From the NCBI RefSeq assembly GCF_963676935.1, contig NZ_OY781470.1, positions 1,832,680-1,896,679 on the forward strand: a stretch of 64,000 nucleotides of DNA, in the 5' to 3' direction. Both the position numbers and the translations under genes were made by a program. How positions within the stretch are numbered: position 1 is the stretch's first letter; each line of letters starts with the position of its first letter. Shown piece by piece: positions 1 to 64,000 of this stretch. The notes beneath the pieces are model-generated. The model ran no database searches and had not been told where the DNA came from. It saw only the letters and a program-made list of their open reading frames with translations. The DNA is from Halarcobacter sp. (lineage in GTDB: Bacteria; Campylobacterota; Campylobacteria; Campylobacterales; Arcobacteraceae).

Positions 1-1
1 T

Positions 2-583
2 GATGTACAGATACATAATAAAGATTTGACTACTTATATTAGAAGTTGGGATTTTACAAAAAAAGATATTCCTCTAGAATCTTTTAGGCAAGGTGTAGTA
101 AAAGTATCTAAAGAAAAAAAACCTTTAGTGTCAATTGAATTAGGTAAACGTTTAAATATAAAAGCAATCTCTCCTATTTTTAAAGATAATGAACAAATTG
201 GTTCTATTGAAGTGATTATAGGATTTGATTATTTAGAAAATGAATTAAAACAAAAAGGATACGAAACTTTTATTCTTTTAGAAAATAAATATTTAAAAAT
301 AGCAGACACTTTAATAGAAAATGAAAAAATTCAAAACTATACTTTAGTAAACGATAATAATAAAAATACTAATTTACTAAAAAAATTTGATTTAAAAAAA
401 TTAAAAGATTATGGTTATTTCACAAGTGAAAAAAAAGCATTTAGTTATTTTTCTATCTATTCATTAACAAGAGAAAAATTAGGCTATATAGTAATTGCCT
501 TATCAAATGATGATAATGTAATAATAGACAACTCTTATGAAAAACAAAGAGTAATAGATAAAAGTGGGATTATAATAGAATGA
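2..583 (+). CDS. Cache-domain sensory protein, 5' end outside window
   Basis: The frame is open to the left edge, so the N-terminus is missing; a TTG at 26 is only an internal codon. The visible part reads like the membrane-distal and membrane-proximal lobes of a periplasmic double Cache domain (dCache_3-like): an RSW motif, then 'ESFRQGVVKVSKEKKPL', then 'KAISPIFKDNEQIGSIEVIIG'. The protein stops about 20 residues after the last Cache strand, with no second membrane segment, HAMP, kinase, GGDEF or chemoreceptor module. It is therefore probably a periplasmic or N-terminally anchored ligand-binding subunit rather than a complete receptor. Its last codons overlap the start of the response regulator by 4 bases, so the two are translationally coupled. 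Ligand unknown; a sulfur compound is an inference from tsdA downstream. Confidence 0.75.
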   Translation, partial: DVQIHNKDLTTYIRSWDFTKKDIPLESFRQGVVKVSKEKKPLVSIELGKRLNIKAISPIFKDNEQIGSIEVIIGFDYLENELKQKGYETFILLENKYLKIADTLIENEKIQNYTLVNDNNKNTNLLKKFDLKKLKDYGYFTSEKKAFSYFSIYSLTREKLGYIVIALSNDDNVIIDNSYEKQRVIDKSGIIIE

Positions 584-1245
584 ATATACTTTTGTTAGAA
601 GATGATTATGATTATAAAAATAGTATCAAAGAATATTTGGAAACACTAAATTATATAGTTGATGATTTTGATAACGGAACTGAAGCATTTGATGCAATAT
701 ATGAAAAAAACTATCATCTTCTTATTTTAGATATAAGAGTACCAGGTCTTAATGGTTATGAAATAGTAAAAAAACTAAGGGAAGATAAAAACAATATTCC
801 TGTTATATTTATAACCTCTCTTACTGATATAAATAATCTAAGTATGGGATATGAATTAGGCTGTAATGATTATATAAAAAAACCTTTTTCACCTAAAGAA
901 TTAAAATACAGAGTTGAACAACTAATAAAATCTTTTTATTTCACACTAAATGAAAATAGATTAAAAATAAATGAATATTTTTCATATGATATCTCTACTA
1001 TGCAATTATATAAAAACGATGAGTTAGTAAATTTAACAAAAAAAGAATTGGAGATTGTATTTTTATTGATTACAAACAAAAACTGCTATGTAAGTATAGA
1101 ACAACTTAGATGTGAAGTTTGGAATGAAAAATATATGAATGAAGCAGACATCAGAGTTTTTATTAAAAATATTAGGGATAAAACTTCAAAAGACTTAATA
1201 GAAACGAAACGTGGCGTAGGATACAAAATTGCAAGAGTTAATTAG
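580..1245 (+). CDS. OmpR-family response regulator
   Basis: 221 residues with a receiver domain (about 1-115) and an OmpR/PhoB-type winged-helix DNA-binding domain (about 130-220). Acidic pair E7-D8-D9, phospho-acceptor D51 in 'LLILDIRVPGLNGYE', conserved T/S near 'FITSL', and the K-K-P-F switch lysine are all visible; the C-terminal 'IETKRGVGYKI' is the typical wing signature. It overlaps the Cache protein by 4 bases and the kinase by 17 bases, so all three form one operon. The closest plausible target is tsdA, which begins 84 bases after the kinase stop with its own ribosome binding site. Family assignment is firm; the target is inferred. Confidence 0.93.
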   Translation: MNILLLEDDYDYKNSIKEYLETLNYIVDDFDNGTEAFDAIYEKNYHLLILDIRVPGLNGYEIVKKLREDKNNIPVIFITSLTDINNLSMGYELGCNDYIKKPFSPKELKYRVEQLIKSFYFTLNENRLKINEYFSYDISTMQLYKNDELVNLTKKELEIVFLLITNKNCYVSIEQLRCEVWNEKYMNEADIRVFIKNIRDKTSKDLIETKRGVGYKIARVN

Positions 1246-2353
1246 TAAAAATCATTTAACAAAACTCTCATTAGCTTATACTTTATTAATCATTATACTA
1301 ATTTTTATACCCGCTTATTTTTATATGCAAAGTGAAATTCAAAGTTATAAATATAATCAAAAATACCAATTAGAATATCAGGGACTAAATATCCAAAGAG
1401 CAATTTATGATTTTAATAACTCTAAAAATGACATATTCTATTTTCCTAAATCTTTTAATTATGACGCCTATTTATACGATAAAAACAATAATTTAATCTA
1501 TTCAACAACAAATAAAAATTTAGATAATAAAAATACAATTTCAAAAAAATATATATTAAATACAAATAGATTAAATGCCCAATCATTAATTTTAATAAAA
1601 GAGTTAAATTTAAATGAAATATATTTAAAAATTTCTATACTTACAATCTCAATTGGTATTTTTATATTTATTAGTGCCTACATTATATTAAAACAGACAA
1701 TAACCCCATACAAAAAGGCAAATAAATATTTAGATAGATTTTTTAATGATGCAATGCATGAGATAAAAACCCCTTTGGGTGTTTTACAATTAAACTTGGA
1801 ATTACTTGAAGAGAAAGATAAAAATTCAAATGAAGTGAAAAGATCCCTTAATGCTGTAAAATCACTTTTACTAACTTATGAAGATATAGAATACTTAATA
1901 AAACAAAAAAGAGTATCTTATTCAAAAGAAATTATAAATTTTAGTGTATTTTTAAAACATAGAATAGATATGTTTGAAAGTTTAGCTTACTCAAAAAAAA
2001 TTCAAATTGAACAAAATATACAAGATTATATAAATATCGAAATAAACAGAATAGAACTTCAAAGAATTATAGATAACACAATATCAAATGCAATTAAGTA
2101 TTCAAATGAAAATTCAAAAATTATTATAAAACTTTATAAAAAGATAAATATCTTTTTTAGTGTTGAAGATTTTGGTATTGGTATTACTAACACAGAAAAA
2201 ATATTTAATCGATATCATAGAGAAGAGAGTATCAAAGGTGGTTTTGGTGTAGGTTTAAATATTGTAAAAAATATATGTGAAAAAAATTCTATAAATATTA
2301 AAGTTGAATCTAAAAAAAACAAAGGTTCAAAGTTTATTTATATAACATCTTAA
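1229..2353 (+). CDS. Sensor histidine kinase
   Basis: 374 residues. Transmembrane segments at about 14-34 and 135-155 enclose a short extracytoplasmic stretch of roughly 100 residues with no recognisable ligand domain. The dimerisation/phosphoacceptor motif 'NDAMHEIKTPLGVL' puts the phosphorylated histidine at H177. The ATPase part shows an N box (ISNAIKYSNENS), a G1 box (DFGIGI) and a G2 box (GGFGVGLNIVK). No HAMP domain is obvious. I accept the TTG start at 1229, which overlaps the regulator; no ATG is available before the first membrane segment. Because the kinase has little sensor of its own, the co-encoded Cache protein is a likely signal-input partner (inference). Confidence 0.9.
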   Translation: MQELISKNHLTKLSLAYTLLIIILIFIPAYFYMQSEIQSYKYNQKYQLEYQGLNIQRAIYDFNNSKNDIFYFPKSFNYDAYLYDKNNNLIYSTTNKNLDNKNTISKKYILNTNRLNAQSLILIKELNLNEIYLKISILTISIGIFIFISAYIILKQTITPYKKANKYLDRFFNDAMHEIKTPLGVLQLNLELLEEKDKNSNEVKRSLNAVKSLLLTYEDIEYLIKQKRVSYSKEIINFSVFLKHRIDMFESLAYSKKIQIEQNIQDYINIEINRIELQRIIDNTISNAIKYSNENSKIIIKLYKKINIFFSVEDFGIGITNTEKIFNRYHREESIKGGFGVGLNIVKNICEKNSINIKVESKKNKGSKFIYITS

Positions 2354-2436
2354 TTAAAACTTAATCTATATATTTAAAAACCAACTTTTAATTTATATTC
2401 AATTGCTAAAATATAAAAAATTAAAAAGGAGATAGT

Positions 2437-3372
2437 ATGAAAACTTTACTTTCAGTACTAATATTTGCATCTTTGGCATGTGCTTCATCAATCCCAACTT
2501 CAGCTCCAAAAGCTTATCCTGCAGGAGAAGTTGGAAAACTGGTAAAACTTGGTGAGGATATTGTAAATAACACAGATACACATCCATTAACAAAGGATTT
2601 TGTAGGTAATAAATTACAATGTAAAAGTTGTCACTTAAAAGGTGCCGATGGCAAAGTAGGAACAGGAAAAGGGATCTCTAGTTGGATAGGAACAGCTGCT
2701 GCTTTCCCTGCATGGTCAAAAAGGGAAAAAACAGTTCAATCTTTACAAGATAGATCAAATAACTGTTTTATGAGAAGTATGAATGGGAAAAGACTAATTG
2801 TAGATAGTGAAGCTAGTATGGCAATAGCCGCATATATAACTTGGCTTTCAGAGGGCACAACTATTAAAATGAATGAAAAAGGTCCTTGGAGTGTTCATAA
2901 TACAAAACTATATCCTAAAGCTGTAAAACATTTTAAAGCTATCCAGAAAAAAGCTACACATGAGAACTATTTAGCAGGGAAAGATGTATATGCTAAAAAA
3001 TGTGCTTCATGTCATGGTATAAATGGGGCTGGTATTCCTGGTGCATTCCCTCCTTTATGGGGAAAAGATTCAAATGGAAAATGGTTATCATATAACACAG
3101 GTGCTGGTATGAGTAAACTAGATAAAGCTGCTGCATGGGTTAAATCAAATATGCCTTTAGGTCAAGGTGGAAGTTTAAGTGACCAAGAAGTTGCAGATGT
3201 TGTTTTATATATGAATGCACAAGAAAGAGCAGACTTTGATTTGAAAAAAGGTTTATTACCAAGAGAAGAGATGGGTCATTATAACTCAAAAGTTTTAGAA
3301 GAAAAACATAGCGTAGAATCTAACTTTAAAGCATTAGGATTAGATTTAAAAACAATCAAAAACGGTAAATAG
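2437..3372 (+). CDS. tsdA: Dihaem thiosulfate dehydrogenase / tetrathionate reductase TsdA
   Basis: 311 residues with a Sec signal peptide (about 1-17). Two cytochrome c modules carry haem sites CKSCH (C62-H66) and CASCH (C189-H193). The segment 'NNCFMRSMNGKR' places C110 where TsdA enzymes supply the unusual cysteine ligand to haem 1; M239 in 'SNMPLGQGG' is a candidate ligand of haem 2. These are the defining TsdA features; the C. jejuni enzyme is bifunctional (thiosulfate oxidation and tetrathionate reduction). The enzyme acts in the periplasm and joins two thiosulfates to tetrathionate or the reverse. Start chosen from the strong 'aaaaggaga' site at about 2425-2433. Direction in this organism cannot be read from sequence. 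Confidence 0.88.
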   Translation: MKTLLSVLIFASLACASSIPTSAPKAYPAGEVGKLVKLGEDIVNNTDTHPLTKDFVGNKLQCKSCHLKGADGKVGTGKGISSWIGTAAAFPAWSKREKTVQSLQDRSNNCFMRSMNGKRLIVDSEASMAIAAYITWLSEGTTIKMNEKGPWSVHNTKLYPKAVKHFKAIQKKATHENYLAGKDVYAKKCASCHGINGAGIPGAFPPLWGKDSNGKWLSYNTGAGMSKLDKAAAWVKSNMPLGQGGSLSDQEVADVVLYMNAQERADFDLKKGLLPREEMGHYNSKVLEEKHSVESNFKALGLDLKTIKNGK

Positions 3373-3392
3373 TAAGCAAAAGCTTACTATTT
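3367..3392. terminator. Bidirectional hairpin terminator between tsdA and alaX
   Basis: Perfect 11-bp stem (3367-3377 with 3382-3392) around an AAAA loop. The tsdA stop codon lies inside the left arm, and the convergent alaX gene ends 2 bases beyond the right arm. A short AT-rich tail is present on both sides rather than a long U run. Confidence 0.7.
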
Positions 3393-3393
3393 A

Positions 3394-4032
3394 TTAGTCA
3401 ATAAAAATTTCAACTCTCTCTTTACCTTTTCCAATATTCTTACGTTTCAAACTTATTTTACCTATTTCAGAACTCCTTTTTAGGTGTGTACCACCACAAG
3501 GAACCTCTGCAAAACCATCTATTTTCCAAAATCTCTTACCTTTGCTCTTATCTGAAAAATTACTTTGTATTGGTAAATCTTTATCTATTAACTCTTGTGC
3601 TTTATTTTGAATATTTATTAACAAAGATGAAATATTCTCTTCCCATTTAAAATCAAGACGACTTTTATCTTCAGAAATATGTGCCCCAATTTTTTCTATC
3701 TCTTTGTATTCCTTGTAAAACAGTTCCAAAACTAATTCTGCGGCAAAATGGAGCTTCATAAGTCGATATCTTCGTTTCCAATCAATAGTTGTATGAACCT
3801 GATCACCCACTTTAAAAGTTGGTTTATAAGCTAATGTATAAATTATTGTGTCATCTTTTTTTTCAGCTTTTAGAACAGGTATATTATTTATAGTTCCCGT
3901 ATCACTTTCTTGTCCACCTGATTGTGCATAAAAAATTGTTTGTGATAGTTCTACCGTATTCTCTTCTATAGCCAACACTATTGAATCTAGTTCTGTTCTA
4001 TAAGGTTCTAACCAAAATATTTTTTCACTCAT
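3394..4032 (-). CDS. AlaX-type alanyl-tRNA editing protein
   Basis: 212 residues resembling the stand-alone editing domain of alanyl-tRNA synthetase, which hydrolyses Ser/Gly mischarged on tRNA-Ala. The N-terminal half contains the AlaRS-type 'FYAQSGGQESDTGTI' motif; the C-terminal half contains the zinc signature 'CGGTHLKRSSEIG' (C179, H183). The first zinc motif, normally HxxxH, reads 'KLHFAAELVLE', giving H95 and E99 instead of a second histidine. That is a visible departure from the textbook metal site. The gene is convergent with tsdA and is followed upstream by three further RNA- or hydrolase-type genes on the same strand. Family call good; catalytic competence uncertain. Confidence 0.82.
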   Translation of the reverse strand: MSEKIFWLEPYRTELDSIVLAIEENTVELSQTIFYAQSGGQESDTGTINNIPVLKAEKKDDTIIYTLAYKPTFKVGDQVHTTIDWKRRYRLMKLHFAAELVLELFYKEYKEIEKIGAHISEDKSRLDFKWEENISSLLINIQNKAQELIDKDLPIQSNFSDKSKGKRFWKIDGFAEVPCGGTHLKRSSEIGKISLKRKNIGKGKERVEIFID

Positions 4033-4107
4033 TTTAATCCTATATTAAATAATTTTTTCTTTTTAAAATTTTATGCCAAAAAGAGATTATAGTAAGTTTT
4101 ATTACTC

Positions 4108-4659
4108 CTACTCTAAAAAAATAGATATTTTTCTAAAATAGCTCTCTATATTTTCAAAAGAATGATTTCCGCCCTCTTCTATTATAAGTTCACTATCACT
4201 TAATTTATCAGCTGCTTCTGTATAATCTAAAACTTCATCTTCTGTTTGAAGAAGTGTTAAAAAATTTTCTTGGCTTTCTATTTGATTAACTTCAATAGCT
4301 TTTAAATAATCAATATGATCTTTAGTTACTTCAAAAGATGTTCCATCATAATAATTCATTGCCATTCCAATTTTATCAAGTGTTTTATATGGATATACAG
4401 AAGGATTGATTAAAACAGCTTTTAAATTATATTTATTAGCCAAATAGATTGCATAAAATCCTCCTAAAGAGGAACCTACTAAACCTATATTCTCATCTTT
4501 GTTTAAAAAAACTTCAATTATTTGTTCCAACGTATCAATTGCCAATTTAGGCACATAAGATAAAGAAGGAGTAATAACCTCGTCCTCAAAATATTCCCTA
4601 AAAAGTGAAGCCTTTCCACCAAAGCCACTACTTCCAAATCCATGTATATATAAAATCAT
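4108..4659 (-). CDS. YqiA-like alpha/beta-hydrolase (esterase)
   Basis: 183 residues. The start 'MILYIHGFGSSGFGGKA' is the typical HGF-S-S opening of the YqiA/UPF0227 esterases, with the oxyanion region following the first strand. The nucleophile elbow is 'GSSLGGFYA', and 'GGNHSFENIE' near the C-terminus supplies the catalytic histidine. No signal peptide, so cytoplasmic. The start codon overlaps the stop of the RNase H-like gene by 4 bases, so the two are co-translated. The natural substrate is unknown; members hydrolyse short-chain acyl esters in vitro. Confidence 0.82.
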   Translation of the reverse strand: MILYIHGFGSSGFGGKASLFREYFEDEVITPSLSYVPKLAIDTLEQIIEVFLNKDENIGLVGSSLGGFYAIYLANKYNLKAVLINPSVYPYKTLDKIGMAMNYYDGTSFEVTKDHIDYLKAIEVNQIESQENFLTLLQTEDEVLDYTEAADKLSDSELIIEEGGNHSFENIESYFRKISIFLE

Positions 4660-5138
4660 ATTTCCTCTTTTTTGTTAAATTCTCTTAATGCTCTTCTTGA
4701 AGCTTTATCTACAAGGTTAAATAAACTATCAATTTCATCTTTCAAAACCGATTTTTTATGCCCTTTGACTTTTATAAATTCTAAATTTAAATTATCATAT
4801 TTTTCATAAAACTTTTTATATAAAATAGTATTATTAACTATCTTGCCAGTACTAGTTAAATAACCATTTTTTTCTAACTTTTCTCTTCTATCTAAAAGCT
4901 TTAAAATATTTTGACAATCTGTATATATATTAACTTTTAAACTCTTTAATTCATTTTTTTCTAAAGCCCAAAGTAAAACTTCCAATTCTAATTTTGTAGA
5001 AGAAGTATCAAGAAATTTTTTTATTTTTATATCTTGTTTCTGTATTTTTTCATTATAAATAAAATATGCTCCATAACCAATTTTTGTTTTTGGATTTACA
5101 CTTCCATCACAAAATAATTTTATAGTTTTTATACTCAT
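4656..5138 (-). CDS. RNase HI-like protein
   Basis: 160 residues with an RNase H fold signature: 'LFCDGSVNPKTKIGYGAYFI' (D11), 'TKLELEVLLWALE' (E51), 'IYTDCQNIL' (D74), a 'KVKGHKKS' segment and a late acidic residue in 'NLVDKASRRAL'. These are the DEDD-type catalytic positions of RNase HI. It overlaps the DTW gene upstream and the esterase downstream by 4 bases each. The sequence is divergent from classical RnhA, so it could be a paralogue rather than the cell's main RNase HI. Confidence 0.78.
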   Translation of the reverse strand: MSIKTIKLFCDGSVNPKTKIGYGAYFIYNEKIQKQDIKIKKFLDTSSTKLELEVLLWALEKNELKSLKVNIYTDCQNILKLLDRREKLEKNGYLTSTGKIVNNTILYKKFYEKYDNLNLEFIKVKGHKKSVLKDEIDSLFNLVDKASRRALREFNKKEEI

Positions 5139-5773
5139 AAAACCACAGCTTTATTTCTTATTTGAGACTTTCTAGCACAAGTTAATTGGTACTCAACCAT
5201 CTTTTCAAATGGCTCTAAAAATTTTTCAAATTCAGATTTATTTATTGATTCTAAACCTTGTTTATCTAATAATTTTAAAACACAAAAAACAGATTCTATA
5301 GTTGATAAGCAATAAAGATTAGGTTGGGTTTTAATTTTAAAATTTGATTCTTGTGTATATTTAAAACTAAGCTTTGGCAATGAAGCTATATTTTTACTTA
5401 ATCTAATCATTTTTTTAGAACAAGGCCAAGTTGAATCGATAATAAAAATCACATTCTCTTTTCCATCGTTAACTAATTTTTGGGAATTTAATTCAATACT
5501 ATTTTTCCCAGGATAAAGAACATATGAATTTATATTTGGATTCTTTATTATCTCATTTATCTTTTCGTGATTGGAAAAATCAATACCTATATATATATTT
5601 GAATTTTTTAAAGAAAGATTTGTAAAGTGTCCCGTCCCATTTTTTGTTTTTCTATACTCTTTTGGATGCATTAATATTATAAATCTTGTATTTGTATCTA
5701 TAATATTTATGTGTTTACACATACAACTAGTTTTTGGTCGATAACACTTAAAACAAATATCTCTTTGTATCAA
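5135..5773 (-). CDS. DTW-domain tRNA-uridine aminocarboxypropyltransferase
   Basis: 212 residues. The N-terminus has a CxxC...CxC zinc-like cluster (CFKCYRPKTSCMCK). The central 'IFIIDSTWPCSKKM' is the DTW motif in its D-S-T-W form, and 'LYCLSTIESV' is the conserved downstream ST-E element. DTW proteins such as TapT transfer the 3-amino-3-carboxypropyl group of SAM to uridine (acp3U) in tRNA. It heads the four-gene overlapping minus-strand operon that ends with the YqiA-like gene. Confidence 0.82.
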   Translation of the reverse strand: MIQRDICFKCYRPKTSCMCKHINIIDTNTRFIILMHPKEYRKTKNGTGHFTNLSLKNSNIYIGIDFSNHEKINEIIKNPNINSYVLYPGKNSIELNSQKLVNDGKENVIFIIDSTWPCSKKMIRLSKNIASLPKLSFKYTQESNFKIKTQPNLYCLSTIESVFCVLKLLDKQGLESINKSEFEKFLEPFEKMVEYQLTCARKSQIRNKAVVL

Positions 5774-5871
5774 TACATATCCTATAATTTATTTTTAGAA
5801 TTCTATTGCTTTAATGCTTAAAACTTTTATTACAATATGTCATATTTTTAATCTTCTTAAATATATTTGAT

Positions 5872-5877
5872 TATAAT
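5872..5877 (+). promoter_or_regulatory. Probable -10 element of radA
   Basis: A perfect TATAAT 30 bases before the radA ATG, in the AT-rich setting typical of Campylobacterota sigma-70 promoters that lack a clear -35 box. Confidence 0.5.
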
Positions 5878-5906
5878 TCCAAAATAAAAAAAGAAAAAGA
5901 GACTAT

Positions 5907-7256
5907 ATGGCTAAGAAAAAAATATCATTATTTGAGTGTCAACACTGTGGAGAACAAAGTTCAAAATGGTTAGGTAAATGTCCAAATTGTGGCTCTTGGG
6001 ATTCTTTTATTGAATTAAACCAAGAGCAACAAGAGGTTTTAAAACAAGCTGCTAAAGTTGTAAACTCTACATCTAAAGCAACTCCAATTACACAAATACA
6101 ACAAGATGATGTAACAAGATTTTCTTCATACAATGATGAATTTGATTTAGTTTTAGGTGGAGGAGTTGTTCCAGGAAGCCTTACTCTAATAGGAGGAAGT
6201 CCAGGTGTTGGGAAATCAACTCTTCTTTTAAAAGTTGCTGGAAGTATTGCAAAATCTGGCAAAAAAGTATTATATGTATCAGGAGAAGAAAGCTCTGGAC
6301 AAATAAAGCTTAGAGCAAATAGGCTTGAAGCAAACAATGATAAATTATATCTTTTAAGTGAAATCAAACTTGAAGAGATACTTGATGAACTATTAAGAGA
6401 TGAGTATGAAGTTTGTATTATTGACTCAATTCAAACAATTTATTCAAGTGCAATCACCTCAGCGCCTGGTTCAGTTTCACAAGTAAGAGAGATAACTTTT
6501 GAGCTAATGAGAAAAGCAAAAGAGAGTGATATAGCTATGTTTATTATTGGACATATCACAAAAGATGGAAGTATTGCAGGACCAAGAGTTTTAGAACATA
6601 TGGTTGATACTGTTTTATATTTTGAAGGGGAAGCTAGCAGGGAACTTAGAATGTTAAGAGGTTTTAAAAACAGATTTGGTTCAACTTCAGAAATAGGAAT
6701 TTTTGAGATGACACAAGAGGGATTAATCTCTGCAAAAGATATTGCCTCAAAATTTTTTGATAAAAGTAAAGCTCAAAGTGGTTCAGCTTTAACTGTAGTT
6801 ATGGAAGGAAGCCGTGCACTTATAATTGAAGTTCAAGCTTTAGTAACAGAATCAACTTATCCAAATCCCAAAAGAACAGCAACAGGATTTGATGGAAATA
6901 GATTAAATATGCTATTAGCTTTACTTGAAAAGAAAATTGATTTACCACTAAACCATTATGATGTTTTTGTAAATATTAGTGGTGGAATAAAAATAAAAGA
7001 AAGCTCCGCAGACTTAGCTGTAATAGCTGCAATTATTAGTTCATTTAGAGATAGACCAATTTCAAAAGAATCAACATTTATAGGTGAAGTATCACTAACT
7101 GGTGAGATAAAAGATGTTTATTCTATTGATTTGAGATTAAAAGAAGCGCAAGCTCAGGGGATAAGAAAAGCTGTAATTGCTCAGAAAACAAATTTAAAGC
7201 TTGATTTAAAAACCTTTGCAGTTGATGAAGTATCTAAAATGATAGAGCTTTTTTAA
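5907..7256 (+). CDS. radA: DNA repair protein RadA (Sms)
   Basis: 449 residues, the usual RadA length. The order is a C4 zinc finger (C11, C14, C25, C28 in 'FECQHCGEQ...KCPNCG'), a RecA-like ATPase with Walker A 'GGSPGVGKST' and Walker B 'VCIIDSIQTI', the RadA-specific 'KNRFG' motif, and a C-terminal Lon-protease-like domain (about 300-449) that lacks the Lon serine. It promotes branch migration in recombination. Monocistronic on the plus strand; it converges on the thioesterase gene. Confidence 0.97.
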   Translation: MAKKKISLFECQHCGEQSSKWLGKCPNCGSWDSFIELNQEQQEVLKQAAKVVNSTSKATPITQIQQDDVTRFSSYNDEFDLVLGGGVVPGSLTLIGGSPGVGKSTLLLKVAGSIAKSGKKVLYVSGEESSGQIKLRANRLEANNDKLYLLSEIKLEEILDELLRDEYEVCIIDSIQTIYSSAITSAPGSVSQVREITFELMRKAKESDIAMFIIGHITKDGSIAGPRVLEHMVDTVLYFEGEASRELRMLRGFKNRFGSTSEIGIFEMTQEGLISAKDIASKFFDKSKAQSGSALTVVMEGSRALIIEVQALVTESTYPNPKRTATGFDGNRLNMLLALLEKKIDLPLNHYDVFVNISGGIKIKESSADLAVIAAIISSFRDRPISKESTFIGEVSLTGEIKDVYSIDLRLKEAQAQGIRKAVIAQKTNLKLDLKTFAVDEVSKMIELF

Positions 7257-7264
7257 AGCTCTAT
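7242..7264. terminator. Bidirectional hairpin between radA and thioesterase gene
   Basis: Perfect 10-bp stem (7242-7251 with 7255-7264) with a 3-base loop. It contains the radA stop codon, and the right arm contains the stop of the convergent gene. Confidence 0.65.
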
Positions 7265-7671
7265 TCCCCTACTCTTTTATTTGCTCCTGCCATCAGTCTA
7301 TCTTTTGTAACAATTGCTCTTGTATGAGTACCCTCACCTATTTTTCCACCAGAATCCTCAACTTCAATAGAAAATTTATAAAGTTTTCCCTCCATCCCAA
7401 CAAAAGTTGCTGTTGATTTAACAATATCACCACATAAAGTTGGAGCTAGATGTTTAACATTTACTTCAACACCAACAGATAATTCCCCATCATTTAATAA
7501 TGGGGTTAAAATTTTTGCCGCACTAGCTTCCATTAAGGCAATCATTCTTGCTGTTGCGAAAACTTCTGGAAAGTTATCTTCCTTTGAGATACCCAAGTTT
7601 TTGGCTAAATCTTTTCTATCAACTTTAAATTCAATAAAATCACTAGTTCCATTTTCTAGTTGCATACCCAC
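7261..7671 (-). CDS. FlK/PaaI-like hotdog-fold thioesterase
   Basis: 136 residues of a single hotdog domain. 'FPEVFATARMIALMEASAA' matches the central helix of the fluoroacetyl-CoA thioesterase (FlK) group, with the conserved glutamate in MEA. 'VEVNVKHLAPTLCGD' gives the conserved histidine. It probably hydrolyses a small acyl-CoA; the substrate cannot be inferred. Single gene between radA and ybeY. Confidence 0.8.
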   Translation of the reverse strand: MGMQLENGTSDFIEFKVDRKDLAKNLGISKEDNFPEVFATARMIALMEASAAKILTPLLNDGELSVGVEVNVKHLAPTLCGDIVKSTATFVGMEGKLYKFSIEVEDSGGKIGEGTHTRAIVTKDRLMAGANKRVGE

Positions 7672-7748
7672 TCCTATGTTTTTTATATTCTATATTGTAT
7701 ATACTTAAATAAAAATCTATTTTTAGCTACTCATTTGTAAACTTTAGA

Positions 7749-7754
7749 TATAAT
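7749..7754 (+). promoter_or_regulatory. Probable -10 element of ybeY
   Basis: TATAAT preceded by 'taga', 26 bases before the ybeY ATG. Confidence 0.45.
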
Positions 7755-7779
7755 CCGCCAAAATAATAATGGATAAAAA

Positions 7780-8199
7780 ATGATTGATTTAGATAATCAG
7801 ACAGAATATAATGTTAATATTACTTCTATAGAAAATATAGCTAATGATTTAACAAAAAAAGATATTGAACTAATTATAGTTGATAATAATGCAATAAAAG
7901 AGTTAAATAAAGAACATAGAAATATTGATAAAGCAACTGATGTTTTAAGTTTTCCTCTTGAATTTGAAATGCCTGATATGCCATTAGGTTCTATAGTGAT
8001 TTCAATTGATTTTGTAGAAGAAAAAGCAAAAGAATATAATCATAGTCTAGAAGATGAATTTAAACTTCTTTTTATTCATGGTTTACTTCATCTAGTAGGT
8101 TTCGACCATGAAGTAGATGATGGTGAACATAGAAAAAAAGAGGAAGAATTGATAAATAAATATAACTTACCAAAAAGTTTAATAGTAAGGAATTCATAA
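7780..8199 (+). CDS. ybeY: Endoribonuclease YbeY (rRNA maturation)
   Basis: 139 residues. The zinc signature HGLLHLVGFDHEVDDGEH fits the H-x3-H-x5-H pattern of YbeY, preceded by the conserved 'DVLSFPLEFEMPDMPLGSIVIS' region. It takes part in 16S rRNA 3'-end processing and 70S quality control. It ends one base before the antiporter ATG, so the two are co-transcribed. Confidence 0.96.
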   Translation: MIDLDNQTEYNVNITSIENIANDLTKKDIELIIVDNNAIKELNKEHRNIDKATDVLSFPLEFEMPDMPLGSIVISIDFVEEKAKEYNHSLEDEFKLLFIHGLLHLVGFDHEVDDGEHRKKEEELINKYNLPKSLIVRNS

Positions 8200-9117
8200 A
8201 TGGATATACTAATTTTTGTAGTTGCAATGACTGCTTTGATTTATGGAGCAGATTTTATTATTGAACAAAGTGAAAGAATTGCTCTTCACTATAATATTTC
8301 ACCTTTTGTAATTGGTGCAACCTTAATTGCGCTTGGAACATCACTTCCTGAAATGGCAGTATCAATTTCAGCTTCAAGTAAAGGTAGTGGAGATATTGCT
8401 GTTGCAAATGTAATAGGAAGTACAATATTTAATATAGCTTTGGTATTAGGTGCAGTATTTTTAATCTCTAAAAAAATCAAACCAGATAGAGATCTTTTTG
8501 CTAAAGACTCAGCATGGGCTTTATTTCCTATTTTAGTTTTCATTCTAATGGGTATAGATGGAAAATTAAATTTTGTTGATGGTTTGTTATTTGTAATTTT
8601 AATGATTGGGTATTTAATGTTTCTTGTCACTTCAAATCAAGTTGAAGAACTTAATGAAGATTTAAAAAAAGAAAAATTCGCTTGGGGTAAAAGCTCTATA
8701 ATGTTACTAATAGGTTTTGTCTTAACTATTGCTGGAGCAGACTTTGCAATTGATAGTGCAGGAAATATAGCTAGAAGTTTTGGAATTAGTGAATGGGTTA
8801 TTGGTCTGTTTTTAGTTGCTTTTGGTACCTCTTTACCAGAATTGACAATCTCTATTAAATCAGCTTTAAATAATAATGCAGATTTAGCAATTGGTAATAT
8901 TATTGGTTCAAATGTTGCAAACTTCACAATGGTACTAGGTATAAGTTCAATGGTAAATCCATTAAATGTAGACTTAAGTGCAAACTTTTTTGATATTGCA
9001 GCTGCATTTATCTTATCACTGATGTTAGTATTTATAACAGCTAATAAACTTTATAATAAAAGTGCAGGTATAGTTTTAATGGTAGTGTTAGGATTAGTTA
9101 TTCAAAATAGCCTATAA
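8200..9117 (+). CDS. Calcium/sodium antiporter, YrbG family
   Basis: 305 residues, about ten membrane helices arranged as an inverted repeat. Each half carries the alpha-repeat ion-binding motif: 'ATLIALGTSLPEMAVS' in the first half and 'LFLVAFGTSLPELTIS' in the second, each followed by a 'NVIGS' / 'NIIGSN' element. These are hallmarks of the CaCA superfamily. Encoded immediately after ybeY, with no gap. Confidence 0.93.
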   Translation: MDILIFVVAMTALIYGADFIIEQSERIALHYNISPFVIGATLIALGTSLPEMAVSISASSKGSGDIAVANVIGSTIFNIALVLGAVFLISKKIKPDRDLFAKDSAWALFPILVFILMGIDGKLNFVDGLLFVILMIGYLMFLVTSNQVEELNEDLKKEKFAWGKSSIMLLIGFVLTIAGADFAIDSAGNIARSFGISEWVIGLFLVAFGTSLPELTISIKSALNNNADLAIGNIIGSNVANFTMVLGISSMVNPLNVDLSANFFDIAAAFILSLMLVFITANKLYNKSAGIVLMVVLGLVIQNSL

Positions 9118-9125
9118 AAGGCTAT
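9107..9125. terminator. Hairpin between antiporter and fur-type gene
   Basis: 7-bp stem (9107-9113 with 9119-9125) with loop ATAAA, spanning the antiporter stop codon and lying just before the end of the convergent regulator gene. Confidence 0.55.
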
Positions 9126-9133
9126 ATTGAATT

Positions 9134-9535
9134 TTATTGACACTTAGAGCAAATTCCTGAAAATACAACTTTTGTATCTTCTACTTTAAAGTTAGAAATT
9201 TTTGCTATTGATTCATTTAAAATAGATGTATCAACATGGATATCTTCTATATATCCACAAGATGAACAAACAAGATGAGAGTGTTCCTCTTTTGCTAATT
9301 CATAAACTGATTTAGCTTCAGGAATTTTTACTTCATTTAAAAAAATCTTTTCAACCATTGCATTTACATTTTTATATATAGTTGCAAGAGATATTGAAGG
9401 GAATTTTTTTAATAAATTTTGATATAACTCATCAATATTCATATGTCCATTTTTATATAATTCATCAACAATTGCAACTCTTTGTGGAGTAACTTTAAGA
9501 TCGTACTCTTTTAACAAAACTGAGCTATTGAACAT
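9134..9535 (-). CDS. Fur/PerR-family transcriptional regulator
   Basis: 133 residues. The N-terminal winged helix contains 'LKVTPQRVAIVDELYKNGHM' and the recognition helix 'ISLATIYKNVNAM'. Two CxxC zinc pairs are present in the C-terminal half (CSSCG and CSKC at the end), with 'EEHSHLVC' providing regulatory-site histidines. The gene is divergent from desulforubrerythrin, a peroxide-reducing protein, which favours a PerR-like peroxide sensor over an iron-uptake Fur; this is context, not proof. A perfect dyad lies between the two genes. Confidence 0.88.
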   Translation of the reverse strand: MFNSSVLLKEYDLKVTPQRVAIVDELYKNGHMNIDELYQNLLKKFPSISLATIYKNVNAMVEKIFLNEVKIPEAKSVYELAKEEHSHLVCSSCGYIEDIHVDTSILNESIAKISNFKVEDTKVVFSGICSKCQ

Positions 9536-9653
9536 ATTATTTCCTTTCCCGTATTATTTTACATAAAATTTATTTAATTTTAGCTATACGGACTAATTCA
9601 TAATGTAATTCTAATATATTAAACTTGTTTTTTTATTTACTGATTAATATTAG

Positions 9654-9676
9654 TAAAAGAAAATAATTTTCTTTTA
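9654..9676. promoter_or_regulatory. Perfect 11+1+11 dyad, candidate Fur/PerR-type operator
   Basis: TAAAAGAAAAT at 9654-9664 and its exact reverse complement at 9666-9676, separated by one A. It lies 119 bases from the regulator start and 85 bases from the desulforubrerythrin start, in an otherwise unstructured intergenic region. Size and symmetry fit a Fur-family dimer site, but the sequence itself is a candidate only. Confidence 0.55.
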
Positions 9677-9760
9677 AGATTATATTAACTGTAAGTATGT
9701 TTAAATTTTAATATAGTATGTTATGATTAACTAAATCTATAAAAATAATAAGGAGAAGTC

Positions 9761-10414
9761 ATGAGACAATACGAATCGTACAAATGTAACAAATGTGGAA
9801 ATATAGTTGAAGTACAAAATGTTGGTGGAGGAGAACTACATTGCTGTGGCGAAGCAATGGAGATGATTACACAAAACCTTACAGCAGTAAACTTGATGAA
9901 AGCATTTGCTGGTGAATCAATGGCAAGAAACAAATATGAGTATTATGCAAAAGTAGCACAAAAAGAAGGTTATAGAGATATTGCAGAACACTTCCAAAGA
10001 GCAGCGAACAATGAGAAAAAGCATGCTAACTTAGAATTAAGAGCCTGTAACGAGATGTTAAAAGGTAAAGAGTTAGGTGACACGATAGAAAACTTAAAAG
10101 ATGCAATTGCAGGTGAAAGTTATGAAAATGTAACAATGTATCCAGACTTTGCAAAAATTGCAAAAGAGGAAGGTAAAAACCAAATATCTAAAATGTTAGA
10201 TTTAATTGGTAAAATTGAAATTGAACATGAAAATATGTATAAAATGTTACTAGAAAGACTTGAATCTGGAAAAGAATTTGAAAGTGACAATGATGATGAA
10301 GAATGGATTTGTGAAGTTTGTGGACATGTTCACAGAGGTAAAAAAGCACTAAAAATGTGCCCTGTTTGTAAACACCCTCAAGAGTATCAATCAAGACTTA
10401 ATAGTAAAAAATAG
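9761..10414 (+). CDS. Desulforubrerythrin (peroxide reductase)
   Basis: 217 residues with three metal modules: an N-terminal desulforedoxin-like Fe(Cys)4 site (C9, C12, C28, C29 in 'CNKCG...CCG'), a rubrerythrin four-helix di-iron domain (about 40-175, with 'AFAGESMARNKYEYY' and 'EIEHENMY' ligands), and a C-terminal rubredoxin-like site ('WICEVCGHVH...MCPVCKHP'). This architecture was described for desulforubrerythrin of Campylobacter jejuni, which reduces hydrogen peroxide. Ribosome site 'aaggagaa' sits 5 bases before the ATG. Divergent regulator and dyad suggest peroxide- or iron-dependent control. Confidence 0.93.
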   Translation: MRQYESYKCNKCGNIVEVQNVGGGELHCCGEAMEMITQNLTAVNLMKAFAGESMARNKYEYYAKVAQKEGYRDIAEHFQRAANNEKKHANLELRACNEMLKGKELGDTIENLKDAIAGESYENVTMYPDFAKIAKEEGKNQISKMLDLIGKIEIEHENMYKMLLERLESGKEFESDNDDEEWICEVCGHVHRGKKALKMCPVCKHPQEYQSRLNSKK

Positions 10415-10420
10415 ATATAT

Positions 10421-10444
10421 TAAGAGTAGATTTTTCTACTCTTA
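10421..10444 (+). terminator. Terminator hairpin after desulforubrerythrin
   Basis: Perfect 10-bp stem (10421-10430 with 10435-10444) with a TTTT loop, just after the stop codon. No long U run follows. Confidence 0.6.
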
Positions 10445-10484
10445 GATAAAATACCAATTCATTTATTAAGATTATGGAGATGTT

Positions 10485-12029
10485 TTGGTAAGACTTTTTT
10501 TATTACTTTTTCTAAGCATCTGTTTATATGCAAAAGATTTTACAATTAGTTCATATAACGTGGAAAATCTCTTTGATTTAAAATCTAACAAAACTGACTA
10601 TAAAGAGTATAAACCAAACTCTAATTCAAATTGGAATAAAAAAACTTTTGATATAAAACTTTCAAACACAATTAAAGTATTAAAAGATTTAGATAGTGAT
10701 ATTATTGCTTTACAAGAGGTTGAAAATAAAGAACTAATAAAACTTCTATTAAAAAAACTTCCAGATTATAAATATTATTCTTTTTCAAAATATCCAAATT
10801 CTAGTGTTGGAGTTGGATTTTTAAGTAAAATTAAAATTTTAAAAGATAAAACAATTGAAGTGAAATTTTCTAATAAAACGTTTAGACCTATTTTAGAAAC
10901 TACATTTAAATTTGATAATTTTGAATTTAAAATTTTTAATAATCATTGGCCATCAAAAAGATCACCAGAAAGTTATAGAATAAAATTTGCAAAAAAACTT
11001 TTTGATAGAATTAACAAACTTCCTTTTGATTATGATTATATTTTACTTGGTGATTTTAATTCAAACTATAATGAATTTGAAACGATCTATTTTAACAAAG
11101 ACCTAAATAACACACAAAGTTTAACAGGGATAAATCAAGTATTAAATACAACAATAAACAAAAACTATATTACAAAAGAAGATATTTTAAAATATGAAAA
11201 AAAAGTACATTATAACTTATGGTTAGAAGTACCTTTCGAAGATAGATTTTCTAGTAAATACAGAGGTGAGAATCAGACACCTGATAATATAATTGTCCCA
11301 GCTTCCTTATTTGACAATAAAAATATATCTTATAAAAAAAATAGTTTCAAAGTTTTTAAGCCCTCATATTTATATAAAAATAAAAAAATAAATAGATGGA
11401 AGATAGTAAATAAAAGTCATAAAGGATATGGTTTTTCAGACCATCTACCTATAATTGCAAGCTTTACTACTAATAAAATTCTCAAAAAAGAAAAAAAAGA
11501 TGAAAATATAAAACATATTTCAGAACTATACAAAAAAGTTAAATTAACTGAATCTATAGATTTAAAAGATATAATAGTTATTTATAAAGATTCAGAAAAT
11601 GCAATTATAAAACAAAAAAATGATAGAGCAATTTACCTTTATAACAATGCAAAAGATTTACAAGAAGGTTATTCTTATGATATAAGAATATTTCAAATAA
11701 AAAACTACTTTGGTCTAAAAGAGATTAAAGATTTTAAAATTTTAAAAAACAATGGAAAGTTTTTAGATTATAAAGATTTATATTTAGATTTTAGTAAACT
11801 TAATCTAGAAAATTTAAACTATCAAAATGAAATGGTAGAAAATATAGAAGGTTTATATAAAGATGGAAAGCTTTACTATAAAGAAAAAGCTATAAATATA
11901 TATTTTAAAAATAAAGAGGATAAACCAAAAGATATAATGAATATTAAAATAAAACGTGCTCAAATTGGCTATTATAAAAATAAAACTCAATTAGTTATTC
12001 ATAAAAAAAGTGACTTCGATGTTAATTAA
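10485..12029 (+). CDS. Secreted endonuclease/exonuclease/phosphatase-family nuclease with C-terminal OB-like region
   Basis: 514 residues. TTG start 6-8 bases after 'tggaga'; residues 1-16 form a Sec signal peptide ending at 'LYA-KD'. Residues about 20-325 are an EEP (DNase I-like) domain: 'SYNVENLFD', the metal-binding glutamate in 'IIALQEVEN', 'NNHWPSKR', 'LLGDFNSNYNEFE' and 'GFSDHLPII'. Residues about 350-510 contain a beta-rich segment ('RAIYLYNNAKDLQEGYSYDIRIFQ...GLKEI') that resembles the OB-like folds attached to extracellular nucleases; this is a pattern impression. Likely periplasmic or extracellular DNA degradation. The 3' end overlaps murJ. Confidence 0.82.
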   Translation: MVRLFLLLFLSICLYAKDFTISSYNVENLFDLKSNKTDYKEYKPNSNSNWNKKTFDIKLSNTIKVLKDLDSDIIALQEVENKELIKLLLKKLPDYKYYSFSKYPNSSVGVGFLSKIKILKDKTIEVKFSNKTFRPILETTFKFDNFEFKIFNNHWPSKRSPESYRIKFAKKLFDRINKLPFDYDYILLGDFNSNYNEFETIYFNKDLNNTQSLTGINQVLNTTINKNYITKEDILKYEKKVHYNLWLEVPFEDRFSSKYRGENQTPDNIIVPASLFDNKNISYKKNSFKVFKPSYLYKNKKINRWKIVNKSHKGYGFSDHLPIIASFTTNKILKKEKKDENIKHISELYKKVKLTESIDLKDIIVIYKDSENAIIKQKNDRAIYLYNNAKDLQEGYSYDIRIFQIKNYFGLKEIKDFKILKNNGKFLDYKDLYLDFSKLNLENLNYQNEMVENIEGLYKDGKLYYKEKAINIYFKNKEDKPKDIMNIKIKRAQIGYYKNKTQLVIHKKSDFDVN

Positions 12030-13320
12030 ATCAATTTTTACAAATAGTAGTGGTATTTTACTCTCAAGAATTTTAGGTTTTATTAGAGACCTTTTAACTG
12101 CATCAATATTGGGCGCAAATATATATTCTGATATATTTTTTGTTGCTTTTAAGATACCAAATCTTTTTAGAAGAATATTTGCAGAAGGGGCATTTACTCA
12201 AGCTTTTATTCCATCATATGCAAAATCAAAATACAAAATTAGATTTTCATCTGTTATATTTCTTCAACTAATTGCATTTTTAATACTATTATCACTTATA
12301 GTTACCCTATTTTCAAGTTTAATTACAAAAGCTGTTGCCTTTGGATTTGATGATAAAACTATCGATTTAGCATCACCTTTAGTTGCAATAAATTTTTATT
12401 ATCTACCTTTAATTTTCATAGTTACTTTTATGGCGGCATTATTACAATATAAAAATCATTTTGCAACAACAGCATTTTCAACTTCTTTATTAAATTTGAG
12501 TTTAATTGCAGCACTAATTATCTCAAAAAACTATGATAAATATGAGATTACATTTTATTTATCTTACGGAGTACTTATTGGAGGGATACTACAAATAGCT
12601 GTTCATTTGCTTGCAATAAAAAAATATAATTTATGTAAAATATTTACTTTTAAAAGACATGAAAAAAAAGAAGAAAATAGATTTTATAAAAACTTTTTTG
12701 CTGCAACGATGGGAAGCTCAACCGCACATCTTTCTGCCTTTTTAGATACTTGGCTAGCTTCTTTTTTAGTTACTGGTTCTATCTCATATTTATATTATGC
12801 AAATAGAGTATTTCAACTTCCCCTAGCTCTTTTTGCAATTGCAACTTCTGTTGCCCTGTTTCCAATGATAGCCCGTGCAATAAAAAATAAAGATGAAAAT
12901 AAGGCTTTACAACTTATGAAAAAGTCTTCTTTGATTTTATTCTCCCTTTTATTAATTGCAACACTAATTGGTATTATTTTAAATGATGAAATAATCTGGT
13001 TACTCTTTGAAAGAGGAGCTTTTTCAAGTATTGATACTTCAAATACTGCTTTGATATTAACTATGTATTTAATTGGACTTTTGCCATATGGACTAGCAAA
13101 AATATTTTCCTTATGGTTATATGCAAAAGAAGAACAATTTTTAGCAGCAAAAATTTCAGTTAAATCACTTGGTGCAAACATTGTTTTTTCACTTATATTA
13201 ATTGGACCATATGAAGCAGCTGGATTAGCCTTTGCTAGTACTCTAAGTGGATTTATACTCTTCTTTTTAACATTAAAAGCTTTTGGTTTTAAAAGATTAA
13301 AAACACTCTATTTTATGTAA
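12019..13320 (+). CDS. murJ: Lipid II flippase MurJ
   Basis: 433 residues and about 13-14 membrane helices. The opening 'SSGILLSRILGFIRDLL' and 'FKIPNLFRRIFAEGAFTQAFIPSYA' are the MVF/MurJ signatures, including the conserved arginines of the central cavity. It flips lipid II for peptidoglycan synthesis. I prefer the ATG at 12019 over a GTG at 12010, because the family N-terminus begins about there. Either start overlaps the nuclease gene, giving a coupled pair. Confidence 0.95.
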   Translation: MLIKSIFTNSSGILLSRILGFIRDLLTASILGANIYSDIFFVAFKIPNLFRRIFAEGAFTQAFIPSYAKSKYKIRFSSVIFLQLIAFLILLSLIVTLFSSLITKAVAFGFDDKTIDLASPLVAINFYYLPLIFIVTFMAALLQYKNHFATTAFSTSLLNLSLIAALIISKNYDKYEITFYLSYGVLIGGILQIAVHLLAIKKYNLCKIFTFKRHEKKEENRFYKNFFAATMGSSTAHLSAFLDTWLASFLVTGSISYLYYANRVFQLPLALFAIATSVALFPMIARAIKNKDENKALQLMKKSSLILFSLLLIATLIGIILNDEIIWLLFERGAFSSIDTSNTALILTMYLIGLLPYGLAKIFSLWLYAKEEQFLAAKISVKSLGANIVFSLILIGPYEAAGLAFASTLSGFILFFLTLKAFGFKRLKTLYFM

Positions 13321-13363
13321 TTTTAGATAAAATAAATGTTTAAATTAAAATTTTAGGAAAAAA

Positions 13364-15073
13364 ATGAAAAAATTCTTTTTATATTACTTACCTTATTATA
13401 AAAATTACAAATTGAAAATATTTTATGCTTTAATTGGTATTATTCTAGTAGCTTCAGGAAGTGCTGGATTAGCATATATTATAAAACCTTTACTTGATAA
13501 AGTTTTTATTGCAAAAGATACAGAAATGTTATATATAGTACCTGTATTATTAATTTTAGTACAAACAGCTCAAGGTGTAGGAAAATACATACAAGTTTAT
13601 TATGTTTCTTACATAGGACAAGACATTATAAGAATAACTAGAGACAAACTTTTAGGACACATATTAACTCTTGATATTGCATTTTTTCAAAAGAAACATG
13701 GAGGAGAGTTAATTTCTAGAATTACAAATGATATAGGTAGAATTCAATCAGCAGTCTCTGATCAAATTGCTGGATTTATTAGAGAAATTCTAACAATTGT
13801 AGGCTTAATTGGAGTAGTAATATACCAAAGTGCAGAATTGGCATTTTATGGATTAATAGTCATGCCACTTGCTGTATATCCAATTTTAAAATTAGCGAAA
13901 AAAATGAAGAAACTTTCATTTAGATCTCAAGAAAGTGCTTCTGATATAACTTCTCATCTAAGTGAAACTTTTAATAACCTTGAAATAATAAAAGCAAATG
14001 GTACAGAAAAACTTGAAATTGATAAATTTATAATTCATAATAAAAACTTTTTTAATATAAATGTTAAATCAGTTAAAACTGCTGAACTTTTATCACCTAT
14101 AATGGAGTTTATAGGTGCAGTTGCTGCTGCAATAGTTATTATTTATGGTGGAACAGAAGTAATAAATGGTGAATTAACAGCTGGTTCATTTATGTCATTT
14201 ATTGCTGCATTATTTATGTTATATACTCCTTTAAAAAGAATTTCAGGTATATATAGTAAATTACAAGATGCAGTTGCAGCACATGAAAGAGTTATATCAT
14301 TATATGATATAAAATCAGAAATATTAACAGGAAATTTAGATTTTCCAAAGAATATTGAATCAATAAATATTAAAGATGTATCTTTAAATTATGGAGACTT
14401 AAAAGCATTAATAGATATTAATCTAACAGCACAAAAAGGTGAAAAAGTTGCTCTTGTAGGTGATAGTGGAGGAGGTAAATCTTCTTTAATAAATTTATTA
14501 ATTAGATTTTATGATACAGAATCAGGTGAAATATTGTTCAATAATTTAAAACTTAAAGATATAAATATAAAATCTTTAAGAGAAAACATCTCAGTAGTTA
14601 CCCAAAGAGTTTATATCTTTAATGATACTGTAGCCTCAAATGTTGCATATGGGTATGAAATTGATGAAGAAAGAGTAAAAAGTGCCTTAAAACAAGCTCA
14701 TGCACTTGAGTTCGTGTCATCAATGGAAAATGGAATTTATACTAAGTTAGATGAATTTGGAACTAATTTAAGTGGTGGACAAAGACAAAGAATAGCAATA
14801 GCAAGAGCTTTATATAAAAACCCTCAAGTACTTATTTTAGATGAAGCAACATCTGCACTTGATAATGAAAGTGAATCTATTATTTCTGAAGTAATAGATG
14901 AAGTAAGTAAAGATAGAATTACATTTGTAATTGCACATAGATTAAGTACAATTAAAAATGCAGATAAAATAGCAGTGTTTAAAAAAGGGAAAATTGTTTG
15001 CATAGGAAATGAAGAAAGTCTAGTTAAAGATTGTAAAGAATATCAAAGACTTTATAACTTAGCAAATTTATAA
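13364..15073 (+). CDS. msbA: MsbA-type lipid exporter ABC transporter
   Basis: 569 residues. A six-helix membrane domain (about 1-310) is fused to an ATPase (about 330-569) with Walker A 'GDSGGGKSS', signature 'LSGGQRQRIAIARAL', Walker B 'VLILDEATSALD' and H-loop 'IAHRLST'. It is a half-transporter expected to homodimerise and export lipid A-core or phospholipid. Directly upstream of pyrD, as in C. jejuni (msbA-pyrD). Confidence 0.9.
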   Translation: MKKFFLYYLPYYKNYKLKIFYALIGIILVASGSAGLAYIIKPLLDKVFIAKDTEMLYIVPVLLILVQTAQGVGKYIQVYYVSYIGQDIIRITRDKLLGHILTLDIAFFQKKHGGELISRITNDIGRIQSAVSDQIAGFIREILTIVGLIGVVIYQSAELAFYGLIVMPLAVYPILKLAKKMKKLSFRSQESASDITSHLSETFNNLEIIKANGTEKLEIDKFIIHNKNFFNINVKSVKTAELLSPIMEFIGAVAAAIVIIYGGTEVINGELTAGSFMSFIAALFMLYTPLKRISGIYSKLQDAVAAHERVISLYDIKSEILTGNLDFPKNIESINIKDVSLNYGDLKALIDINLTAQKGEKVALVGDSGGGKSSLINLLIRFYDTESGEILFNNLKLKDINIKSLRENISVVTQRVYIFNDTVASNVAYGYEIDEERVKSALKQAHALEFVSSMENGIYTKLDEFGTNLSGGQRQRIAIARALYKNPQVLILDEATSALDNESESIISEVIDEVSKDRITFVIAHRLSTIKNADKIAVFKKGKIVCIGNEESLVKDCKEYQRLYNLANL

Positions 15074-15140
15074 AAAGCTTTATTAACTTTTTTTCAATAG
15101 ATTTTAGATAAAATATTAAAATTTTTTATAAAGGACCTCT

Positions 15141-16199
15141 TTGTTTAGTTACCAAACATTAAAAAAATTACTTTTTTTATTTCAACCTGAGACAGCCCAT
15201 AATTTAGCTGAGTTTGGATTAAGATTACTTCCAAATATAAAACTAATCAATAATTACATGATAAATAAAAATTTTATTATGGATAAAAGACTAAATCAAG
15301 AGATATGTGGAATACAATTTCAAAATCCTGTTGGATTAGCTGCTGGATTTGATAAAAATGCAACAATGATAAAATCAATGATGGCATTAGGGTTTGGTTA
15401 TACTGAAATTGGAACAATGACACCAAGACCTCAAGATGGGAATCCTAAGCCAAGAATGTTTAGATACCCAGCATTAAACTCTGTTCAAAATGCAATGGGA
15501 TTTAATAACGAAGGTTCAGCAAAAGTTTTAATGAACTTAAAAAAAGTTTATCCATATTCGATACCAATTGGTGCAAATATTGGAAAAAACAAAGTAACGC
15601 CTGAAGAGTTTGCACTTCAAGATTATAAAATCTTGATTAGAAAATTTGAAGACAATAGTGACTATTTAGTTATAAATATTTCGAGTCCAAATACACCAAA
15701 CTTAAGAGATTTACAAAATGAAAAGTTTATTACTGAGCTTTTTTCTATGGCAAAAGAATTAACAGATAAACCAATATTCTTAAAAATTGCGCCAGATATG
15801 GAAGTTGAAACAGCAATTGAACTTTGTAAAACTGCAGTAAATGCTGGTGCATCTGGAATTATTGCAACAAATACTACAATTGAGTATTCTTTAGTAGAAG
15901 GAGCACAAGACTTTGGTGGATTAAGTGGTGCTTGCTTAACTGAAAAATCTTATAATCTATTTAAAGAGATTTCAAAAGAGTTATATGGTAAAACTGTGTT
16001 AATATCAGTTGGTGGTATCTCTGATGCAAAAGAAGCTTATAAAAGATTGAAAGCTGGTGCATCTTTAGTTCAATCTTATACTGGAATGATTTTTGAAGGA
16101 CCATCAATGGTCAGAAAAATAAATGAAGGTATCTTAGAACTTATGAAAGAAGATGGATTTAATAATATATCTGAAGTTATTGGTTCAGATTTAAGATAA
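15141..16199 (+). CDS. pyrD: Dihydroorotate dehydrogenase (quinone), class 2
   Basis: 352 residues. TTG start shortly after 'aaagga'. The N-terminal amphipathic helices (about 1-40, 'LKKLLFLFQPETAHNLAEFGLRLL') are the quinone- and membrane-binding extension of class 2 enzymes. 'NPVGLAAGFDKNA', 'EIGTMTPRPQDGNPKPR' and the catalytic-serine loop 'NISSPNTPNLRDLQ' follow. It feeds electrons from pyrimidine synthesis to the quinone pool. Confidence 0.96.
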   Translation: MFSYQTLKKLLFLFQPETAHNLAEFGLRLLPNIKLINNYMINKNFIMDKRLNQEICGIQFQNPVGLAAGFDKNATMIKSMMALGFGYTEIGTMTPRPQDGNPKPRMFRYPALNSVQNAMGFNNEGSAKVLMNLKKVYPYSIPIGANIGKNKVTPEEFALQDYKILIRKFEDNSDYLVINISSPNTPNLRDLQNEKFITELFSMAKELTDKPIFLKIAPDMEVETAIELCKTAVNAGASGIIATNTTIEYSLVEGAQDFGGLSGACLTEKSYNLFKEISKELYGKTVLISVGGISDAKEAYKRLKAGASLVQSYTGMIFEGPSMVRKINEGILELMKEDGFNNISEVIGSDLR

Positions 16200-16215
16200 G
16201 AAAGGTTATTGAAAA

Positions 16216-17550
16216 ATGATTTCTATTAAAAAATCTAAATTATTTATTTTTCATTTTTCATTATTAATTATATTTATGGGAGATTTAATGAGTCAAAGTT
16301 TACCAAACTATTATACAAAAACTTTAGAAAACGGATTAAAAATTGTTGCTATTCCTATGGATAACGGCTCAAATGTTGTTTCTACAAATATATTTTATAA
16401 TGTAGGTAGTAGAAATGAGATTATGGGTAAATCAGGAATTGCTCATATGTTAGAACACCTAAACTTTAAATCTACAAAGAATTTAAAAGCTGGCGAATTT
16501 GATGAGATTGTAAAAGGTTTTGGAGGAGTTAATAATGCTTCAACTTCTTTTGACTATACAAAATACTTTATTAAATCAAGTTCTAAAAATATGGATGAAT
16601 CATTAAAGTTATTTGCAGAGTTAATGGAAAACTTGACATTAAAAGATGAAGAGTTCCAACCTGAGAGAGATGTGGTTGCAGAAGAAAGAAGATGGAGAAC
16701 AGACAATAATCCTATGGGATATTTACAATATAGACTTTTTAATAACACATATATTTACCATCCTTATCACTGGACTCCAATTGGATTTACAAATGATATT
16801 AAAAATTGGACAATTGATGATATTAGAGATTTTCATTCTACTTATTATCAACCTGCAAACGCTACGGTTGTAATTGCTGGTGATATAACAAAAGAGGAAG
16901 TATTCTCTTCAACTGAAAAATATTTTAAAAATATAAAAAACAAAAAAGAGATCCCATCTGTAGTTCATATGGTTGAACCTAAACAAGATGGTGAAAAAAA
17001 TATAATAGTTCACAAAGAGACTCAAGTAGAGATGTTAGCTGTTTCATACCATATTCCAAATTATGAACATAAAGATCAAGTTGCTCTTTCTGCTCTTAGT
17101 GAACTTTTAAGTTCTGGAAAAAGTTCTTATTTACAAAAAATCTTAGTAGATAAAAAAAGATTAGTAAATTCAGTGTATGCATATAATATGGAATTAACAG
17201 ACCCAGGTGTTTTCCTTTTTATGGCTGTTTGCAACGAAGGTGTAAAAGCTGAAGATGTAAAAAAAGAGATAAACAAAATAATAAAAGATATAAAAAATGG
17301 AAATATCACAAAAAAAGAGATAGAAAAGATTAAAATAAATACAAAAGCTGATTTTATTTTTTCACTTGAAAACTCTAGTTCAGTAGCATCGTTGTATGGA
17401 AGCTACTTTGTTAGAGGAAATACTAAACCTTTATTTGAATATGAACAAAGAGTTGAAAAATTAAAAAAAGAAGATATTATTAAAGTTACAAAAAAATATC
17501 TTACAAAAGAGAATTCGACTACTGTTATATTAAAAAAAGAGGAAAAATGA
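16216..17550 (+). CDS. M16-family zinc metallopeptidase
   Basis: Up to 444 residues. The inverted zinc motif 'HMLEHLNFKST' (HxxEH) is followed about 75 residues later by glutamates in 'VVAEERRWR', as in pitrilysin/PqqF-like M16 enzymes; a second M16 lobe follows. Two starts are possible: ATG 16216 adds a hydrophobic signal-like stretch and sits 16 bases after pyrD, while ATG 16288 has a much better 'gggaga' site and matches the N-terminus of the C. jejuni homologue. Location (cytoplasmic or exported) depends on which is used. Confidence 0.9.
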   Translation: MISIKKSKLFIFHFSLLIIFMGDLMSQSLPNYYTKTLENGLKIVAIPMDNGSNVVSTNIFYNVGSRNEIMGKSGIAHMLEHLNFKSTKNLKAGEFDEIVKGFGGVNNASTSFDYTKYFIKSSSKNMDESLKLFAELMENLTLKDEEFQPERDVVAEERRWRTDNNPMGYLQYRLFNNTYIYHPYHWTPIGFTNDIKNWTIDDIRDFHSTYYQPANATVVIAGDITKEEVFSSTEKYFKNIKNKKEIPSVVHMVEPKQDGEKNIIVHKETQVEMLAVSYHIPNYEHKDQVALSALSELLSSGKSSYLQKILVDKKRLVNSVYAYNMELTDPGVFLFMAVCNEGVKAEDVKKEINKIIKDIKNGNITKKEIEKIKINTKADFIFSLENSSSVASLYGSYFVRGNTKPLFEYEQRVEKLKKEDIIKVTKKYLTKENSTTVILKKEEK

Positions 17551-17553
17551 TTA

Positions 17554-18018
17554 ATGGATTATAAAATTACAAAAACAGTTTTTGGAGAAAAACCAGAATA
17601 TAAGCTTCCAAAACCTATTTTTCTAGAAGAGATGAAAGAAGAAGGACTAATTAAGCTTTTTGATAAATTTTATGATTTAGTATCAGATAGTGATATAGGA
17701 AACTTTTTTCCACAAGACGAAGAGGAACTTGAAAAAGTTAAAGCTCATAATGTAAAGTTTTTTATAGAAGCTTGTGGTGGAGAAAAACACTATTCAAAAA
17801 CAGTTGGACACTTTGATATGATAAAAGCTCATGAACCTTTTTCAATTACTGAAAAAGCTAGAACTGAATGGCTCGGATGTATGGAAGAGATATTAAAAGA
17901 GTTTGATATATCGGATGAAGCAAAGATAAGTTTTTGGGAATATTTAGAAACATTTTCAAAGCATACGGTTAATGTAAATACTGGTTTAAAACTGCCAGAA
18001 GATATTGTAAAAGTTTAA
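17554..18018 (+). CDS. Truncated haemoglobin, group II-like
   Basis: 154 residues. A roughly 20-residue N-terminal extension precedes a 2-on-2 globin domain. The segment 'HFDMIKAHEPFSITEKARTEWLGCM' aligns with the F-G region of group II truncated haemoglobins: proximal histidine H93, then P-F-x-I, and the group II-type G8 tryptophan W106. It may handle oxygen, nitric oxide or peroxide. It starts 3 bases after the peptidase stop, in an operon where the C. jejuni order has peptidase next to dapA, so it looks inserted. Confidence 0.85.
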   Translation: MDYKITKTVFGEKPEYKLPKPIFLEEMKEEGLIKLFDKFYDLVSDSDIGNFFPQDEEELEKVKAHNVKFFIEACGGEKHYSKTVGHFDMIKAHEPFSITEKARTEWLGCMEEILKEFDISDEAKISFWEYLETFSKHTVNVNTGLKLPEDIVKV

Positions 18019-18041
18019 TTATAAGAAAAGGAAAAGATAAT

Positions 18042-18929
18042 ATGGAGATTATTACAGGTGCAATGACTGCACTTATTACCCCATTTAAAAATGGAAAATT
18101 AGATACGCAAAAATATGAAGAATTAATAAAAAGACAAATAGCACAAGGTATAGATGTAGTTGTTCCTGTTGGTACAACAGGAGAAAGTGCGACACTTTCT
18201 GTTGAAGAAGATAAAGAGTGTATAGAGATTGCAGTTGCTACTTGTAAAGGAACTAATGTTAAAGTGATTGCTGGTGCTGGTTCAAATGCTACACATGAAG
18301 CTTGTAATATTGCAAAACATGCTCAGTCAGTAGGAGCAGATGGTCTTTTATCTGTTGCGCCATATTATAATAAACCATCACAAGAGGGACTATATCAACA
18401 CTATAAAGCTATTGCTCAATCTGTAGAAATTCCATTTATGTTATATAATGTACCAGGAAGAACTGGTTCTGATATCTCTGCTGATACAGCTATAAGATTA
18501 TATGATGATGTAGAAAATATTTATGCAATAAAAGAAGCTACAGGTTCACTAGAAAGAGCAATTGAAATAAATTCTCAAAGACCTGATTTTTGTATTATTT
18601 CAGGGGACGATGCAATAGATTTCCCAATGTTGGCAAATGGTGGGAAAGGTATTATTTCTGTAACAGCAAATTTACTTCCAAATGTAAAATCAAAAATTGT
18701 TCATTCTGTTTTTGAAGGAGATTATGATACAGCAAGAAGATTAAATAATGAATTATATCAATTAAATAAAGTACTTTTTGTTGAACCAAATCCTATTCCA
18801 GTTAAAGCTGCGATGTATTTAGCAGGATTATTAGATACATTGGAATATAGATTGCCATTAACGGCACCAAGTGCAGAAACAATGAAAAAATTAGAAGAAG
18901 TATTAAAAAATTATGAGGTGATAAAATAA
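18042..18929 (+). CDS. dapA: 4-hydroxy-tetrahydrodipicolinate synthase
   Basis: 295 residues, standard DapA length. 'PVGTTGESATLS', the tyrosine in 'LYNVPGRTGSDI' and the Schiff-base lysine in 'IYAIKEATGS' are clear. First committed step of lysine and diaminopimelate synthesis from pyruvate and aspartate semialdehyde. The stop overlaps the start of the reductase gene by one base. Confidence 0.97.
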   Translation: MEIITGAMTALITPFKNGKLDTQKYEELIKRQIAQGIDVVVPVGTTGESATLSVEEDKECIEIAVATCKGTNVKVIAGAGSNATHEACNIAKHAQSVGADGLLSVAPYYNKPSQEGLYQHYKAIAQSVEIPFMLYNVPGRTGSDISADTAIRLYDDVENIYAIKEATGSLERAIEINSQRPDFCIISGDDAIDFPMLANGGKGIISVTANLLPNVKSKIVHSVFEGDYDTARRLNNELYQLNKVLFVEPNPIPVKAAMYLAGLLDTLEYRLPLTAPSAETMKKLEEVLKNYEVIK

Positions 18930-19708
18930 TGAATGAAAATATGAAGGGGAAGACTTTAGTTATTAGTGGAGGGACTAAAGGAATTGGTAAAGAGTGTGTT
19001 TATAAATTTGCAAGTAATGGTGTAAATGTTGCATTTACATATAATTCGAATGCACAAATTGCAGAAGATATTTGTAAAGATATTGAAAATAAATTTGGTG
19101 TAAAATGTAAGTGTTATCCATTTAATATTTTAGAGCCAGAAAAATATAAAGAATTATTTTTGGAAATTGATAAAGATTTTGATAGAGTTGATTTCTTTAT
19201 TTCAAATGCTATGATTTATGGAAGAGCTGTAGTTGGTGGATATGGTAAGTTTATGAAACTAAAACCAAGAGGATTAAACAATATTTATACTGCAACTGTT
19301 AATGCTTTTGTTTGTGGAGCACAACAAGCAGCTAAAAGAATGGAAAAAATTGGTGGTGGTTCAATTGTCTCTTTAAGTAGTACAGGAAATTTAGTTTATA
19401 TAGAAAACTACTCAGGTCATGGAACAAATAAAGCTGCAGTTGAAGCAATGGTTAGATATGCAGCAACTGAACTTGGAGAAATGAATATTAGAGTTAATGC
19501 TGTTTCTGGTGGACCTATTGATACAGATGCACTTAAAGCATTTACAAATTATGAAGAAGTAAAAGCTAAAACTGCTGAATATTCTCCATTAAATAGAATT
19601 GGACAACCTCAAGACTTAGCACAATCATGTTTCTTTTTATGTACTCAAGATGCATCTTGGATTACAGGTCATACATTGATTGTTGATGGTGGGACAACAT
19701 TTAAATAA
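18929..19708 (+). CDS. FabL-like SDR (probable enoyl-ACP reductase)
   Basis: 259 residues, short-chain dehydrogenase fold. 'VISGGTKGIGKE' is the dinucleotide loop. The catalytic tyrosine and lysine are spaced Y161-x6-K168 ('YSGHGTNKAA'), the enoyl-ACP reductase spacing of FabI/FabL rather than the usual Y-x3-K of SDRs. 'NAVSGGPIDTDALKAF' and 'ITGHTLIVDGG' are SDR-typical. The GTKGIG loop favours FabL over FabI. Encoded between dapA and pgsA with one-base overlaps; C. jejuni has an SDR gene at the same place after dapA. Substrate not proven. Confidence 0.8.
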   Translation: MNENMKGKTLVISGGTKGIGKECVYKFASNGVNVAFTYNSNAQIAEDICKDIENKFGVKCKCYPFNILEPEKYKELFLEIDKDFDRVDFFISNAMIYGRAVVGGYGKFMKLKPRGLNNIYTATVNAFVCGAQQAAKRMEKIGGGSIVSLSSTGNLVYIENYSGHGTNKAAVEAMVRYAATELGEMNIRVNAVSGGPIDTDALKAFTNYEEVKAKTAEYSPLNRIGQPQDLAQSCFFLCTQDASWITGHTLIVDGGTTFK

Positions 19709-20250
19709 TGAAGAAAACTCTAAATCTTCCAAATACACTCGCACTTTTCAGAATAGCATTAGCACCGCTAATGCTACTATTTTTAATAGAAAGAGATTTA
19801 CTTATTTTTGAAAACTGGCATCCAAGTTGGCTTGACTATTTTGCTGGTTTGATTTTTGTAATAGCTTCAGTTACTGATTTTTTTGATGGATACATAGCCA
19901 GAAGTTGGGATCAAATGACTAAACTTGGAGCCATTCTTGATCCTCTTGCAGATAAGATGTTAATGTTAGCAGGTTTTCTAGGATTAATGGTAATAGATAG
20001 AGCTTCTGGATGGGCTGTTTTTTTAATTCTTTCAAGAGAATTTTTTATAACAGGATTAAGAGTTGTTGCTGTTGCCGAAGGTAAAAGTGTAGCTTCAACA
20101 ATGGCTGGAAAAGTTAAAACTGTATTTCAAATGATTGCAATAGGTTTTTTAATTATGAACTGGCCATTTGCAACTGCACTTTTATGGGTAGCTGTAGTTT
20201 TAACTATATATTCTGGATATGAATATACTAGAGATTATTTTAAAATATAA
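19708..20250 (+). CDS. pgsA: CDP-diacylglycerol-glycerol-3-phosphate 3-phosphatidyltransferase
   Basis: 180 residues with about four membrane helices. The CDP-alcohol phosphotransferase motif is complete: DGYIARSWDQMTKLGAILDPLADK, matching D-G-x2-A-R-x8-G-x3-D-x3-D. It makes phosphatidylglycerol phosphate. Start overlaps the preceding stop by one base. Confidence 0.95.
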   Translation: MKKTLNLPNTLALFRIALAPLMLLFLIERDLLIFENWHPSWLDYFAGLIFVIASVTDFFDGYIARSWDQMTKLGAILDPLADKMLMLAGFLGLMVIDRASGWAVFLILSREFFITGLRVVAVAEGKSVASTMAGKVKTVFQMIAIGFLIMNWPFATALLWVAVVLTIYSGYEYTRDYFKI

Positions 20251-20259
20251 GGATTTTTT

Positions 20260-21318
20260 TTGGGTACAATTACTTTTTTATTAGTACTTTCATTTTTAGT
20301 ATTTTTCCATGAATTAGGACATTTTTTAGCAGCAAAATTTTTTGGAGTTAAAGTGCAAGTTTTCTCAATTGGTTTTGGGAAAAAAATTTATGCAAAAGAG
20401 TGGAAAGGTACAGTTTGGCAATTTGCCTTAGTACCACTTGGCGGTTATGTAAAGATGAAAGGTCAAGATGACACTAAACCAGGACTTGTTGAAGAGGGAA
20501 ATGACTCATACAATAACAAAACTCCTTGGCAAAGAATAGTAATATTATTTGCAGGTCCTTTTGCAAATTTTATTCTTGCAGCTATTTTATATTTTGTAAT
20601 AGCACTTGCAGGAGCTAATTCTTTAAGTCCAACTGTTGGACAAATTCAGCCAAACTCACCAGCTCAAAAAGCTGGAATTGAAGCTGGTGATATAATATTA
20701 AAAATAAATGATAAAAATATAAAAACTTGGGAAGACTTAGGAAATTATATTAAAAACTCTCAAGGTTCATTAAAGTTTATTATAGAAAGAGATGGTAAAG
20801 TTATAGCAAAAACAATAAATCCATATATCTCTGATGCCCAAAATATTTTTAAAGAAAACATCAAAAAAAGGATGATAGGTATCTCCCCTGCACCTAAAAT
20901 AGTAACAATTTATCATGATCCAATTTCAGCACTATCTTATGCTTGGGATAAAACAATTGAATCTTCAAAGATGATTTTTCTTGGCGTTCAAAAACTTATT
21001 CAAGGGATAATTCCTAGTTCAGAAGTTGGAGGAGTTATATCAATAGGAAAAGTAATTTCTGATGCAAGTGAATCATCTATAATCGCCCTACTTGCTATTA
21101 CTGCATTAATTTCTGTTAACCTAGGAGTTTTAAATCTTCTACCAATTCCTGCATTAGATGGAGGACATATAATGTTTAATTTATATGAAATCATAACAAG
21201 AAGAAAACCAAGTGACCAAGTATTTATGTTTTTAACACTTGCTGGTTGGGTAATTTTAGCCTCTTTGATGTTACTTGGTATATACAACGATATAAATAGA
21301 ATATTTTTAAAAGGTTAA
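20260..21318 (+). CDS. rseP: Site-2 intramembrane protease RseP
   Basis: 352 residues. Zinc motif 'FFHELGHFLAAKFFGVKV' in the first helix, 'PLGGYVKMKG', one PDZ domain (about 125-200, 'VGQIQPNSPAQKAGIEAGDIILKIN') and the third metal motif 'NLLPIPALDGGH'. A single PDZ distinguishes it from the two-PDZ E. coli enzyme. TTG start, preceded by 'aagga'. Follows pgsA by 9 bases. Confidence 0.95.
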   Translation: MGTITFLLVLSFLVFFHELGHFLAAKFFGVKVQVFSIGFGKKIYAKEWKGTVWQFALVPLGGYVKMKGQDDTKPGLVEEGNDSYNNKTPWQRIVILFAGPFANFILAAILYFVIALAGANSLSPTVGQIQPNSPAQKAGIEAGDIILKINDKNIKTWEDLGNYIKNSQGSLKFIIERDGKVIAKTINPYISDAQNIFKENIKKRMIGISPAPKIVTIYHDPISALSYAWDKTIESSKMIFLGVQKLIQGIIPSSEVGGVISIGKVISDASESSIIALLAITALISVNLGVLNLLPIPALDGGHIMFNLYEIITRRKPSDQVFMFLTLAGWVILASLMLLGIYNDINRIFLKG

Positions 21319-21320
21319 TA

Positions 21321-21998
21321 ATGGAAAAAGAACTTGCTGTTAAAAATTTAGATAAAGTTATTACAAAAGTCGAAGCTTCAAGACTTAGAGTATCAGAACA
21401 TCATATAGTAAAAATTATTGGTATCTCTAAATATTCTACTGCGGAAGATATAAAAACACTTTATGAAGTTGGACAAAGAGCTTTTGGTGAAAATAAAGTT
21501 CAAGATTTAAAAACAAAAAAAGATATTCTAAATGATTTGCCTATAGAGTGGCATTTTGTTGGAAGACTTCAAAAAAATAAAATAAACAATTTAATTGATT
21601 TAAATCCCACATTAATGCACTCTTTAGATTCTATTGAATTAGCAGAAGAATTAAATAAAAAACTTGAAGCAAAAAATAAAAAGATGTCTTGCTTACTGCA
21701 AATAAATTCTGCATATGAAGATAGTAAAGCAGGTGTAAAACCTGATGAAGCAGTTTCAATATATAAATACATAAATGAAAACTATAAAAATATCCGTTTA
21801 AAAGGTGTAATGAGTATAGGTGCTCATACAGATGAAAGAGAAGTGGTAAAAAAATCATTCATTACTACCAAAAATATTTTTGATGAACTTAAACCTTTTG
21901 GTGCAAAATATTGTTCTATGGGCATGAGCTCAGATTTTGATTTAGCGATAGCTTGTGGATCAAATATGATTAGAGTTGGTTCTACTTTATTTAAGTAA
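21321..21998 (+). CDS. YggS-family PLP homeostasis protein
   Basis: 225 residues, alanine-racemase-type N-terminal barrel. The PLP lysine is probably in 'IVKIIGISKYS', and 'AFGENKVQDLKTK', 'WHFVGRLQKNK' and 'SMGMSSDFDLAIACGSNMIRVGSTLF' are the conserved YggS blocks. No enzymatic activity is known; it buffers free pyridoxal phosphate. Last gene of the long plus-strand run. Confidence 0.93.
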   Translation: MEKELAVKNLDKVITKVEASRLRVSEHHIVKIIGISKYSTAEDIKTLYEVGQRAFGENKVQDLKTKKDILNDLPIEWHFVGRLQKNKINNLIDLNPTLMHSLDSIELAEELNKKLEAKNKKMSCLLQINSAYEDSKAGVKPDEAVSIYKYINENYKNIRLKGVMSIGAHTDEREVVKKSFITTKNIFDELKPFGAKYCSMGMSSDFDLAIACGSNMIRVGSTLFK

Positions 21999-22028
21999 AA
22001 CTAAACTCTATTCTAAAATATTTTATGA

Positions 22029-22034
22029 TATAAT
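22029..22034 (+). promoter_or_regulatory. Probable -10 element of the repeat-protein gene
   Basis: TATAAT, 55 bases before the ATG at 22090, immediately after the yggS gene. Confidence 0.4.
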
Positions 22035-22089
22035 TCAAAAATAATTTTTTTATGCTTCAAAATTATATTTTCCTAATTAAAGGTGCCAA

Positions 22090-23589
22090 ATGAAAAATTT
22101 AAGTGATATACGAAAATGGTTAAAAAGTAAAAATATAGAAAACTATACAATCTCTGAAGATTTATATATCACAGTTCATGGCAATGTAGACTTAGATGGT
22201 AAAGTAGTTGAAAGAGAGCTTCCAGTTAAGTTTGAAGTTGTTGATGGATACTTTAATATTGCAAATAATAATTTAGAAACTCTAGAAGGATGTCCTAAGA
22301 AAGTAGCAAGAGATTTCAACTGCTCAAATAATAAAATAACAAGTCTTTTTGGTGGTCCACAAATTGTTGGAGACTTTGATTGTTCAAATAATGAATTAAA
22401 AAATAATTTATCTTATGGTCCTAAAGAGGTTTATGGATATTATAACTGTTCAAATAATAGACTTTCAACTATAGATGGAGCTCCTAGAAGTATTGTAGAG
22501 TATTTTAATTGTTCAAACAACCTACTTACTAGTTTAAAAGGTGGTCCTAAATATGTTGATGGCTTTTTTGATTGTTCTCAAAATAGACTAGAAACATTAA
22601 AAGGTGGACCAATTACAGTTGGACAAGATTATATTTGTTATTGGAATCAATTAAAAAATTTAAATGATGTAGCAGATGAAATCTCTTGGAATCTAATTAC
22701 TGATATCTCTTTAAATCATATTACAAAAAGTTTCGATGAAGAGAAAAAAGTTTGGACTTATAAAGGTGAAGAGGTAATTGGTCATATTTATAAACCATTA
22801 CTAGACCTTACAGATAAAGATGATATTAGAAGATGGCTTCTAAAACATGGAGTTAAAGATTTTCATATTTTAAAAGATAATTCTGTAAAAGTACAAGGAG
22901 ATGTTAATTTTTCTAAAAAGTTAGAAAACCTTTCAAAACTTCCTCTTAGATTTCATGAAGTAACAGGTGATTTTGATATTAGTGACAATGTTTTAATAAC
23001 ACTTGAAGGTTCTCCTAAAAGAGTTGGAGGAAGTTTTTTAGCATATAAGAATGAATTAACATCACTAAAAGGTGGACCAATAGAAGTTGGGAAAAACTTT
23101 ATTATATTAAGAAATAATATCACCTCATTAGAATACTCACCTGTAAAAGTAAAAGAGGATTATATTTGTTCTCATAATCCACTAAAAAGTTTAGTTGGTG
23201 TTGTTGATGTAGGTGGAAATATTTTTACAAATCTTTTTATTGAAAATCTAAAATATCAAGAATTTACATACAACTCAGTTAAAACATATAAATATGATGG
23301 TGATGCTATATTAAAATATATTGAAAAAGAGTGTAAAGTATTAACAGAAGAAGAACAAGTATTTGAAATGACTAGAAGAAATATTCAAAATGCTATTAAT
23401 AAAATGATAAACAATGATACTCTTAAAAAAGAGATGATTAATGATACTCTTCTTAAAAACTTAACTAAATACAATTTACATGATTTAAAAGAGATGGTAC
23501 TTATTATTAAAAATCCTCCTAAAGAAAGAGAAAAGAAAGAGTTATCAGAAGAAGAGATTTTACAATCAGTATTTGACCAAGAGATTTAA
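22090..23589 (+). CDS. Internally duplicated leucine-rich-repeat-like protein, function unknown
   Basis: 499 residues, no signal peptide or membrane helix. The first module (about 5-235) has a cap 'DIRKWLKSKNIENYTISEDL', then six to seven repeats of about 20-24 residues with the pattern G-x-P-x2-V-x3-F-x-C-S-x-N-x-L-x2-L, closing with 'VWTYKGEEVIGHIYK'. The second module (about 244-412) repeats the whole plan: cap 'DIRRWLLKHGVKDFHILKDN', three to four repeats, closing with 'VKTYKYDGDAILKYIEK'. A charged helical tail follows (about 413-499). Such repeats occur in uncharacterised bacterial and phage proteins and suggest a solenoid for protein binding. I do not know the function. Confidence 0.8.
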   Translation: MKNLSDIRKWLKSKNIENYTISEDLYITVHGNVDLDGKVVERELPVKFEVVDGYFNIANNNLETLEGCPKKVARDFNCSNNKITSLFGGPQIVGDFDCSNNELKNNLSYGPKEVYGYYNCSNNRLSTIDGAPRSIVEYFNCSNNLLTSLKGGPKYVDGFFDCSQNRLETLKGGPITVGQDYICYWNQLKNLNDVADEISWNLITDISLNHITKSFDEEKKVWTYKGEEVIGHIYKPLLDLTDKDDIRRWLLKHGVKDFHILKDNSVKVQGDVNFSKKLENLSKLPLRFHEVTGDFDISDNVLITLEGSPKRVGGSFLAYKNELTSLKGGPIEVGKNFIILRNNITSLEYSPVKVKEDYICSHNPLKSLVGVVDVGGNIFTNLFIENLKYQEFTYNSVKTYKYDGDAILKYIEKECKVLTEEEQVFEMTRRNIQNAINKMINNDTLKKEMINDTLLKNLTKYNLHDLKEMVLIIKNPPKEREKKELSEEEILQSVFDQEI

Positions 23590-23598
23590 AGGTAGAAA

Positions 23599-23835
23599 AT
23601 GGAAATTTCTAATAATCTTAATAGATATGACTCAACAATACAAGCTAATTCTCCACAAAATATTCAAGTAAATCCCAAAAGTAGTATTAAACAATTTACA
23701 GAAGCTTTTAAAGTTGAACTTAGCCAAAGAGCAATGGCTAGTGAAGAATTTAGTGACCAAAGCATAAATTTCCCTGTCTACAATGAAGATGTTCTTCAAT
23801 ACAGTGAAAATTTAAACTTAATATTTAAGCCCTAG
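23599..23835 (+). CDS. Small hypothetical protein
   Basis: 78 residues, polar, with a predicted helix in the middle (about 28-48) and an asparagine/glutamine-rich start. The start is supported by 'aaaggtag' 5 bases upstream, and the gene begins 10 bases after the repeat protein, so they probably share a transcript. It overlaps the end of convergent trpC by 4 bases. Not recognised. Confidence 0.6.
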
Positions 23836-24623
23836 TCACAAGAGTTTTTAAACTTTTTCAACTCTTCCTCGATTGATGGTACTCTCATAAAGTGTTCCCC
23901 TATAAGAAAAGCATCAGCTCCAATTGAACTTAATCTTTTTATTGTTTCAGTATTTGAAACTCCAGATTCTGCAACAATTATTTTCCCATTTGGAATCATT
24001 GGAATCAATTGCTCACAAAGAGTCATATCCATCTCAAAAGTTTCAAGGTTTCTATGATTTATACCAATTATAGTTGCTCCACACTTCATAGCTTTTTTCA
24101 AATCCTCTTTATCATGAATCTCAACTAAAACTTCTAAACCTAAGTGTAAAGCGTAATCATAAAGCTCTTTTAACTCTTTTGTACTTAAGCTTTTTGCAAT
24201 AAGTAAAATAAAATCTGCACCATATACTAAAGCTTCAACTATTTGATATTTATCTAAAATAAAATCTTTTCTAAGTAAAGGAGTAGGAACATATCTTCTG
24301 ATTTGCGTTAAATATTCTAAATTACCTTGAAAGTAATGTGGTTCAGTTAATACAGATATTGCATTTGCTCCATTTTTAGAATACTCTTGTGCAATAAATA
24401 AAGGGTCAAAATCCTCTTTTATTACACCCTTACTAGGACTTGCTTTTTTAACCTCTGCAATAATCCTTACAGGCTCTTCTTTTGTTGATGTTAAGTATGG
24501 TTTTACATCTCTAGGAGGAAAAGGGTTTATACTTAAACTTCTTCCTAACCAATCAAGAGAATAATCTTTTTTTCTTTTTTCTACATCTTCTCTTGTTCTT
24601 CTATTAATCTCATCTAAAATCAC
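23832..24623 (-). CDS. trpC: Indole-3-glycerol phosphate synthase
   Basis: 263 residues, TIM barrel. '[14 protein letters not shown]' holds the catalytic lysine and substrate-binding serine; '[13 protein letters not shown]', '[13 protein letters not shown]', 'VAESGVSN' and 'GEHFMR' are family blocks. Tryptophan synthesis; not next to other trp genes (trpF lies about 10 kb away in an unrelated operon). Start overlaps the stop of the TPR gene by 4 bases. Confidence 0.96.
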
Positions 24624-25921
24624 TTATTACACTCCTTAATTTTTTCCCAATGTAATTTAATCTCTTTATCATTTGTTCCTGCAGCTTCAACAACTTTTTT
24701 CATATTTATATATGCATTTTTACAATCTTTTTGTTTATATAAACCCCAAGCTAACGAATCTAAATATGCTAAATTATTTGGTGCTTTCTGTAATGCTTTT
24801 CTTACATAAGAAATACCCTTTTTAACATCAATATCAAAATCAATTAAAATATACCCTAAATAGTTTTGATAAACATGATTATCAAGAACAGTTAAAACAT
24901 TTTCAAATTTTTTAATTACACTTTTTAAAACTTTTTTCTTATCTTTTGCCATTTCAAACTCAACAATTGCAATTTGTGCTAAATAATCAATATTTCCAGT
25001 ATCTTTATAAAGTTTATTCACTAATGAATATGCTTTATCATAATTATTTGTTGCACGATATAAAGATAATAGTTTGTTATCATTTGCCCCACTATCTTCT
25101 AGAAAAGAGATAGCTTCATTTATATCTTTTTTTTCTAAATAAAACATTAACAATTTATAGATTCTATCTAGCGTTTTTATATTATTTTCATCTTTAAAAG
25201 TGATATATGTACGTTTTAAAATAGATATAACACCTTCAATATTTTTTTCTTTTTGATAAAACTCTAAAAGTTTAGAGCAAACAATATTTCCACAACCTCT
25301 TAAATTTACATAAGATTCAAGAAGATTTATTGCTTTATTTTTTTCATTAGTAAAGTTATACATTACATTTGAAAGATTCAACAATGAACTTACTGAAGCA
25401 CTATTTTTATAAAGCTTATTATAAAGTTCTTCTGCTTTTTTATATTCTTCTTTTTTAATATAAATATTACCTAATAATTCATTTATTGATTCATCATCTT
25501 CTATTTTTAATAGATCTTTTGTCTCTTTTTCTGCTAAATCCAATTCACTTTTTTGTATAAGTGCCAGTACATAAATTTTTAGAATTCTATTTTTATTTAT
25601 ATCAAGAATATTTTTATTATTTTTTACATATGTAATTAATTCATCATATCTTTTTAAACTAAATGCTAATTTTGTATATTCTAATAAATATTGTTCTTTT
25701 AATGTATTTTCAAAAAGTTTTAAAAACAAATCACTTGCTTCTTCCTTATTTCCTTGTCTTAAATACTCAAGGGCAAACATAATGTATCTATCTTCCAAAG
25801 CAAAAGTTTTGTACTTATAGTCTTTTTTTATTAAGTTATTGTCAATAGATTGATTATTTAAACTACAACCTGAAAGAAAAATAAGAAAAATAAAAATTAT
25901 ATATCTATAATAGCTGGACAC
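24620..25921 (-). CDS. TPR-repeat lipoprotein
   Basis: 433 residues from a GTG start. '[16 protein letters not shown]' is a lipoprotein signal with lipobox L-S-G-C (C19), so the protein is membrane-anchored on the periplasmic side. The rest is helical with several TPR-like pairs, for example '[31 protein letters not shown]' split over about 150-190 and '[25 protein letters not shown]' near the C-terminus. Probably a scaffold. The 5' end overlaps the YkgJ-type gene by 25 bases. Confidence 0.82.
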
Positions 25922-26277
25922 TCTTCTTTCACCTCATTTTTTCTTGTTTTAAAATATTCCCAAAAAGGAAATGTTTTACACTGTATTGGTCTTGCATCAT
26001 ATATGGAACACTGTTTTTTATCTAAATCAAAAAAGTTACAAGCATAATTGTTTTCTGATAGCTTAATCTCTTTTATACTGTATCTATAACCTCTTTTTTC
26101 TAAAAAATTGGTTTTTAGTTCTTCTAAAGAGATATTTAAAAATTTACTTAATTTTTTCATCTCCTCTTTTTTAATCCAAATATTTCCACTTTCTCCAATA
26201 CAACAATTACCTTCACATGATTCACAACCTATTGGATTAAATGCAAAATTAAAACCTTCTTTTTTTATAATATTCAT
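25897..26277 (-). CDS. YkgJ-family cysteine-cluster protein
   Basis: 126 residues with the zinc/iron-chelating cysteine cluster pattern: C18, C21, C25 and C26 in 'GCESCEGNCC', then 'YACNFFDLDKKQCSIYDARPIQCKTFPFWEYF' and a last cysteine near the C-terminus. The 'ARPIQCKTFPF' element is diagnostic. Function of the family unknown; metal binding is expected. Overlaps the methyltransferase gene by 4 bases and the TPR gene by 25 bases. Confidence 0.87.
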   Translation of the reverse strand: MNIIKKEGFNFAFNPIGCESCEGNCCIGESGNIWIKKEEMKKLSKFLNISLEELKTNFLEKRGYRYSIKEIKLSENNYACNFFDLDKKQCSIYDARPIQCKTFPFWEYFKTRKNEVKEECPAIIDI

Positions 26278-26984
26278 ATCTCTACTTTTATACTATGTGT
26301 TGAACACATTTCATATATTTTTTTAACTTTTGGTGTAAATTCATTATCTTCAAAAACATATATTGAATCTAAAACTCTTAATAAAGATTTTGAATTTTTT
26401 CTTGCATAAATCAAAACTAAAGTTGCATCTTTACCCTCTTTAGGATAAACAAACTGCATAGCTTCAATATTAAGCTTACAATCTTCTAAAAGTTTTACAA
26501 TCTCTTTTAATTGTTTTACATCATAACAAAAAAAGAATTTTCCATCATTTTTTAAAACTTTTGAAACTTTTTTAATAAAAAGATTCAACGGCATACTATC
26601 ATTATATCGTGCGATTTTAAGATTTTCATTTTCACTTTTTATTACATTACTATGATAAAAAGGCGGATTTGATACACATATATCAAATTGTTTGTCAAAC
26701 TCTAACTCTAAAAAAGAGCCTTTGTACATTTGAGAATCTATATTATTACATTTAGCATTTATAGTAGATAACTCCTGAAAAGTTTTTTGAATCTCACATT
26801 GATTTAAATTTAGTTTTTTATTGTCTCTAGTAATGAGAAGTCCTAAAATCCCACTTCCACTTCCTATGTCTAAAATTTCACCTTTTACATTTTTAAATTT
26901 TATTAAACATTCAATTGTAAAATTATATAAAAAATGGGTGTCACTATTATAACAATATCCATTACTAGGTTGATATAAAACCAA
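26274..26984 (-). CDS. TrmN6-like N6-adenine tRNA methyltransferase
   Basis: 236 residues. SAM motif I 'ILDIGSGSGILGLL' and motif IV 'CVSNPPFYHSNV' (NPPF, the amino-methyltransferase signature). Overall similar to YfiC/TrmN6, which methylates A37 of tRNA-Val. Heads a minus-strand operon with YkgJ, TPR lipoprotein and trpC. tRNA specificity is an assumption from the family. Confidence 0.83.
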   Translation of the reverse strand: MVLYQPSNGYCYNSDTHFLYNFTIECLIKFKNVKGEILDIGSGSGILGLLITRDNKKLNLNQCEIQKTFQELSTINAKCNNIDSQMYKGSFLELEFDKQFDICVSNPPFYHSNVIKSENENLKIARYNDSMPLNLFIKKVSKVLKNDGKFFFCYDVKQLKEIVKLLEDCKLNIEAMQFVYPKEGKDATLVLIYARKNSKSLLRVLDSIYVFEDNEFTPKVKKIYEMCSTHSIKVEI

Positions 26985-27165
26985 AAAATACCTTTTCTTA
27001 ATTTTTTGTGATTATATCTAATAATTCATTTAATTAAAGTGAGTTGTAAAATGAATATTTTTATCTAAAATTATTTTAAATTATATAAACTATCAAAGCG
27101 TATAATATAACTTTTATTTATATTTTTTTATGTAGCATAAAGTAACAAAAACGAAATTGAAACGC

Positions 27166-27171
27166 TATAAT
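27166..27171 (+). promoter_or_regulatory. Candidate -10 element of oorDABC
   Basis: TATAAT 102 bases before the oorD ATG; a second TATAAT lies at 27101-27106. Either could serve, leaving a long leader that contains the 14-bp dyad. Confidence 0.35.
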
Positions 27172-27215
27172 TGTATATTTAAATTAACTTTAATTACAGA
27201 ATTAGTTATCATTCT

Positions 27216-27229
27216 TCAAGTATACTTGA
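27216..27229. promoter_or_regulatory. Perfect 14-bp palindrome upstream of oorD
   Basis: TCAAGTATACTTGA, exactly self-complementary, ending 43 bases before the oorD ATG. As DNA it could be an operator; as RNA it could form a 5-bp hairpin with a TATA loop in the leader. Confidence 0.45.
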
Positions 27230-27272
27230 GAATTTCTGCTCAACTATCAATCAAATTTTTTAAGGGGAAAAT

Positions 27273-27590
27273 ATGGCAATTATGGATGCTCCTGCAAACA
27301 CACCTGTTTGGGTAGATGAAAATAGATGTAAAGCATGTGATGTTTGTGTATCAGTATGTCCAGCTGGTGTTTTGGCTATGAGACCAGAACCTACTTCTAC
27401 ACTTGGTGCAATGGTACAAATAATAGCTCCGGAATCATGTATTGGCTGTAATGACTGTGAACTATCATGTCCTGATTTTGCAATATATGTTGCAGATAAA
27501 AAAGAGTTTAAATTTGCTAAGCTAACTGATGAAGCTAAACAAAGAGGCGAAGCAATCAAAAAAAACAATTATAGAGTGCTAAGTGCATAA
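27273..27590 (+). CDS. oorD: 2-oxoglutarate:acceptor oxidoreductase, delta (ferredoxin) subunit
   Basis: 105 residues with two [4Fe-4S] motifs, 'CKACDVCVSVCPAGVL' and 'CIGCNDCELSCPDFAI'. In OorDABC it relays electrons from 2-oxoglutarate decarboxylation. Ribosome site 'aagggg' 7 bases before the ATG. First gene of the four-gene operon, in the order known for Campylobacter and Helicobacter. Confidence 0.95.
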   Translation: MAIMDAPANTPVWVDENRCKACDVCVSVCPAGVLAMRPEPTSTLGAMVQIIAPESCIGCNDCELSCPDFAIYVADKKEFKFAKLTDEAKQRGEAIKKNNYRVLSA

Positions 27591-27599
27591 GGAGAAGTA

Positions 27600-28730
27600 A
27601 TGGCAAGAGAGATAATATCAACGGGTAATGATTTAGCTGCAATGGCAGCAGTAGATGCTGGATGTGAGTTTTTTGGCGGGTATCCAATTACTCCATCATC
27701 AGAAGTTATGCATACAATCTCTGATTTACTTCCAAAGTCAGGCGGTGCAGCAATTCAAATGGAAGATGAGATTGCAGGAATTTGTGCTGCATTAGGTGCA
27801 GCTATGTCAGGGAAAAGATCACTTACTGCTACATCAGGGCCAGGGATTTCATTAAAAGCAGAAAATATTGGTCTAGGATATATTGCAGAAGTTCCTTTAG
27901 TAATTATAAATGTAATGAGAGGTGGACCTTCAACAGGACTTCCAACTAGAGTTCAACAAGGTGATGTAAACCAAGCTAAAGCTCCTACACATGGTGACTA
28001 TAAATCAATCACAGTATGTGCTTCTACTTTAGAAGAGTGTTATACAGAAACTGTAAGAGCATTTAACCTTGCAGATAGATTTATGCAACCTGTATTTGTA
28101 CTTTTAGACGAAACAATAGGTCACATGTCAGGGAAAGCTGTATTACCTACTTTAGAAGAAGTTAAAGCTAATATAAAACCAAGAAGAGTATTTGAAGGGG
28201 ATCCAAAAGATTACAGACCTTATGATGTTCCAAAAGATGAAGCAGCAATATTAAATCCAATGTTTAAAGGTTATAGATATCACTATACAGGACTTCATCA
28301 TGACTTTAATGGACACCCAACAGAAGATGCAACTATGTGTCAAAATTTAATTGATAGATTATTCAATAAAGTTGAAGCACATGTTGATGAGATTGATTCT
28401 TATGAAGAGTATAAATTAGATGATGCAGAAATTATGATTATTGCTTATGGTTCAGTTGCACTATCAGCAAGAGAAGCGATCAATAGATTAAGGGAAGAAG
28501 GTACTAAAGTTGGGATGTTTAGACCAATAACTTTATGGCCAAGTCCAGAAAATAAAATAAAAGAGCTATGTGATAAAATTGATAAAACATTAGTTATTGA
28601 GCTTAATATGGGACAATATATTGATGAGATAGAAAGAGCTAGTGGAAGAAGAGATTTTGAGAAACTATTTAAAGCGAACGGTAGACCTATAGCTCCATTA
28701 GAAATCATTGAAAAAGTGAAAGGAATGTAA
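27600..28730 (+). CDS. oorA: 2-oxoglutarate:acceptor oxidoreductase, alpha subunit
   Basis: 376 residues. 'GCEFFGGYPITPSSEVM' and 'QMEDEIAGICAALGAAMSGKRSLTATSGPGISLKAE' are the pyrimidine-binding domain signatures of 2-oxoacid:ferredoxin oxidoreductases; a domain II transketolase C-like part follows (about 250-370). Replaces 2-oxoglutarate dehydrogenase in these organisms, making succinyl-CoA. Strong 'aaggagaa' site. Confidence 0.96.
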   Translation: MAREIISTGNDLAAMAAVDAGCEFFGGYPITPSSEVMHTISDLLPKSGGAAIQMEDEIAGICAALGAAMSGKRSLTATSGPGISLKAENIGLGYIAEVPLVIINVMRGGPSTGLPTRVQQGDVNQAKAPTHGDYKSITVCASTLEECYTETVRAFNLADRFMQPVFVLLDETIGHMSGKAVLPTLEEVKANIKPRRVFEGDPKDYRPYDVPKDEAAILNPMFKGYRYHYTGLHHDFNGHPTEDATMCQNLIDRLFNKVEAHVDEIDSYEEYKLDDAEIMIIAYGSVALSAREAINRLREEGTKVGMFRPITLWPSPENKIKELCDKIDKTLVIELNMGQYIDEIERASGRRDFEKLFKANGRPIAPLEIIEKVKGM

Positions 28731-28731
28731 G

Positions 28732-29565
28732 ATGGCATTTAATTATGATGAATATTTAAGAACAAATAAAATGCCAACACTATGGTGTTGGGGATGTGGT
28801 GATGGAGTTATCTTAAAAGCATTAATTAGAGCAATTGATAAATTAGGATGGAACATGGATGATGTTTGTGTTGTATCTGGAATTGGTTGTTCTGGAAGAT
28901 TTTCATCTTACATTAACTGTAACACTATTCATACAACTCATGGTAGAGCTGTTGCATATGCTACGGGTGTAAAGTTAGCAAATCCTGATAAACATGTTAT
29001 TTGTGTAACAGGAGATGGGGATGGATTAGCAATTGGTGGAAATCATACAATTCATGGTTGTAGAAGAAATATTGATATTAATCATATTGTTATTGATAAT
29101 TTTATTTATGGATTAACAAACTCACAAACTTCACCTACAACTCCTCAAGGGATGTGGACCGTTACTATGAAAAGAGGAAATATTGATCCAACATTTGATG
29201 CATGTAATTTGGCAATTGGAGCTGGTGCATCTTTTGTAGCAAGAGAAACTATGCTTGATCCTAAAAAACTAGAGAGAGTTTTTGTAAAAGGTTTAGAACA
29301 CAATGGATACTCTTTCTTTGATATTTTCTCAAACTGTCACGTTAATCTTGGAAGAAAAAATAAAATGAATTCTGCAATGGCAAATTTAGAATGGATCGAT
29401 TCAATTAGTATGGCAAAAACTAAATTTGATAAATTAGATGATGCTGAGAAAAATGGAATATTTCCAACTGGTATTCTTAAACAAAACACTGAAGCGAAAG
29501 AGTATACAGATATGTATGCTAAAGTTAAAGAAGCACACCAAAATAAAACTGCGGTAGAACTATAA
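28732..29565 (+). CDS. oorB: 2-oxoglutarate:acceptor oxidoreductase, beta subunit
   Basis: 277 residues. 'LWCWGCGDGVILKAL' and 'GIGCSGRFSSYINCNTIHTTHGRA' are typical; the thiamine diphosphate motif is 'VTGDGDGLAIGGNHTIHGCRRN', followed by 'VIDNFIYGLTNSQTSPTT'. Starts one base after oorA. Confidence 0.96.
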   Translation: MAFNYDEYLRTNKMPTLWCWGCGDGVILKALIRAIDKLGWNMDDVCVVSGIGCSGRFSSYINCNTIHTTHGRAVAYATGVKLANPDKHVICVTGDGDGLAIGGNHTIHGCRRNIDINHIVIDNFIYGLTNSQTSPTTPQGMWTVTMKRGNIDPTFDACNLAIGAGASFVARETMLDPKKLERVFVKGLEHNGYSFFDIFSNCHVNLGRKNKMNSAMANLEWIDSISMAKTKFDKLDDAEKNGIFPTGILKQNTEAKEYTDMYAKVKEAHQNKTAVEL

Positions 29566-29575
29566 GGAGAACACA

Positions 29576-30133
29576 ATGGCTAGAACATTAATGAGATTTA
29601 CAGGTGTTGGTGGACAAGGTGTACTTCTTGCAGGTGCAATCTTTGCAGCAGCAAAAATTAAAGCTGGTGGATATGGATTAAAAACTGCAACATATACTTC
29701 ACAAGTAAGAGGTGGAGCAACTGTTGTTGATATTACATTAGAAGATGATCCTATTTTATATCCTTATGCAAATGATGGAGAGATTGACTTTATGCTTTCA
29801 GTTGCACAAGTATCTTATGACCAGTTTAAATCAGGAGTTAAACCAGGAGGTACAATTGTTATTGAACCAAATCTTGTAACTCCAACCCAAGAGGATAAAG
29901 AAACTTGGAATATTTATGAAATTCCAATTATTACAATCGCAAAAGAAGAAGTAGGAAATGTTATTACTCAATCAGTTCTTGCATTATCAATTGCCAACTA
30001 TATGACCGGTCATACAGTTGATGATGAAATACTAAGAGAAGCAATGCTTTCAAAAGTACCTGAAAAGGTACATGATATAAACAATAAAGCTTTCGATTTA
30101 GGTATAAAATACGCTAAACAAGCAACTGCTTAA
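29576..30133 (+). CDS. oorC: 2-oxoglutarate:acceptor oxidoreductase, gamma subunit
   Basis: 185 residues. 'FTGVGGQGVLLAGAIFAAAKIKAGG', 'YTSQVRGGATVVDI' and the C-terminal 'VPEKVHDINNKAFDLG' are gamma-subunit blocks. Last gene of the operon, followed by a strong terminator. Confidence 0.96.
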   Translation: MARTLMRFTGVGGQGVLLAGAIFAAAKIKAGGYGLKTATYTSQVRGGATVVDITLEDDPILYPYANDGEIDFMLSVAQVSYDQFKSGVKPGGTIVIEPNLVTPTQEDKETWNIYEIPIITIAKEEVGNVITQSVLALSIANYMTGHTVDDEILREAMLSKVPEKVHDINNKAFDLGIKYAKQATA

Positions 30134-30138
30134 ATTAT

Positions 30139-30177
30139 AATAAGTCCTTTTTTAATTAAAGGGCTTATTTCTTTTTT
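30139..30177 (+). terminator. Rho-independent terminator of oorDABC
   Basis: 12-bp stem with one G-U pair (30139-30150 with 30158-30169), a 7-base AT loop and a T-rich tail, six bases after the oorC stop. The best intrinsic terminator in the window. Confidence 0.85.
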
Positions 30178-30187
30178 ATATAAAATA

Positions 30188-30213
30188 ACTTTAGAAACTT
30201 TAGAAACTTTAAG
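30188..30213. repeat. Three tandem 9-bp repeats upstream of the binding-protein gene
   Basis: ACTTTAGAA at 30188 and 30197 exactly, then ACTTTAAG from 30206. They lie 44-69 bases before the lipoprotein start, where a direct-repeat-binding regulator could act. Could also be chance in AT-rich DNA. Confidence 0.4.
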
Positions 30214-30256
30214 TTTAATACTAATAAAATGTACTTCTATAATATAAGGATTTTTT

Positions 30257-31708
30257 ATGAAAAACTTAAAACTTATATTTTCAATTTTAATAATACTTAC
30301 TATTATTGGGTGTAAAGAAAAAGACAACTATACCTATGATGAAATAATAATATTAACTCCAAACTTTGATAAACAAATAACTTCACCTATAAAGAAAGAA
30401 GCATTAGAATACCAGAAAAATCATAATTTATTTATAAATATTGTTTCTCCTAGTTGGGAAGATATGCCAAAAAAAATATCTGAATCACTAAACGATGAAA
30501 ACATAAATTATGATATTTTTGTATTATTTTCTTCTTGGGCTGGTTCCTTACTATCAAAAAATGATGCTGCTGAAATTCCAGATGAAATTAAAGAAAAAAT
30601 TGATTGGGATGATATTTTACCTATTTATAAAAATAATATTTTAAAATGGAATAAAAAATACTTTTTTTTACCCTATGATGGTGATTGTATAATACTATAT
30701 TATAGAAAAGATATATTTGAAAATCCTAAATATCAAAAAGAGTTTAAAACAAGATATAAATATGAACTGTCTCCTCCAAAAACCTGGAAACAATATAAAG
30801 ATATTGCTGAGTTTTTCAATGGTTGGGATTGGGATAACGATGGTAAAATTGAATATGGTTTTGCTGAAAGTAGAATTAAAGGATATGGTACAACTTTTCA
30901 ATTTTTAACTAAAGCAGCTGCATACACCAAATATCCAGATAACAATTACTTCTACTTTGATGAAAATATGAAACCTTTAATAAATAATGAAGGTTTTATA
31001 AATGCATTAGAAGACTTTGTAGAGATAATGAAATTTGCTCCACCTAATATAAAAAACTACTCTCCAGCAGAAGTTAGAATGAGTTTTATAACAGGTGAAG
31101 TGGCTATGGCATTAGACTGGGCAGATATAGGAACAATGGCTAATAATGCAAAAGAATCAATAGTAAAAGGTAAAATTGCTTATGCGAAACTTCCTGGTAG
31201 TAATAAAACTTTTAATAATAAAACTAATAAATGGGAATATTTCTATAATGCACCCTCTTCAATAAATGGAAACTGGGTTATTGTAGTAAATAAAAATTCA
31301 GAGAATCTAAAAAAAGCTTTTGATTTTGCTGCACATATGACATCAAAAGATATTACAAAAAAATATGTGACAAAAGGTGAATCAGGAATTAATCCTTCAA
31401 GATATTCACATCTTAATAAGGACAATTTAGAAGATTGGATAAATGATGGCTTTTCAAAAAATGAAGCAAAAGCTTATTTAGATGTAATTTTAGAATCACT
31501 TGAGAATAAAAATGTGATTAGTGACTTAAAAATACCCCAAAGTTCTGAATATTATAAAGTATTTGAAAACTATTTAAACTTAGTTGTCAAAGGAGAGCTA
31601 ACTCCTAAAGAGGCTTTAAACTCAATTGCAAAAAGATGGAACCAAATAACCAATACTTATGGGTTGGAGAAACAAAAAAGATTTTATAAGGAAACAATTA
31701 ATGAGTGA
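30257..31708 (+). CDS. Solute-binding lipoprotein (ABC family 1 type), probable sensor partner
   Basis: 483 residues. Signal with lipobox 'LTIIGCKEKD' (C19). The body has the family 1 extracellular solute-binding (sugar-type) plan, including 'FLPYDGDCIILYYRKDIF', 'FITGEVAMALDWADIGTM' and 'HMTSKDITKKYVTKGESGINPSRYSHL'. A calcium-loop-like 'DWDNDGKIEYGF' sits at about residues 193-204. No permease or ATPase gene is adjacent; instead the gene overlaps a membrane histidine kinase by 8 bases. This suggests the protein presents ligand to the kinase rather than to a transporter (inference). Confidence 0.87.
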   Translation: MKNLKLIFSILIILTIIGCKEKDNYTYDEIIILTPNFDKQITSPIKKEALEYQKNHNLFINIVSPSWEDMPKKISESLNDENINYDIFVLFSSWAGSLLSKNDAAEIPDEIKEKIDWDDILPIYKNNILKWNKKYFFLPYDGDCIILYYRKDIFENPKYQKEFKTRYKYELSPPKTWKQYKDIAEFFNGWDWDNDGKIEYGFAESRIKGYGTTFQFLTKAAAYTKYPDNNYFYFDENMKPLINNEGFINALEDFVEIMKFAPPNIKNYSPAEVRMSFITGEVAMALDWADIGTMANNAKESIVKGKIAYAKLPGSNKTFNNKTNKWEYFYNAPSSINGNWVIVVNKNSENLKKAFDFAAHMTSKDITKKYVTKGESGINPSRYSHLNKDNLEDWINDGFSKNEAKAYLDVILESLENKNVISDLKIPQSSEYYKVFENYLNLVVKGELTPKEALNSIAKRWNQITNTYGLEKQKRFYKETINE

Positions 31709-33572
31709 TTTTAAGATTAAAGAGATAACCTTTTATAGTTTCTTATATTTAATAATTGGTTTATTAATCACTAGTGTCATTTTATATTTTTCACTAACAA
31801 AAATAAGAAATTTAAATGAACAATTATCAAAATTAACATTATTACAAAATAGTTTTCTTAAAATGAAAGTCAATAGTGAAAATTTACTTATAACTACTGA
31901 TATTACAAATAATAAACAAATCTGGTTAGAATCAGTATATAATTTCAATAATGACTTAAAAAGATACAGTTTTTTAAATAAACATAAAATTGAAAGACTA
32001 TGGTACCCAACAATTAAAGAGATAAATGAGATTAAAGATATATTATCAAACCAACTATTATCAACATATAACTTACAAGGGAAACCTATCTTAACTCTAA
32101 AAGGTGAACTTTTTATTTCAGAAAATGAAACTGAAAAATTTAATATTATAAATCAGTTAATTAAAAAAATTATATTTTTGACACAATATGAAAATCTTAT
32201 CTTTAAAGAATTTAAAAGAGTTGAAAAAAATGAAAAAAAATATATTGATGAACAAATTAAATCAACTTTGTACTATAGTTTGTTTTTTATAATATTTACA
32301 ATACTTAGTATTTTAGGAGTTATAGGAATATTAAATAAAAAGATAAATAGAATTGAGATAGAACTACTAAAATCCCAAAATAATTTAGAAAAAAATATAT
32401 TAGAGATAAAAGAGTCAAAATTATTATTGCAAAAAATTATAGATTCTGTTCCAGCAGCTATATTTTGGAAAGATACAAAAAATAGATACTTAGGAGTTAA
32501 TAAATATATTCTAAATAATGCAGGGTTAAATACTCCATCAGATATGATAGGTAAAACTGATTATGAAATGCCTTGGGAAAAAGAACAAGCAAAAAATTTT
32601 ATAGATGATGATAATAAAATTATGAAAGAAGGAAAAGAAAAATTACAAATTGAAGAAAAACTTACACAAAAAGATGGAAATACAATTAATGTAATTACTT
32701 CAAAAGTACCACTAAGAAATAGTAAAAATGAAGTTATTGGTGTACTTGGAATATTTATGGATATAACAGAAAAAATAAATTTAGAAGATTCATTAAATAG
32801 AAAAGATAAACTACTTACACAACAATCAAAAATGGCCTCATTAGGTGAGATGTTAGAAAACATAGCTCACCAATGGAGACAACCTTTATCTTTAATCCTA
32901 AGTACCTCAACAGGTATAAAAATAAAAAAAGAGTATAACCAACTAAATGATGAATTCTTAACAGTCTCTATTGAAAATATAATACACTCTGTTGAACATC
33001 TAAATCAAACAATCAATGATTTTAGAGATTATTTGAAACCTGATAAAAAACAAAGATATTTTAATATTGAAAAAGTTATTGATAAAGCTTTAATTCTCTT
33101 ACAATCAAGAATAAAAAATAACTTACTTGAAATAGATAAAAATATGGGTTGCATAGATGCTTATGGTTATAAAAATGAATTTGTTCAAGTATTAATGAAT
33201 ATTATTAATAATTCAATTGATGAACTAGAAAAAAAAGATATTAAAGATAAAATTATTAGAATAGAAACAAAAGAATTAGAAAAATGTGAGACACTTGTAA
33301 GTGATGATGTTTGTAAATATAAGTGTGCCCAAATAAAAATTTCTGACAATGCTGGAGGTATAGCTCAAGATATAATAAATGATATATTTAACATATACTT
33401 TACAACAAAAGGGGAAAAGGGAACGGGGATAGGTTTATATATGTCAAAAGAGATGATCGAAGAGCATATGAATGGTTCAATAAAAGTATCAAATGAAAAG
33501 ATAAATTACAAAGGTAAAATTTATAATGGAGCTACTTTCACAATAACTATCCCCTCACAAAAATATGATTAA
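31701..33572 (+). CDS. PAS-domain sensor histidine kinase
   Basis: 623 residues from the ATG at 31701, chosen because 'aaggaaa' lies 7 bases upstream; a start 14 codons earlier has no such site. Membrane helix at about 10-32, extracytoplasmic helical region to about 188, second helix at about 190-212, short coiled coil, PAS domain (about 240-360, 'DSVPAAIFWKDTKNRYLGVN'), then the phosphoacceptor 'MLENIAHQWRQPLSLIL' (H390) and an ATPase with 'NIINNSIDEL', 'ISDNAGGI' and 'GTGIGLYMSKEMI'. The HQWRQPL form is typical of Campylobacterota kinases. No regulator gene adjoins; overlaps the binding-protein gene by 8 bases. Confidence 0.92.
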   Translation: MSDFKIKEITFYSFLYLIIGLLITSVILYFSLTKIRNLNEQLSKLTLLQNSFLKMKVNSENLLITTDITNNKQIWLESVYNFNNDLKRYSFLNKHKIERLWYPTIKEINEIKDILSNQLLSTYNLQGKPILTLKGELFISENETEKFNIINQLIKKIIFLTQYENLIFKEFKRVEKNEKKYIDEQIKSTLYYSLFFIIFTILSILGVIGILNKKINRIEIELLKSQNNLEKNILEIKESKLLLQKIIDSVPAAIFWKDTKNRYLGVNKYILNNAGLNTPSDMIGKTDYEMPWEKEQAKNFIDDDNKIMKEGKEKLQIEEKLTQKDGNTINVITSKVPLRNSKNEVIGVLGIFMDITEKINLEDSLNRKDKLLTQQSKMASLGEMLENIAHQWRQPLSLILSTSTGIKIKKEYNQLNDEFLTVSIENIIHSVEHLNQTINDFRDYLKPDKKQRYFNIEKVIDKALILLQSRIKNNLLEIDKNMGCIDAYGYKNEFVQVLMNIINNSIDELEKKDIKDKIIRIETKELEKCETLVSDDVCKYKCAQIKISDNAGGIAQDIINDIFNIYFTTKGEKGTGIGLYMSKEMIEEHMNGSIKVSNEKINYKGKIYNGATFTITIPSQKYD

Positions 33573-33574
33573 TC

Positions 33575-34114
33575 CTATTTTATATAAACTATATAATTGT
33601 TTATTTTATCTTCTAATCTTTTAGATAAAAACAAATTACAATTTTTTAAACACGATAATATAAACTTTGATTCTTTATGATAATTAAGAATTTTTAAACT
33701 ATCCCATGATTTTGGTGGCTTTTGTAAATTTACTATTCTATCTGCAAGTTTTACCATTTGAATCTCATATGGTTGAGTTAACAATCTATTAATACTCTCT
33801 GCCATTTGATCTTTTTTTGAAAGAGTAGAATCTTTTGTTAAAGCTTCTACACCTTCTGCAATCTCGGCAGAAAACTCTGTATATAAATCATCATAAGTAA
33901 TCTCTGTATCTTCAATAGTATCGTGAAGTAATGCTACACTAATAGCTATGTCACTCTTTTTAACTTCAAGTTTTGATTCCTCGCATGCATGCATTACTTC
34001 CATTGCCACTGATGTTAAATGAGTAATATAAGGTAATTCATTTGTAGTTTTCTGCTCACCATGAGCTTTTGCTGCAAAGTTTAATGCTTTTTGATATTTG
34101 TCTTGAGTAAACAT
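33575..34114 (-). CDS. Small HD-domain protein, alarmone-hydrolase-like
   Basis: 179 residues, HD domain only. Metal-binding positions match the hydrolase half of Rel/SpoT proteins: H32 ('PYITHLTSVA'), H64-D65 ('ALLHDTIEDT'), E68-D69 and D125 ('VKLADRIVNLQ'). There is no synthetase, TGS or ACT domain, so it resembles a small alarmone hydrolase (MESH1/SAH type) that could remove the 3'-pyrophosphate of (p)ppGpp. It is the last gene of the rpe-trpF-dnaQ operon, sharing one base with dnaQ. Activity not proven. Confidence 0.82.
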   Translation of the reverse strand: MFTQDKYQKALNFAAKAHGEQKTTNELPYITHLTSVAMEVMHACEESKLEVKKSDIAISVALLHDTIEDTEITYDDLYTEFSAEIAEGVEALTKDSTLSKKDQMAESINRLLTQPYEIQMVKLADRIVNLQKPPKSWDSLKILNYHKESKFILSCLKNCNLFLSKRLEDKINNYIVYIK

Positions 34115-34953
34115 TATTTTTCTTCCTTTTCTTCTATCTCTTTTTTAGGTTTTATTTGAACTTTAGGTACTAAAGGAATTGCATTTTTAGAAAAATCTAT
34201 TAAATTTTCTACTGTTTTAACATTTTCATTTAAATGCTTAATAGATTCTTCTAAAATATATGTTGTACTTAAAGCATCACTGTAAGCTCTATGATGATTA
34301 TCTATATTGATTTGTAAAAGTTCTTTTAAAAAACTAAGACCATACCTTTGGGCTTTAATTGTTCTTCTTGCCAAGTCTATTGTACAAAGCTTTCTATTTT
34401 CAAGCACTCCTAAATCATATTTATTAAAAGAGTTTGAGATGAAATTATAATCAAACTTAATATCATGTGCAACAAAAACATCATCCTCTAAAAATAGTTT
34501 AAACTCTTTTAAAACTCTTTTTAAATCAGGTGCAGATTCTAACATTTCAGGTGTTATATTTGTAACTTCTTGAATATATACTGGAATATCTTTCGCATAA
34601 ACTAAAGATTCAAACTTGTCAATGATTTGACCACCTTTATATTTAACTGCTCCTATTTCAATTATTTGATGTCCTTTACTAACATGTGAACCATTTGTTT
34701 CGATATCAACAATACAAAAAGTTTGTTCAGATATTAAGTTTTTTGCAGTTTTTAAAATAACTTTATCATTTTCAATTTCAAGAGGTAAACCATTTGTTAA
34801 AAGTAGTTCAAATTCTAATTCTGCAGAATCAAAAAACCTCTCTTTATTTTTTGTTAACTCTATAAGAAAGTCATCAAAAGGTATAGAGTGTTTTTTTAAC
34901 TTTTCTACTAGTTTTGCTGAAAAATGATTTGTCTTTTTATAATTCATTGGCAA
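34114..34953 (-). CDS. dnaQ: DnaQ-like 3'-5' exonuclease
   Basis: 279 residues. DEDDh exonuclease domain at about 75-235: 'FCIVDIETNGSHVSKGHQIIEIGAV' (D, E), 'FVAHDIKFDYNFI' (D) and 'DNHHRAYSDALSTTYIL' (H, D). An N-terminal part of about 70 residues and a short lysine/glutamate tail flank it. Probably the proofreading epsilon subunit; an rpe-dnaQ pair is also found in C. jejuni, though trpF separates them here. Overlaps trpF by 17 bases. Confidence 0.85.
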   Translation of the reverse strand: MPMNYKKTNHFSAKLVEKLKKHSIPFDDFLIELTKNKERFFDSAELEFELLLTNGLPLEIENDKVILKTAKNLISEQTFCIVDIETNGSHVSKGHQIIEIGAVKYKGGQIIDKFESLVYAKDIPVYIQEVTNITPEMLESAPDLKRVLKEFKLFLEDDVFVAHDIKFDYNFISNSFNKYDLGVLENRKLCTIDLARRTIKAQRYGLSFLKELLQINIDNHHRAYSDALSTTYILEESIKHLNENVKTVENLIDFSKNAIPLVPKVQIKPKKEIEEKEEK

Positions 34954-35527
34954 CTTTTACAAAATTAAACATTTTTTGTCTATCTTTTTTCCCTTTTTTT
35001 ATCTCTACAGCTGAACTTACATCCACGCCATAAAAATTATAAGGTTTTAACTCTTTTAGATTCTCTTCACTTAAACCACCAGCTAAAATAAAAGTAGAAC
35101 AATCTACATTTTCAAACCATTCTAAAGCAACACGTTTACCTGAACCACCAAAACTTTCAACAAAAGCATCAATTAAAACATATGAGTTTTCATTATTTAT
35201 AATATCTTCTTTAGACTTTGCTCTTACAACTTTTATATATTTATAAGCAAGTTTTGAAAAATCTGTGTAATTATTATCATCAATTATTTGAGCCAATTGC
35301 ATTTTTGATTCGAAACAAATATTATTAATAGTTTTAAAATCTTCATTTACAAAAAGTCCAACAGTTTGAACAAAAGGGGGTAAAGCATCAACTATTTTTT
35401 TTGCTTCTAAAGGTTTAATATATCTAGCACTTTTTTCATAAAAGACAAAACCTAATGCATCTACTCCTGCTGCTATAGCATCTAAAGCATCATTTATATT
35501 TGTTATTCCACAAATTTTTGTTCTCAT
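34937..35527 (-). CDS. trpF: Phosphoribosylanthranilate isomerase
   Basis: 196 residues. Opens with 'KICGITNINDALDAIAAGVD' (catalytic cysteine), then 'ALGFVFYEKSARYI' and 'LAGGLSEENLKELKPYNFYGVDVSSAVE' (catalytic aspartate and phosphate site). Tryptophan synthesis; detached from trpC. Follows rpe by one base. Confidence 0.95.
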   Translation of the reverse strand: MRTKICGITNINDALDAIAAGVDALGFVFYEKSARYIKPLEAKKIVDALPPFVQTVGLFVNEDFKTINNICFESKMQLAQIIDDNNYTDFSKLAYKYIKVVRAKSKEDIINNENSYVLIDAFVESFGGSGKRVALEWFENVDCSTFILAGGLSEENLKELKPYNFYGVDVSSAVEIKKGKKDRQKMFNFVKVANEL

Positions 35528-35528
35528 A

Positions 35529-36170
35529 TTATACCTGTAGAGATTTTATTGCTTTATTATAATCTTCATTTCCAAATACATAAGAACCTGCAACAACTAC
35601 ATCAACTCCAGCTTCTTTAAGTTCATGTATATTTTTATCATTTACTCCACCATCTACTTCAATTAGACATGCTGGATTTCTCTTTTTAATTAACTCTTTT
35701 AATTTTCTTGTTTTTTCAACCACAGTAGAAATAAATTTTTGTCCACCAAATCCTGGATTTACTGACATTAATAAAACCATATCTAAATCCTCAAGCAAAT
35801 ATTCAATGCTTTCTGGTGTAGAGTGTGGGTTTAAAACAATTGCAGGTTTAATTCCATAACTTCTAATTTTTTGGATTAATCTGTGAGGGTGTTTTTCACT
35901 TTCAATATGAAATGAGATATACTCAGGCTTTAAAGGAGCAAAAAGCTCAACAAAAAATGTATTATTTTCAACCATTAAATGTACATCAAGAGGTTTTGTT
36001 GCAATTTTTGCAACAGGATTTACAACAACTGGTCCTAAAGTCATATTAGGAACAAAATGTCCATCCATAACATCAACATGAATTAGATCACAACCACCAT
36101 CACAAATAGCTGTTATCTCTTCATTTAATTTTCCAAAATCTGCTGATAATATTGAGGGTGCTACTAGCAT
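35529..36170 (-). CDS. rpe: Ribulose-phosphate 3-epimerase
   Basis: 213 residues. 'APSILSADFGKLNEEI', 'IHVDVMDGHFVPNMTLGP' and 'SVNPGFGGQKFI' are the standard Rpe motifs, and 'IEVDGGVNDKNI' carries the second catalytic aspartate. Pentose phosphate pathway. First gene of the minus-strand operon rpe-trpF-dnaQ-HD. Confidence 0.97.
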   Translation of the reverse strand: MLVAPSILSADFGKLNEEITAICDGGCDLIHVDVMDGHFVPNMTLGPVVVNPVAKIATKPLDVHLMVENNTFFVELFAPLKPEYISFHIESEKHPHRLIQKIRSYGIKPAIVLNPHSTPESIEYLLEDLDMVLLMSVNPGFGGQKFISTVVEKTRKLKELIKKRNPACLIEVDGGVNDKNIHELKEAGVDVVVAGSYVFGNEDYNKAIKSLQV

Positions 36171-36412
36171 TAAAAACCTTTTTTTATTAAGTTGTCGCGA
36201 TTATACTATTTTATTGTTTTATTTTTCTTTTTATAACTTAAATATATCAGGAAAATAAAAATATCTAATGCTTATAAAATGATTATTTTTTTTTAAAAGG
36301 TATCATTTTTTTCTATTAAATTTAACCAAATTATTACTATTGGAATACCATTATTTGTTATTCTTACAAAATTAATACAAAGATGAAAATAAATATTATA
36401 AGGAGTGTCATC

Positions 36413-37873
36413 ATGTTTGGTTTTGGGAAAACAGAAGAACAAGCAGGAAGATTATCTGCAATGGAAGAAAATTTTGCAATAATCTCATTTAAACCTGATG
36501 GAACTATTCTACATGCAAATAAAAATTTTTTAAATGCTTTAGGTTATAGATTAGAAGAGATTGTTGGTCAACATCACAAAATGTTTTGTGATAAGGCTTA
36601 TATAACATCAAATGAATATTCAAACTTTTGGAAGAATCTAGCACAAGGTGCATCACAGATTGATGAGTTTGAGAGATTTAAGAAAGATGGAAGTTCTATT
36701 TGGATTCAAGCTTCTTACACTCCTGTCAAAGACAAAAATGGAAAAGTCACAAGAGTTGTAAAATTTGCACAAGATATTACTGATTCAAAAAGAGTTATAA
36801 ATTCAGTAAAAAAATCTATTGATATTGCAAAAACTGGAATTATGAAGCAAGAGATAAAAGAGACAACAACAAATGAAGCAATTGAAGAACTAAAAAATGG
36901 AATAAATGAGTTATTTTATATTGTTTCTACAAAAGTATCAGGGGATTTAAATAATATTTCAAAAGGACTAAAATCTTTTCAAGAATTAGATTTTACTCAT
37001 AGAATAAATGATGAAGGTGAAACAGCTGTTGGACTAAATAGTCTTGCAGATGTTGTAAATGATATGTTGGTAGAAAATAAATCAAATGGGTTAACACTTG
37101 ATAATAGTTCAAATATTTTACTGCATAATGTAAATGTTCTAAATCAAAATTCAAATGAAGCTGCTGCATCATTAGAAGAGACTGCTGCTGCATTAGAAGA
37201 GATTACAAGTAATATATCATTAAATACACAAAATGTAATAAAAATGGTAGAATTTGCAAATCAGGTAACTAATTCTGCAAATGAAGGCAAAGATTTAGCA
37301 CAACAAACTACAACTGCAATGAATGAAATAGATAATGAAGTAAATGCAATCAATGAAGCTATTACTATAATAGATCAAATTGCATTTCAAACAAATATTT
37401 TATCATTAAATGCAGCAGTTGAAGCAGCAACTGCTGGTGAAGCAGGAAAAGGTTTTGCAGTTGTAGCCCAAGAGGTAAGAAACCTTGCAAGTAGAAGTGC
37501 AGAAGCAGCAAAAGATATAAAAAGTTTGGTCGAAAATGCTACTTCAAAAGCAAATAATGGAAAAGCAATATCAAATAAAATGATTGTAGGGTATAGTGAA
37601 TTAACTGAAAATATATCAAAAACAATTGAGCTAATTGAAAATATTGAATCGGCTTCAAAAGAACAAAAATTAGGTATTGAACAAATCAATGATGCAGTTA
37701 ATAGTCTTGATCAACAAACTCAGCAAAATGCTTCAATTGCAACACAAACTCATGATGTAGCAACGCAAACAGATCAAATTGCAAAACTTATTTTAAGTGA
37801 TGCAAATGAAAAAAACTTTATAGGTAAAGATGAAGTAAGAGCAAAAAATGTAGGAGAAAGGAAAATATCATAA
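36413..37873 (+). CDS. Cytosolic PAS-domain chemoreceptor
   Basis: 486 residues from the ATG at 36413, which follows 'aaggag' by 7 bases; an ATG ten codons earlier lacks such a site. No membrane helix. PAS domain (about 15-125, '[25 protein letters not shown]') of the Aer-like type, a helical linker, then the methyl-accepting signalling domain with hairpin tip '[20 protein letters not shown]'. Likely senses redox state, oxygen or energy and signals to CheA/CheW. The C-terminus ends 'GERKIS', without a CheR-tethering pentapeptide. Confidence 0.93.
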
Positions 37874-37878
37874 ATTGA

Positions 37879-37907
37879 TAAAATAGAGTAATTAATTACT
37901 CTGTTTT
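37879..37907 (+). terminator. Terminator hairpin after the PAS chemoreceptor
   Basis: AGAGTAATT and its reverse complement form a perfect dyad at 37885-37902; extending with A/T pairs and one G-U pair gives a stem of about 13 bp whose 3' arm runs into GTTTT. Confidence 0.65.
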
Positions 37908-38004
37908 ATTAAAGAAATATTTATTAAAAAATAAATTTTATATAATTTATAGTTTTATCTTTATTTTTTTGATACTATTTCAATAAACTATTTTAGGATA
38001 AAAT

Positions 38005-38994
38005 ATGAAAGTTATTAAAATTTTAATATTTTTTATACTTTTTATTAATTTTTTATTTGCTGATAGCCAATTAAATTATTTATATAAAAAAGCTTCAGAA
38101 TTTGAAAAAAATAAAGAATATAAAAATGCACTAGAAGTTTATAAAGAAATTGCTCTAAAAGAGAAAAATATAAATAAAACTTACTTTGATGAAGAAAAAG
38201 TAATTGCAAAAGAGATTACAACTAAAACTCTAGATAAAATTGAAGATAAAGAAACAGAACAAACTATTCAACAAATCTTAGCAGGTGCTTTTAATCTTTA
38301 TCCATATGAGGAAAACTATATTATACCTTTTTCTTATGATATGAAAAAAAGAGTAGATAGAAAAAAAATAGAAGCAAAATTTCAATTAAGTGTTAAAAAG
38401 CCTATCTTAACTAACTTTTTTAATATGAATGAAAGTATAAACTTTGGTTATACACAAACTTCATGGTGGCAATTATATAAAGATTCAGCTCCCTTTAGAG
38501 AGACAAACTATAAGCCAGAAATATTTATGACTATACCTTATGGGAAAAGGGATGAAACAGCCTTAAAAGGTTTTAAATTTGGTTTTTTACATGAATCAAA
38601 TGGGCAGTCAGAAGGTGATTCAAGATCATGGAACAGAATCTATCTTACAACATATTTTCAAGCAGGAAATCTGTTTATTTCTCCAAGAGTATGGTATAGA
38701 ATCCCTGAAAGTAAGAATGATGATGATAATCCAGATATTGATAAATATTTAGGTTATGGGGATTTAACTTTTGCTTATGCCTACAAAAGTCATACTTTTA
38801 AACTTTTACTTCGAAATAATTTAAGATTTAATGATGACAATAAAGGTTTTGCACAACTTGATTGGACATTTCCATTTTTTGGGTCTAATAATACCTTTGG
38901 ATATATACAAGCATCAACAGGTTATGGTGATAGTTTAATAGATTACGATAAAGAGATAAATAGGATTGGATTTGGTATATCTTTATCTAGATAA
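38005..38994 (+). CDS. pldA: Outer membrane phospholipase A
   Basis: 329 residues with signal peptide (about 1-20). A helical, TPR-like segment (about 24-55) precedes a beta-barrel domain that starts near 'ILAGAFNLYPYEENYIIPFSYD'. The catalytic site 'FLHESNGQSEGDSRSWNRIYL' has H, S two residues later and N fourteen residues after H, exactly the His-Ser-Asn spacing of E. coli OMPLA. Cleaves phospholipids in the outer leaflet. The N-terminal helical segment is extra relative to E. coli PldA. Confidence 0.92.
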   Translation: MKVIKILIFFILFINFLFADSQLNYLYKKASEFEKNKEYKNALEVYKEIALKEKNINKTYFDEEKVIAKEITTKTLDKIEDKETEQTIQQILAGAFNLYPYEENYIIPFSYDMKKRVDRKKIEAKFQLSVKKPILTNFFNMNESINFGYTQTSWWQLYKDSAPFRETNYKPEIFMTIPYGKRDETALKGFKFGFLHESNGQSEGDSRSWNRIYLTTYFQAGNLFISPRVWYRIPESKNDDDNPDIDKYLGYGDLTFAYAYKSHTFKLLLRNNLRFNDDNKGFAQLDWTFPFFGSNNTFGYIQASTGYGDSLIDYDKEINRIGFGISLSR

Positions 38995-39048
38995 GAGCTA
39001 AATTAACATATAAGTTTTTAATTCTTATTACATTTAACAAAACTCTAT

Positions 39049-39648
39049 TTAAAGATGTACTAAAGAGTTTTTATACATATCAATATATAAATTATCACTT
39101 TGACCATCATAATTATATAATTGGGTACCAGAAACTTTTATACTTTTTACTAAATCATCTTTTATAGTGTCTAAAAATTTTGTTGTATTTTCTAGTTTTT
39201 CTACGAAATTATTAACTCTTGGATGTAAAAAATCATCATTAACAGATTTCTCATCACAAATCAATTTTCCTTTTGAGGCATCTGATGATAAAGCTTGACA
39301 TTTACTACTAATATAAAAATCATTTAAAAAAGGTGATATAGGGAACATTTTACAAGCAGGTGGTCGTTCTTCATAAATCTGACATTTATTATCTTTATAA
39401 TATTTACAACTACCTTCACCTTTATTAATAAGCATTAAAGCTTTTAGTTCTTTATTAATATATGCAAACTGAATAGGAAAATTTTTATACACATATTGAA
39501 AATCATCCAAAACTAATGGAGCAAAAACTACCATTGGGGCACTGCAACAATTATTTTCACAATTATCGCAAGAACTAAAATATGTTTTTCCAACATCTTT
39601 TATGTTTACAAACACTTTTTTAGTCATCTCTTCATAAATATATTTCAA
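39049..39648 (-). CDS. YkgJ-family cysteine-cluster protein
   Basis: 199 residues. 'SSCDNCENNCCSAP', 'GSCKYYKDNKCQIYEERPPACKMFPISP' and a further cysteine in 'SSKCQAL' give the metal-chelating cysteine cluster pattern, as in the shorter protein at 25897-26277 but with a longer C-terminal helical part. Function unknown. Confidence 0.85.
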   Translation of the reverse strand: MKYIYEEMTKKVFVNIKDVGKTYFSSCDNCENNCCSAPMVVFAPLVLDDFQYVYKNFPIQFAYINKELKALMLINKGEGSCKYYKDNKCQIYEERPPACKMFPISPFLNDFYISSKCQALSSDASKGKLICDEKSVNDDFLHPRVNNFVEKLENTTKFLDTIKDDLVKSIKVSGTQLYNYDGQSDNLYIDMYKNSLVHL

Positions 39649-39720
39649 TAGTCACCTTTATTGATAGAGTATTTATCTTAAAATATTTAAAATTTGTAGA
39701 AATTTAAATATTTAAATCTA

Positions 39721-40293
39721 TTAAAGTTTTTTATTTTCTAAAAACCAAAGAAAAGAGAATAATAAACCTGGCGTTTTTGCTTTACTTTCATCAAACATAA
39801 ACTCTTTATAATCCTCTAAAGGTAGGTATAAAAGTTCAATCTCTTCATCATTTATTCCACCTCCTCTATGTTTTTTCATACTTTCATCTATTTGTGCATA
39901 ATATAAAGTTTGACAGCCACCACTTACACCAACATTTGTATAAAAAGAAGTTATCTTCTCAATATCATTTAAAGGTACGTCATAGCCGCATTCTTCATCA
40001 ATCTCTTCTTGTACAATTTTGTCCAATGGTTTATTTTTATCGACAATCCCTGCACATAATTCATATGTACACACTTTTGAGGTATCATTTAAATAAACAG
40101 GTGGTCTAAATTGTTTAACTAATAAAAATGCATTTTTTTCTTTATGAAAAAGTAATACAGCAACTGAATCAAAACTTTTTACTGCTTCCCAGTTTTTTGG
40201 AATACCATTTTGTATATATGATATTTTTACAGGATGTACATACTTTGTATCCTCTAAATCACTTGTTTTAAACTCTTCAATTTTGTTATTCAT
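39721..40293 (-). CDS. Nudix hydrolase, NUDT14/UDP-sugar type
   Basis: 190 residues. The stretch 'YELCAGIVDKNKPLDKIVQEEIDEECGY' is the Nudix box in the form seen in ADP-ribose/UDP-glucose hydrolases of the NUDT14 type ('ELCAG-x-VD'). The box keeps the metal-binding EExG core but has K in place of the first E and E in place of the usual R. Probably cleaves a nucleotide sugar; substrate unknown. Confidence 0.85.
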   Translation of the reverse strand: MNNKIEEFKTSDLEDTKYVHPVKISYIQNGIPKNWEAVKSFDSVAVLLFHKEKNAFLLVKQFRPPVYLNDTSKVCTYELCAGIVDKNKPLDKIVQEEIDEECGYDVPLNDIEKITSFYTNVGVSGGCQTLYYAQIDESMKKHRGGGINDEEIELLYLPLEDYKEFMFDESKAKTPGLLFSFLWFLENKKL

Positions 40294-40373
40294 TAAAAAC
40301 CTTTCGTGTATTTTAATTTTATTTGTATAAAATAATAGTAAATTAAATTTTTATACATACAAAGGTTTTCTAA

Positions 40374-40982
40374 ATGATACTTAAATATACAGGTCCTAAA
40401 GAGATGATTTCAGCACATGGAATAAGTTTCAAAAGTGGTAAAGATGATAAATATACATATATTTACCCTGCTTTTCAAATATATAAGGCCTTACATCACG
40501 ATTATGAAAAAGGGCATGTTTATTCTCATAATATTGAAGGGAAAAGATTAAATGATGAAGATTTATTAAACGAAATTTTAAAAATAAGACCCGATTTAAA
40601 AGAGATTTGTAGAGTAGAAATAGACAAGTTAGTTGAATATTTAGATGCAGAAATAGAAAAGACTAAAGAGCATAAAGAATACACTGAAGAGGAAAAAAGA
40701 ATCTACAGGAATAATCTAATAATTATGAAAAACTATAGAATTCAAAGGGAAACAAACAAAATTATCTATTATGAATTAATAAAAATCATAGTTGATGATA
40801 TTTTTAAAAATAAAATAAAAGTTATCAATTCTGTATTCAACGAAAGATTTTGGCATGTATTTCAATCTCTTCAAGGTGAACTATCAAACCATAATCATAG
40901 ATCAATAGGTTCAACTATTGATACAATTCATGATGATAAAGATATCAAAATAAGATTAAATATTAATTCTATTGGGAAATAG
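40374..40982 (+). CDS. Conserved-looking hypothetical protein
   Basis: 202 residues, charged, mostly helical after residue 60, with no membrane segment or signal. The opening 'MILKYTGPKEMISAHGISFKSGKDDKYTYIYPAF' is compact and beta-rich, and 'QSLQGELSNHNHRSIGSTIDTI' near the C-terminus looks conserved in style. I do not recognise the family. It overlaps the end of the convergent kinase gene by 14 bases. Confidence 0.7.
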   Translation: MILKYTGPKEMISAHGISFKSGKDDKYTYIYPAFQIYKALHHDYEKGHVYSHNIEGKRLNDEDLLNEILKIRPDLKEICRVEIDKLVEYLDAEIEKTKEHKEYTEEEKRIYRNNLIIMKNYRIQRETNKIIYYELIKIIVDDIFKNKIKVINSVFNERFWHVFQSLQGELSNHNHRSIGSTIDTIHDDKDIKIRLNINSIGK

Positions 40983-42141
40983 CAATTTTATTAAAATCGA
41001 TATAAAAAGTAGAACCTTCATCTATTTTAGATTGTAAAGAGAGTTTTAATCTATAATCGTTACAAACTCTTTTTACAATATCTAAGCCTATACCAAATCC
41101 CCCTTCACTATTTATGCCTCTTTTGTACCTCTTAAAAATCTCTTCTTGTTCCTCTTTTGAAATACCTATACCAAAATCTTGAACAGAGAATATTCCATTT
41201 TTTAATTTTATACTTATAATCGAACCATTTTTACTATATTTAACAGCATTGGATATAAGATTATTTATTAATTTTTGTGTTTTTGTTTTATCCATCAATA
41301 TTTCAAATTTTTCTAATTCGGTTTCAATTTTAATATTTTTAGTAATAGAAATATCATTAAAGAACTCTACACTTTCGTTTATTAGTTCATCTAAACTAAT
41401 TCTTTCATCAATATTTTCTTGAAAATCATTAAAAGCTGAAAAATGTATATCATTGTATATTTGTGAAATCTGTTTTGAACTACTTAAAATATATTTCATC
41501 ATTTTTTCAGGATTCTTACCTTTTTTCAACATTGAAACAGAAGTCATTAATACAGAAACAGGAGTATTTAACTCATGGGCAGAATCTTTTATAAAATTAT
41601 CTAGATGAACAACCTTATCTCTAACTGGTTTTAATAAAATTCTTGCAAGGAAAATAGCTATCAATCCTACAAATATAGAACTAAAAATAAAAGCTAACAC
41701 AGTATAAATCCTAAGTTTATCCCTACTTTGTACTCCCCTGCAAGTCTCCATTACAATGTATTTTATTGGTATTCCAATTTCATCTATTTTAGATACAAAA
41801 TAATGAAAACTTCCATTCTCATAAAAATTATTTTTAAATTTTATAAAATCTTTTCCCTCTAAATAGGAATAAATTACTTTTTTATCTCCATCAAAAAGTG
41901 CATATTTTATATCATCCTCTTTAAGTTTTTTAGGTACAAATTTTTTATTATGCATAAAAGAGTTTAATATATCTGCTTTAATATTCATAGAAGCATTATT
42001 TAACTCCATGCTACATGTTTTTTGTAAAGATTCAACTTCATCTTGATAATATATGTAAAGTAAGATTCCTATTAAAAAAATAGCTGAACCCATATATATT
42101 GATAAAAAACTAATTAAAGCTTTTCTCTCATCATTATTCAA
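40969..42141 (-). CDS. Sensor histidine kinase
   Basis: 390 residues. Membrane helices at about 12-32 and 146-168 bracket a roughly 110-residue extracytoplasmic domain. Phosphoacceptor 'FIKDSAHELNTPVSVL' (H189); ATPase boxes 'NLISNAVKYSKNGS', 'DFGIGISKEEQEEIFKRY' and 'GGFGIGLDIVK'. Same compact architecture as the kinase at 1229-2353. Overlaps its regulator gene by 8 bases. Confidence 0.92.
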   Translation of the reverse strand: MNNDERKALISFLSIYMGSAIFLIGILLYIYYQDEVESLQKTCSMELNNASMNIKADILNSFMHNKKFVPKKLKEDDIKYALFDGDKKVIYSYLEGKDFIKFKNNFYENGSFHYFVSKIDEIGIPIKYIVMETCRGVQSRDKLRIYTVLAFIFSSIFVGLIAIFLARILLKPVRDKVVHLDNFIKDSAHELNTPVSVLMTSVSMLKKGKNPEKMMKYILSSSKQISQIYNDIHFSAFNDFQENIDERISLDELINESVEFFNDISITKNIKIETELEKFEILMDKTKTQKLINNLISNAVKYSKNGSIISIKLKNGIFSVQDFGIGISKEEQEEIFKRYKRGINSEGGFGIGLDIVKRVCNDYRLKLSLQSKIDEGSTFYIDFNKIAISQ

Positions 42142-42793
42142 ATTTATATCCTATGCCTCTTATTGTTTGAATACTATCTTTTCCAAGTATTTCTCTAAGA
42201 TTTTTTATATATACTCTAATAGTTGCATCTGTTGGCATCTCTTCATAAACCCAAATATTTTGTAATAATTCCTCACTTGAGATAACTCTATTTTTATGTT
42301 TAATAAAATATTTTAAAATATCTCTTTCTTTTTGAGCAATATTTTTTGTAATAGTTCCAATTCTAATCTGACAAGTCTCTGGTAAAAAATTTGTTGTATC
42401 ATTTATCTTTACTTCATTTGATTGCTCTATAAAAAATTGTTTACATAACTTTATTATTCTTTGATCCAATTCTTCTAAATCAAAAGGCTTTTTTATATAA
42501 TCATCAACACCATTTTCAAAAGATTCTTTTAGACGTTTAGTATCTTGATAGGCTGTTAATATTATAATTGGCGTTCTATTCTTATAATCATCTCTTAATG
42601 TTTTTAAAACCTCAAGACCAGTCATTATTGGAGTATTTATATCTAAAAGAGCTAAATCATATATATTGTCAATTAAGTACTCTAAAGCTTCTTGACCATT
42701 AGTACAAAGTGTTACATCATAGCCTTTATCCTCAAGGTGTTCATTTAACAAATCGTTTAATGCAGGGTCATCTTCTAATAGTAAAACTTTCAA
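42134..42793 (-). CDS. OmpR-family response regulator
   Basis: 219 residues. Receiver domain with E7-D8-D9, D51 in 'LALLDINTPIMTGLE' and K-K-P-F; OmpR-type winged helix at about 130-219 ending 'IQTIRGIGYKFE'. Forms a two-gene operon with the downstream kinase. The target is not apparent from neighbours. Confidence 0.94.
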   Translation of the reverse strand: MKVLLLEDDPALNDLLNEHLEDKGYDVTLCTNGQEALEYLIDNIYDLALLDINTPIMTGLEVLKTLRDDYKNRTPIIILTAYQDTKRLKESFENGVDDYIKKPFDLEELDQRIIKLCKQFFIEQSNEVKINDTTNFLPETCQIRIGTITKNIAQKERDILKYFIKHKNRVISSEELLQNIWVYEEMPTDATIRVYIKNLREILGKDSIQTIRGIGYKFE

Positions 42794-42855
42794 TATATAA
42801 TCCTTTAATTAGATAATTAAAATATTATACAAAAAATTTGTTTATCAAGTGTGTA

Positions 42856-43452
42856 TTAATGCTTTAAGACTTTTTTTATTATATTATAAAGTGCTTTTTC
42901 TGCTTCACTTAATGTTTTTCCAAAAGTAACCAAAGAAAAATCATTTCCATCAATAATAAATGAATTATTCAAAAAGGGATCTATATTTTCATATAATTCA
43001 TCAAATATCTCTTTCTTATCTAAATTATCATAATCAACTTTTAAAGATTCATTACTATACATCACATCCCAAATTTTTTCATTGTTTACTACAATTACTG
43101 CTTTAATTTGAATATTTAGATTATATAAATATGAATGAATTAACCATTCCCTTGAAGGTTTATTAGGACCAACACAAAACATCTTTTGTTTAGTGAAGTC
43201 AACTTTTTTTACAAAAGAATAATAGTTTGCATTAAGTTTAGGAAATTCACCTGTATCTTTTCCAGTAATAACAAATGAATTTTTATTTTTATTATATCTT
43301 ATTGAAGCACTACCAAAGCTAGAACAATTTGAGTGAGAACCAATAAGACCTAAACAAAAAAGTCTAGACCTTATCTTTTCAATTTTATTACACTCTTTTA
43401 AAGCAATCTCTTCTGTTTTTGTATATTTAATTGAATAATCAAAGTCTTTCAT
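42856..43452 (-). CDS. Class II aldolase/adducin-like protein lacking zinc histidines
   Basis: 198 residues. The fold markers of class II aldolases are visible: an N/S-rich loop before 'GSASIRYNKNKNSFVITGKDTGEF' and 'KPSREWLIHSYLY'. The position of the zinc-binding HxH reads 'KAVIVVNNEKIWDVMY', so two metal ligands are missing. Probably not an active aldolase; it could bind a small molecule or protein. Lies upstream of, and on the same strand as, the two-component pair, 62 bases away. Confidence 0.68.
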   Translation of the reverse strand: MKDFDYSIKYTKTEEIALKECNKIEKIRSRLFCLGLIGSHSNCSSFGSASIRYNKNKNSFVITGKDTGEFPKLNANYYSFVKKVDFTKQKMFCVGPNKPSREWLIHSYLYNLNIQIKAVIVVNNEKIWDVMYSNESLKVDYDNLDKKEIFDELYENIDPFLNNSFIIDGNDFSLVTFGKTLSEAEKALYNIIKKVLKH

Positions 43453-43513
43453 TATTTTAATCCTTAAGTTGAAGTAATAATATCAACTTAAGGTATCATT
43501 TTGATTTCAAAAT

Positions 43514-44011
43514 CTATCTAAAGTTGTCAAAAACCAATGGAGATTTGAATTCTAGGCTTTTTAGGTGTTTCATAATTGTTTGTAAATCATCAATATTTTT
43601 TCCAGTGACTCTTATTTCATCACCTTGATTTACTGCTTTTACTTTTAGTTTTAATTTTTTAATTTCAACTTGTATCTGTTTAGCTTCATCAGCTTTAATA
43701 GAATCTACAATTGAATAAGTAAATTTTCTATTTCCACCTGAACTATCCTCTTTTTTTAACTCTTCTAAAGAGTTTATAGAGATACCTCTTTTATTCATTT
43801 TAGATATTAAAATATCATACATTGCTTCGACTTTATTGTCACTTGAAGAGTTTAAAGTTAAAGTTTTAGCTCCTTGATTAAAATCAATCTCTTTTGCTAT
43901 ACCTTTAAAGTCATATCTATTTTCAATCTCTTTTTGAGTCTGTACAACTGCATTTTTCATCTCTTGAAGATCAAGCTTAGCAGAAATATCAAAGCTGTGT
44001 TCTTTTGCCAT
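43514..44011 (-). CDS. YajQ-family nucleotide-binding protein
   Basis: 165 residues. 'MAKEHSFDISAKLDLQEMKNAVVQTQKEIENRYDFKG' compares well with the YajQ N-terminus (split: S-F-D-I near the start and E-I-x-x-R-Y-D-F-K-G at about 30-39), and it ends 'SLEFKSPLVFDNFR'. YajQ proteins have two ferredoxin-like domains; some bind cyclic di-GMP. Confidence 0.95.
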   Translation of the reverse strand: MAKEHSFDISAKLDLQEMKNAVVQTQKEIENRYDFKGIAKEIDFNQGAKTLTLNSSSDNKVEAMYDILISKMNKRGISINSLEELKKEDSSGGNRKFTYSIVDSIKADEAKQIQVEIKKLKLKVKAVNQGDEIRVTGKNIDDLQTIMKHLKSLEFKSPLVFDNFR

Positions 44012-44072
44012 TATAAATCCTGTTTTTTAATATTTATTTTTATTATAAGAAAATGTAAGTTTTAAAAGAGTT

Positions 44073-44095
44073 AAAAAGGGGGAAATCCCCTTTTT
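44073..44095 (-). terminator. Terminator downstream of uraA
   Basis: Stem of AAAAAGGGG with CCCCTTTTT around a 5-base loop (plus-strand view). Read on the minus strand it lies just after the uraA stop, before yajQ, with a U-rich 3' arm. Confidence 0.8.
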
Positions 44096-44097
44096 TT

Positions 44098-45348
44098 TTA
44101 AATTATATGATCGTCTTTTCTAGGTTGTGGTAAGATTAAATTTAAAACTATACCTGTAATAGCACCAAGCCCAATACCAGAAAAAGGAACACCACCAAAA
44201 TTAAATGTCATTCCACCAATAGAAAATACTAAAATTATTGAAATAATAATAAGATTTCTAGGACAATTGAAATCTATATTTGCTCTAACTAAAGTTGAGA
44301 TACCAACACTTGCTATAATTCCAAATAAAAGTAACATAATTCCACCCATAACAGGAACAGGAATAGTAGCTAAAATCCCACCTAATTTACCTACAAATGC
44401 AAGTACAACAGCTGCAATAGCTGCCCAAGTCATAATTGCTGGATTATATGCTTTTGTAACAGTAACAGCACCTGTTACTTCAGAATATGTAGTATTTGGT
44501 GGACCACCAAATAGTGCTGCAACTGAAGTTGCTAATCCATCACCTAATAATGTATTTTTAAGACCTGGTTTTTTTAGATAATCATTTTTTGTTACATTTG
44601 AGATAGCTAACATATCACCAATATGCTCAATAGCTGGTGCAATTGCAATTGGAAGAATAAATAAAATTGCTTGCCAATTAAATTCTGGTGCTGTAAAACT
44701 AGGAATTGCGAACCATGCAGCATTTGATACAGGAGAGAAATCAACTACTCCCATGAAAATTGCAACAATATAACTTATAATAATAGCTCCTAAAATTGGT
44801 ACTAATCTAAAAATACCTTTAGCTAACAAGGAAATAAACATCATTGAGAATAAAGCAACCATTGAAATTATAATTGCATTTTCAAAAGGTACAATAACAA
44901 TTGAACCATCACCTGATTTTCCCATTGCCATATTCACTGCAACAGGAGATAAGATTAGTCCAATAGATATTACTACTGGTCCTACAACAGTTGCTGGTAA
45001 TAGTTTATGAATAAATTGGTCACCTTTTGCTCTAATTAAAAAACTTAGTACAACATATAATAAACCAGCGGCAATAAGTCCTGACATAGTTGCAGCAATA
45101 CCCCAAGTTTTAACACCATATGAAATTGGCGCAATAAATGCAAATGATGAAGCTAAGAATATTGGTGGAACTGCACCTCTATTTACTAATTGAAAAACTA
45201 AAGTACCAATACCAGCTGTGAATAATGCTACATTAGGATCAAGTCCTGTTAAAATAGGAACTAATACTAATGCACCAAAAGCAACAAATAAGAATTGAAT
45301 ACCGATGATTGAGTCTTTGACTCTAAAATTGTAATCTGTAGGTTTCAT
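44098..45348 (-). CDS. uraA: Uracil permease (NCS2 family)
   Basis: 416 residues, about 14 membrane helices. NCS2 motifs: the glutamates in 'PIAIAPAIEHIGDMLAISN' and 'GGPPNTTYSEVTGAVTVTKAYNP' (the N-T-T-Y-S-E element is typical of uracil/xanthine permeases). The divergent neighbour is uracil phosphoribosyltransferase, which supports uracil as substrate. Confidence 0.92.
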   Translation of the reverse strand: MKPTDYNFRVKDSIIGIQFLFVAFGALVLVPILTGLDPNVALFTAGIGTLVFQLVNRGAVPPIFLASSFAFIAPISYGVKTWGIAATMSGLIAAGLLYVVLSFLIRAKGDQFIHKLLPATVVGPVVISIGLILSPVAVNMAMGKSGDGSIVIVPFENAIIISMVALFSMMFISLLAKGIFRLVPILGAIIISYIVAIFMGVVDFSPVSNAAWFAIPSFTAPEFNWQAILFILPIAIAPAIEHIGDMLAISNVTKNDYLKKPGLKNTLLGDGLATSVAALFGGPPNTTYSEVTGAVTVTKAYNPAIMTWAAIAAVVLAFVGKLGGILATIPVPVMGGIMLLLFGIIASVGISTLVRANIDFNCPRNLIIISIILVFSIGGMTFNFGGVPFSGIGLGAITGIVLNLILPQPRKDDHII

Positions 45349-45475
45349 ACGTCCTCTTCGTGTAGAAATTTAGACTTAAATAATATCTAAACTAACATAA
45401 GAGATAAGGTAAATAAATGTGTAATTTATAAGCAATTTTTCGATAACATAAAAAAAATTCTAAAAGTGAGATAAT

Positions 45476-46096
45476 ATGTATAAAGAGAGTACAAATATTG
45501 TAGTTAAACATCTTGTAAATAGATTAAGAGATGTTAGAACTGCATCAAATGAATTTAGATTAACAATTGAAGAGATTTCAAGAATTGTTGCATCTGAAGC
45601 ATTAAATGATTTTAAAACAATTACAACTAATATTGAAACATGGCAAGGACCTTTAGATGTTGAGATGATAGAAGTGCAAAAACTTGTTTTAATACCTATT
45701 TTAAGAGCTGGAGAACCAATGTTAACAGGTATTTTAAGAACATTACCATATGCTAGAAGTGGATTTTTAGCTATGAAAAGGGATGAAGAAACAGCAGAGA
45801 GTAAACTTTTTTATGAAAATGTACCACCATTAGAAGATAAAACTGTTTTACTTCTTGATCCAATGGTAGCAACTGGAGGATCGTTAATTGATGGTATCTC
45901 TTATTTAAAATCTAAAGGAGCTAAAAAGATTATCTCTTTAAATATTTTAGGTGCTCCTGAAGGGGTAAATGCAGTAGTTGAAGCACACCCTGATGTTGAT
46001 ATCTATATTGCTCAAATAGATGATAGATTAGATGAAAATAAATATATTAGACCTGGTCTTGGTGATGCAGGAGATAGAGCATTTAATACAAACTAA
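45476..46096 (+). CDS. upp: Uracil phosphoribosyltransferase
   Basis: 206 residues. 'PILRAGEPMLTGILRTLPYARSGF' and the PRPP motif 'VLLLDPMVATGGSLIDGI' are clear, ending 'YIRPGLGDAGDRAFNTN'. Converts uracil and PRPP to UMP. Divergent from uraA over a 127-base shared intergenic region; its last 4 bases overlap the convergent epimerase gene. Confidence 0.97.
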   Translation: MYKESTNIVVKHLVNRLRDVRTASNEFRLTIEEISRIVASEALNDFKTITTNIETWQGPLDVEMIEVQKLVLIPILRAGEPMLTGILRTLPYARSGFLAMKRDEETAESKLFYENVPPLEDKTVLLLDPMVATGGSLIDGISYLKSKGAKKIISLNILGAPEGVNAVVEAHPDVDIYIAQIDDRLDENKYIRPGLGDAGDRAFNTN

Positions 46097-46854
46097 GGAT
46101 AATCTAGTGGATTTGGGTATTTATACCTAAATCCTAATCTTTCAATTTTACTTCCATCTATAATTCTATTTCCATAATCTTTTTTATCTTTAAAAATAAT
46201 CTCTTTAAAACCAAATTTTTTAGCATTATGAGTATAAATCTCTTTTTTTGTTGGATGGTTTTTTGAACATAAATTAAAAATACCATTTATATTATTTTCA
46301 ATTACAAATTTTACTGCCTCAATTACATCATCTCTATGAACATAATTAATTTTTGAATCTTCACAGTCTAAAGTTTTCCCTGCAAAATATCTCCCAGCAA
46401 CTCTATTATATCCCATAAGACCACTACATCTGAAGATTACATCTGTTTTTGATTTAACTAATTCTTCTGCTTTATATACTAAAGATGAATTTAACTCATT
46501 TAATGTTGAATTTTCATTATATATTCCCTCTTTATTAGAATATATTGAAGTTGAACTAATAAATATCACTTTTTTATTTTTTGATTTAATATTTGAGTAA
46601 ATTTTATCCAAAAAGCCAATATAATTTTTTGATTTTCTTGGAGGAAAGTTTATAAAAATAAAATCTGATTCTAATAGAGTATCTATATTTTCCAAGTTGT
46701 CTTCATCTAATAAGTAAGGGGATACCCCCTCACTTATCATAGATTTTTCTTTTTCTAAATCTCTAATAGATACTTTTACATTATAATCATTTTTTAACTC
46801 TTTTGCTAAAGCTAGCCCTAACCATCCAGTACCTAAAATAGAAAAAGTTTTCAT
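46093..46854 (-). CDS. NAD(P)-dependent epimerase-like protein (YeeZ type)
   Basis: 253 residues. 'FSILGTGWLGLALAKELK' is a Rossmann dinucleotide motif in the G-x-G-W-L-G form of the YeeZ group; 'VIFISSTSIYSNKEG' and 'NYVHRDDVIEAVKFVIE' are extended-SDR blocks. The usual YxxxK is present only loosely ('SLVYKAEELVKSK'). Substrate unknown. Starts one base into the channel gene stop. Confidence 0.82.
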   Translation of the reverse strand: MKTFSILGTGWLGLALAKELKNDYNVKVSIRDLEKEKSMISEGVSPYLLDEDNLENIDTLLESDFIFINFPPRKSKNYIGFLDKIYSNIKSKNKKVIFISSTSIYSNKEGIYNENSTLNELNSSLVYKAEELVKSKTDVIFRCSGLMGYNRVAGRYFAGKTLDCEDSKINYVHRDDVIEAVKFVIENNINGIFNLCSKNHPTKKEIYTHNAKKFGFKEIIFKDKKDYGNRIIDGSKIERLGFRYKYPNPLDYP

Positions 46855-47657
46855 TACTCTTTTTTACCTCTTAATTCTTGAACCTCTTCCCTTAAAACTT
46901 TTATTTCAGAAAGTAAAATATCTAATTTTTTACTATCTTCATGCATCTCATCATGAAAATCAGATTCTTGTATTTTTTGCATCTCTCCAATAATAACTGC
47001 AACAAAAAGATTGAAAAATACAAAAGCTGCTATAATAACAAAAGAAACGAAATATATCCATGCCCAAGGATAAACCTCCATAGCTTCATACATTACATCA
47101 GTCCAATCTTCAAATGTTAAAACTCTAAATAGTGTTAACATTGATACTAAAAAGTCTTTCCAAAGACCTGATGGTAAATCACTAAAATAAAAATTACCTA
47201 CAATCGCATAAATATAAAAGATTATAAACATTAATATTACGATATCAATAATTGAAGGGATAGCTCTTATTAACATATCTATTATTGCTTTTAATTCTGG
47301 TCGTGCGGTAAAGAGTCTTAGAACTCTAAATACTCTAAGTACCCTTGCAACAGCAGCAAAGCCTGATTGTTCTAAAGGTAAAAGAGTAATTACTACGATA
47401 ACAAAATCAAAAACATTCCAGCCTGATTTAAAAAAATTAATAAACTTTTTTTCTGCAACCATTTTTATAGCTATTTCAAATACAAAATATATAGTTACAA
47501 AAGAGTCAGCAAATGTTAAAAATAAAGCATAATGTTCTTCAACTTCACCAATTGTTTTAAAACCTAATACTGAAGCATAGGCTAAGATAATAAAAGTTGT
47601 TAAATTAGAAAACCATCTCGCATCTCTAATCTCTTCAATCTTTTGAACAATACCCAT
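46854..47657 (-). CDS. Single-domain voltage-gated cation channel (BacNav type) with Cav-like filter
   Basis: 267 residues, six membrane helices. S4 has arginines at every third position (R105, R108, R111, R114 in 'RVLRVFRVLRLF'). The pore loop 'LTLFRVLTFEDWTDVMYEAM' gives selectivity filter TFEDWTD (181-187). S6 is 'FVFFNLFVAVIIGEMQ', and a C-terminal coiled coil (about 240-265) should hold the tetramer. NavAb of Arcobacter butzleri has the filter TLESWSM; here acidic residues occupy the positions corresponding to E177, S178 and M181, like the calcium-selective engineered CavAb (TLDDWSD). Calcium permeation is an inference. Confidence 0.9.
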   Translation of the reverse strand: MGIVQKIEEIRDARWFSNLTTFIILAYASVLGFKTIGEVEEHYALFLTFADSFVTIYFVFEIAIKMVAEKKFINFFKSGWNVFDFVIVVITLLPLEQSGFAAVARVLRVFRVLRLFTARPELKAIIDMLIRAIPSIIDIVILMFIIFYIYAIVGNFYFSDLPSGLWKDFLVSMLTLFRVLTFEDWTDVMYEAMEVYPWAWIYFVSFVIIAAFVFFNLFVAVIIGEMQKIQESDFHDEMHEDSKKLDILLSEIKVLREEVQELRGKKE

Positions 47658-47663
47658 TTTAAG

Positions 47664-48050
47664 TTATCCTTTTAAAATTGAATAAGTCAAAGTAAGCCAT
47701 CCAATAATCATTAAAGTTCCACCTATTGGAGTAATAGCACCTAATACAGGAATATTTAAAATAACTAAAAGATATAATGAAAATGAGAAGATTATCATAC
47801 CAATTAAAATCAACCAAGCTGCAACTATAGCTTTCTTTGACTCAGGCTTTAAATAGATTACAAAAGAGACTGCAAAAAGTCCTAATGTATTATAAAATTG
47901 ATATTCTACACCTGTATGATATACAACAAGCATTTGAGAGCTTACAATTGATTTTAAACCATGCGCTCCAAAAGCACCTATAGCTATTGCCAAAGCCATC
48001 ATTATTGAAGCTATTGTTAAAAATTGATTTACTTTTTTATTATTTGTCAT
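47664..48050 (-). CDS. DUF423-family membrane protein
   Basis: 128 residues with four membrane helices. 'ALAIAIGAFGAHGLKSIVSSQMLVVYHTGVEYQFYNTLGLF' (spread over about 19-58) and the closing 'ITPIGGTLMIIGWLTL' are the conserved DUF423/YgdD pattern. Function unknown. Six bases upstream of the channel gene on the same strand, so probably co-transcribed. Confidence 0.88.
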   Translation of the reverse strand: MTNNKKVNQFLTIASIMMALAIAIGAFGAHGLKSIVSSQMLVVYHTGVEYQFYNTLGLFAVSFVIYLKPESKKAIVAAWLILIGMIIFSFSLYLLVILNIPVLGAITPIGGTLMIIGWLTLTYSILKG

Positions 48051-48141
48051 TTATACTTCCTAAATTTTTTTGGAAGTATATCAAAAAATTTGTTGAAAAT
48101 TTATTTAAGTTCTTTTATAAAATTTTTTATAAAAGCTATTG

Positions 48142-48420
48142 TTATTTTTTTTCTTTCTTCTTAGAAGAAAAACCTGCACCTTTTTTTTCTTTCTTCTTTA
48201 AATCTAACTCATCCATTAATTCTCTAAAATCCATACCCTCTTGATTCATCTTAGCAAAACAGGCTGCAACAGCTGCGATAGCATTAGGAACCTCTTCTTT
48301 TTTCTTATATGCTTGGATATTTTTTTCACTAACTTTTATTAAAGCAGTAAATTTAGGAATTGTTAATTCAGCATCAAGTAATAATTTTTTAAATTCTATA
48401 AATGTCATATTTTTGTCCAT
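48142..48420 (-). CDS. Small HTH-like protein with lysine-rich tail
   Basis: 92 residues. Residues about 6-55 ('FIEFKKLLLDAELTIPKFT', 'LIKVSEKNIQAYKKKEEVP') have the spacing of a Cro/XRE-type five-helix DNA-binding domain. The tail carries two KKKEKK blocks and would bind nucleic acid non-specifically. The assignment is by pattern only. A perfect dyad at 48484-48502 lies upstream and could be an autoregulatory site. Confidence 0.6.
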   Translation of the reverse strand: MDKNMTFIEFKKLLLDAELTIPKFTALIKVSEKNIQAYKKKEEVPNAIAAVAACFAKMNQEGMDFRELMDELDLKKKEKKGAGFSSKKKEKK

Positions 48421-48483
48421 ATATAATTAAGATTGGAATATTATACAATATATTTACTTGGATTTTTAAAAAAACAGTAGCAA

Positions 48484-48502
48484 ATATGTATAAAATACAT
48501 AT
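48484..48502. promoter_or_regulatory. 8+3+8 perfect dyad upstream of HTH-like gene
   Basis: ATATGTAT at 48484-48491 and its reverse complement at 48495-48502 around AAA, 64 bases before the start of the HTH-like gene. Candidate operator; AT content raises the chance of coincidence. Confidence 0.4.
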
Positions 48503-48517
48503 TTTATAGATAATTAG

Positions 48518-48544
48518 TAGAAAATAGGTTAAACCTATTTTCTA
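48518..48544 (-). terminator. Terminator hairpin of the purine-salvage operon
   Basis: 13-bp perfect stem (48518-48530 with 48532-48544) around a single central A; on the minus strand it contains the stop codon of the phosphoribosyltransferase gene. Confidence 0.65.
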
Positions 48545-48988
48545 TTTTACATCAACTTCCCAGAAGAAATCGATCCAACCTTTAGCTTCTTTCACTGCAA
48601 AATCAGGTTGTAAACATGCAGTCTTTTTATAAAATATTGTAGCAAGTTTAAATTCTACATTAGGAAATTTTTCTGCTAAGATTTTTAAAATCTCTTCCAT
48701 AGTTTCTCCAGAGTCAACAATATCATCAATTAATAAAACTCTTTTTGCATGGGAAACATCAGGTATATTAAAAATATTAAAACTATTTAGTTTTAATTCT
48801 CCCTCATAATGAATAGAATTTAATGAATATAAGTTTCTCATATCCAAAGCCTGAGACATCAAATGAGCAAGAGTTAATCCTCCCCTTGCTATTGCTAATA
48901 AAATATCTGGTTCATAATCCCTACACTTATCAACTAAAACTTGAGTATCTTTTGCAAACTCGTCGTAACCATAATAATATTTTTCCAA
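48542..48988 (-). CDS. Purine phosphoribosyltransferase
   Basis: 148 residues. PRPP motif 'RVLLIDDIVDSGETMEEIL' and an N-terminal 'DILLAIARGGLTLAHLMSQAL' like xanthine/hypoxanthine-guanine phosphoribosyltransferases. Ends 'WIDFFWEV', a family feature. The upstream gene on the same strand, 9 bases away, is a purine-type permease, so uptake and salvage are coupled. Preferred base (xanthine, guanine or hypoxanthine) not determined. Confidence 0.88.
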   Translation of the reverse strand: MEKYYYGYDEFAKDTQVLVDKCRDYEPDILLAIARGGLTLAHLMSQALDMRNLYSLNSIHYEGELKLNSFNIFNIPDVSHAKRVLLIDDIVDSGETMEEILKILAEKFPNVEFKLATIFYKKTACLQPDFAVKEAKGWIDFFWEVDVK

Positions 48989-48997
48989 TTAACTTCC

Positions 48998-50299
48998 TTA
49001 TAAAATAAATGCTAATGCACTTATAAATGTAATAACAAAAATTCCAAGATTTAAATCTGAAGTTTGTTTTTTAGCGAACTTGATAATAGTAAAGATAAGA
49101 AACCCTGCTGCTATACCATTTGTAATAGAAAAAGTCAAAGGCATTAAAATTACAATTAAAAAAGCACCTGCACTTGTTGCTAAATCTGAATCTTCAAAGT
49201 TTATTTTACCTAATTCTGTAAACATCAATACTCCAACTACCACTAATACTGGATAGATTGCATTTCCAGGTATTGCTTTAAATAATGGCAATAAAAATAA
49301 TGTTGTTACGAAAAACATTGCAGTAAATACTGCTGTTAAACCTGTTCTTCCACCCTCTTCTACACCACTTGCACTCTCAATAAATGCTGTTGTTGTTGAT
49401 ACTCCAAGTAAAGAACCTGCTGTTGTTGCAATAGCATCTGCTTCTAAAGTTCTTTGTAAAGACTTATCATCTTTATTATTCTCTTGAAATAGATTTGCTC
49501 TTGTTCCAACACCAGTTAATGTTCCTAAGGTATCAAACATATCTGTAATTAAAAATGTAATAATAACAGGCAATAAAGATAGTGTCAATGCACTTGCAAT
49601 ATCAAGTTCAAAAATAATTGGGCTAATTGATGCAGGAGCAGAAACTACACCTTCAGGAAGTTTACCTAATCCAAAACTCCAACCAACAATCGAAGTAATA
49701 GCTATAGCTAAAATAAATGCCCCTCTAACTCTATATGCATATAAAGTGAATGAAAGAACAAGTCCTAAAACACCTAAAAGAACAGTTGGATTTGAAAAAT
49801 CTCCAAGTGAAACAAGAGTAGCTGGATTATCAACAATCATACCCATTTGCTTTAAACCAATAAATGCAATAAATGAACCAATACCAGCACTAATAGCTCT
49901 TCTTAAATTCATAGGAATTGAAGTCATAATCCAAACCCTAAAGTTGGTAAAAGATAAAATCATAAACAATATACCAGATAAGAATACTATACCTAATGCA
50001 GTTTGCCAAGGTATTTTCATACCAAGTACTAATCCATATGAGAAATATGCATTTAGTCCCATACCTACTGACATTGCAATTGGAGTATTTGCCCATAAAC
50101 CACTAAATAGTGTTGCAAGAATAGTGATTAAAGCAGTTGCTGTAACAACTGCATCCATTGGTAATCCTGCATCTGCAAGAATAAATCCATTTACAGGAAC
50201 AATATACATCATTGTTAAAAAGGTAGTAAACCCTGCACTAAGCTCGGTACCTACACTTGTGTTATGTTCTTTTAGTTTAAACATAATCTTGTCCTTCAT
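48998..50299 (-). CDS. AzgA-like NCS2 purine permease
   Basis: 433 residues, about 13 membrane helices. 'TELSAGFTTFLTMMYIVPVNGFILADAGLP', 'GMGLNAYFSY' and 'DMFDTLGTLTGVGTRANLF' are features of the adenine/guanine/hypoxanthine permease branch; 'STTTAFIESASGVEEGGRTGLTAV' carries the second substrate-site glutamate. Operon with the phosphoribosyltransferase. Confidence 0.93.
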   Translation of the reverse strand: MKDKIMFKLKEHNTSVGTELSAGFTTFLTMMYIVPVNGFILADAGLPMDAVVTATALITILATLFSGLWANTPIAMSVGMGLNAYFSYGLVLGMKIPWQTALGIVFLSGILFMILSFTNFRVWIMTSIPMNLRRAISAGIGSFIAFIGLKQMGMIVDNPATLVSLGDFSNPTVLLGVLGLVLSFTLYAYRVRGAFILAIAITSIVGWSFGLGKLPEGVVSAPASISPIIFELDIASALTLSLLPVIITFLITDMFDTLGTLTGVGTRANLFQENNKDDKSLQRTLEADAIATTAGSLLGVSTTTAFIESASGVEEGGRTGLTAVFTAMFFVTTLFLLPLFKAIPGNAIYPVLVVVGVLMFTELGKINFEDSDLATSAGAFLIVILMPLTFSITNGIAAGFLIFTIIKFAKKQTSDLNLGIFVITFISALAFIL

Positions 50300-50400
50300 T
50301 TTTCGATATTAAGAGATAATTGTACTTAATCTAAGGTTTATTTATACTAAAAAAGTGTATAAAATATATAACTTATATAAACAAAAAGAGCAACTTACTT

Positions 50401-51258
50401 ATGAATATTACAAATGAATGTGTCAAGTGCATAATATACCAAATAGAAAAAGCAACAAAGGTTTTAAATCTAGATGAAGAGCTTTCAAAATCAATTATGA
50501 AAGAAGTTAAAAAAAGAGCTGAAAACTTCTCTTTTGAAGATACTCCACCATTTGTTGCTAAAGATGTGTATCAGTATTTAGCAAAAAGAACAAATTTAGA
50601 TGACCCTCTTGAAAAGATTAAACAAAAATCTATACAAAAAGCTATAAGTTATGTTCCCTTTATTGAAGAGAAAATAAAAAATAGTGAAGATAAACTTTTT
50701 ACTGCAATCAAAGCTGCCGTTGCAGGTAATGTTATAGATTTTTCTACAAAGGAAGAGTTTAGTTTGGATGATGAGATAAACTCTATCTTTGAAACAGAAT
50801 TTGCTATAAATGATTATGAAGTTTTCAAAAAAGAACTTGAAGAAACAAATTCACTAATAATACTTTCAGATAATGCTGGTGAAAATGTATTTGATAAAAT
50901 TTTAATCAAAACTATAAAAAATATTTATCCAAAACTTACAATTTATTATGCAACAAGGGAAAAACCAATAATAAATGATATAACTACAAAAGAAGCATTA
51001 CAAATAGGTATTGATAAATACTGCAATGTAATAAGCACAGGTGTTGATACTCCTGGTTTAGAGAAAAAACAAGCTTCAAGAGATTTTTTAGAATTGTTTG
51101 ATAAAACACCCCTTGTATTGTCCAAAGGGATGGGAAACTTTGAATGTTTAGAAAATTATCATGACAAAAAAATATTCTTTTTATTTAAAGTAAAATGTGA
51201 GGTTGTAGCAAATACTATTTCAAGAAATCTTGGAGAGATAGTACTCAAAAGAGGATAG
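50401..51258 (+). CDS. DUF89/ARMT1-like metal-dependent phosphatase
   Basis: 285 residues. N-terminal 'TNECVKCIIYQIEKA' (C8, C11) and the catalytic region 'IILSDNAGENVFDKILIKTI' (D-N-x-G-E) identify a DUF89 protein; 'VLSKGMGNFECL' is another conserved block. Family members are damage-control phosphatases acting on phosphorylated metabolites. No clear ribosome site precedes the ATG. Confidence 0.88.
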   Translation: MNITNECVKCIIYQIEKATKVLNLDEELSKSIMKEVKKRAENFSFEDTPPFVAKDVYQYLAKRTNLDDPLEKIKQKSIQKAISYVPFIEEKIKNSEDKLFTAIKAAVAGNVIDFSTKEEFSLDDEINSIFETEFAINDYEVFKKELEETNSLIILSDNAGENVFDKILIKTIKNIYPKLTIYYATREKPIINDITTKEALQIGIDKYCNVISTGVDTPGLEKKQASRDFLELFDKTPLVLSKGMGNFECLENYHDKKIFFLFKVKCEVVANTISRNLGEIVLKRG

Positions 51259-51272
51259 CTTACGCTATCTTC
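51251..51272. terminator. Bidirectional hairpin between DUF89 and aminotransferase genes
   Basis: GAGGATAGC with GCTATCTTC (one G-U pair), loop TTAC. Both convergent stop codons lie in or next to the stem. Confidence 0.6.
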
Positions 51273-52384
51273 TTATCTAAATTATCATTTGGAGAAAGTA
51301 ATTTAGCTAATTTTTGAACCCCTTTTTCTATTTGTTCAAAAGTTGAATTAGTAAAATTAAATCTTGCTTCATTTGAGTCTCTATTATCATGAAAGAAAAC
51401 TTTTGCAGGTACAAAAGCTACATCTTGTTCTAATGCTTTTTTAGCTAATTCAAAAGAATCTTCCTCAAATGAACCGTAAATAAACATACCACCTTTTGGT
51501 CTTTCAAATTTAAAACTAGGAATATATTTCTCAAAACAATCAGCCATATAATTCATTTTTGATTCATATTCTGCTCTTACAAGTTTGATATGTTCAAATA
51601 CATCAAACTGTTGCATATATTCATTTAATATCATTTGATTAAATGTAGAAGTGTGTAAATCTATTGCTTCTTTACATACCATCATTTGTTCAATCATCTC
51701 TTTTTTTGCTCTAATCCAACCTACTCTAAATCCAGGTGCAACTATTTTAGAAAAAGAACCTAAATGGAAACTCTTTTCATATAAAGCACTAATTGGTTTT
51801 CTAATTTCACCATTAAAATCAATTAATGAATAAGCACCATCTTCTATAAAGTAGCATTGTTTTTTATTCAAGATTTTTGCTACTTCTTCTCTTCTTTTAT
51901 TATCAACAACTCTTCCTGTTGGATTTGTAAAATCAGTCATTGCATAAAGTCCATTTGAAGGATTTAATCTATTTTCTAAATCATCCAAATCCTCAAATGA
52001 TTTAATTTCCAAATCTAATACCTTATAAGCACTTAAAGCTCCAATATATGTAGGTCGTTGAACATACAATTCTTTATTTAAAAATGATTTAGCAATAATA
52101 TCAAAGGCTTGTTGACTACCTGTTGTTATCAATATTTCATCTTTATTTGTTGGAAACTCAAACTTTTCAGTATAAATTTGTGCAATTTTTTCTCTTAAAT
52201 CTTCGACTCCTTGAGATTTTGAGTATTGTAAACATAATCTATTTTCTAATACTTTATTTGTAGCTACTTTTAAATTCTCAATAGGAAATAGATTTTCATT
52301 TGGCAAACCACCTGCAAAAGAGATTGTTTTTTCATTTATTGCATCTAATATCTGTCTTATATAAGATCTCTCAACTTTTTTCAT
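51260..52384 (-). CDS. Fold-type I PLP-dependent aminotransferase (2-aminoadipate/MocR-like)
   Basis: 374 residues. 'ISFAGGLPNENLFP', 'ITTGSQQAFDIIAKSF', 'DFTNPTGRVV' and the Schiff-base lysine in 'HLGSFSKIVAPGFRVGWI' match the MocR-catalytic/aminoadipate aminotransferase branch, here without a DNA-binding domain. Substrate unknown. Divergent from the AraC-type regulator. Confidence 0.9.
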   Translation of the reverse strand: MKKVERSYIRQILDAINEKTISFAGGLPNENLFPIENLKVATNKVLENRLCLQYSKSQGVEDLREKIAQIYTEKFEFPTNKDEILITTGSQQAFDIIAKSFLNKELYVQRPTYIGALSAYKVLDLEIKSFEDLDDLENRLNPSNGLYAMTDFTNPTGRVVDNKRREEVAKILNKKQCYFIEDGAYSLIDFNGEIRKPISALYEKSFHLGSFSKIVAPGFRVGWIRAKKEMIEQMMVCKEAIDLHTSTFNQMILNEYMQQFDVFEHIKLVRAEYESKMNYMADCFEKYIPSFKFERPKGGMFIYGSFEEDSFELAKKALEQDVAFVPAKVFFHDNRDSNEARFNFTNSTFEQIEKGVQKLAKLLSPNDNLDKKIA

Positions 52385-52482
52385 TGTACTGTCCCTTAAA
52401 AAATTTTAATATTATATTGAAATAAAAAAATTAAATCTTTATCTCAAATTTCAAAATATTTGTCTTATATTGCTATTTTTGA

Positions 52483-52488
52483 TATAAT
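52483..52488 (+). promoter_or_regulatory. -10 element abutting the AraC-type gene start
   Basis: TATAAT ends only 6 bases before the ATG at 52495. If used, transcription would begin at or next to the start codon. Confidence 0.5.
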
Positions 52489-52494
52489 CTACTT

Positions 52495-53352
52495 ATGAAA
52501 AAGGGAACAAAACATTTTAGAAATGATGTAGTTAATAGAACTTTTTATTATATATATAAAAACTTGGAATATAAAGTTACACTAGATGAATTAGCAAAAA
52601 TAAATCATTTAAGTAAATACCACTATCATCGTATTATAAAAGAGGAAACAGGAAAAACATTATTTGAAATAATTGCTGATGAAAGATTAAAAAAAGCTGC
52701 TAATCTTTTAATTACAAATACCCATTCTACTATTAGTGAAATTGCGAACCAATGTGGATATATTTCACACTCTTCTTTTATAAAAGCTTTTAAATCCAGA
52801 TATATTTATACCCCAACTCAATGGAGAAATGGTAGTTATAAAAAATATTCAAAAAAATTGCTACAAGAATTTACTTCAAAAAAAGATTTTGTATATATTG
52901 AACCTGAAATAAAGGTATGTAAACAAATACATTGTGCATATATAAGACACAAAGGATATAACAAATCAATTAAAAAGAGTTGGGAAAAATTAGAAGCTAT
53001 TGCCTATGAAAATCATCTAAAAGAATACCAAGAGATTGCATTGTTTCATGATAACCCAGTTATAACCCCCTTAGAGAATTGTTCTTATGTTGCTTGTATT
53101 AGTGTTGAAAAGAATTTTAATAAAATTAGCACTTTTGATATTCCTGAATCTTTATGTGCAGTGTTTTATTTAAAAGGAGTTTATGGAGATGTATTAAACC
53201 TACTTAGATATGTATATCATTACTGGTTACCGAACTCTGGATATGAAGCCAAAACTATACCTGCTTATGCTATTTATTATAAAAACTATTTTACAACTGA
53301 ACAAAAAAATTTTGAATTAGATTTTTTTATACCAATACGTACTGCTTATTAA
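52495..53352 (+). CDS. AraC-family regulator with GyrI-like effector domain
   Basis: 285 residues. N-terminal double helix-turn-helix of AraC type (about 15-115: 'LDELAKINHLSKYHYHRIIKEETGKTL' and 'ISEIANQCGYISHSSFIKAFKSRY') followed by a GyrI-like/Rob-type small-molecule-binding domain (about 130-285, 'IHCAYIRHKGYN', 'VFYLKGVYGD'). Such regulators respond to hydrophobic or cationic compounds. The divergent aminotransferase is a possible target. No Shine-Dalgarno is visible. Confidence 0.92.
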   Translation: MKKGTKHFRNDVVNRTFYYIYKNLEYKVTLDELAKINHLSKYHYHRIIKEETGKTLFEIIADERLKKAANLLITNTHSTISEIANQCGYISHSSFIKAFKSRYIYTPTQWRNGSYKKYSKKLLQEFTSKKDFVYIEPEIKVCKQIHCAYIRHKGYNKSIKKSWEKLEAIAYENHLKEYQEIALFHDNPVITPLENCSYVACISVEKNFNKISTFDIPESLCAVFYLKGVYGDVLNLLRYVYHYWLPNSGYEAKTIPAYAIYYKNYFTTEQKNFELDFFIPIRTAY

Positions 53353-53577
53353 ACTTTATAATATATAACATTATAAAAAGATTATTTTTATATATAATAA
53401 TAACCACTATATCATATCAATAACTATTATCATTAGCATTTAAATAGCCTTATTATTGGGCTTTATAATCATTTAAATAAAGATAAGTTTTTTTATTATT
53501 TATAAAATTTTTATTAAAAATAATTTTTTTATTTTATGTTGGATTTAATTTACTTATTATAAAATACACTTATATAT

Positions 53578-53593
53578 TGTGACAAATGTTACA
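53578..53593. promoter_or_regulatory. CRP/FNR-like dyad upstream of chemoreceptor
   Basis: TGTGA-N6-TTACA, one mismatch from the symmetrical CRP-type half-site pair, ending 14 bases before the ATG and directly before the ribosome site. The position would suit a repressor. Confidence 0.4.
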
Positions 53594-53607
53594 AAAAAGG
53601 GGTCACC

Positions 53608-55965
53608 ATGTTTAAAAATTTATCTATAAAGGCAAAATTATTGTCAACTGTTATAGGACTAATTGTTCTAATTGGACTGACTATGTTAGTTGAAATGACT
53701 TCAACTATAAATAGTGAAGTTGATTTAATTTTAGATGATAGTGAGAAAACTGCATATAAAGCAAAAGAGAAAGAACTAGAGAATTATGTATCCTTAGCTT
53801 TTAAAACTGTAGAGTCATATTATGAAAGAACTTCAAAAGAAAAAATCAAAATTGAAGTTAAGAATTATATAGAAGAGCAGTCTAATTTTCTATTTTCAAT
53901 TATAAATGCTGAATATGAAAAAAACAAAAATGTTTTATCTGAGAATGAACTAAAAAATAGAATAGAATCTATAATTGCATCAACTAGGTATGGGAAGTCT
54001 GGTTATTTTTGGATTAATGATTTTAATTATAAGATGGTTATGCATCCAATAAAAAGAGAATTAACAGGTAAATATTTTAAAAATACTCCAAAGGTACCCT
54101 TTATTCAATTAGGAGTAGATGAATTAAAGAAAACAGGTAAAGATGTAGGTTATATTGAGTATTCTTTCTATAATCCGAGTTCTAAAAAAACTGTATTTAA
54201 AACATCTATTCTAAAAGTTTTTAAACCATATAACTGGATTATAGGTACAGGTGCATATATTGATGATATTTCAGAAAAAATGAAAAATGAAGCATTAAAA
54301 GCAGTTGCGAATATGAAATATGGGAAAACTGGATATTTTTGGATAAATGATTCAAAACATGTTGTTCTAGCACATGGTGCAAAAGATTCCCTTGTAGGAG
54401 AACATTTATATGATTTAAAAGACTCAAAAGGTAAATATTTATATAGAGAAATTGTTAAAACTGCAAATGAAAAAAAAGAAGGTGGTATAGTTAAATATTA
54501 CTGGACAATTCCTGGTAAAAAAGGAGATTTTGAAAAGTTCTCATATGTTAAAAAATTTGAACCTTGGGATATGATTATTGGTACTGGAGCATATGTTACT
54601 GACATACAAGATTCAATAGCAGAGATGGATGCAAGAACTCATGAAAATATGGAAAGTGTTATAGTTACCAATATAATAATGATTTTAGTTTTACTTATAT
54701 TAATATCTTTAGGAATAATATTCTTCATGAAAAAAATTCTTTTTACACCACTATTAAACTTTCAAGATGGCCTTCTAAATTTCTTTAAATATGTAAATAA
54801 AGAGCAAAATGATATTAATGAAATTAAAATAGAAGCAAATGATGAGATTGGAAAAATGTCAGCACTTATCAACCAAAATATTCAAAAGTCTAAAGATATT
54901 ATTGAACAAGATAATATGCTAATTCATGAAGTAAAAGGTATAGTGACAAATGTAGGAGAAGGTTATTTAGATAAAAAAATTGCTGGTTCTACAAATAATG
55001 AATCATTAGAAGAGTTAAAAACTCTTCTTAATGATATGTTACAAAACCTTCAATCACTTGTAGGAAATAATATCAATGCATTAACTGAAGTTTTAGAAGA
55101 GTATGCAAATAGAGACTTTACGAAAAAATTAGATTCAAACTCAAGTGGCAAAATTGGTAATAGTATTATTAATATGCATAAAATGATTACAAAAATTCTT
55201 CAAGATAATCAAGAAGATGGTTTACTTCTAAGAGATAAATCACAGGAATTAAGCTCTAATGTAAAAACATTAAGTGATAATGCAACTTCACAAGCAGCAT
55301 CATTAGAGGAAACTGCAGCTTCAATAGAAGAGATAACTGGAAATATTCAACAAACAAATGGAAAAGCCCAAGAGATGTTAAAAATTTCAAAAGATACAAA
55401 GGCTTCTGCAAATAAAGGTAAAGAGTTAGCTTCCGGTACTGCAAAATCTATGGATGAGATAAATGAGACAGTTATGAATATAAATGAAGCCATTACTGTA
55501 ATTGACCAAATAGCTTTTCAAACAAATATTCTTTCATTAAATGCAGCAGTAGAAGCAGCAACAGCAGGTGAAGCTGGAAAAGGTTTTGCTGTAGTTGCTC
55601 AAGAGGTAAGAAACCTTGCAGCTAGATCTGCTGAAGCAGCAAAAGAGATTAAAGATTTAGTTGAAAATGCAACAATTAAAGCTAATGAAGGTAAAAATGT
55701 AAGTTCTTCAATGATCGAAGGCTTTACTGAACTTGAAGGAAAAATTCAAGATACAAGTGATCTAATTGATGATGTTACAAATGCAGCTAGTGAACAAAGT
55801 CTTGCAATGTCACAAATTAGTGATGCTATTAACCAATTAGATAAATTTACACAAGAGAATGCTTCAGTTGCAGATAAAACAAATGATATATCACAAGAAA
55901 CTAATCAAATTTCTAATGATATAGTTGAAAATGTAAATATGAACAAATTTGAAGGAAAAGTTTAG
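53608..55965 (+). CDS. Chemoreceptor with two Cache_2-type modules
   Basis: 785 residues. Membrane helix at about 10-28, a long periplasmic region with two similar Cache units ('[22 protein letters not shown]' near 125 and '[22 protein letters not shown]' near 238, each ending with 'W-x-I-GTGAY'), second helix at about 355-377, a HAMP-like linker, and a methyl-accepting signalling domain with tip '[20 protein letters not shown]'. It binds small ligands, often carboxylates, in known relatives. Ribosome site 'aaaaggggt' precedes the ATG. Ends 'NKFEGKV', no CheR tether. Confidence 0.94.
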
Positions 55966-55978
55966 TAAACTTTCCTTC
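55951..55978 (+). promoter_or_regulatory. Hairpin spanning chemoreceptor stop and aat start
   Basis: GAAGGAAAAGTTT and AAACTTTCCTTC pair with one bulged base around a short AGT loop that contains part of the stop codon. The hairpin ends one base before the preferred aat ATG. May act as a terminator or limit aat translation. Confidence 0.45.
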
Positions 55979-56638
55979 ATGGAACTACTTGACCCAACTC
56001 ATAAAATATACCTCTTAGACAACAATAATTTTATTTTTCCTACATTAGAAATGATGGATAATGATTTGGTTGCAGTTGGTGGAGACTTTCATCCTCAAAG
56101 ACTTATAAATGCTTACAAAAATGGAATCTTTCCTTGGTTTATTGATGAATATAACCATATTCATTGGTTTAGTCCTCAAGAAAGAATGGTCTTATTCCCA
56201 GATCAATTTAAAGTTTCTAAAAGCCTAAGAAGAACTATAAACAACAAAGGTTTTATTGTTAAAACTAATGAAAACTTTGAAGAGGTTATAAGAAATTGTT
56301 CAACTATAAAAAGAAAACATGAAGATGATACTTGGATTGATGAAAACTTCATACTTGCCTATATAAATCTTTTTAAACTAGGTTATGCTTACTCTATTGA
56401 GTGTTATTTAAATGATGTATTAGTGGGCGGTTTATATGGAGTTTTAATTAATGATATTTTTTGTGGGGAAAGCATGTTTGCAAAAGAAAAAGATGCATCA
56501 AAAGTTGCTTTTTATCATCTTTGTAAACAAGCAAAAGAAAATGGAATAAAAATGATAGACTGCCAAGTCTATAATGACCACTTAGCAAGTCTAGGGGCTA
56601 AAGAAATATCAAGAGAAGAATACTTTAAACTACTGTAA
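55979..56638 (+). CDS. aat: Leucyl/phenylalanyl-tRNA-protein transferase
   Basis: 219 residues from the ATG at 55979; a TTG ten codons upstream overlaps the chemoreceptor and is less likely. 'DLVAVGGDFHPQRLINAYKNGIFPWF', 'WFSPQERMVL', 'YSIECYLNDVLVGGLYGVLINDIFCGESMF' and 'MIDCQVYNDHLASLGAKEI' are the Aat blocks. Adds Leu/Phe to N-terminal Lys/Arg for N-end-rule degradation. Confidence 0.95.
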   Translation: MELLDPTHKIYLLDNNNFIFPTLEMMDNDLVAVGGDFHPQRLINAYKNGIFPWFIDEYNHIHWFSPQERMVLFPDQFKVSKSLRRTINNKGFIVKTNENFEEVIRNCSTIKRKHEDDTWIDENFILAYINLFKLGYAYSIECYLNDVLVGGLYGVLINDIFCGESMFAKEKDASKVAFYHLCKQAKENGIKMIDCQVYNDHLASLGAKEISREEYFKLL

Positions 56639-56779
56639 TACTTTTATTAAAATCTTCATTTAAAAAACAATTTTTCCTATTATATTAATAATTATTTTTT
56701 ATATTTAATTAAGAGATTACTCAATAATATCTATTATTGCATTATCACAATTGCATAGATAAAATCAAGGAGAAAAGAG

Positions 56780-57076
56780 ATGAAGAAAACACTTATCGCA
56801 CTAGCTTGTGCAATTAGCTTATCATATGCCATAGACTACGATCCTGTTAAAGGAAGTATGTTGTCCCTTTCATGTGCCTCATGTCATGGGACAGATGGAA
56901 AATCAGTTGCTATTACACCACTAATTGCTGGACTTGGAAAAACCACAATGTATAATATTCTTCTAGACTACAAATACGATAGAAGACCAGGTACGATGAT
57001 GCCAAAACATGCAAAAGGTTTCACTGATGCTGAATTAGAACAAATCAGTTACTATTTTTCAAAAATCAAAAGATAA
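56780..57076 (+). CDS. fccA: Monohaem cytochrome c, sulfide dehydrogenase subunit
   Basis: 98 residues; signal peptide about 1-17, haem site CASCH (C32-H36), methionine ligand probably in 'PGTMMPKHAKGF'. Short class I cytochrome. The flavoprotein gene begins 12 bases after it, which identifies it as the cytochrome partner of flavocytochrome c sulfide dehydrogenase. Strong 'aaggagaa' ribosome site. Confidence 0.88.
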   Translation: MKKTLIALACAISLSYAIDYDPVKGSMLSLSCASCHGTDGKSVAITPLIAGLGKTTMYNILLDYKYDRRPGTMMPKHAKGFTDAELEQISYYFSKIKR

Positions 57077-57088
57077 AAGGATAATGTT

Positions 57089-58372
57089 ATGATGAATAGA
57101 AGAAATTTTAATAAACTACTTGCTAGCTCATTCGCATTGTCATTTGCAGCATGTTCAAGTGTTACAAGTATGACTTCAACTTTACCAAAAGATAAAAAAA
57201 GAGTTGTTATAGTTGGTGGGGGATTTGGTGGAGCAACAGCTGCTAAATATATGAAAAGATACTCACCTGAAACAGAAGTTATTTTAATCGAACAAAATAA
57301 AGAGTATTACACTTGTCCATTTGGTAATACTGTTATTGCAGGATTAAATGATTTAGACTATATTAAACATGATTATAAAACCTTAGAAAAAAAATATAAC
57401 ATAACTGTAATCCATGAAAAAGTTGCAAAAGTTGATGGAGAAAATCATACTGTTATATTAGAAAATGGCGATATAATACCATATCATAAAGCTATAGTTT
57501 CTCCAGGAATTGATTTTAAATATGAAAAAGGTTATGTTGAAGGTTCAGAGATCTATTCTCCACATGCATATAAAGCAGGAGCACAAACTCAACTACTTAG
57601 AGAACAACTAGAAGGGATGAAAGATGGTGGAACATATGTTATGGTTGCACCAGCCAATCCATTTAGATGTCCCCCTGGACCATATGAAAGAATCTCTTTA
57701 GTTGCATACTATCTTAAAAATAATAAGCCAAACTCTAAAATCATAATTTTAGATCAAAAAAACAAATTCTCTAAACAAGGATTATTCCAAGAGGGATGGG
57801 AAAAGCTTTATGGAGATATGATTGAATGGAGAAGTGCAGAGTTTGGAGGAGCAGTTAGTTTCGTTGATCCTATAAAAAAAGAATTAACAACAGAAGATGG
57901 AGTTATAAAAGCTGATGTTTTAAATTATATTCCATCACAAAAAGCTGGAAAATTAGCCTTTGATTCAGGTCTAACTGAAGGTGACTGGTGTCCAGTAAAC
58001 AAAAAAACATTTGAATCAAAAATAGTAAAAGATGTACATGTTATTGGTGATGCTGCAATAGCAACTAGTATGCCAAAGTCTGGTTTCTCTGCTAATTCAC
58101 AAGCAAAAATTGCAGTACTTCAAATAAGTAGAATGTTAAAAAACAAACCTGTTGTAAATCCTCCAAAATTAGCAAACACTTGTTACAGTTTAGTTGCTCC
58201 AAATTATGGTATTTCTGTAGCAGCAGTTTACGAAGCAAAAGAAGATATAATTGAAAAAGTAGCTGGTTCAGGAGGACTAAGTCCAATGAATGCTGATGAA
58301 GGAGTTAGAGCAACGGAAGCAGAATATGCTGTAGGATGGTACAAAAATCAAACTGCTGATATCTTTCAATAA
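57089..58372 (+). CDS. fccB: Flavocytochrome c sulfide dehydrogenase, flavoprotein subunit
   Basis: 427 residues. Tat-type signal 'NRRNFNKLLASSFALSFA'. FAD motif 'VVIVGGGFGGATAAKY'. C76 in 'YYTCPFGN' matches the cysteine that covalently holds FAD in the Allochromatium enzyme; C194 ('PFRCPPGPYER') and C365 ('NTCYSLV') match the redox-active disulfide. Oxidises sulfide to sulfur or polysulfide in the periplasm and passes electrons to FccA. Closely related to SoxF, but no other sox genes are visible here. Confidence 0.9.
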   Translation: MMNRRNFNKLLASSFALSFAACSSVTSMTSTLPKDKKRVVIVGGGFGGATAAKYMKRYSPETEVILIEQNKEYYTCPFGNTVIAGLNDLDYIKHDYKTLEKKYNITVIHEKVAKVDGENHTVILENGDIIPYHKAIVSPGIDFKYEKGYVEGSEIYSPHAYKAGAQTQLLREQLEGMKDGGTYVMVAPANPFRCPPGPYERISLVAYYLKNNKPNSKIIILDQKNKFSKQGLFQEGWEKLYGDMIEWRSAEFGGAVSFVDPIKKELTTEDGVIKADVLNYIPSQKAGKLAFDSGLTEGDWCPVNKKTFESKIVKDVHVIGDAAIATSMPKSGFSANSQAKIAVLQISRMLKNKPVVNPPKLANTCYSLVAPNYGISVAAVYEAKEDIIEKVAGSGGLSPMNADEGVRATEAEYAVGWYKNQTADIFQ

Positions 58373-58380
58373 TTTAAATA

Positions 58381-58406
58381 AGATGGGATAGATTTATATC
58401 CCATCT
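58381..58406 (+). terminator. Terminator hairpin after fccAB
   Basis: Perfect 10-bp stem AGATGGGATA / TATCCCATCT with a 6-base loop, 8 bases after the fccB stop. No U run follows. Confidence 0.6.
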
Positions 58407-58467
58407 AACTAACTTTAGAAAATATATAAATAAATTTGATACAATCTAAAAAACAAAATGGATATTC

Positions 58468-59040
58468 ATGGCACAAAAAGATAAAATAAAATGGGATAAC
58501 AAATATAAAGAGTTACCAAAACTATTAGAAAAAAGAGACCCATGTGAAAAGCTTGTAAAATATATAAACAAAGTATCAAAAGGGAAAGCTTTAGATGTAG
58601 CATGTGGATCAGGAAGAAATACAATTTATATGGCAGGAAATGGCTTTAAAGTTGATGCTTTAGATATTTCAAGTGTAGCTCTTGAAAATTTGTCAAAACT
58701 TGAAAATCCTAATATCAACACTTTACTTGTTGATTTAGATGAATATACTTTTCAAGAAAATTTTTATAATCTAATTACAAAAACAAATTTTTTAGATAGA
58801 GATATAATTGAAAAAATCAAAAAAGCTTTAAAAAAAGATGGAATCATAATTATTGAAACATATATGGAAGATGAAAATAATGAAAAAAAAGATTCAAACC
58901 CTGATTATCTACTAAAAAAAGATGAATTAAAAAGTTTTTTTACAGATGGTTTTGAAATTTTAGATTATGATGAATTTTTTAACGAAACTAATGAACTATA
59001 TAGGATGAAAAAACAATCAATTGTTGTAAAAAAACTTTAG
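58468..59040 (+). CDS. Class I SAM-dependent methyltransferase
   Basis: 190 residues. Motif I 'ALDVACGSGRNTIYMAGNGFKVDALDIS' and 'LLVDLDEYTF' resemble TehB/SAM-methyltransferases for small molecules. 'WDNKYKEL' near the start is typical of the TehB/thiopurine-type group. Substrate unknown. Monocistronic. Confidence 0.85.
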   Translation: MAQKDKIKWDNKYKELPKLLEKRDPCEKLVKYINKVSKGKALDVACGSGRNTIYMAGNGFKVDALDISSVALENLSKLENPNINTLLVDLDEYTFQENFYNLITKTNFLDRDIIEKIKKALKKDGIIIIETYMEDENNEKKDSNPDYLLKKDELKSFFTDGFEILDYDEFFNETNELYRMKKQSIVVKKL

Positions 59041-59068
59041 ATTAATATAAAGTTTATATTAATCTAAA
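59036..59068. terminator. 16-bp perfect dyad, bidirectional terminator
   Basis: 59036-59051 is exactly complementary to 59053-59068 around one G. It includes the methyltransferase stop and ends 5 bases before the convergent chemoreceptor gene's end. Longest perfect hairpin noticed in the window. Confidence 0.7.
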
Positions 59069-59073
59069 TAAAA

Positions 59074-61335
59074 CTAAAAACTCTCCCACTCATCATCATC
59101 AACATTTATCGGTTTAATTTCAACATTATTATCTTTTTTTATATTTTCATTTTTTATTGGTGATTTACTTTGTACTTCTGTTTTTTTACTTAAATGAATT
59201 GTTGTAGATTTTTTATCTGAAACTCTTTTAGTCTCTTTTATATCATTTTTTCCTACAAATTCTTTTTCATTTGCTTCTTCAATAATTTTATCTGCTATAG
59301 TTGAAGTAGTATTTGCTATCTCTTGTGTTTCGTTTGCAATTCCTGCATTTTCTTGTGTTTGTTGGTCTAAAGAGTTAATTGCATCATTTATTTGTTTTAT
59401 TCCTGTTAATTGCTCCTTACTAGCTGTTTCTACACTTGAAATTAACTCTAAAGTTTTTGAAACATTAATATTTAAACTCTCATATCCTGTTATCATTGTA
59501 TCTGCAATATTTTTACCGCTATTTGCTTTTTGTGTTGCTTCAGTGACTATATCTTTAATCTCTTTTGCTGCTTCAGCAGACCTAGCTGCAAGGTTTCTTA
59601 CCTCTTGAGCAACTACAGCAAAACCTTTTCCAGCTTCACCTGCTGTTGCTGCTTCTACTGCTGCATTTAGTGATAAAATATTTGTTTGAAATGCTATTTG
59701 GTCAATTACAGTAATTGCTTCATTAATAGCTGTTACTTCATTATTAATCTCATCCATAGCTTTTGTAGTTTCATTTGCTAAATTACTACCTTGTGTTGCT
59801 GCATGATTTAACTCATTTGCATAACCTGACATTTGAATAATCATATCAGTATTTCCTGTTACATTACTTGTAACCTCTTCTAATGCTGCTGCTGTTTCTT
59901 CTAATGCTGCTGCTGCTTTATTTGAGTTTGTATTTAAAGTTTTAATATTTTCTAGTAAAGAATGTGCTGAGTCATTTATTGTTACACCACTTTTCTTATT
60001 TTCCACTAAGATATTTGTAATCGCACTACCTAAAGAGTTAACTCCACCTGCAAGTTCTAAAATATGTTCTTTTAGTCCTTCTGTTGGAACTTTGTTCATA
60101 AAGTTACTATTTGAATATTGCTCTAAAATATCTAGTACAGTAGTAATGTTTTTTTCAAGGTTTGTACCCATTTGATTAATAAGACTTGTTAACTCATTTA
60201 AAGATGGATTTGTACAGTGAGCAGTTACTTTTTTTGTAAATGCACCTTTTTCAAACTCTGATAAAACTTCAATTGTATTATCAATTGTATTTCTATCTTC
60301 ATCTATCATATGTTTAATTTTATCAATGTTTTCATTTACAGTTATTGCCATTATCCCAACTTCATCATGAGAATCCGCATCAAGTAATTTTACTTCATTA
60401 ACTTCTCTATTTAAATATTTAAAAAAGTTTAGTAAACCACCTTGAAACTCTTTTAATCTTTGTGCAATATTTTTTGCTATAACTAAAGAAAAAATTAAAA
60501 TTATAAAAATAATTACTATAGAAATAATGATAACTGTAGTTTCAATTTGTTTAATTGAAGCTTCTATAAATTGTGATGCATCTTTTGTCATCTTTTTTAA
60601 TAACATTTCAGTTTGATGAATAGTTTTTCTCATTTCACCTTGAATTCCAGATTTACTATCTAAACCTAAAACTTTCTCTGCCTCAACCAATGTCAAGAAA
60701 TCATTTTTATAACTTATTAAAAAGTCCTTTCTATCTCCTGCAACTAAACTGTCCATTGCTAATAGGTCATTGATTATCTTTGAAAATTTATCTACATATT
60801 TTAAATCTCTTCTTAACATAAAATCTTTTTCTTGTTTTCTTAAATCATATACTATTGCTAAAAGTTTATTATTATGGGATTTTTTTGCACTATCTTGTAC
60901 TTTATGTACAGCTTCTCTTAAACTTCCATATAAACCATCTTTTGGATTTAATCCAATCTCTTGTTGTTTAGAAACAAGTGAAAAAAATACATTTTTATAT
61001 TTTTCAATTATTTCATCAAATTTAATTAAATCTGAATTATCAACATCTAATTCTTTTAATAATAGATCTAATTCTCTAATATTTGATTTTAATGTCTCTG
61101 TATTTTTTGTGAAACTAGCTTTATATTTTAAATCTTTTCTTGCCAGAAAATCTTTCTCATTTCTTCTTAACATCAACATATCAGAATTCAAAGTTTCAAC
61201 TAATGCTTTTGCATTTCCTAGAGTATGAACATTAGAAATTGATTGAAACAAAAGTACACTTAGTACTCCTAAACCAAAAATTGACATAATTGCCAATATA
61301 TAAAGTTTTACTTTTATTGAGATTTTATTTAGCAT
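59074..61335 (-). CDS. HBM-domain chemoreceptor with C-terminal CheR-tether-like motif
   Basis: 753 residues from the ATG at 61335, chosen for the 'aaagg' site upstream; an ATG 15 codons earlier has a poor site. Two membrane helices (about 8-30 and 270-295) flank an all-helical periplasmic region with two repeated 'R-x-E-K-D-F-x-x-R-x-D-x-K-Y' elements, the signature of the helical bimodular (HBM) domain. The signalling domain has tip '[20 protein letters not shown]'. After a charged flexible linker the protein ends in 'DDDEWESF'; E-W-E-S-F fits the x-W-x2-F pentapeptide that tethers CheR in E. coli (NWETF). Confidence 0.93.
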
Positions 61336-61518
61336 TATTAAAGCCTTTTTTTTGTTTACAAAATTATATAGAAATAGCAAAAATAGATATAATAACTTTT
61401 ACTTCTTTTATATGAGGAAGTATATCAAACACACAATCTAATTAAAATTTGTTAATTTTTTACTAATATAAATTTAGTAAATCATAAGTAATGTTAGTAA
61501 ATTTTATAAAATTATCTA

Positions 61519-62454
61519 TTAATTGTAATAGATAAAGTCAAGTAAATAAGATATTGTTTTTGTATATGAGGCATCATAATCAAGCTGTTCACATTTTTTA
61601 ATTACAACATTACAAATCTCATCAATCTCTATGGTTCTGCCGTTTTCAACATCAACAAGCATTGATGGTTTTATTGAATCGAAATGTTTAATTAATTCAA
61701 ACATTTGTTCTACATCTTTTTCTGATATTTCAACATTATCAATTTTTGCTGCAATTGCAGTCTCTTTCATCAAACCATAAACAATTTGAGATAATTTTTC
61801 ATTTGTCATAACAATACCAGTTTTTACTCTTAATAAAGCACATATAGCATTAACACCATTATTTATAATAAGTTTTTTCCATAATTCAACTTTAATATCT
61901 GATACAATTTCACATTTTGTGTCAGCATTAACTAAACTATTTTTAAAACTCTCCATAAAAGTTCTATTTAGATCATTTTCTTTAATAGCACCAATTATAG
62001 TTTCAACATCTCCTGTTGATTCAATTACTCCTGGTTCAATAATATGTGCACCAATTTTTCTTGATATTCCTCCAATAACTTTTTCTTTTTGAAAATATTC
62101 ACATAATATATCTTCATTTTCAACACCATTTTGCAAAGAGATTAAATATGGATAAGATATATTTTTATCAATAATATTACTTAACTTTTTAGCAAGTTCT
62201 TTTGTAGAAGTTGATTTTGTAGAAAATATAATTGCATCACTTTCTTGAATTATCTTAGAATCAATTTCATCTAAACTATAAACATCAATCTTTTCATTAA
62301 AAGCAAATGTACTGTGTGTTAAGTTCAAACCTCTTTCTTTTAGAACTTTTAAGTGCTCACCTCTTGCAATAAACTTTACACTATTACCTGATAAAATTAA
62401 TTTTGCACCATAAAATGCGCCTATTCCACCTGTTCCTAAAATTATTATTTTCAT
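61519..62454 (-). CDS. panE: 2-dehydropantoate 2-reductase
   Basis: 311 residues. 'IIILGTGGIGAFYGAKLILSG' is the NADP-binding motif; 'LWKKLIINNGVNAICALLRVKTG' holds the catalytic lysine and asparagine; 'KPSMLVDVENGRTIEIDEI' is the substrate-side block. Makes pantoate for coenzyme A. Stand-alone gene. Confidence 0.9.
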   Translation of the reverse strand: MKIIILGTGGIGAFYGAKLILSGNSVKFIARGEHLKVLKERGLNLTHSTFAFNEKIDVYSLDEIDSKIIQESDAIIFSTKSTSTKELAKKLSNIIDKNISYPYLISLQNGVENEDILCEYFQKEKVIGGISRKIGAHIIEPGVIESTGDVETIIGAIKENDLNRTFMESFKNSLVNADTKCEIVSDIKVELWKKLIINNGVNAICALLRVKTGIVMTNEKLSQIVYGLMKETAIAAKIDNVEISEKDVEQMFELIKHFDSIKPSMLVDVENGRTIEIDEICNVVIKKCEQLDYDASYTKTISYLLDFIYYN

Positions 62455-62526
62455 TATTCAACCTTTTAAAAATTAAATTATAAGATTGTAAACTTAGAAA
62501 AAAATGAAATGTTTTAGCACTCACTA

Positions 62527-62556
62527 TTGACAACTGCTAATTTTATTTGATATAAT
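62527..62556 (+). promoter_or_regulatory. Sigma-70 promoter upstream of hypothetical gene
   Basis: TTGACA at 62527-62532 and TATAAT at 62551-62556, spacing 18 bases; the gene starts 30 bases later. Unusually complete -35 box for this genome. Confidence 0.65.
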
Positions 62557-62585
62557 TTATAATATTTATAAAAGAAAGGAAGCTT

Positions 62586-63143
62586 ATGAAAGATTTTAAC
62601 AATCCAAAAAATAATGAATCTTTTATAAACTATTATAAAAAAGATTCTATTTACGAAAAATTTTTTCAAAGAAAAAATATCATTGATTTAATTACAAAGT
62701 ATGAATTATATTATCAAATATCGTTAGGAAATTTTGTTTTTGAAACTTTACTAGATAATGAAGAAACTGTTAAAAAACTAGAAGAGTTAAAATTGTATGT
62801 TAATCCAGAGATTGCAATGTTTAATATATATAAAATTATTGAAGAAAACTTAACAAATAAAGAACTTGATAAACAATTAGAATATTTAATAAAAATTGAT
62901 GCTTCTTTGTTAGCTTTAGATGATTTTATTAAAAATGACAAAGATTTACTTGGAGCAAAATATTATGCAAAAATGAAAAAAGAAAATATTTTAAAAGATA
63001 ACTTTTTTAATAAAGTGATGCAATATAACTTCGAAAGTAATTATCAAAGAACATACGAACATTATAATTTGGTAATAAATGATAAATTTATAGAAAACAT
63101 TACTAATCTTATCAATAATCATACAAATAAAGAAGTTATTTAA
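62586..63143 (+). CDS. Hypothetical protein
   Basis: 185 residues, soluble, strongly helical and rich in K, N, E and I. No signal, membrane helix or catalytic motif visible. Ribosome site 'aaagga' and a full promoter precede it, and a perfect hairpin follows, so it is probably a real single-gene unit. Not recognised. Confidence 0.7.
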   Translation: MKDFNNPKNNESFINYYKKDSIYEKFFQRKNIIDLITKYELYYQISLGNFVFETLLDNEETVKKLEELKLYVNPEIAMFNIYKIIEENLTNKELDKQLEYLIKIDASLLALDDFIKNDKDLLGAKYYAKMKKENILKDNFFNKVMQYNFESNYQRTYEHYNLVINDKFIENITNLINNHTNKEVI

Positions 63144-63153
63144 TAACTTCTTT
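63129..63153. terminator. Bidirectional hairpin between hypothetical gene and recQ
   Basis: Perfect 11-bp stem (63129-63139 with 63143-63153), 3-base loop, containing the stop codon of the hypothetical gene and overlapping the recQ stop. Confidence 0.7.
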
Positions 63154-64000
63154 ATAACTCTTTTTCAAGATACTCATATAAATATAAATATTGTCTAAGT
63201 TGTTTTATAGAATCTAATCTCAAACCATCTTCAATCCAAAATCTAATATTATCAGGAAGAGCATATGGTTTTAATAACTCTTTCTTTTTTTCATATGATA
63301 TTTTTTTATGTTCACTTAAAAGTGAAATATGTGATAAAACAGAAGAAATATTTAAATTTCTAATATGTGAAACCTCTTCTATACTTTTATTTTTACAGAT
63401 TAAATCGTAAGTTTCTAGATATGTTTTTGTAAGCTTTTTAAGTGGAGTTCTATTCTCTAGCTCTTCTTCAAACTCCTCTTTTATACTCTTTGAAAGTTCT
63501 AAAAAAGCCTCTCCATATTTTTCATACTTTACAAGCCCTACTCCATTTATATCCAACATTTGCTCTTTTGTAACTGGTAGTTTAATGGTAAACTCTTTTA
63601 ATGTTTTATCTCCAAATATAACATAAGCGGGAACTTCATACTCTAAAGCCATCTCTTTTCTAAGAGTTCTAAATTTTTCATATAATTGTTCATCAAAACT
63701 CAACTCTTCTACTTGCTCTTCAATTTTTTGTGCAATACCTAATTTATCAGAATCAATAAGCAGTTTTTCTTGACCTTTTAAGATTTTAAACCCAAGATTT
63801 GTTATCTTTAAAGCCCTGAAATCACCTAAAACTAAAGCTTGTATATCTATAAGTTTATCAGCAATAGCTACCCACTCATTTTTACTTTTTTCAACACCTA
63901 AACCATAAACACTAAGTTTATCATGACCAAATTCTAAAAGCTTTTTGTTTTTTGAACCCCTTAAAATATCAATTATATGATTTAAGCCAAACCTTTGTTC
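63152..64000 (-). CDS. recQ: RecQ-type helicase, C-terminal part
   Basis: 283 residues are visible; the frame is open to the right edge and the helicase core lies outside. The first residues 'RFGLNHIIDILRGSKNKKL' and 'GHDKLSVYGLGVEKSKNEW' are the RQC winged-helix region of RecQ. An HRDC domain follows ('EYEVPAYVIFGDKTLKEF', 'INGVGLVKYEKYGEAFL'), then a helix-turn-helix-like C-terminal region (about the last 85 residues). An internal ATG at 63703 should not be taken as the start. Confidence 0.9.
   Translation of the reverse strand, partial: EQRFGLNHIIDILRGSKNKKLLEFGHDKLSVYGLGVEKSKNEWVAIADKLIDIQALVLGDFRALKITNLGFKILKGQEKLLIDSDKLGIAQKIEEQVEELSFDEQLYEKFRTLRKEMALEYEVPAYVIFGDKTLKEFTIKLPVTKEQMLDINGVGLVKYEKYGEAFLELSKSIKEEFEEELENRTPLKKLTKTYLETYDLICKNKSIEEVSHIRNLNISSVLSHISLLSEHKKISYEKKKELLKPYALPDNIRFWIEDGLRLDSIKQLRQYLYLYEYLEKEL

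Follow-up and report, generated by a model that had tools for sequence, protein, structure and literature searches.

Among single-domain bacterial channels of the BacNav type, a group named AnclNav carries more acidic residues in its selectivity filter than the TLESW of the canonical channels. According to PMC7041947, this group branches apart from the Bacillus and NavAb-like channels, occurs in bacterial groups that also have NavAb-like genes, and has a predicted ancestral filter of TLE(D/S)WTD. One member, NavPp of Plesiocystis pacifica, has the filter TLEDWTD. Its currents follow the Na+ reversal potential, its PCa/PNa is 0.308, and Ca2+ blocks it with low affinity (PMC7041947). It is reported there to prefer Na+ over Ca2+, Sr2+, K+, and Cs+. 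The same report describes no gain of Ca2+ permeability when the NavPp filter is changed to TLEDWSD or TLEDWAD, and a gain of divalent selectivity with D4G. Two further AnclNavs with NavPp-like filters, from Halomonas elongata and Teredinibacter turnerae, are recorded there as giving no current.

CavMr of Meiothermus ruber (TLEGWVD) is a native Cav with a PCa/PNa above 200 (PMC7041947). Its high Ca2+ selectivity is reported to need both Gly at position 4 and Val at position 6, the Asp at position 7 being dispensable. G4D takes PCa/PNa down to 7.7, and CavMr carrying the NavPp filter TLEDWTD has a PCa/PNa of 13.8 and discriminates less well against K+ and Cs+ (PMC7041947). Between P2 and S6, CavMr has a cysteine-bearing extension, L6, with a disulfide (PMC10120453). 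As cited in PMC7041947, the filters TLEDWSD and TLEDWAD turn NavAb and NaChBac calcium-selective; that paper writes these artificial Cav filters so in one section and as TLDDW(S/A)D in another. What, then, does an Asp at position 4 signify? In the account of PMC10120453, it goes with calcium-selective channels or with Na+ conductances that are blocked by millimolar Ca2+. Phe at position 2 is known from some BacNavs and AnclNavs, and in NavAb the mutation L176F is described as causing no Ca2+ block by itself (PMC10349818).

The window analyzed here is a stretch of 64,000 nucleotides from Halarcobacter sp. Its channel gene, at 46854..47657 on the minus strand, encodes 267 amino acids, with not one Cys among them. 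A preliminary description had placed a BacNav-type channel at exactly these positions; the open reading frame, which opens with ATG and is intact, agrees with it, as do the Ion_trans domain and the BacNav fold, and only the strand had been missing. The Pfam model Ion_trans covers residues 14-232 (E = 4.6e-45), and no NCBIfam model matches at E up to 0.001. One six-helix domain, the S4 arginines, a re-entrant filter, and a C-terminal helix, as read from the protein and its predicted structure, make it a member of the single-domain BacNav/Ion_trans voltage-gated cation channels. Relatives at 78-89% identity come from records titled Arcobacter, Halarcobacter, Campylobacteraceae, Campylobacterales, and, in one case, just “bacterium.” Against six relatives, dN/dS is 0.022-0.109, which means strong purifying selection and argues that the gene is maintained.

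The four voltage-sensor arginines of S4, R105, R108, R111, and R114 (47316..47345, minus strand), align with NavAb R99, R102, R105, and R108, and all stand in invariant columns of a 40-sequence alignment. An AlphaFold model built from 40 aligned sequences has a mean pLDDT of 84.2 and a pTM of 0.63. By pairwise alignment, the pore-lining segment S6 comprises residues 199-221, including Asn216 (46995..47063, minus strand). The cytoplasmic C-terminal helix, residues 229-266 (46860..46973, minus strand), aligns with the C-terminal tail of NavAb and is predicted to be continuous with S6, a single helix spanning residues 199-266 in the model.

The best solved relative by fold is NavAb (5yua; Z 20.5, rmsd 3.0 over 227 residues, 33% identity), and CavAb (5klb; Z 19.9, 5.5 A over 261 residues) and NaChBac (6vwx; Z 19.7, 2.5 A over 224 residues) score close by. 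Matches less than 1 Z apart were treated as ties, and CatSper (7eeb_C), in row 50, still has a Z of 19.0. With values tied in this way, the fold tells only the superfamily, and choosing a subfamily by fold rank was abandoned. Kinship with animal Cav channels was likewise dropped. T-type Cavs of animals are the best PDB matches by sequence, but their top ranks come from the sum of several domains: taken singly, no domain of the top match exceeds 76 bits, versus 161 for the single-domain NavRh (4dxw).

The filter, TFEDWTD, occupies residues 181-187 (47097..47117, minus strand). All 55 Campylobacterota orthologs read, from different genomes and with the window's own counted, have this same filter, a figure drawn from whole-protein genome searches with motif-seeded relatives left out, FEDWTDVM having served as a search pattern. 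Together with the dN/dS values, this identity argues that TFEDWTD is no chance occurrence. The preliminary description had called the filter acid-rich and similar to that of animal calcium channels, which holds: it has three acids, and P2 aligns in the same register, W-x-D-V/I-M-Y-x-x-M, as domain I of the animal Cav3 channels. Are there also, as had been claimed, acids at all three positions that distinguish CavAb from NavAb? At two of them there are, E183 standing at the wild-type NavAb Glu177 (so that CavAb's E177D is not reproduced) and D184 at S178. At the third, M181, the claim depends on where a gap is placed. Alignment with NavAb puts M181 opposite a gap and Asp187 opposite Gly182, and alignment with NaChBac puts a one-residue gap directly behind the filter Trp. 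Since the channel has one residue fewer after the filter, D187 coincides with the M181D site of CavAb in just one of several ways to place the gap, and the argument from three acids is weakened accordingly. This one-residue difference also shows that copying CavAb positions onto such a channel is unsafe.

The surroundings of the filter were tabulated for 276 proteins, 232 of them different. A filter was read in all but L252, L253, L254, and L151, the last of which has a K+-channel signature in place of a filter match. Three residues ahead of the filter, the window channel has Arg178 (47124..47126, minus strand) where NavAb-like channels have Gln. Arg stands there in all 159 of the 159 different [FL]EDWTD proteins, and in 158 of these the filter Trp and the S6 Trp are 15 residues apart, the remaining one (L212) having no such Trp. 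The window channel shares this short spacing, 15 versus 16 in NavAb-like channels, across its P2 helix, placed by the AlphaFold model at residues 185-195 (47073..47105, minus strand). All TLESWS[ME] and TFESWSM proteins have Gln before the filter and a spacing of 16, except that L261 has no Trp there. Gln also precedes the filter in every ESW-filter protein save two from Idiomarinaceae (L040 and L046), whose filters, TFESWTA and TFESWTQ, are nested in the TFEDWTD clade. Both Asp residues are gone in these two, with Arg and the spacing of 15 kept, apparently by a separate loss of filter charge.

The tree holds 67 rows: 62 proteins hand-picked from the 276, the window channel, the NavAb ortholog of its own genome, and three references. 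NavAb-like, NaChBac, and NavCt rows make up one set of 23 (branch values 100/98), which includes the long-branched L250 and L254. The window channel belongs to a set of 36 rows (100/100) together with the FEDWTD channels of Halomonas, Marinomonas, and other Gammaproteobacteria, which are 37-47% identical to it among the rows of the 40-sequence alignment and likewise have Arg and a spacing of 15. Also in this set are two TLEDWTD rows (L070 and L163) and rows with TFESWAT, TFESWTA/Q, and TFDNWAH. A third set (100/99) consists of seven further TLEDWTD rows; one more, L213, has no firm position. With NavAb and CavAb, the window channel has in common the fold (Z about 20), the S4 charges, the S6 Asn, and Glu at 177, and with CavAb the acid at 178. 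It nonetheless differs from NavAb in its clade, in having Asp184 for Ser178, and in the residue missing after the filter, and its identity of 31-34% and its place on the far side of the 100/98 branch lend no support to closeness to NavAb. TLESW, Gln, a spacing of 16, and a place in the NavAb clade define the canonical NavAb-like channels, and it has none of the four. Its clade instead fits the published AnclNav group, matched by that group's description and by relatives in Halomonas, the genus of the H. elongata AnclNav that was assayed. Its filter fits the predicted ancestral one, with only position 2 (Phe) differing. The channel is therefore less new than first implied, its kind having already been described as AnclNav.

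What would such a channel conduct? The acid-rich filter invites the name “natural calcium channel,” yet a published channel with six of the same seven filter residues behaves otherwise. The step from acid count to calcium selectivity fails on NavPp, which is Na+-permeable and Ca2+-blocked with TLEDWTD and whose TLEDWSD and TLEDWAD mutants are reported without Ca2+ permeability (PMC7041947); by this analogy, pore sequence alone makes no calcium channel. What sequence and model do show is a six-helix subunit with a complete voltage sensor and a TFEDWTD pore, in a clade apart from the NavAb-like and Bacillus channels. We think it probable that the protein forms homotetrameric voltage-gated cation channels of the AnclNav branch, which, going by NavPp, pass mainly Na+, have appreciable Ca2+ permeability, and are partially blocked by Ca2+. 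NavPp and the window channel are both single-domain and voltage-gated, and in a comparison by filter rather than scaffold they differ only by Phe for Leu at position 2, both having Asp, not Gly, at position 4.

In the proposed mechanism, four subunits would assemble into a tetramer, S4 would move upon depolarization and thereby open the S6 gate, and cations would be selected by four Glu183 and four Asp184 arranged in a ring. If NavPp is a guide, mainly Na+ would pass, with appreciable Ca2+, and millimolar external Ca2+ would bind at the acid-rich mouth and cause a partial block. The channel would thus act as a second, calcium-sensitive conductance alongside the cell's NavAb ortholog, and one may speculate that the Na+ it admits serves motility or pH homeostasis, with tuning by Ca2+. 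Among the points that weigh against this reading are that TLEDWTD on the CavMr scaffold gives a PCa/PNa of 13.8, that TLEDWSD and TLEDWAD make NavAb and NaChBac calcium-selective, and that Asp at position 4 may mean calcium selectivity. Some degree of calcium permeability would be in keeping with both the 13.8 of CavMr and NavPp itself, which passes some Ca2+.

The last two of these points (PMC7041947 and PMC10120453, respectively) speak for a native calcium-selective Cav on the CavAb pattern, in which Glu183, Asp184, and Asp187 would each form a ring and so provide successive Ca2+ sites. The three filter acids and the P2 register of Cav3 domain I would suit such a channel as well. It is nevertheless unlikely, given that PMC7041947 reports NavPp to be Na+-permeable and Ca2+-blocked with either TLEDWTD or TLEDWSD, that CavMr drops to 7.7 with G4D and can dispense with its position 7 Asp, and that the difference in length leaves the match of D187 to M181 uncertain. 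Nor does the known native Cav provide a close model. CavMr shares the T-x-E-x-W-x-D frame and is AnclNav by description, but the window channel has Asp184 for Gly4, Thr for Val6, and a short P2-S6 loop, and without cysteine it has no counterpart of the L6 extension.

A slightly smaller chance belongs to a weakly selective channel for Na+, K+, and Ca2+ alike, comparable to CavMr with the NavPp filter; the PCa/PNa of 13.8 and poorer discrimination against K+ and Cs+ reported for that construct (PMC7041947) favor the idea, as does the fact that the likeness to NavPp rests on filter and not scaffold, while NavPp's own preference for Na+ over Ca2+, Sr2+, K+, and Cs+ (PMC7041947) tells against it. 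A canonical Na+-selective NavAb-like channel whose filter has drifted would have the BacNav fold and NavAb as its best fold match, as found, but is very improbable in view of the same filter in 55 of 55 orthologs read, the different clade, Arg178 and a spacing of 15 in place of Gln and 16, and the separate NavAb-like gene that 23 of 104 Arcobacteraceae genomes have as well.

How might the AnclNav-type channel behave in a recording? A210, A211, and A220 in S6 stand, by pairwise alignment, at the positions of NaChBac Gly219, Thr220, and Gly229. Since T220A and G229A are reported to slow inactivation of NaChBac (PMC7041947), slow inactivation is predicted here, and it would make recording easier. 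Near kin may be silent in the same assay, no current having been obtained from the two AnclNavs whose filters are NavPp-like. The open-access literature yielded no recordings with currents for this channel or any FEDWTD channel. The strings FEDWTD, FESWAT, and TFEDW were absent from the open-access papers searched as text, a body that excludes most subscription papers.

The genome of the window, a single contig of 3.1 Mb, has four Ion_trans genes. A second channel with TLESW, which the preliminary description had proposed to look for, is among them: the NavAb ortholog L002, with the filter TLESWSM. The other two, L003 and L004, carry the K+-channel signature TVGYGD, L004 with a TrkA_N domain in addition. 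One cell thus offers a Nav and an AnclNav-type channel for side-by-side comparison.

The survey of related filters that had likewise been suggested found TFEDWTD throughout the Campylobacterota orthologs read and also in Gammaproteobacteria. Within Campylobacterota, 72 of 397 sampled genomes match the channel at E up to 1e-10. Split by identity, these fall into orthologs at no less than 68%, present in 21 of the 72, and other matches, none of which exceeds 39%. By hand count among 104 Arcobacteraceae genomes, 51 have the FEDWTD ortholog, 39 a NavAb-like channel, 23 both, and 67 either. The NavAb-like Campylobacterota channels read, part of those found, have TLESWSM in 20 of 20 cases. A sample of 274 Gammaproteobacteria genomes gave 83 matching places in 74 genomes, with TFEDWTD at 29, TLEDWTD at 14, TLESWSM at 32, TLESWSE at 2 (L217 and L228), TFESWSM (L218), TLEGWST (L250), and TFDNWAH (L216) at 1 each, and no filter reading at 3. 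TLEGWST has Gly at position 4 like CavMr, yet is long-branched within the canonical set; TFDNWAH is a long-branched row inside the window's clade. With 43 D-filter places in 38 Gammaproteobacteria genomes (hand count) in addition to the Campylobacterota orthologs, the D-type filter is widespread. A plasmid search found 32 matching records, all below 60% identity.

Halomonadaceae hold a further variation. An ortholog is present in 44 of 101 genomes (proteins L282-L325), and these differ from the window channel in that 25 have TFESWAT with Gln and a spacing of 16; the other 19 have TFEDWTD with Arg and a spacing of 15. On a tree of the part from voltage sensor to S5, in which many forks are weak, the filter state switches at least 7 times. 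A single clade of FESWAT rows is rejected (p-AU 8.4e-5, for a group named after a tree had been seen). Whatever the distance of the rest, pore identity averages 0.52-0.57 for unlike filters and 0.88-0.99 for like ones. The clearest pair is L290 (FESWAT) and L307 (FEDWTD). Over 3.8 kb, the two differ by 8.3% upstream, by 5.9% downstream, and by 7.0% and 6.0% in the parts of the gene outside the filter tract, but within that tract by 26% (42 of 162 sites). Against the rest of the gene, this dip has a Fisher p of 7.5e-11 for a tract picked after the dip had been seen. In this tract, L290 has more in common with other FESWAT genes (0.885 at best) than with L307 (0.741). A second dip in the same pair, down to 0.55 in 60-base windows, lies about 100-150 bases upstream of the gene. 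The unlike pairs L285/L288 and L286/L304 have no clean edges at the pore. Exchange of a pore tract of about 160 bp by recombination is well supported in L290/L307 and may be inferred in the other pairs.

Could the pore be a cassette that switches ion preference? We raise this only tentatively, from the sequence patterns, and on balance doubt it. The exchangeable unit would be about 160 bp long and comprise the end of P1, the filter, and P2. In one state, Arg, [FL]EDWTD, and a short P2 would handle divalents; in the other, Gln, an ESW-type filter, and a P2 longer by one residue would be of sodium type. Halomonadaceae would swap the cassettes, and Arcobacteraceae would often keep both as paralogs, so that one Arcobacteraceae cell would pair a Nav (NavAb) with a partner that either carries calcium or is gated by it. 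The Halomonadaceae swaps are natural filter exchanges between close orthologs and bear on whether filter or scaffold sets the Ca2+/Na+ preference, a question only partly answered by the swaps between CavMr and NavPp. No paper on a pore swap appeared among the titles listed in the open-access literature.

The neighborhood of the channel varies within the lineage. A DUF423 gene ends 6 bases ahead of the channel start, and the channel overlaps the start of an SDR-like (Epimerase) gene by one base. Of 65 Campylobacterota loci, which are partly redundant, 43 have DUF423 upstream and 30 have the SDR gene downstream. The 22 without DUF423 have none of the window's neighbors and include five of the six records titled Sulfurospirillum. 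Around the channel, at 44098-50299 of the window, are two nucleobase permease genes and genes for a uracil and another phosphoribosyltransferase. A functional unit was considered and dropped, since the neighbors concern nucleobase salvage and permeases; they are taken as synteny in part of the lineage. A promoter scan was uninformative, with 37 sites versus 32.8 (sd 5.0) in shuffles. A gene for an exchanger of the Na_Ca_ex family lies at 8200-9117 of the window, 38 kb from the channel. It was rejected as a sign of calcium signaling, such a gene being present in 11 of 14 control genomes.

Some genomes carry two FEDWTD channels. In Aliagarivorans (L146 and L149) they are neighboring, opposed genes, and in Thiovulum (L027 and L028) they are on different contigs. 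Another channel (L047), from a record titled Candidatus Polarisedimenticolaceae (Acidobacteriota), sits among the Gammaproteobacterial ones. This record is perhaps mislabeled or a mixed bin; the sample of its phylum and the Gammaproteobacteria sample have at least 7 genomes in common.
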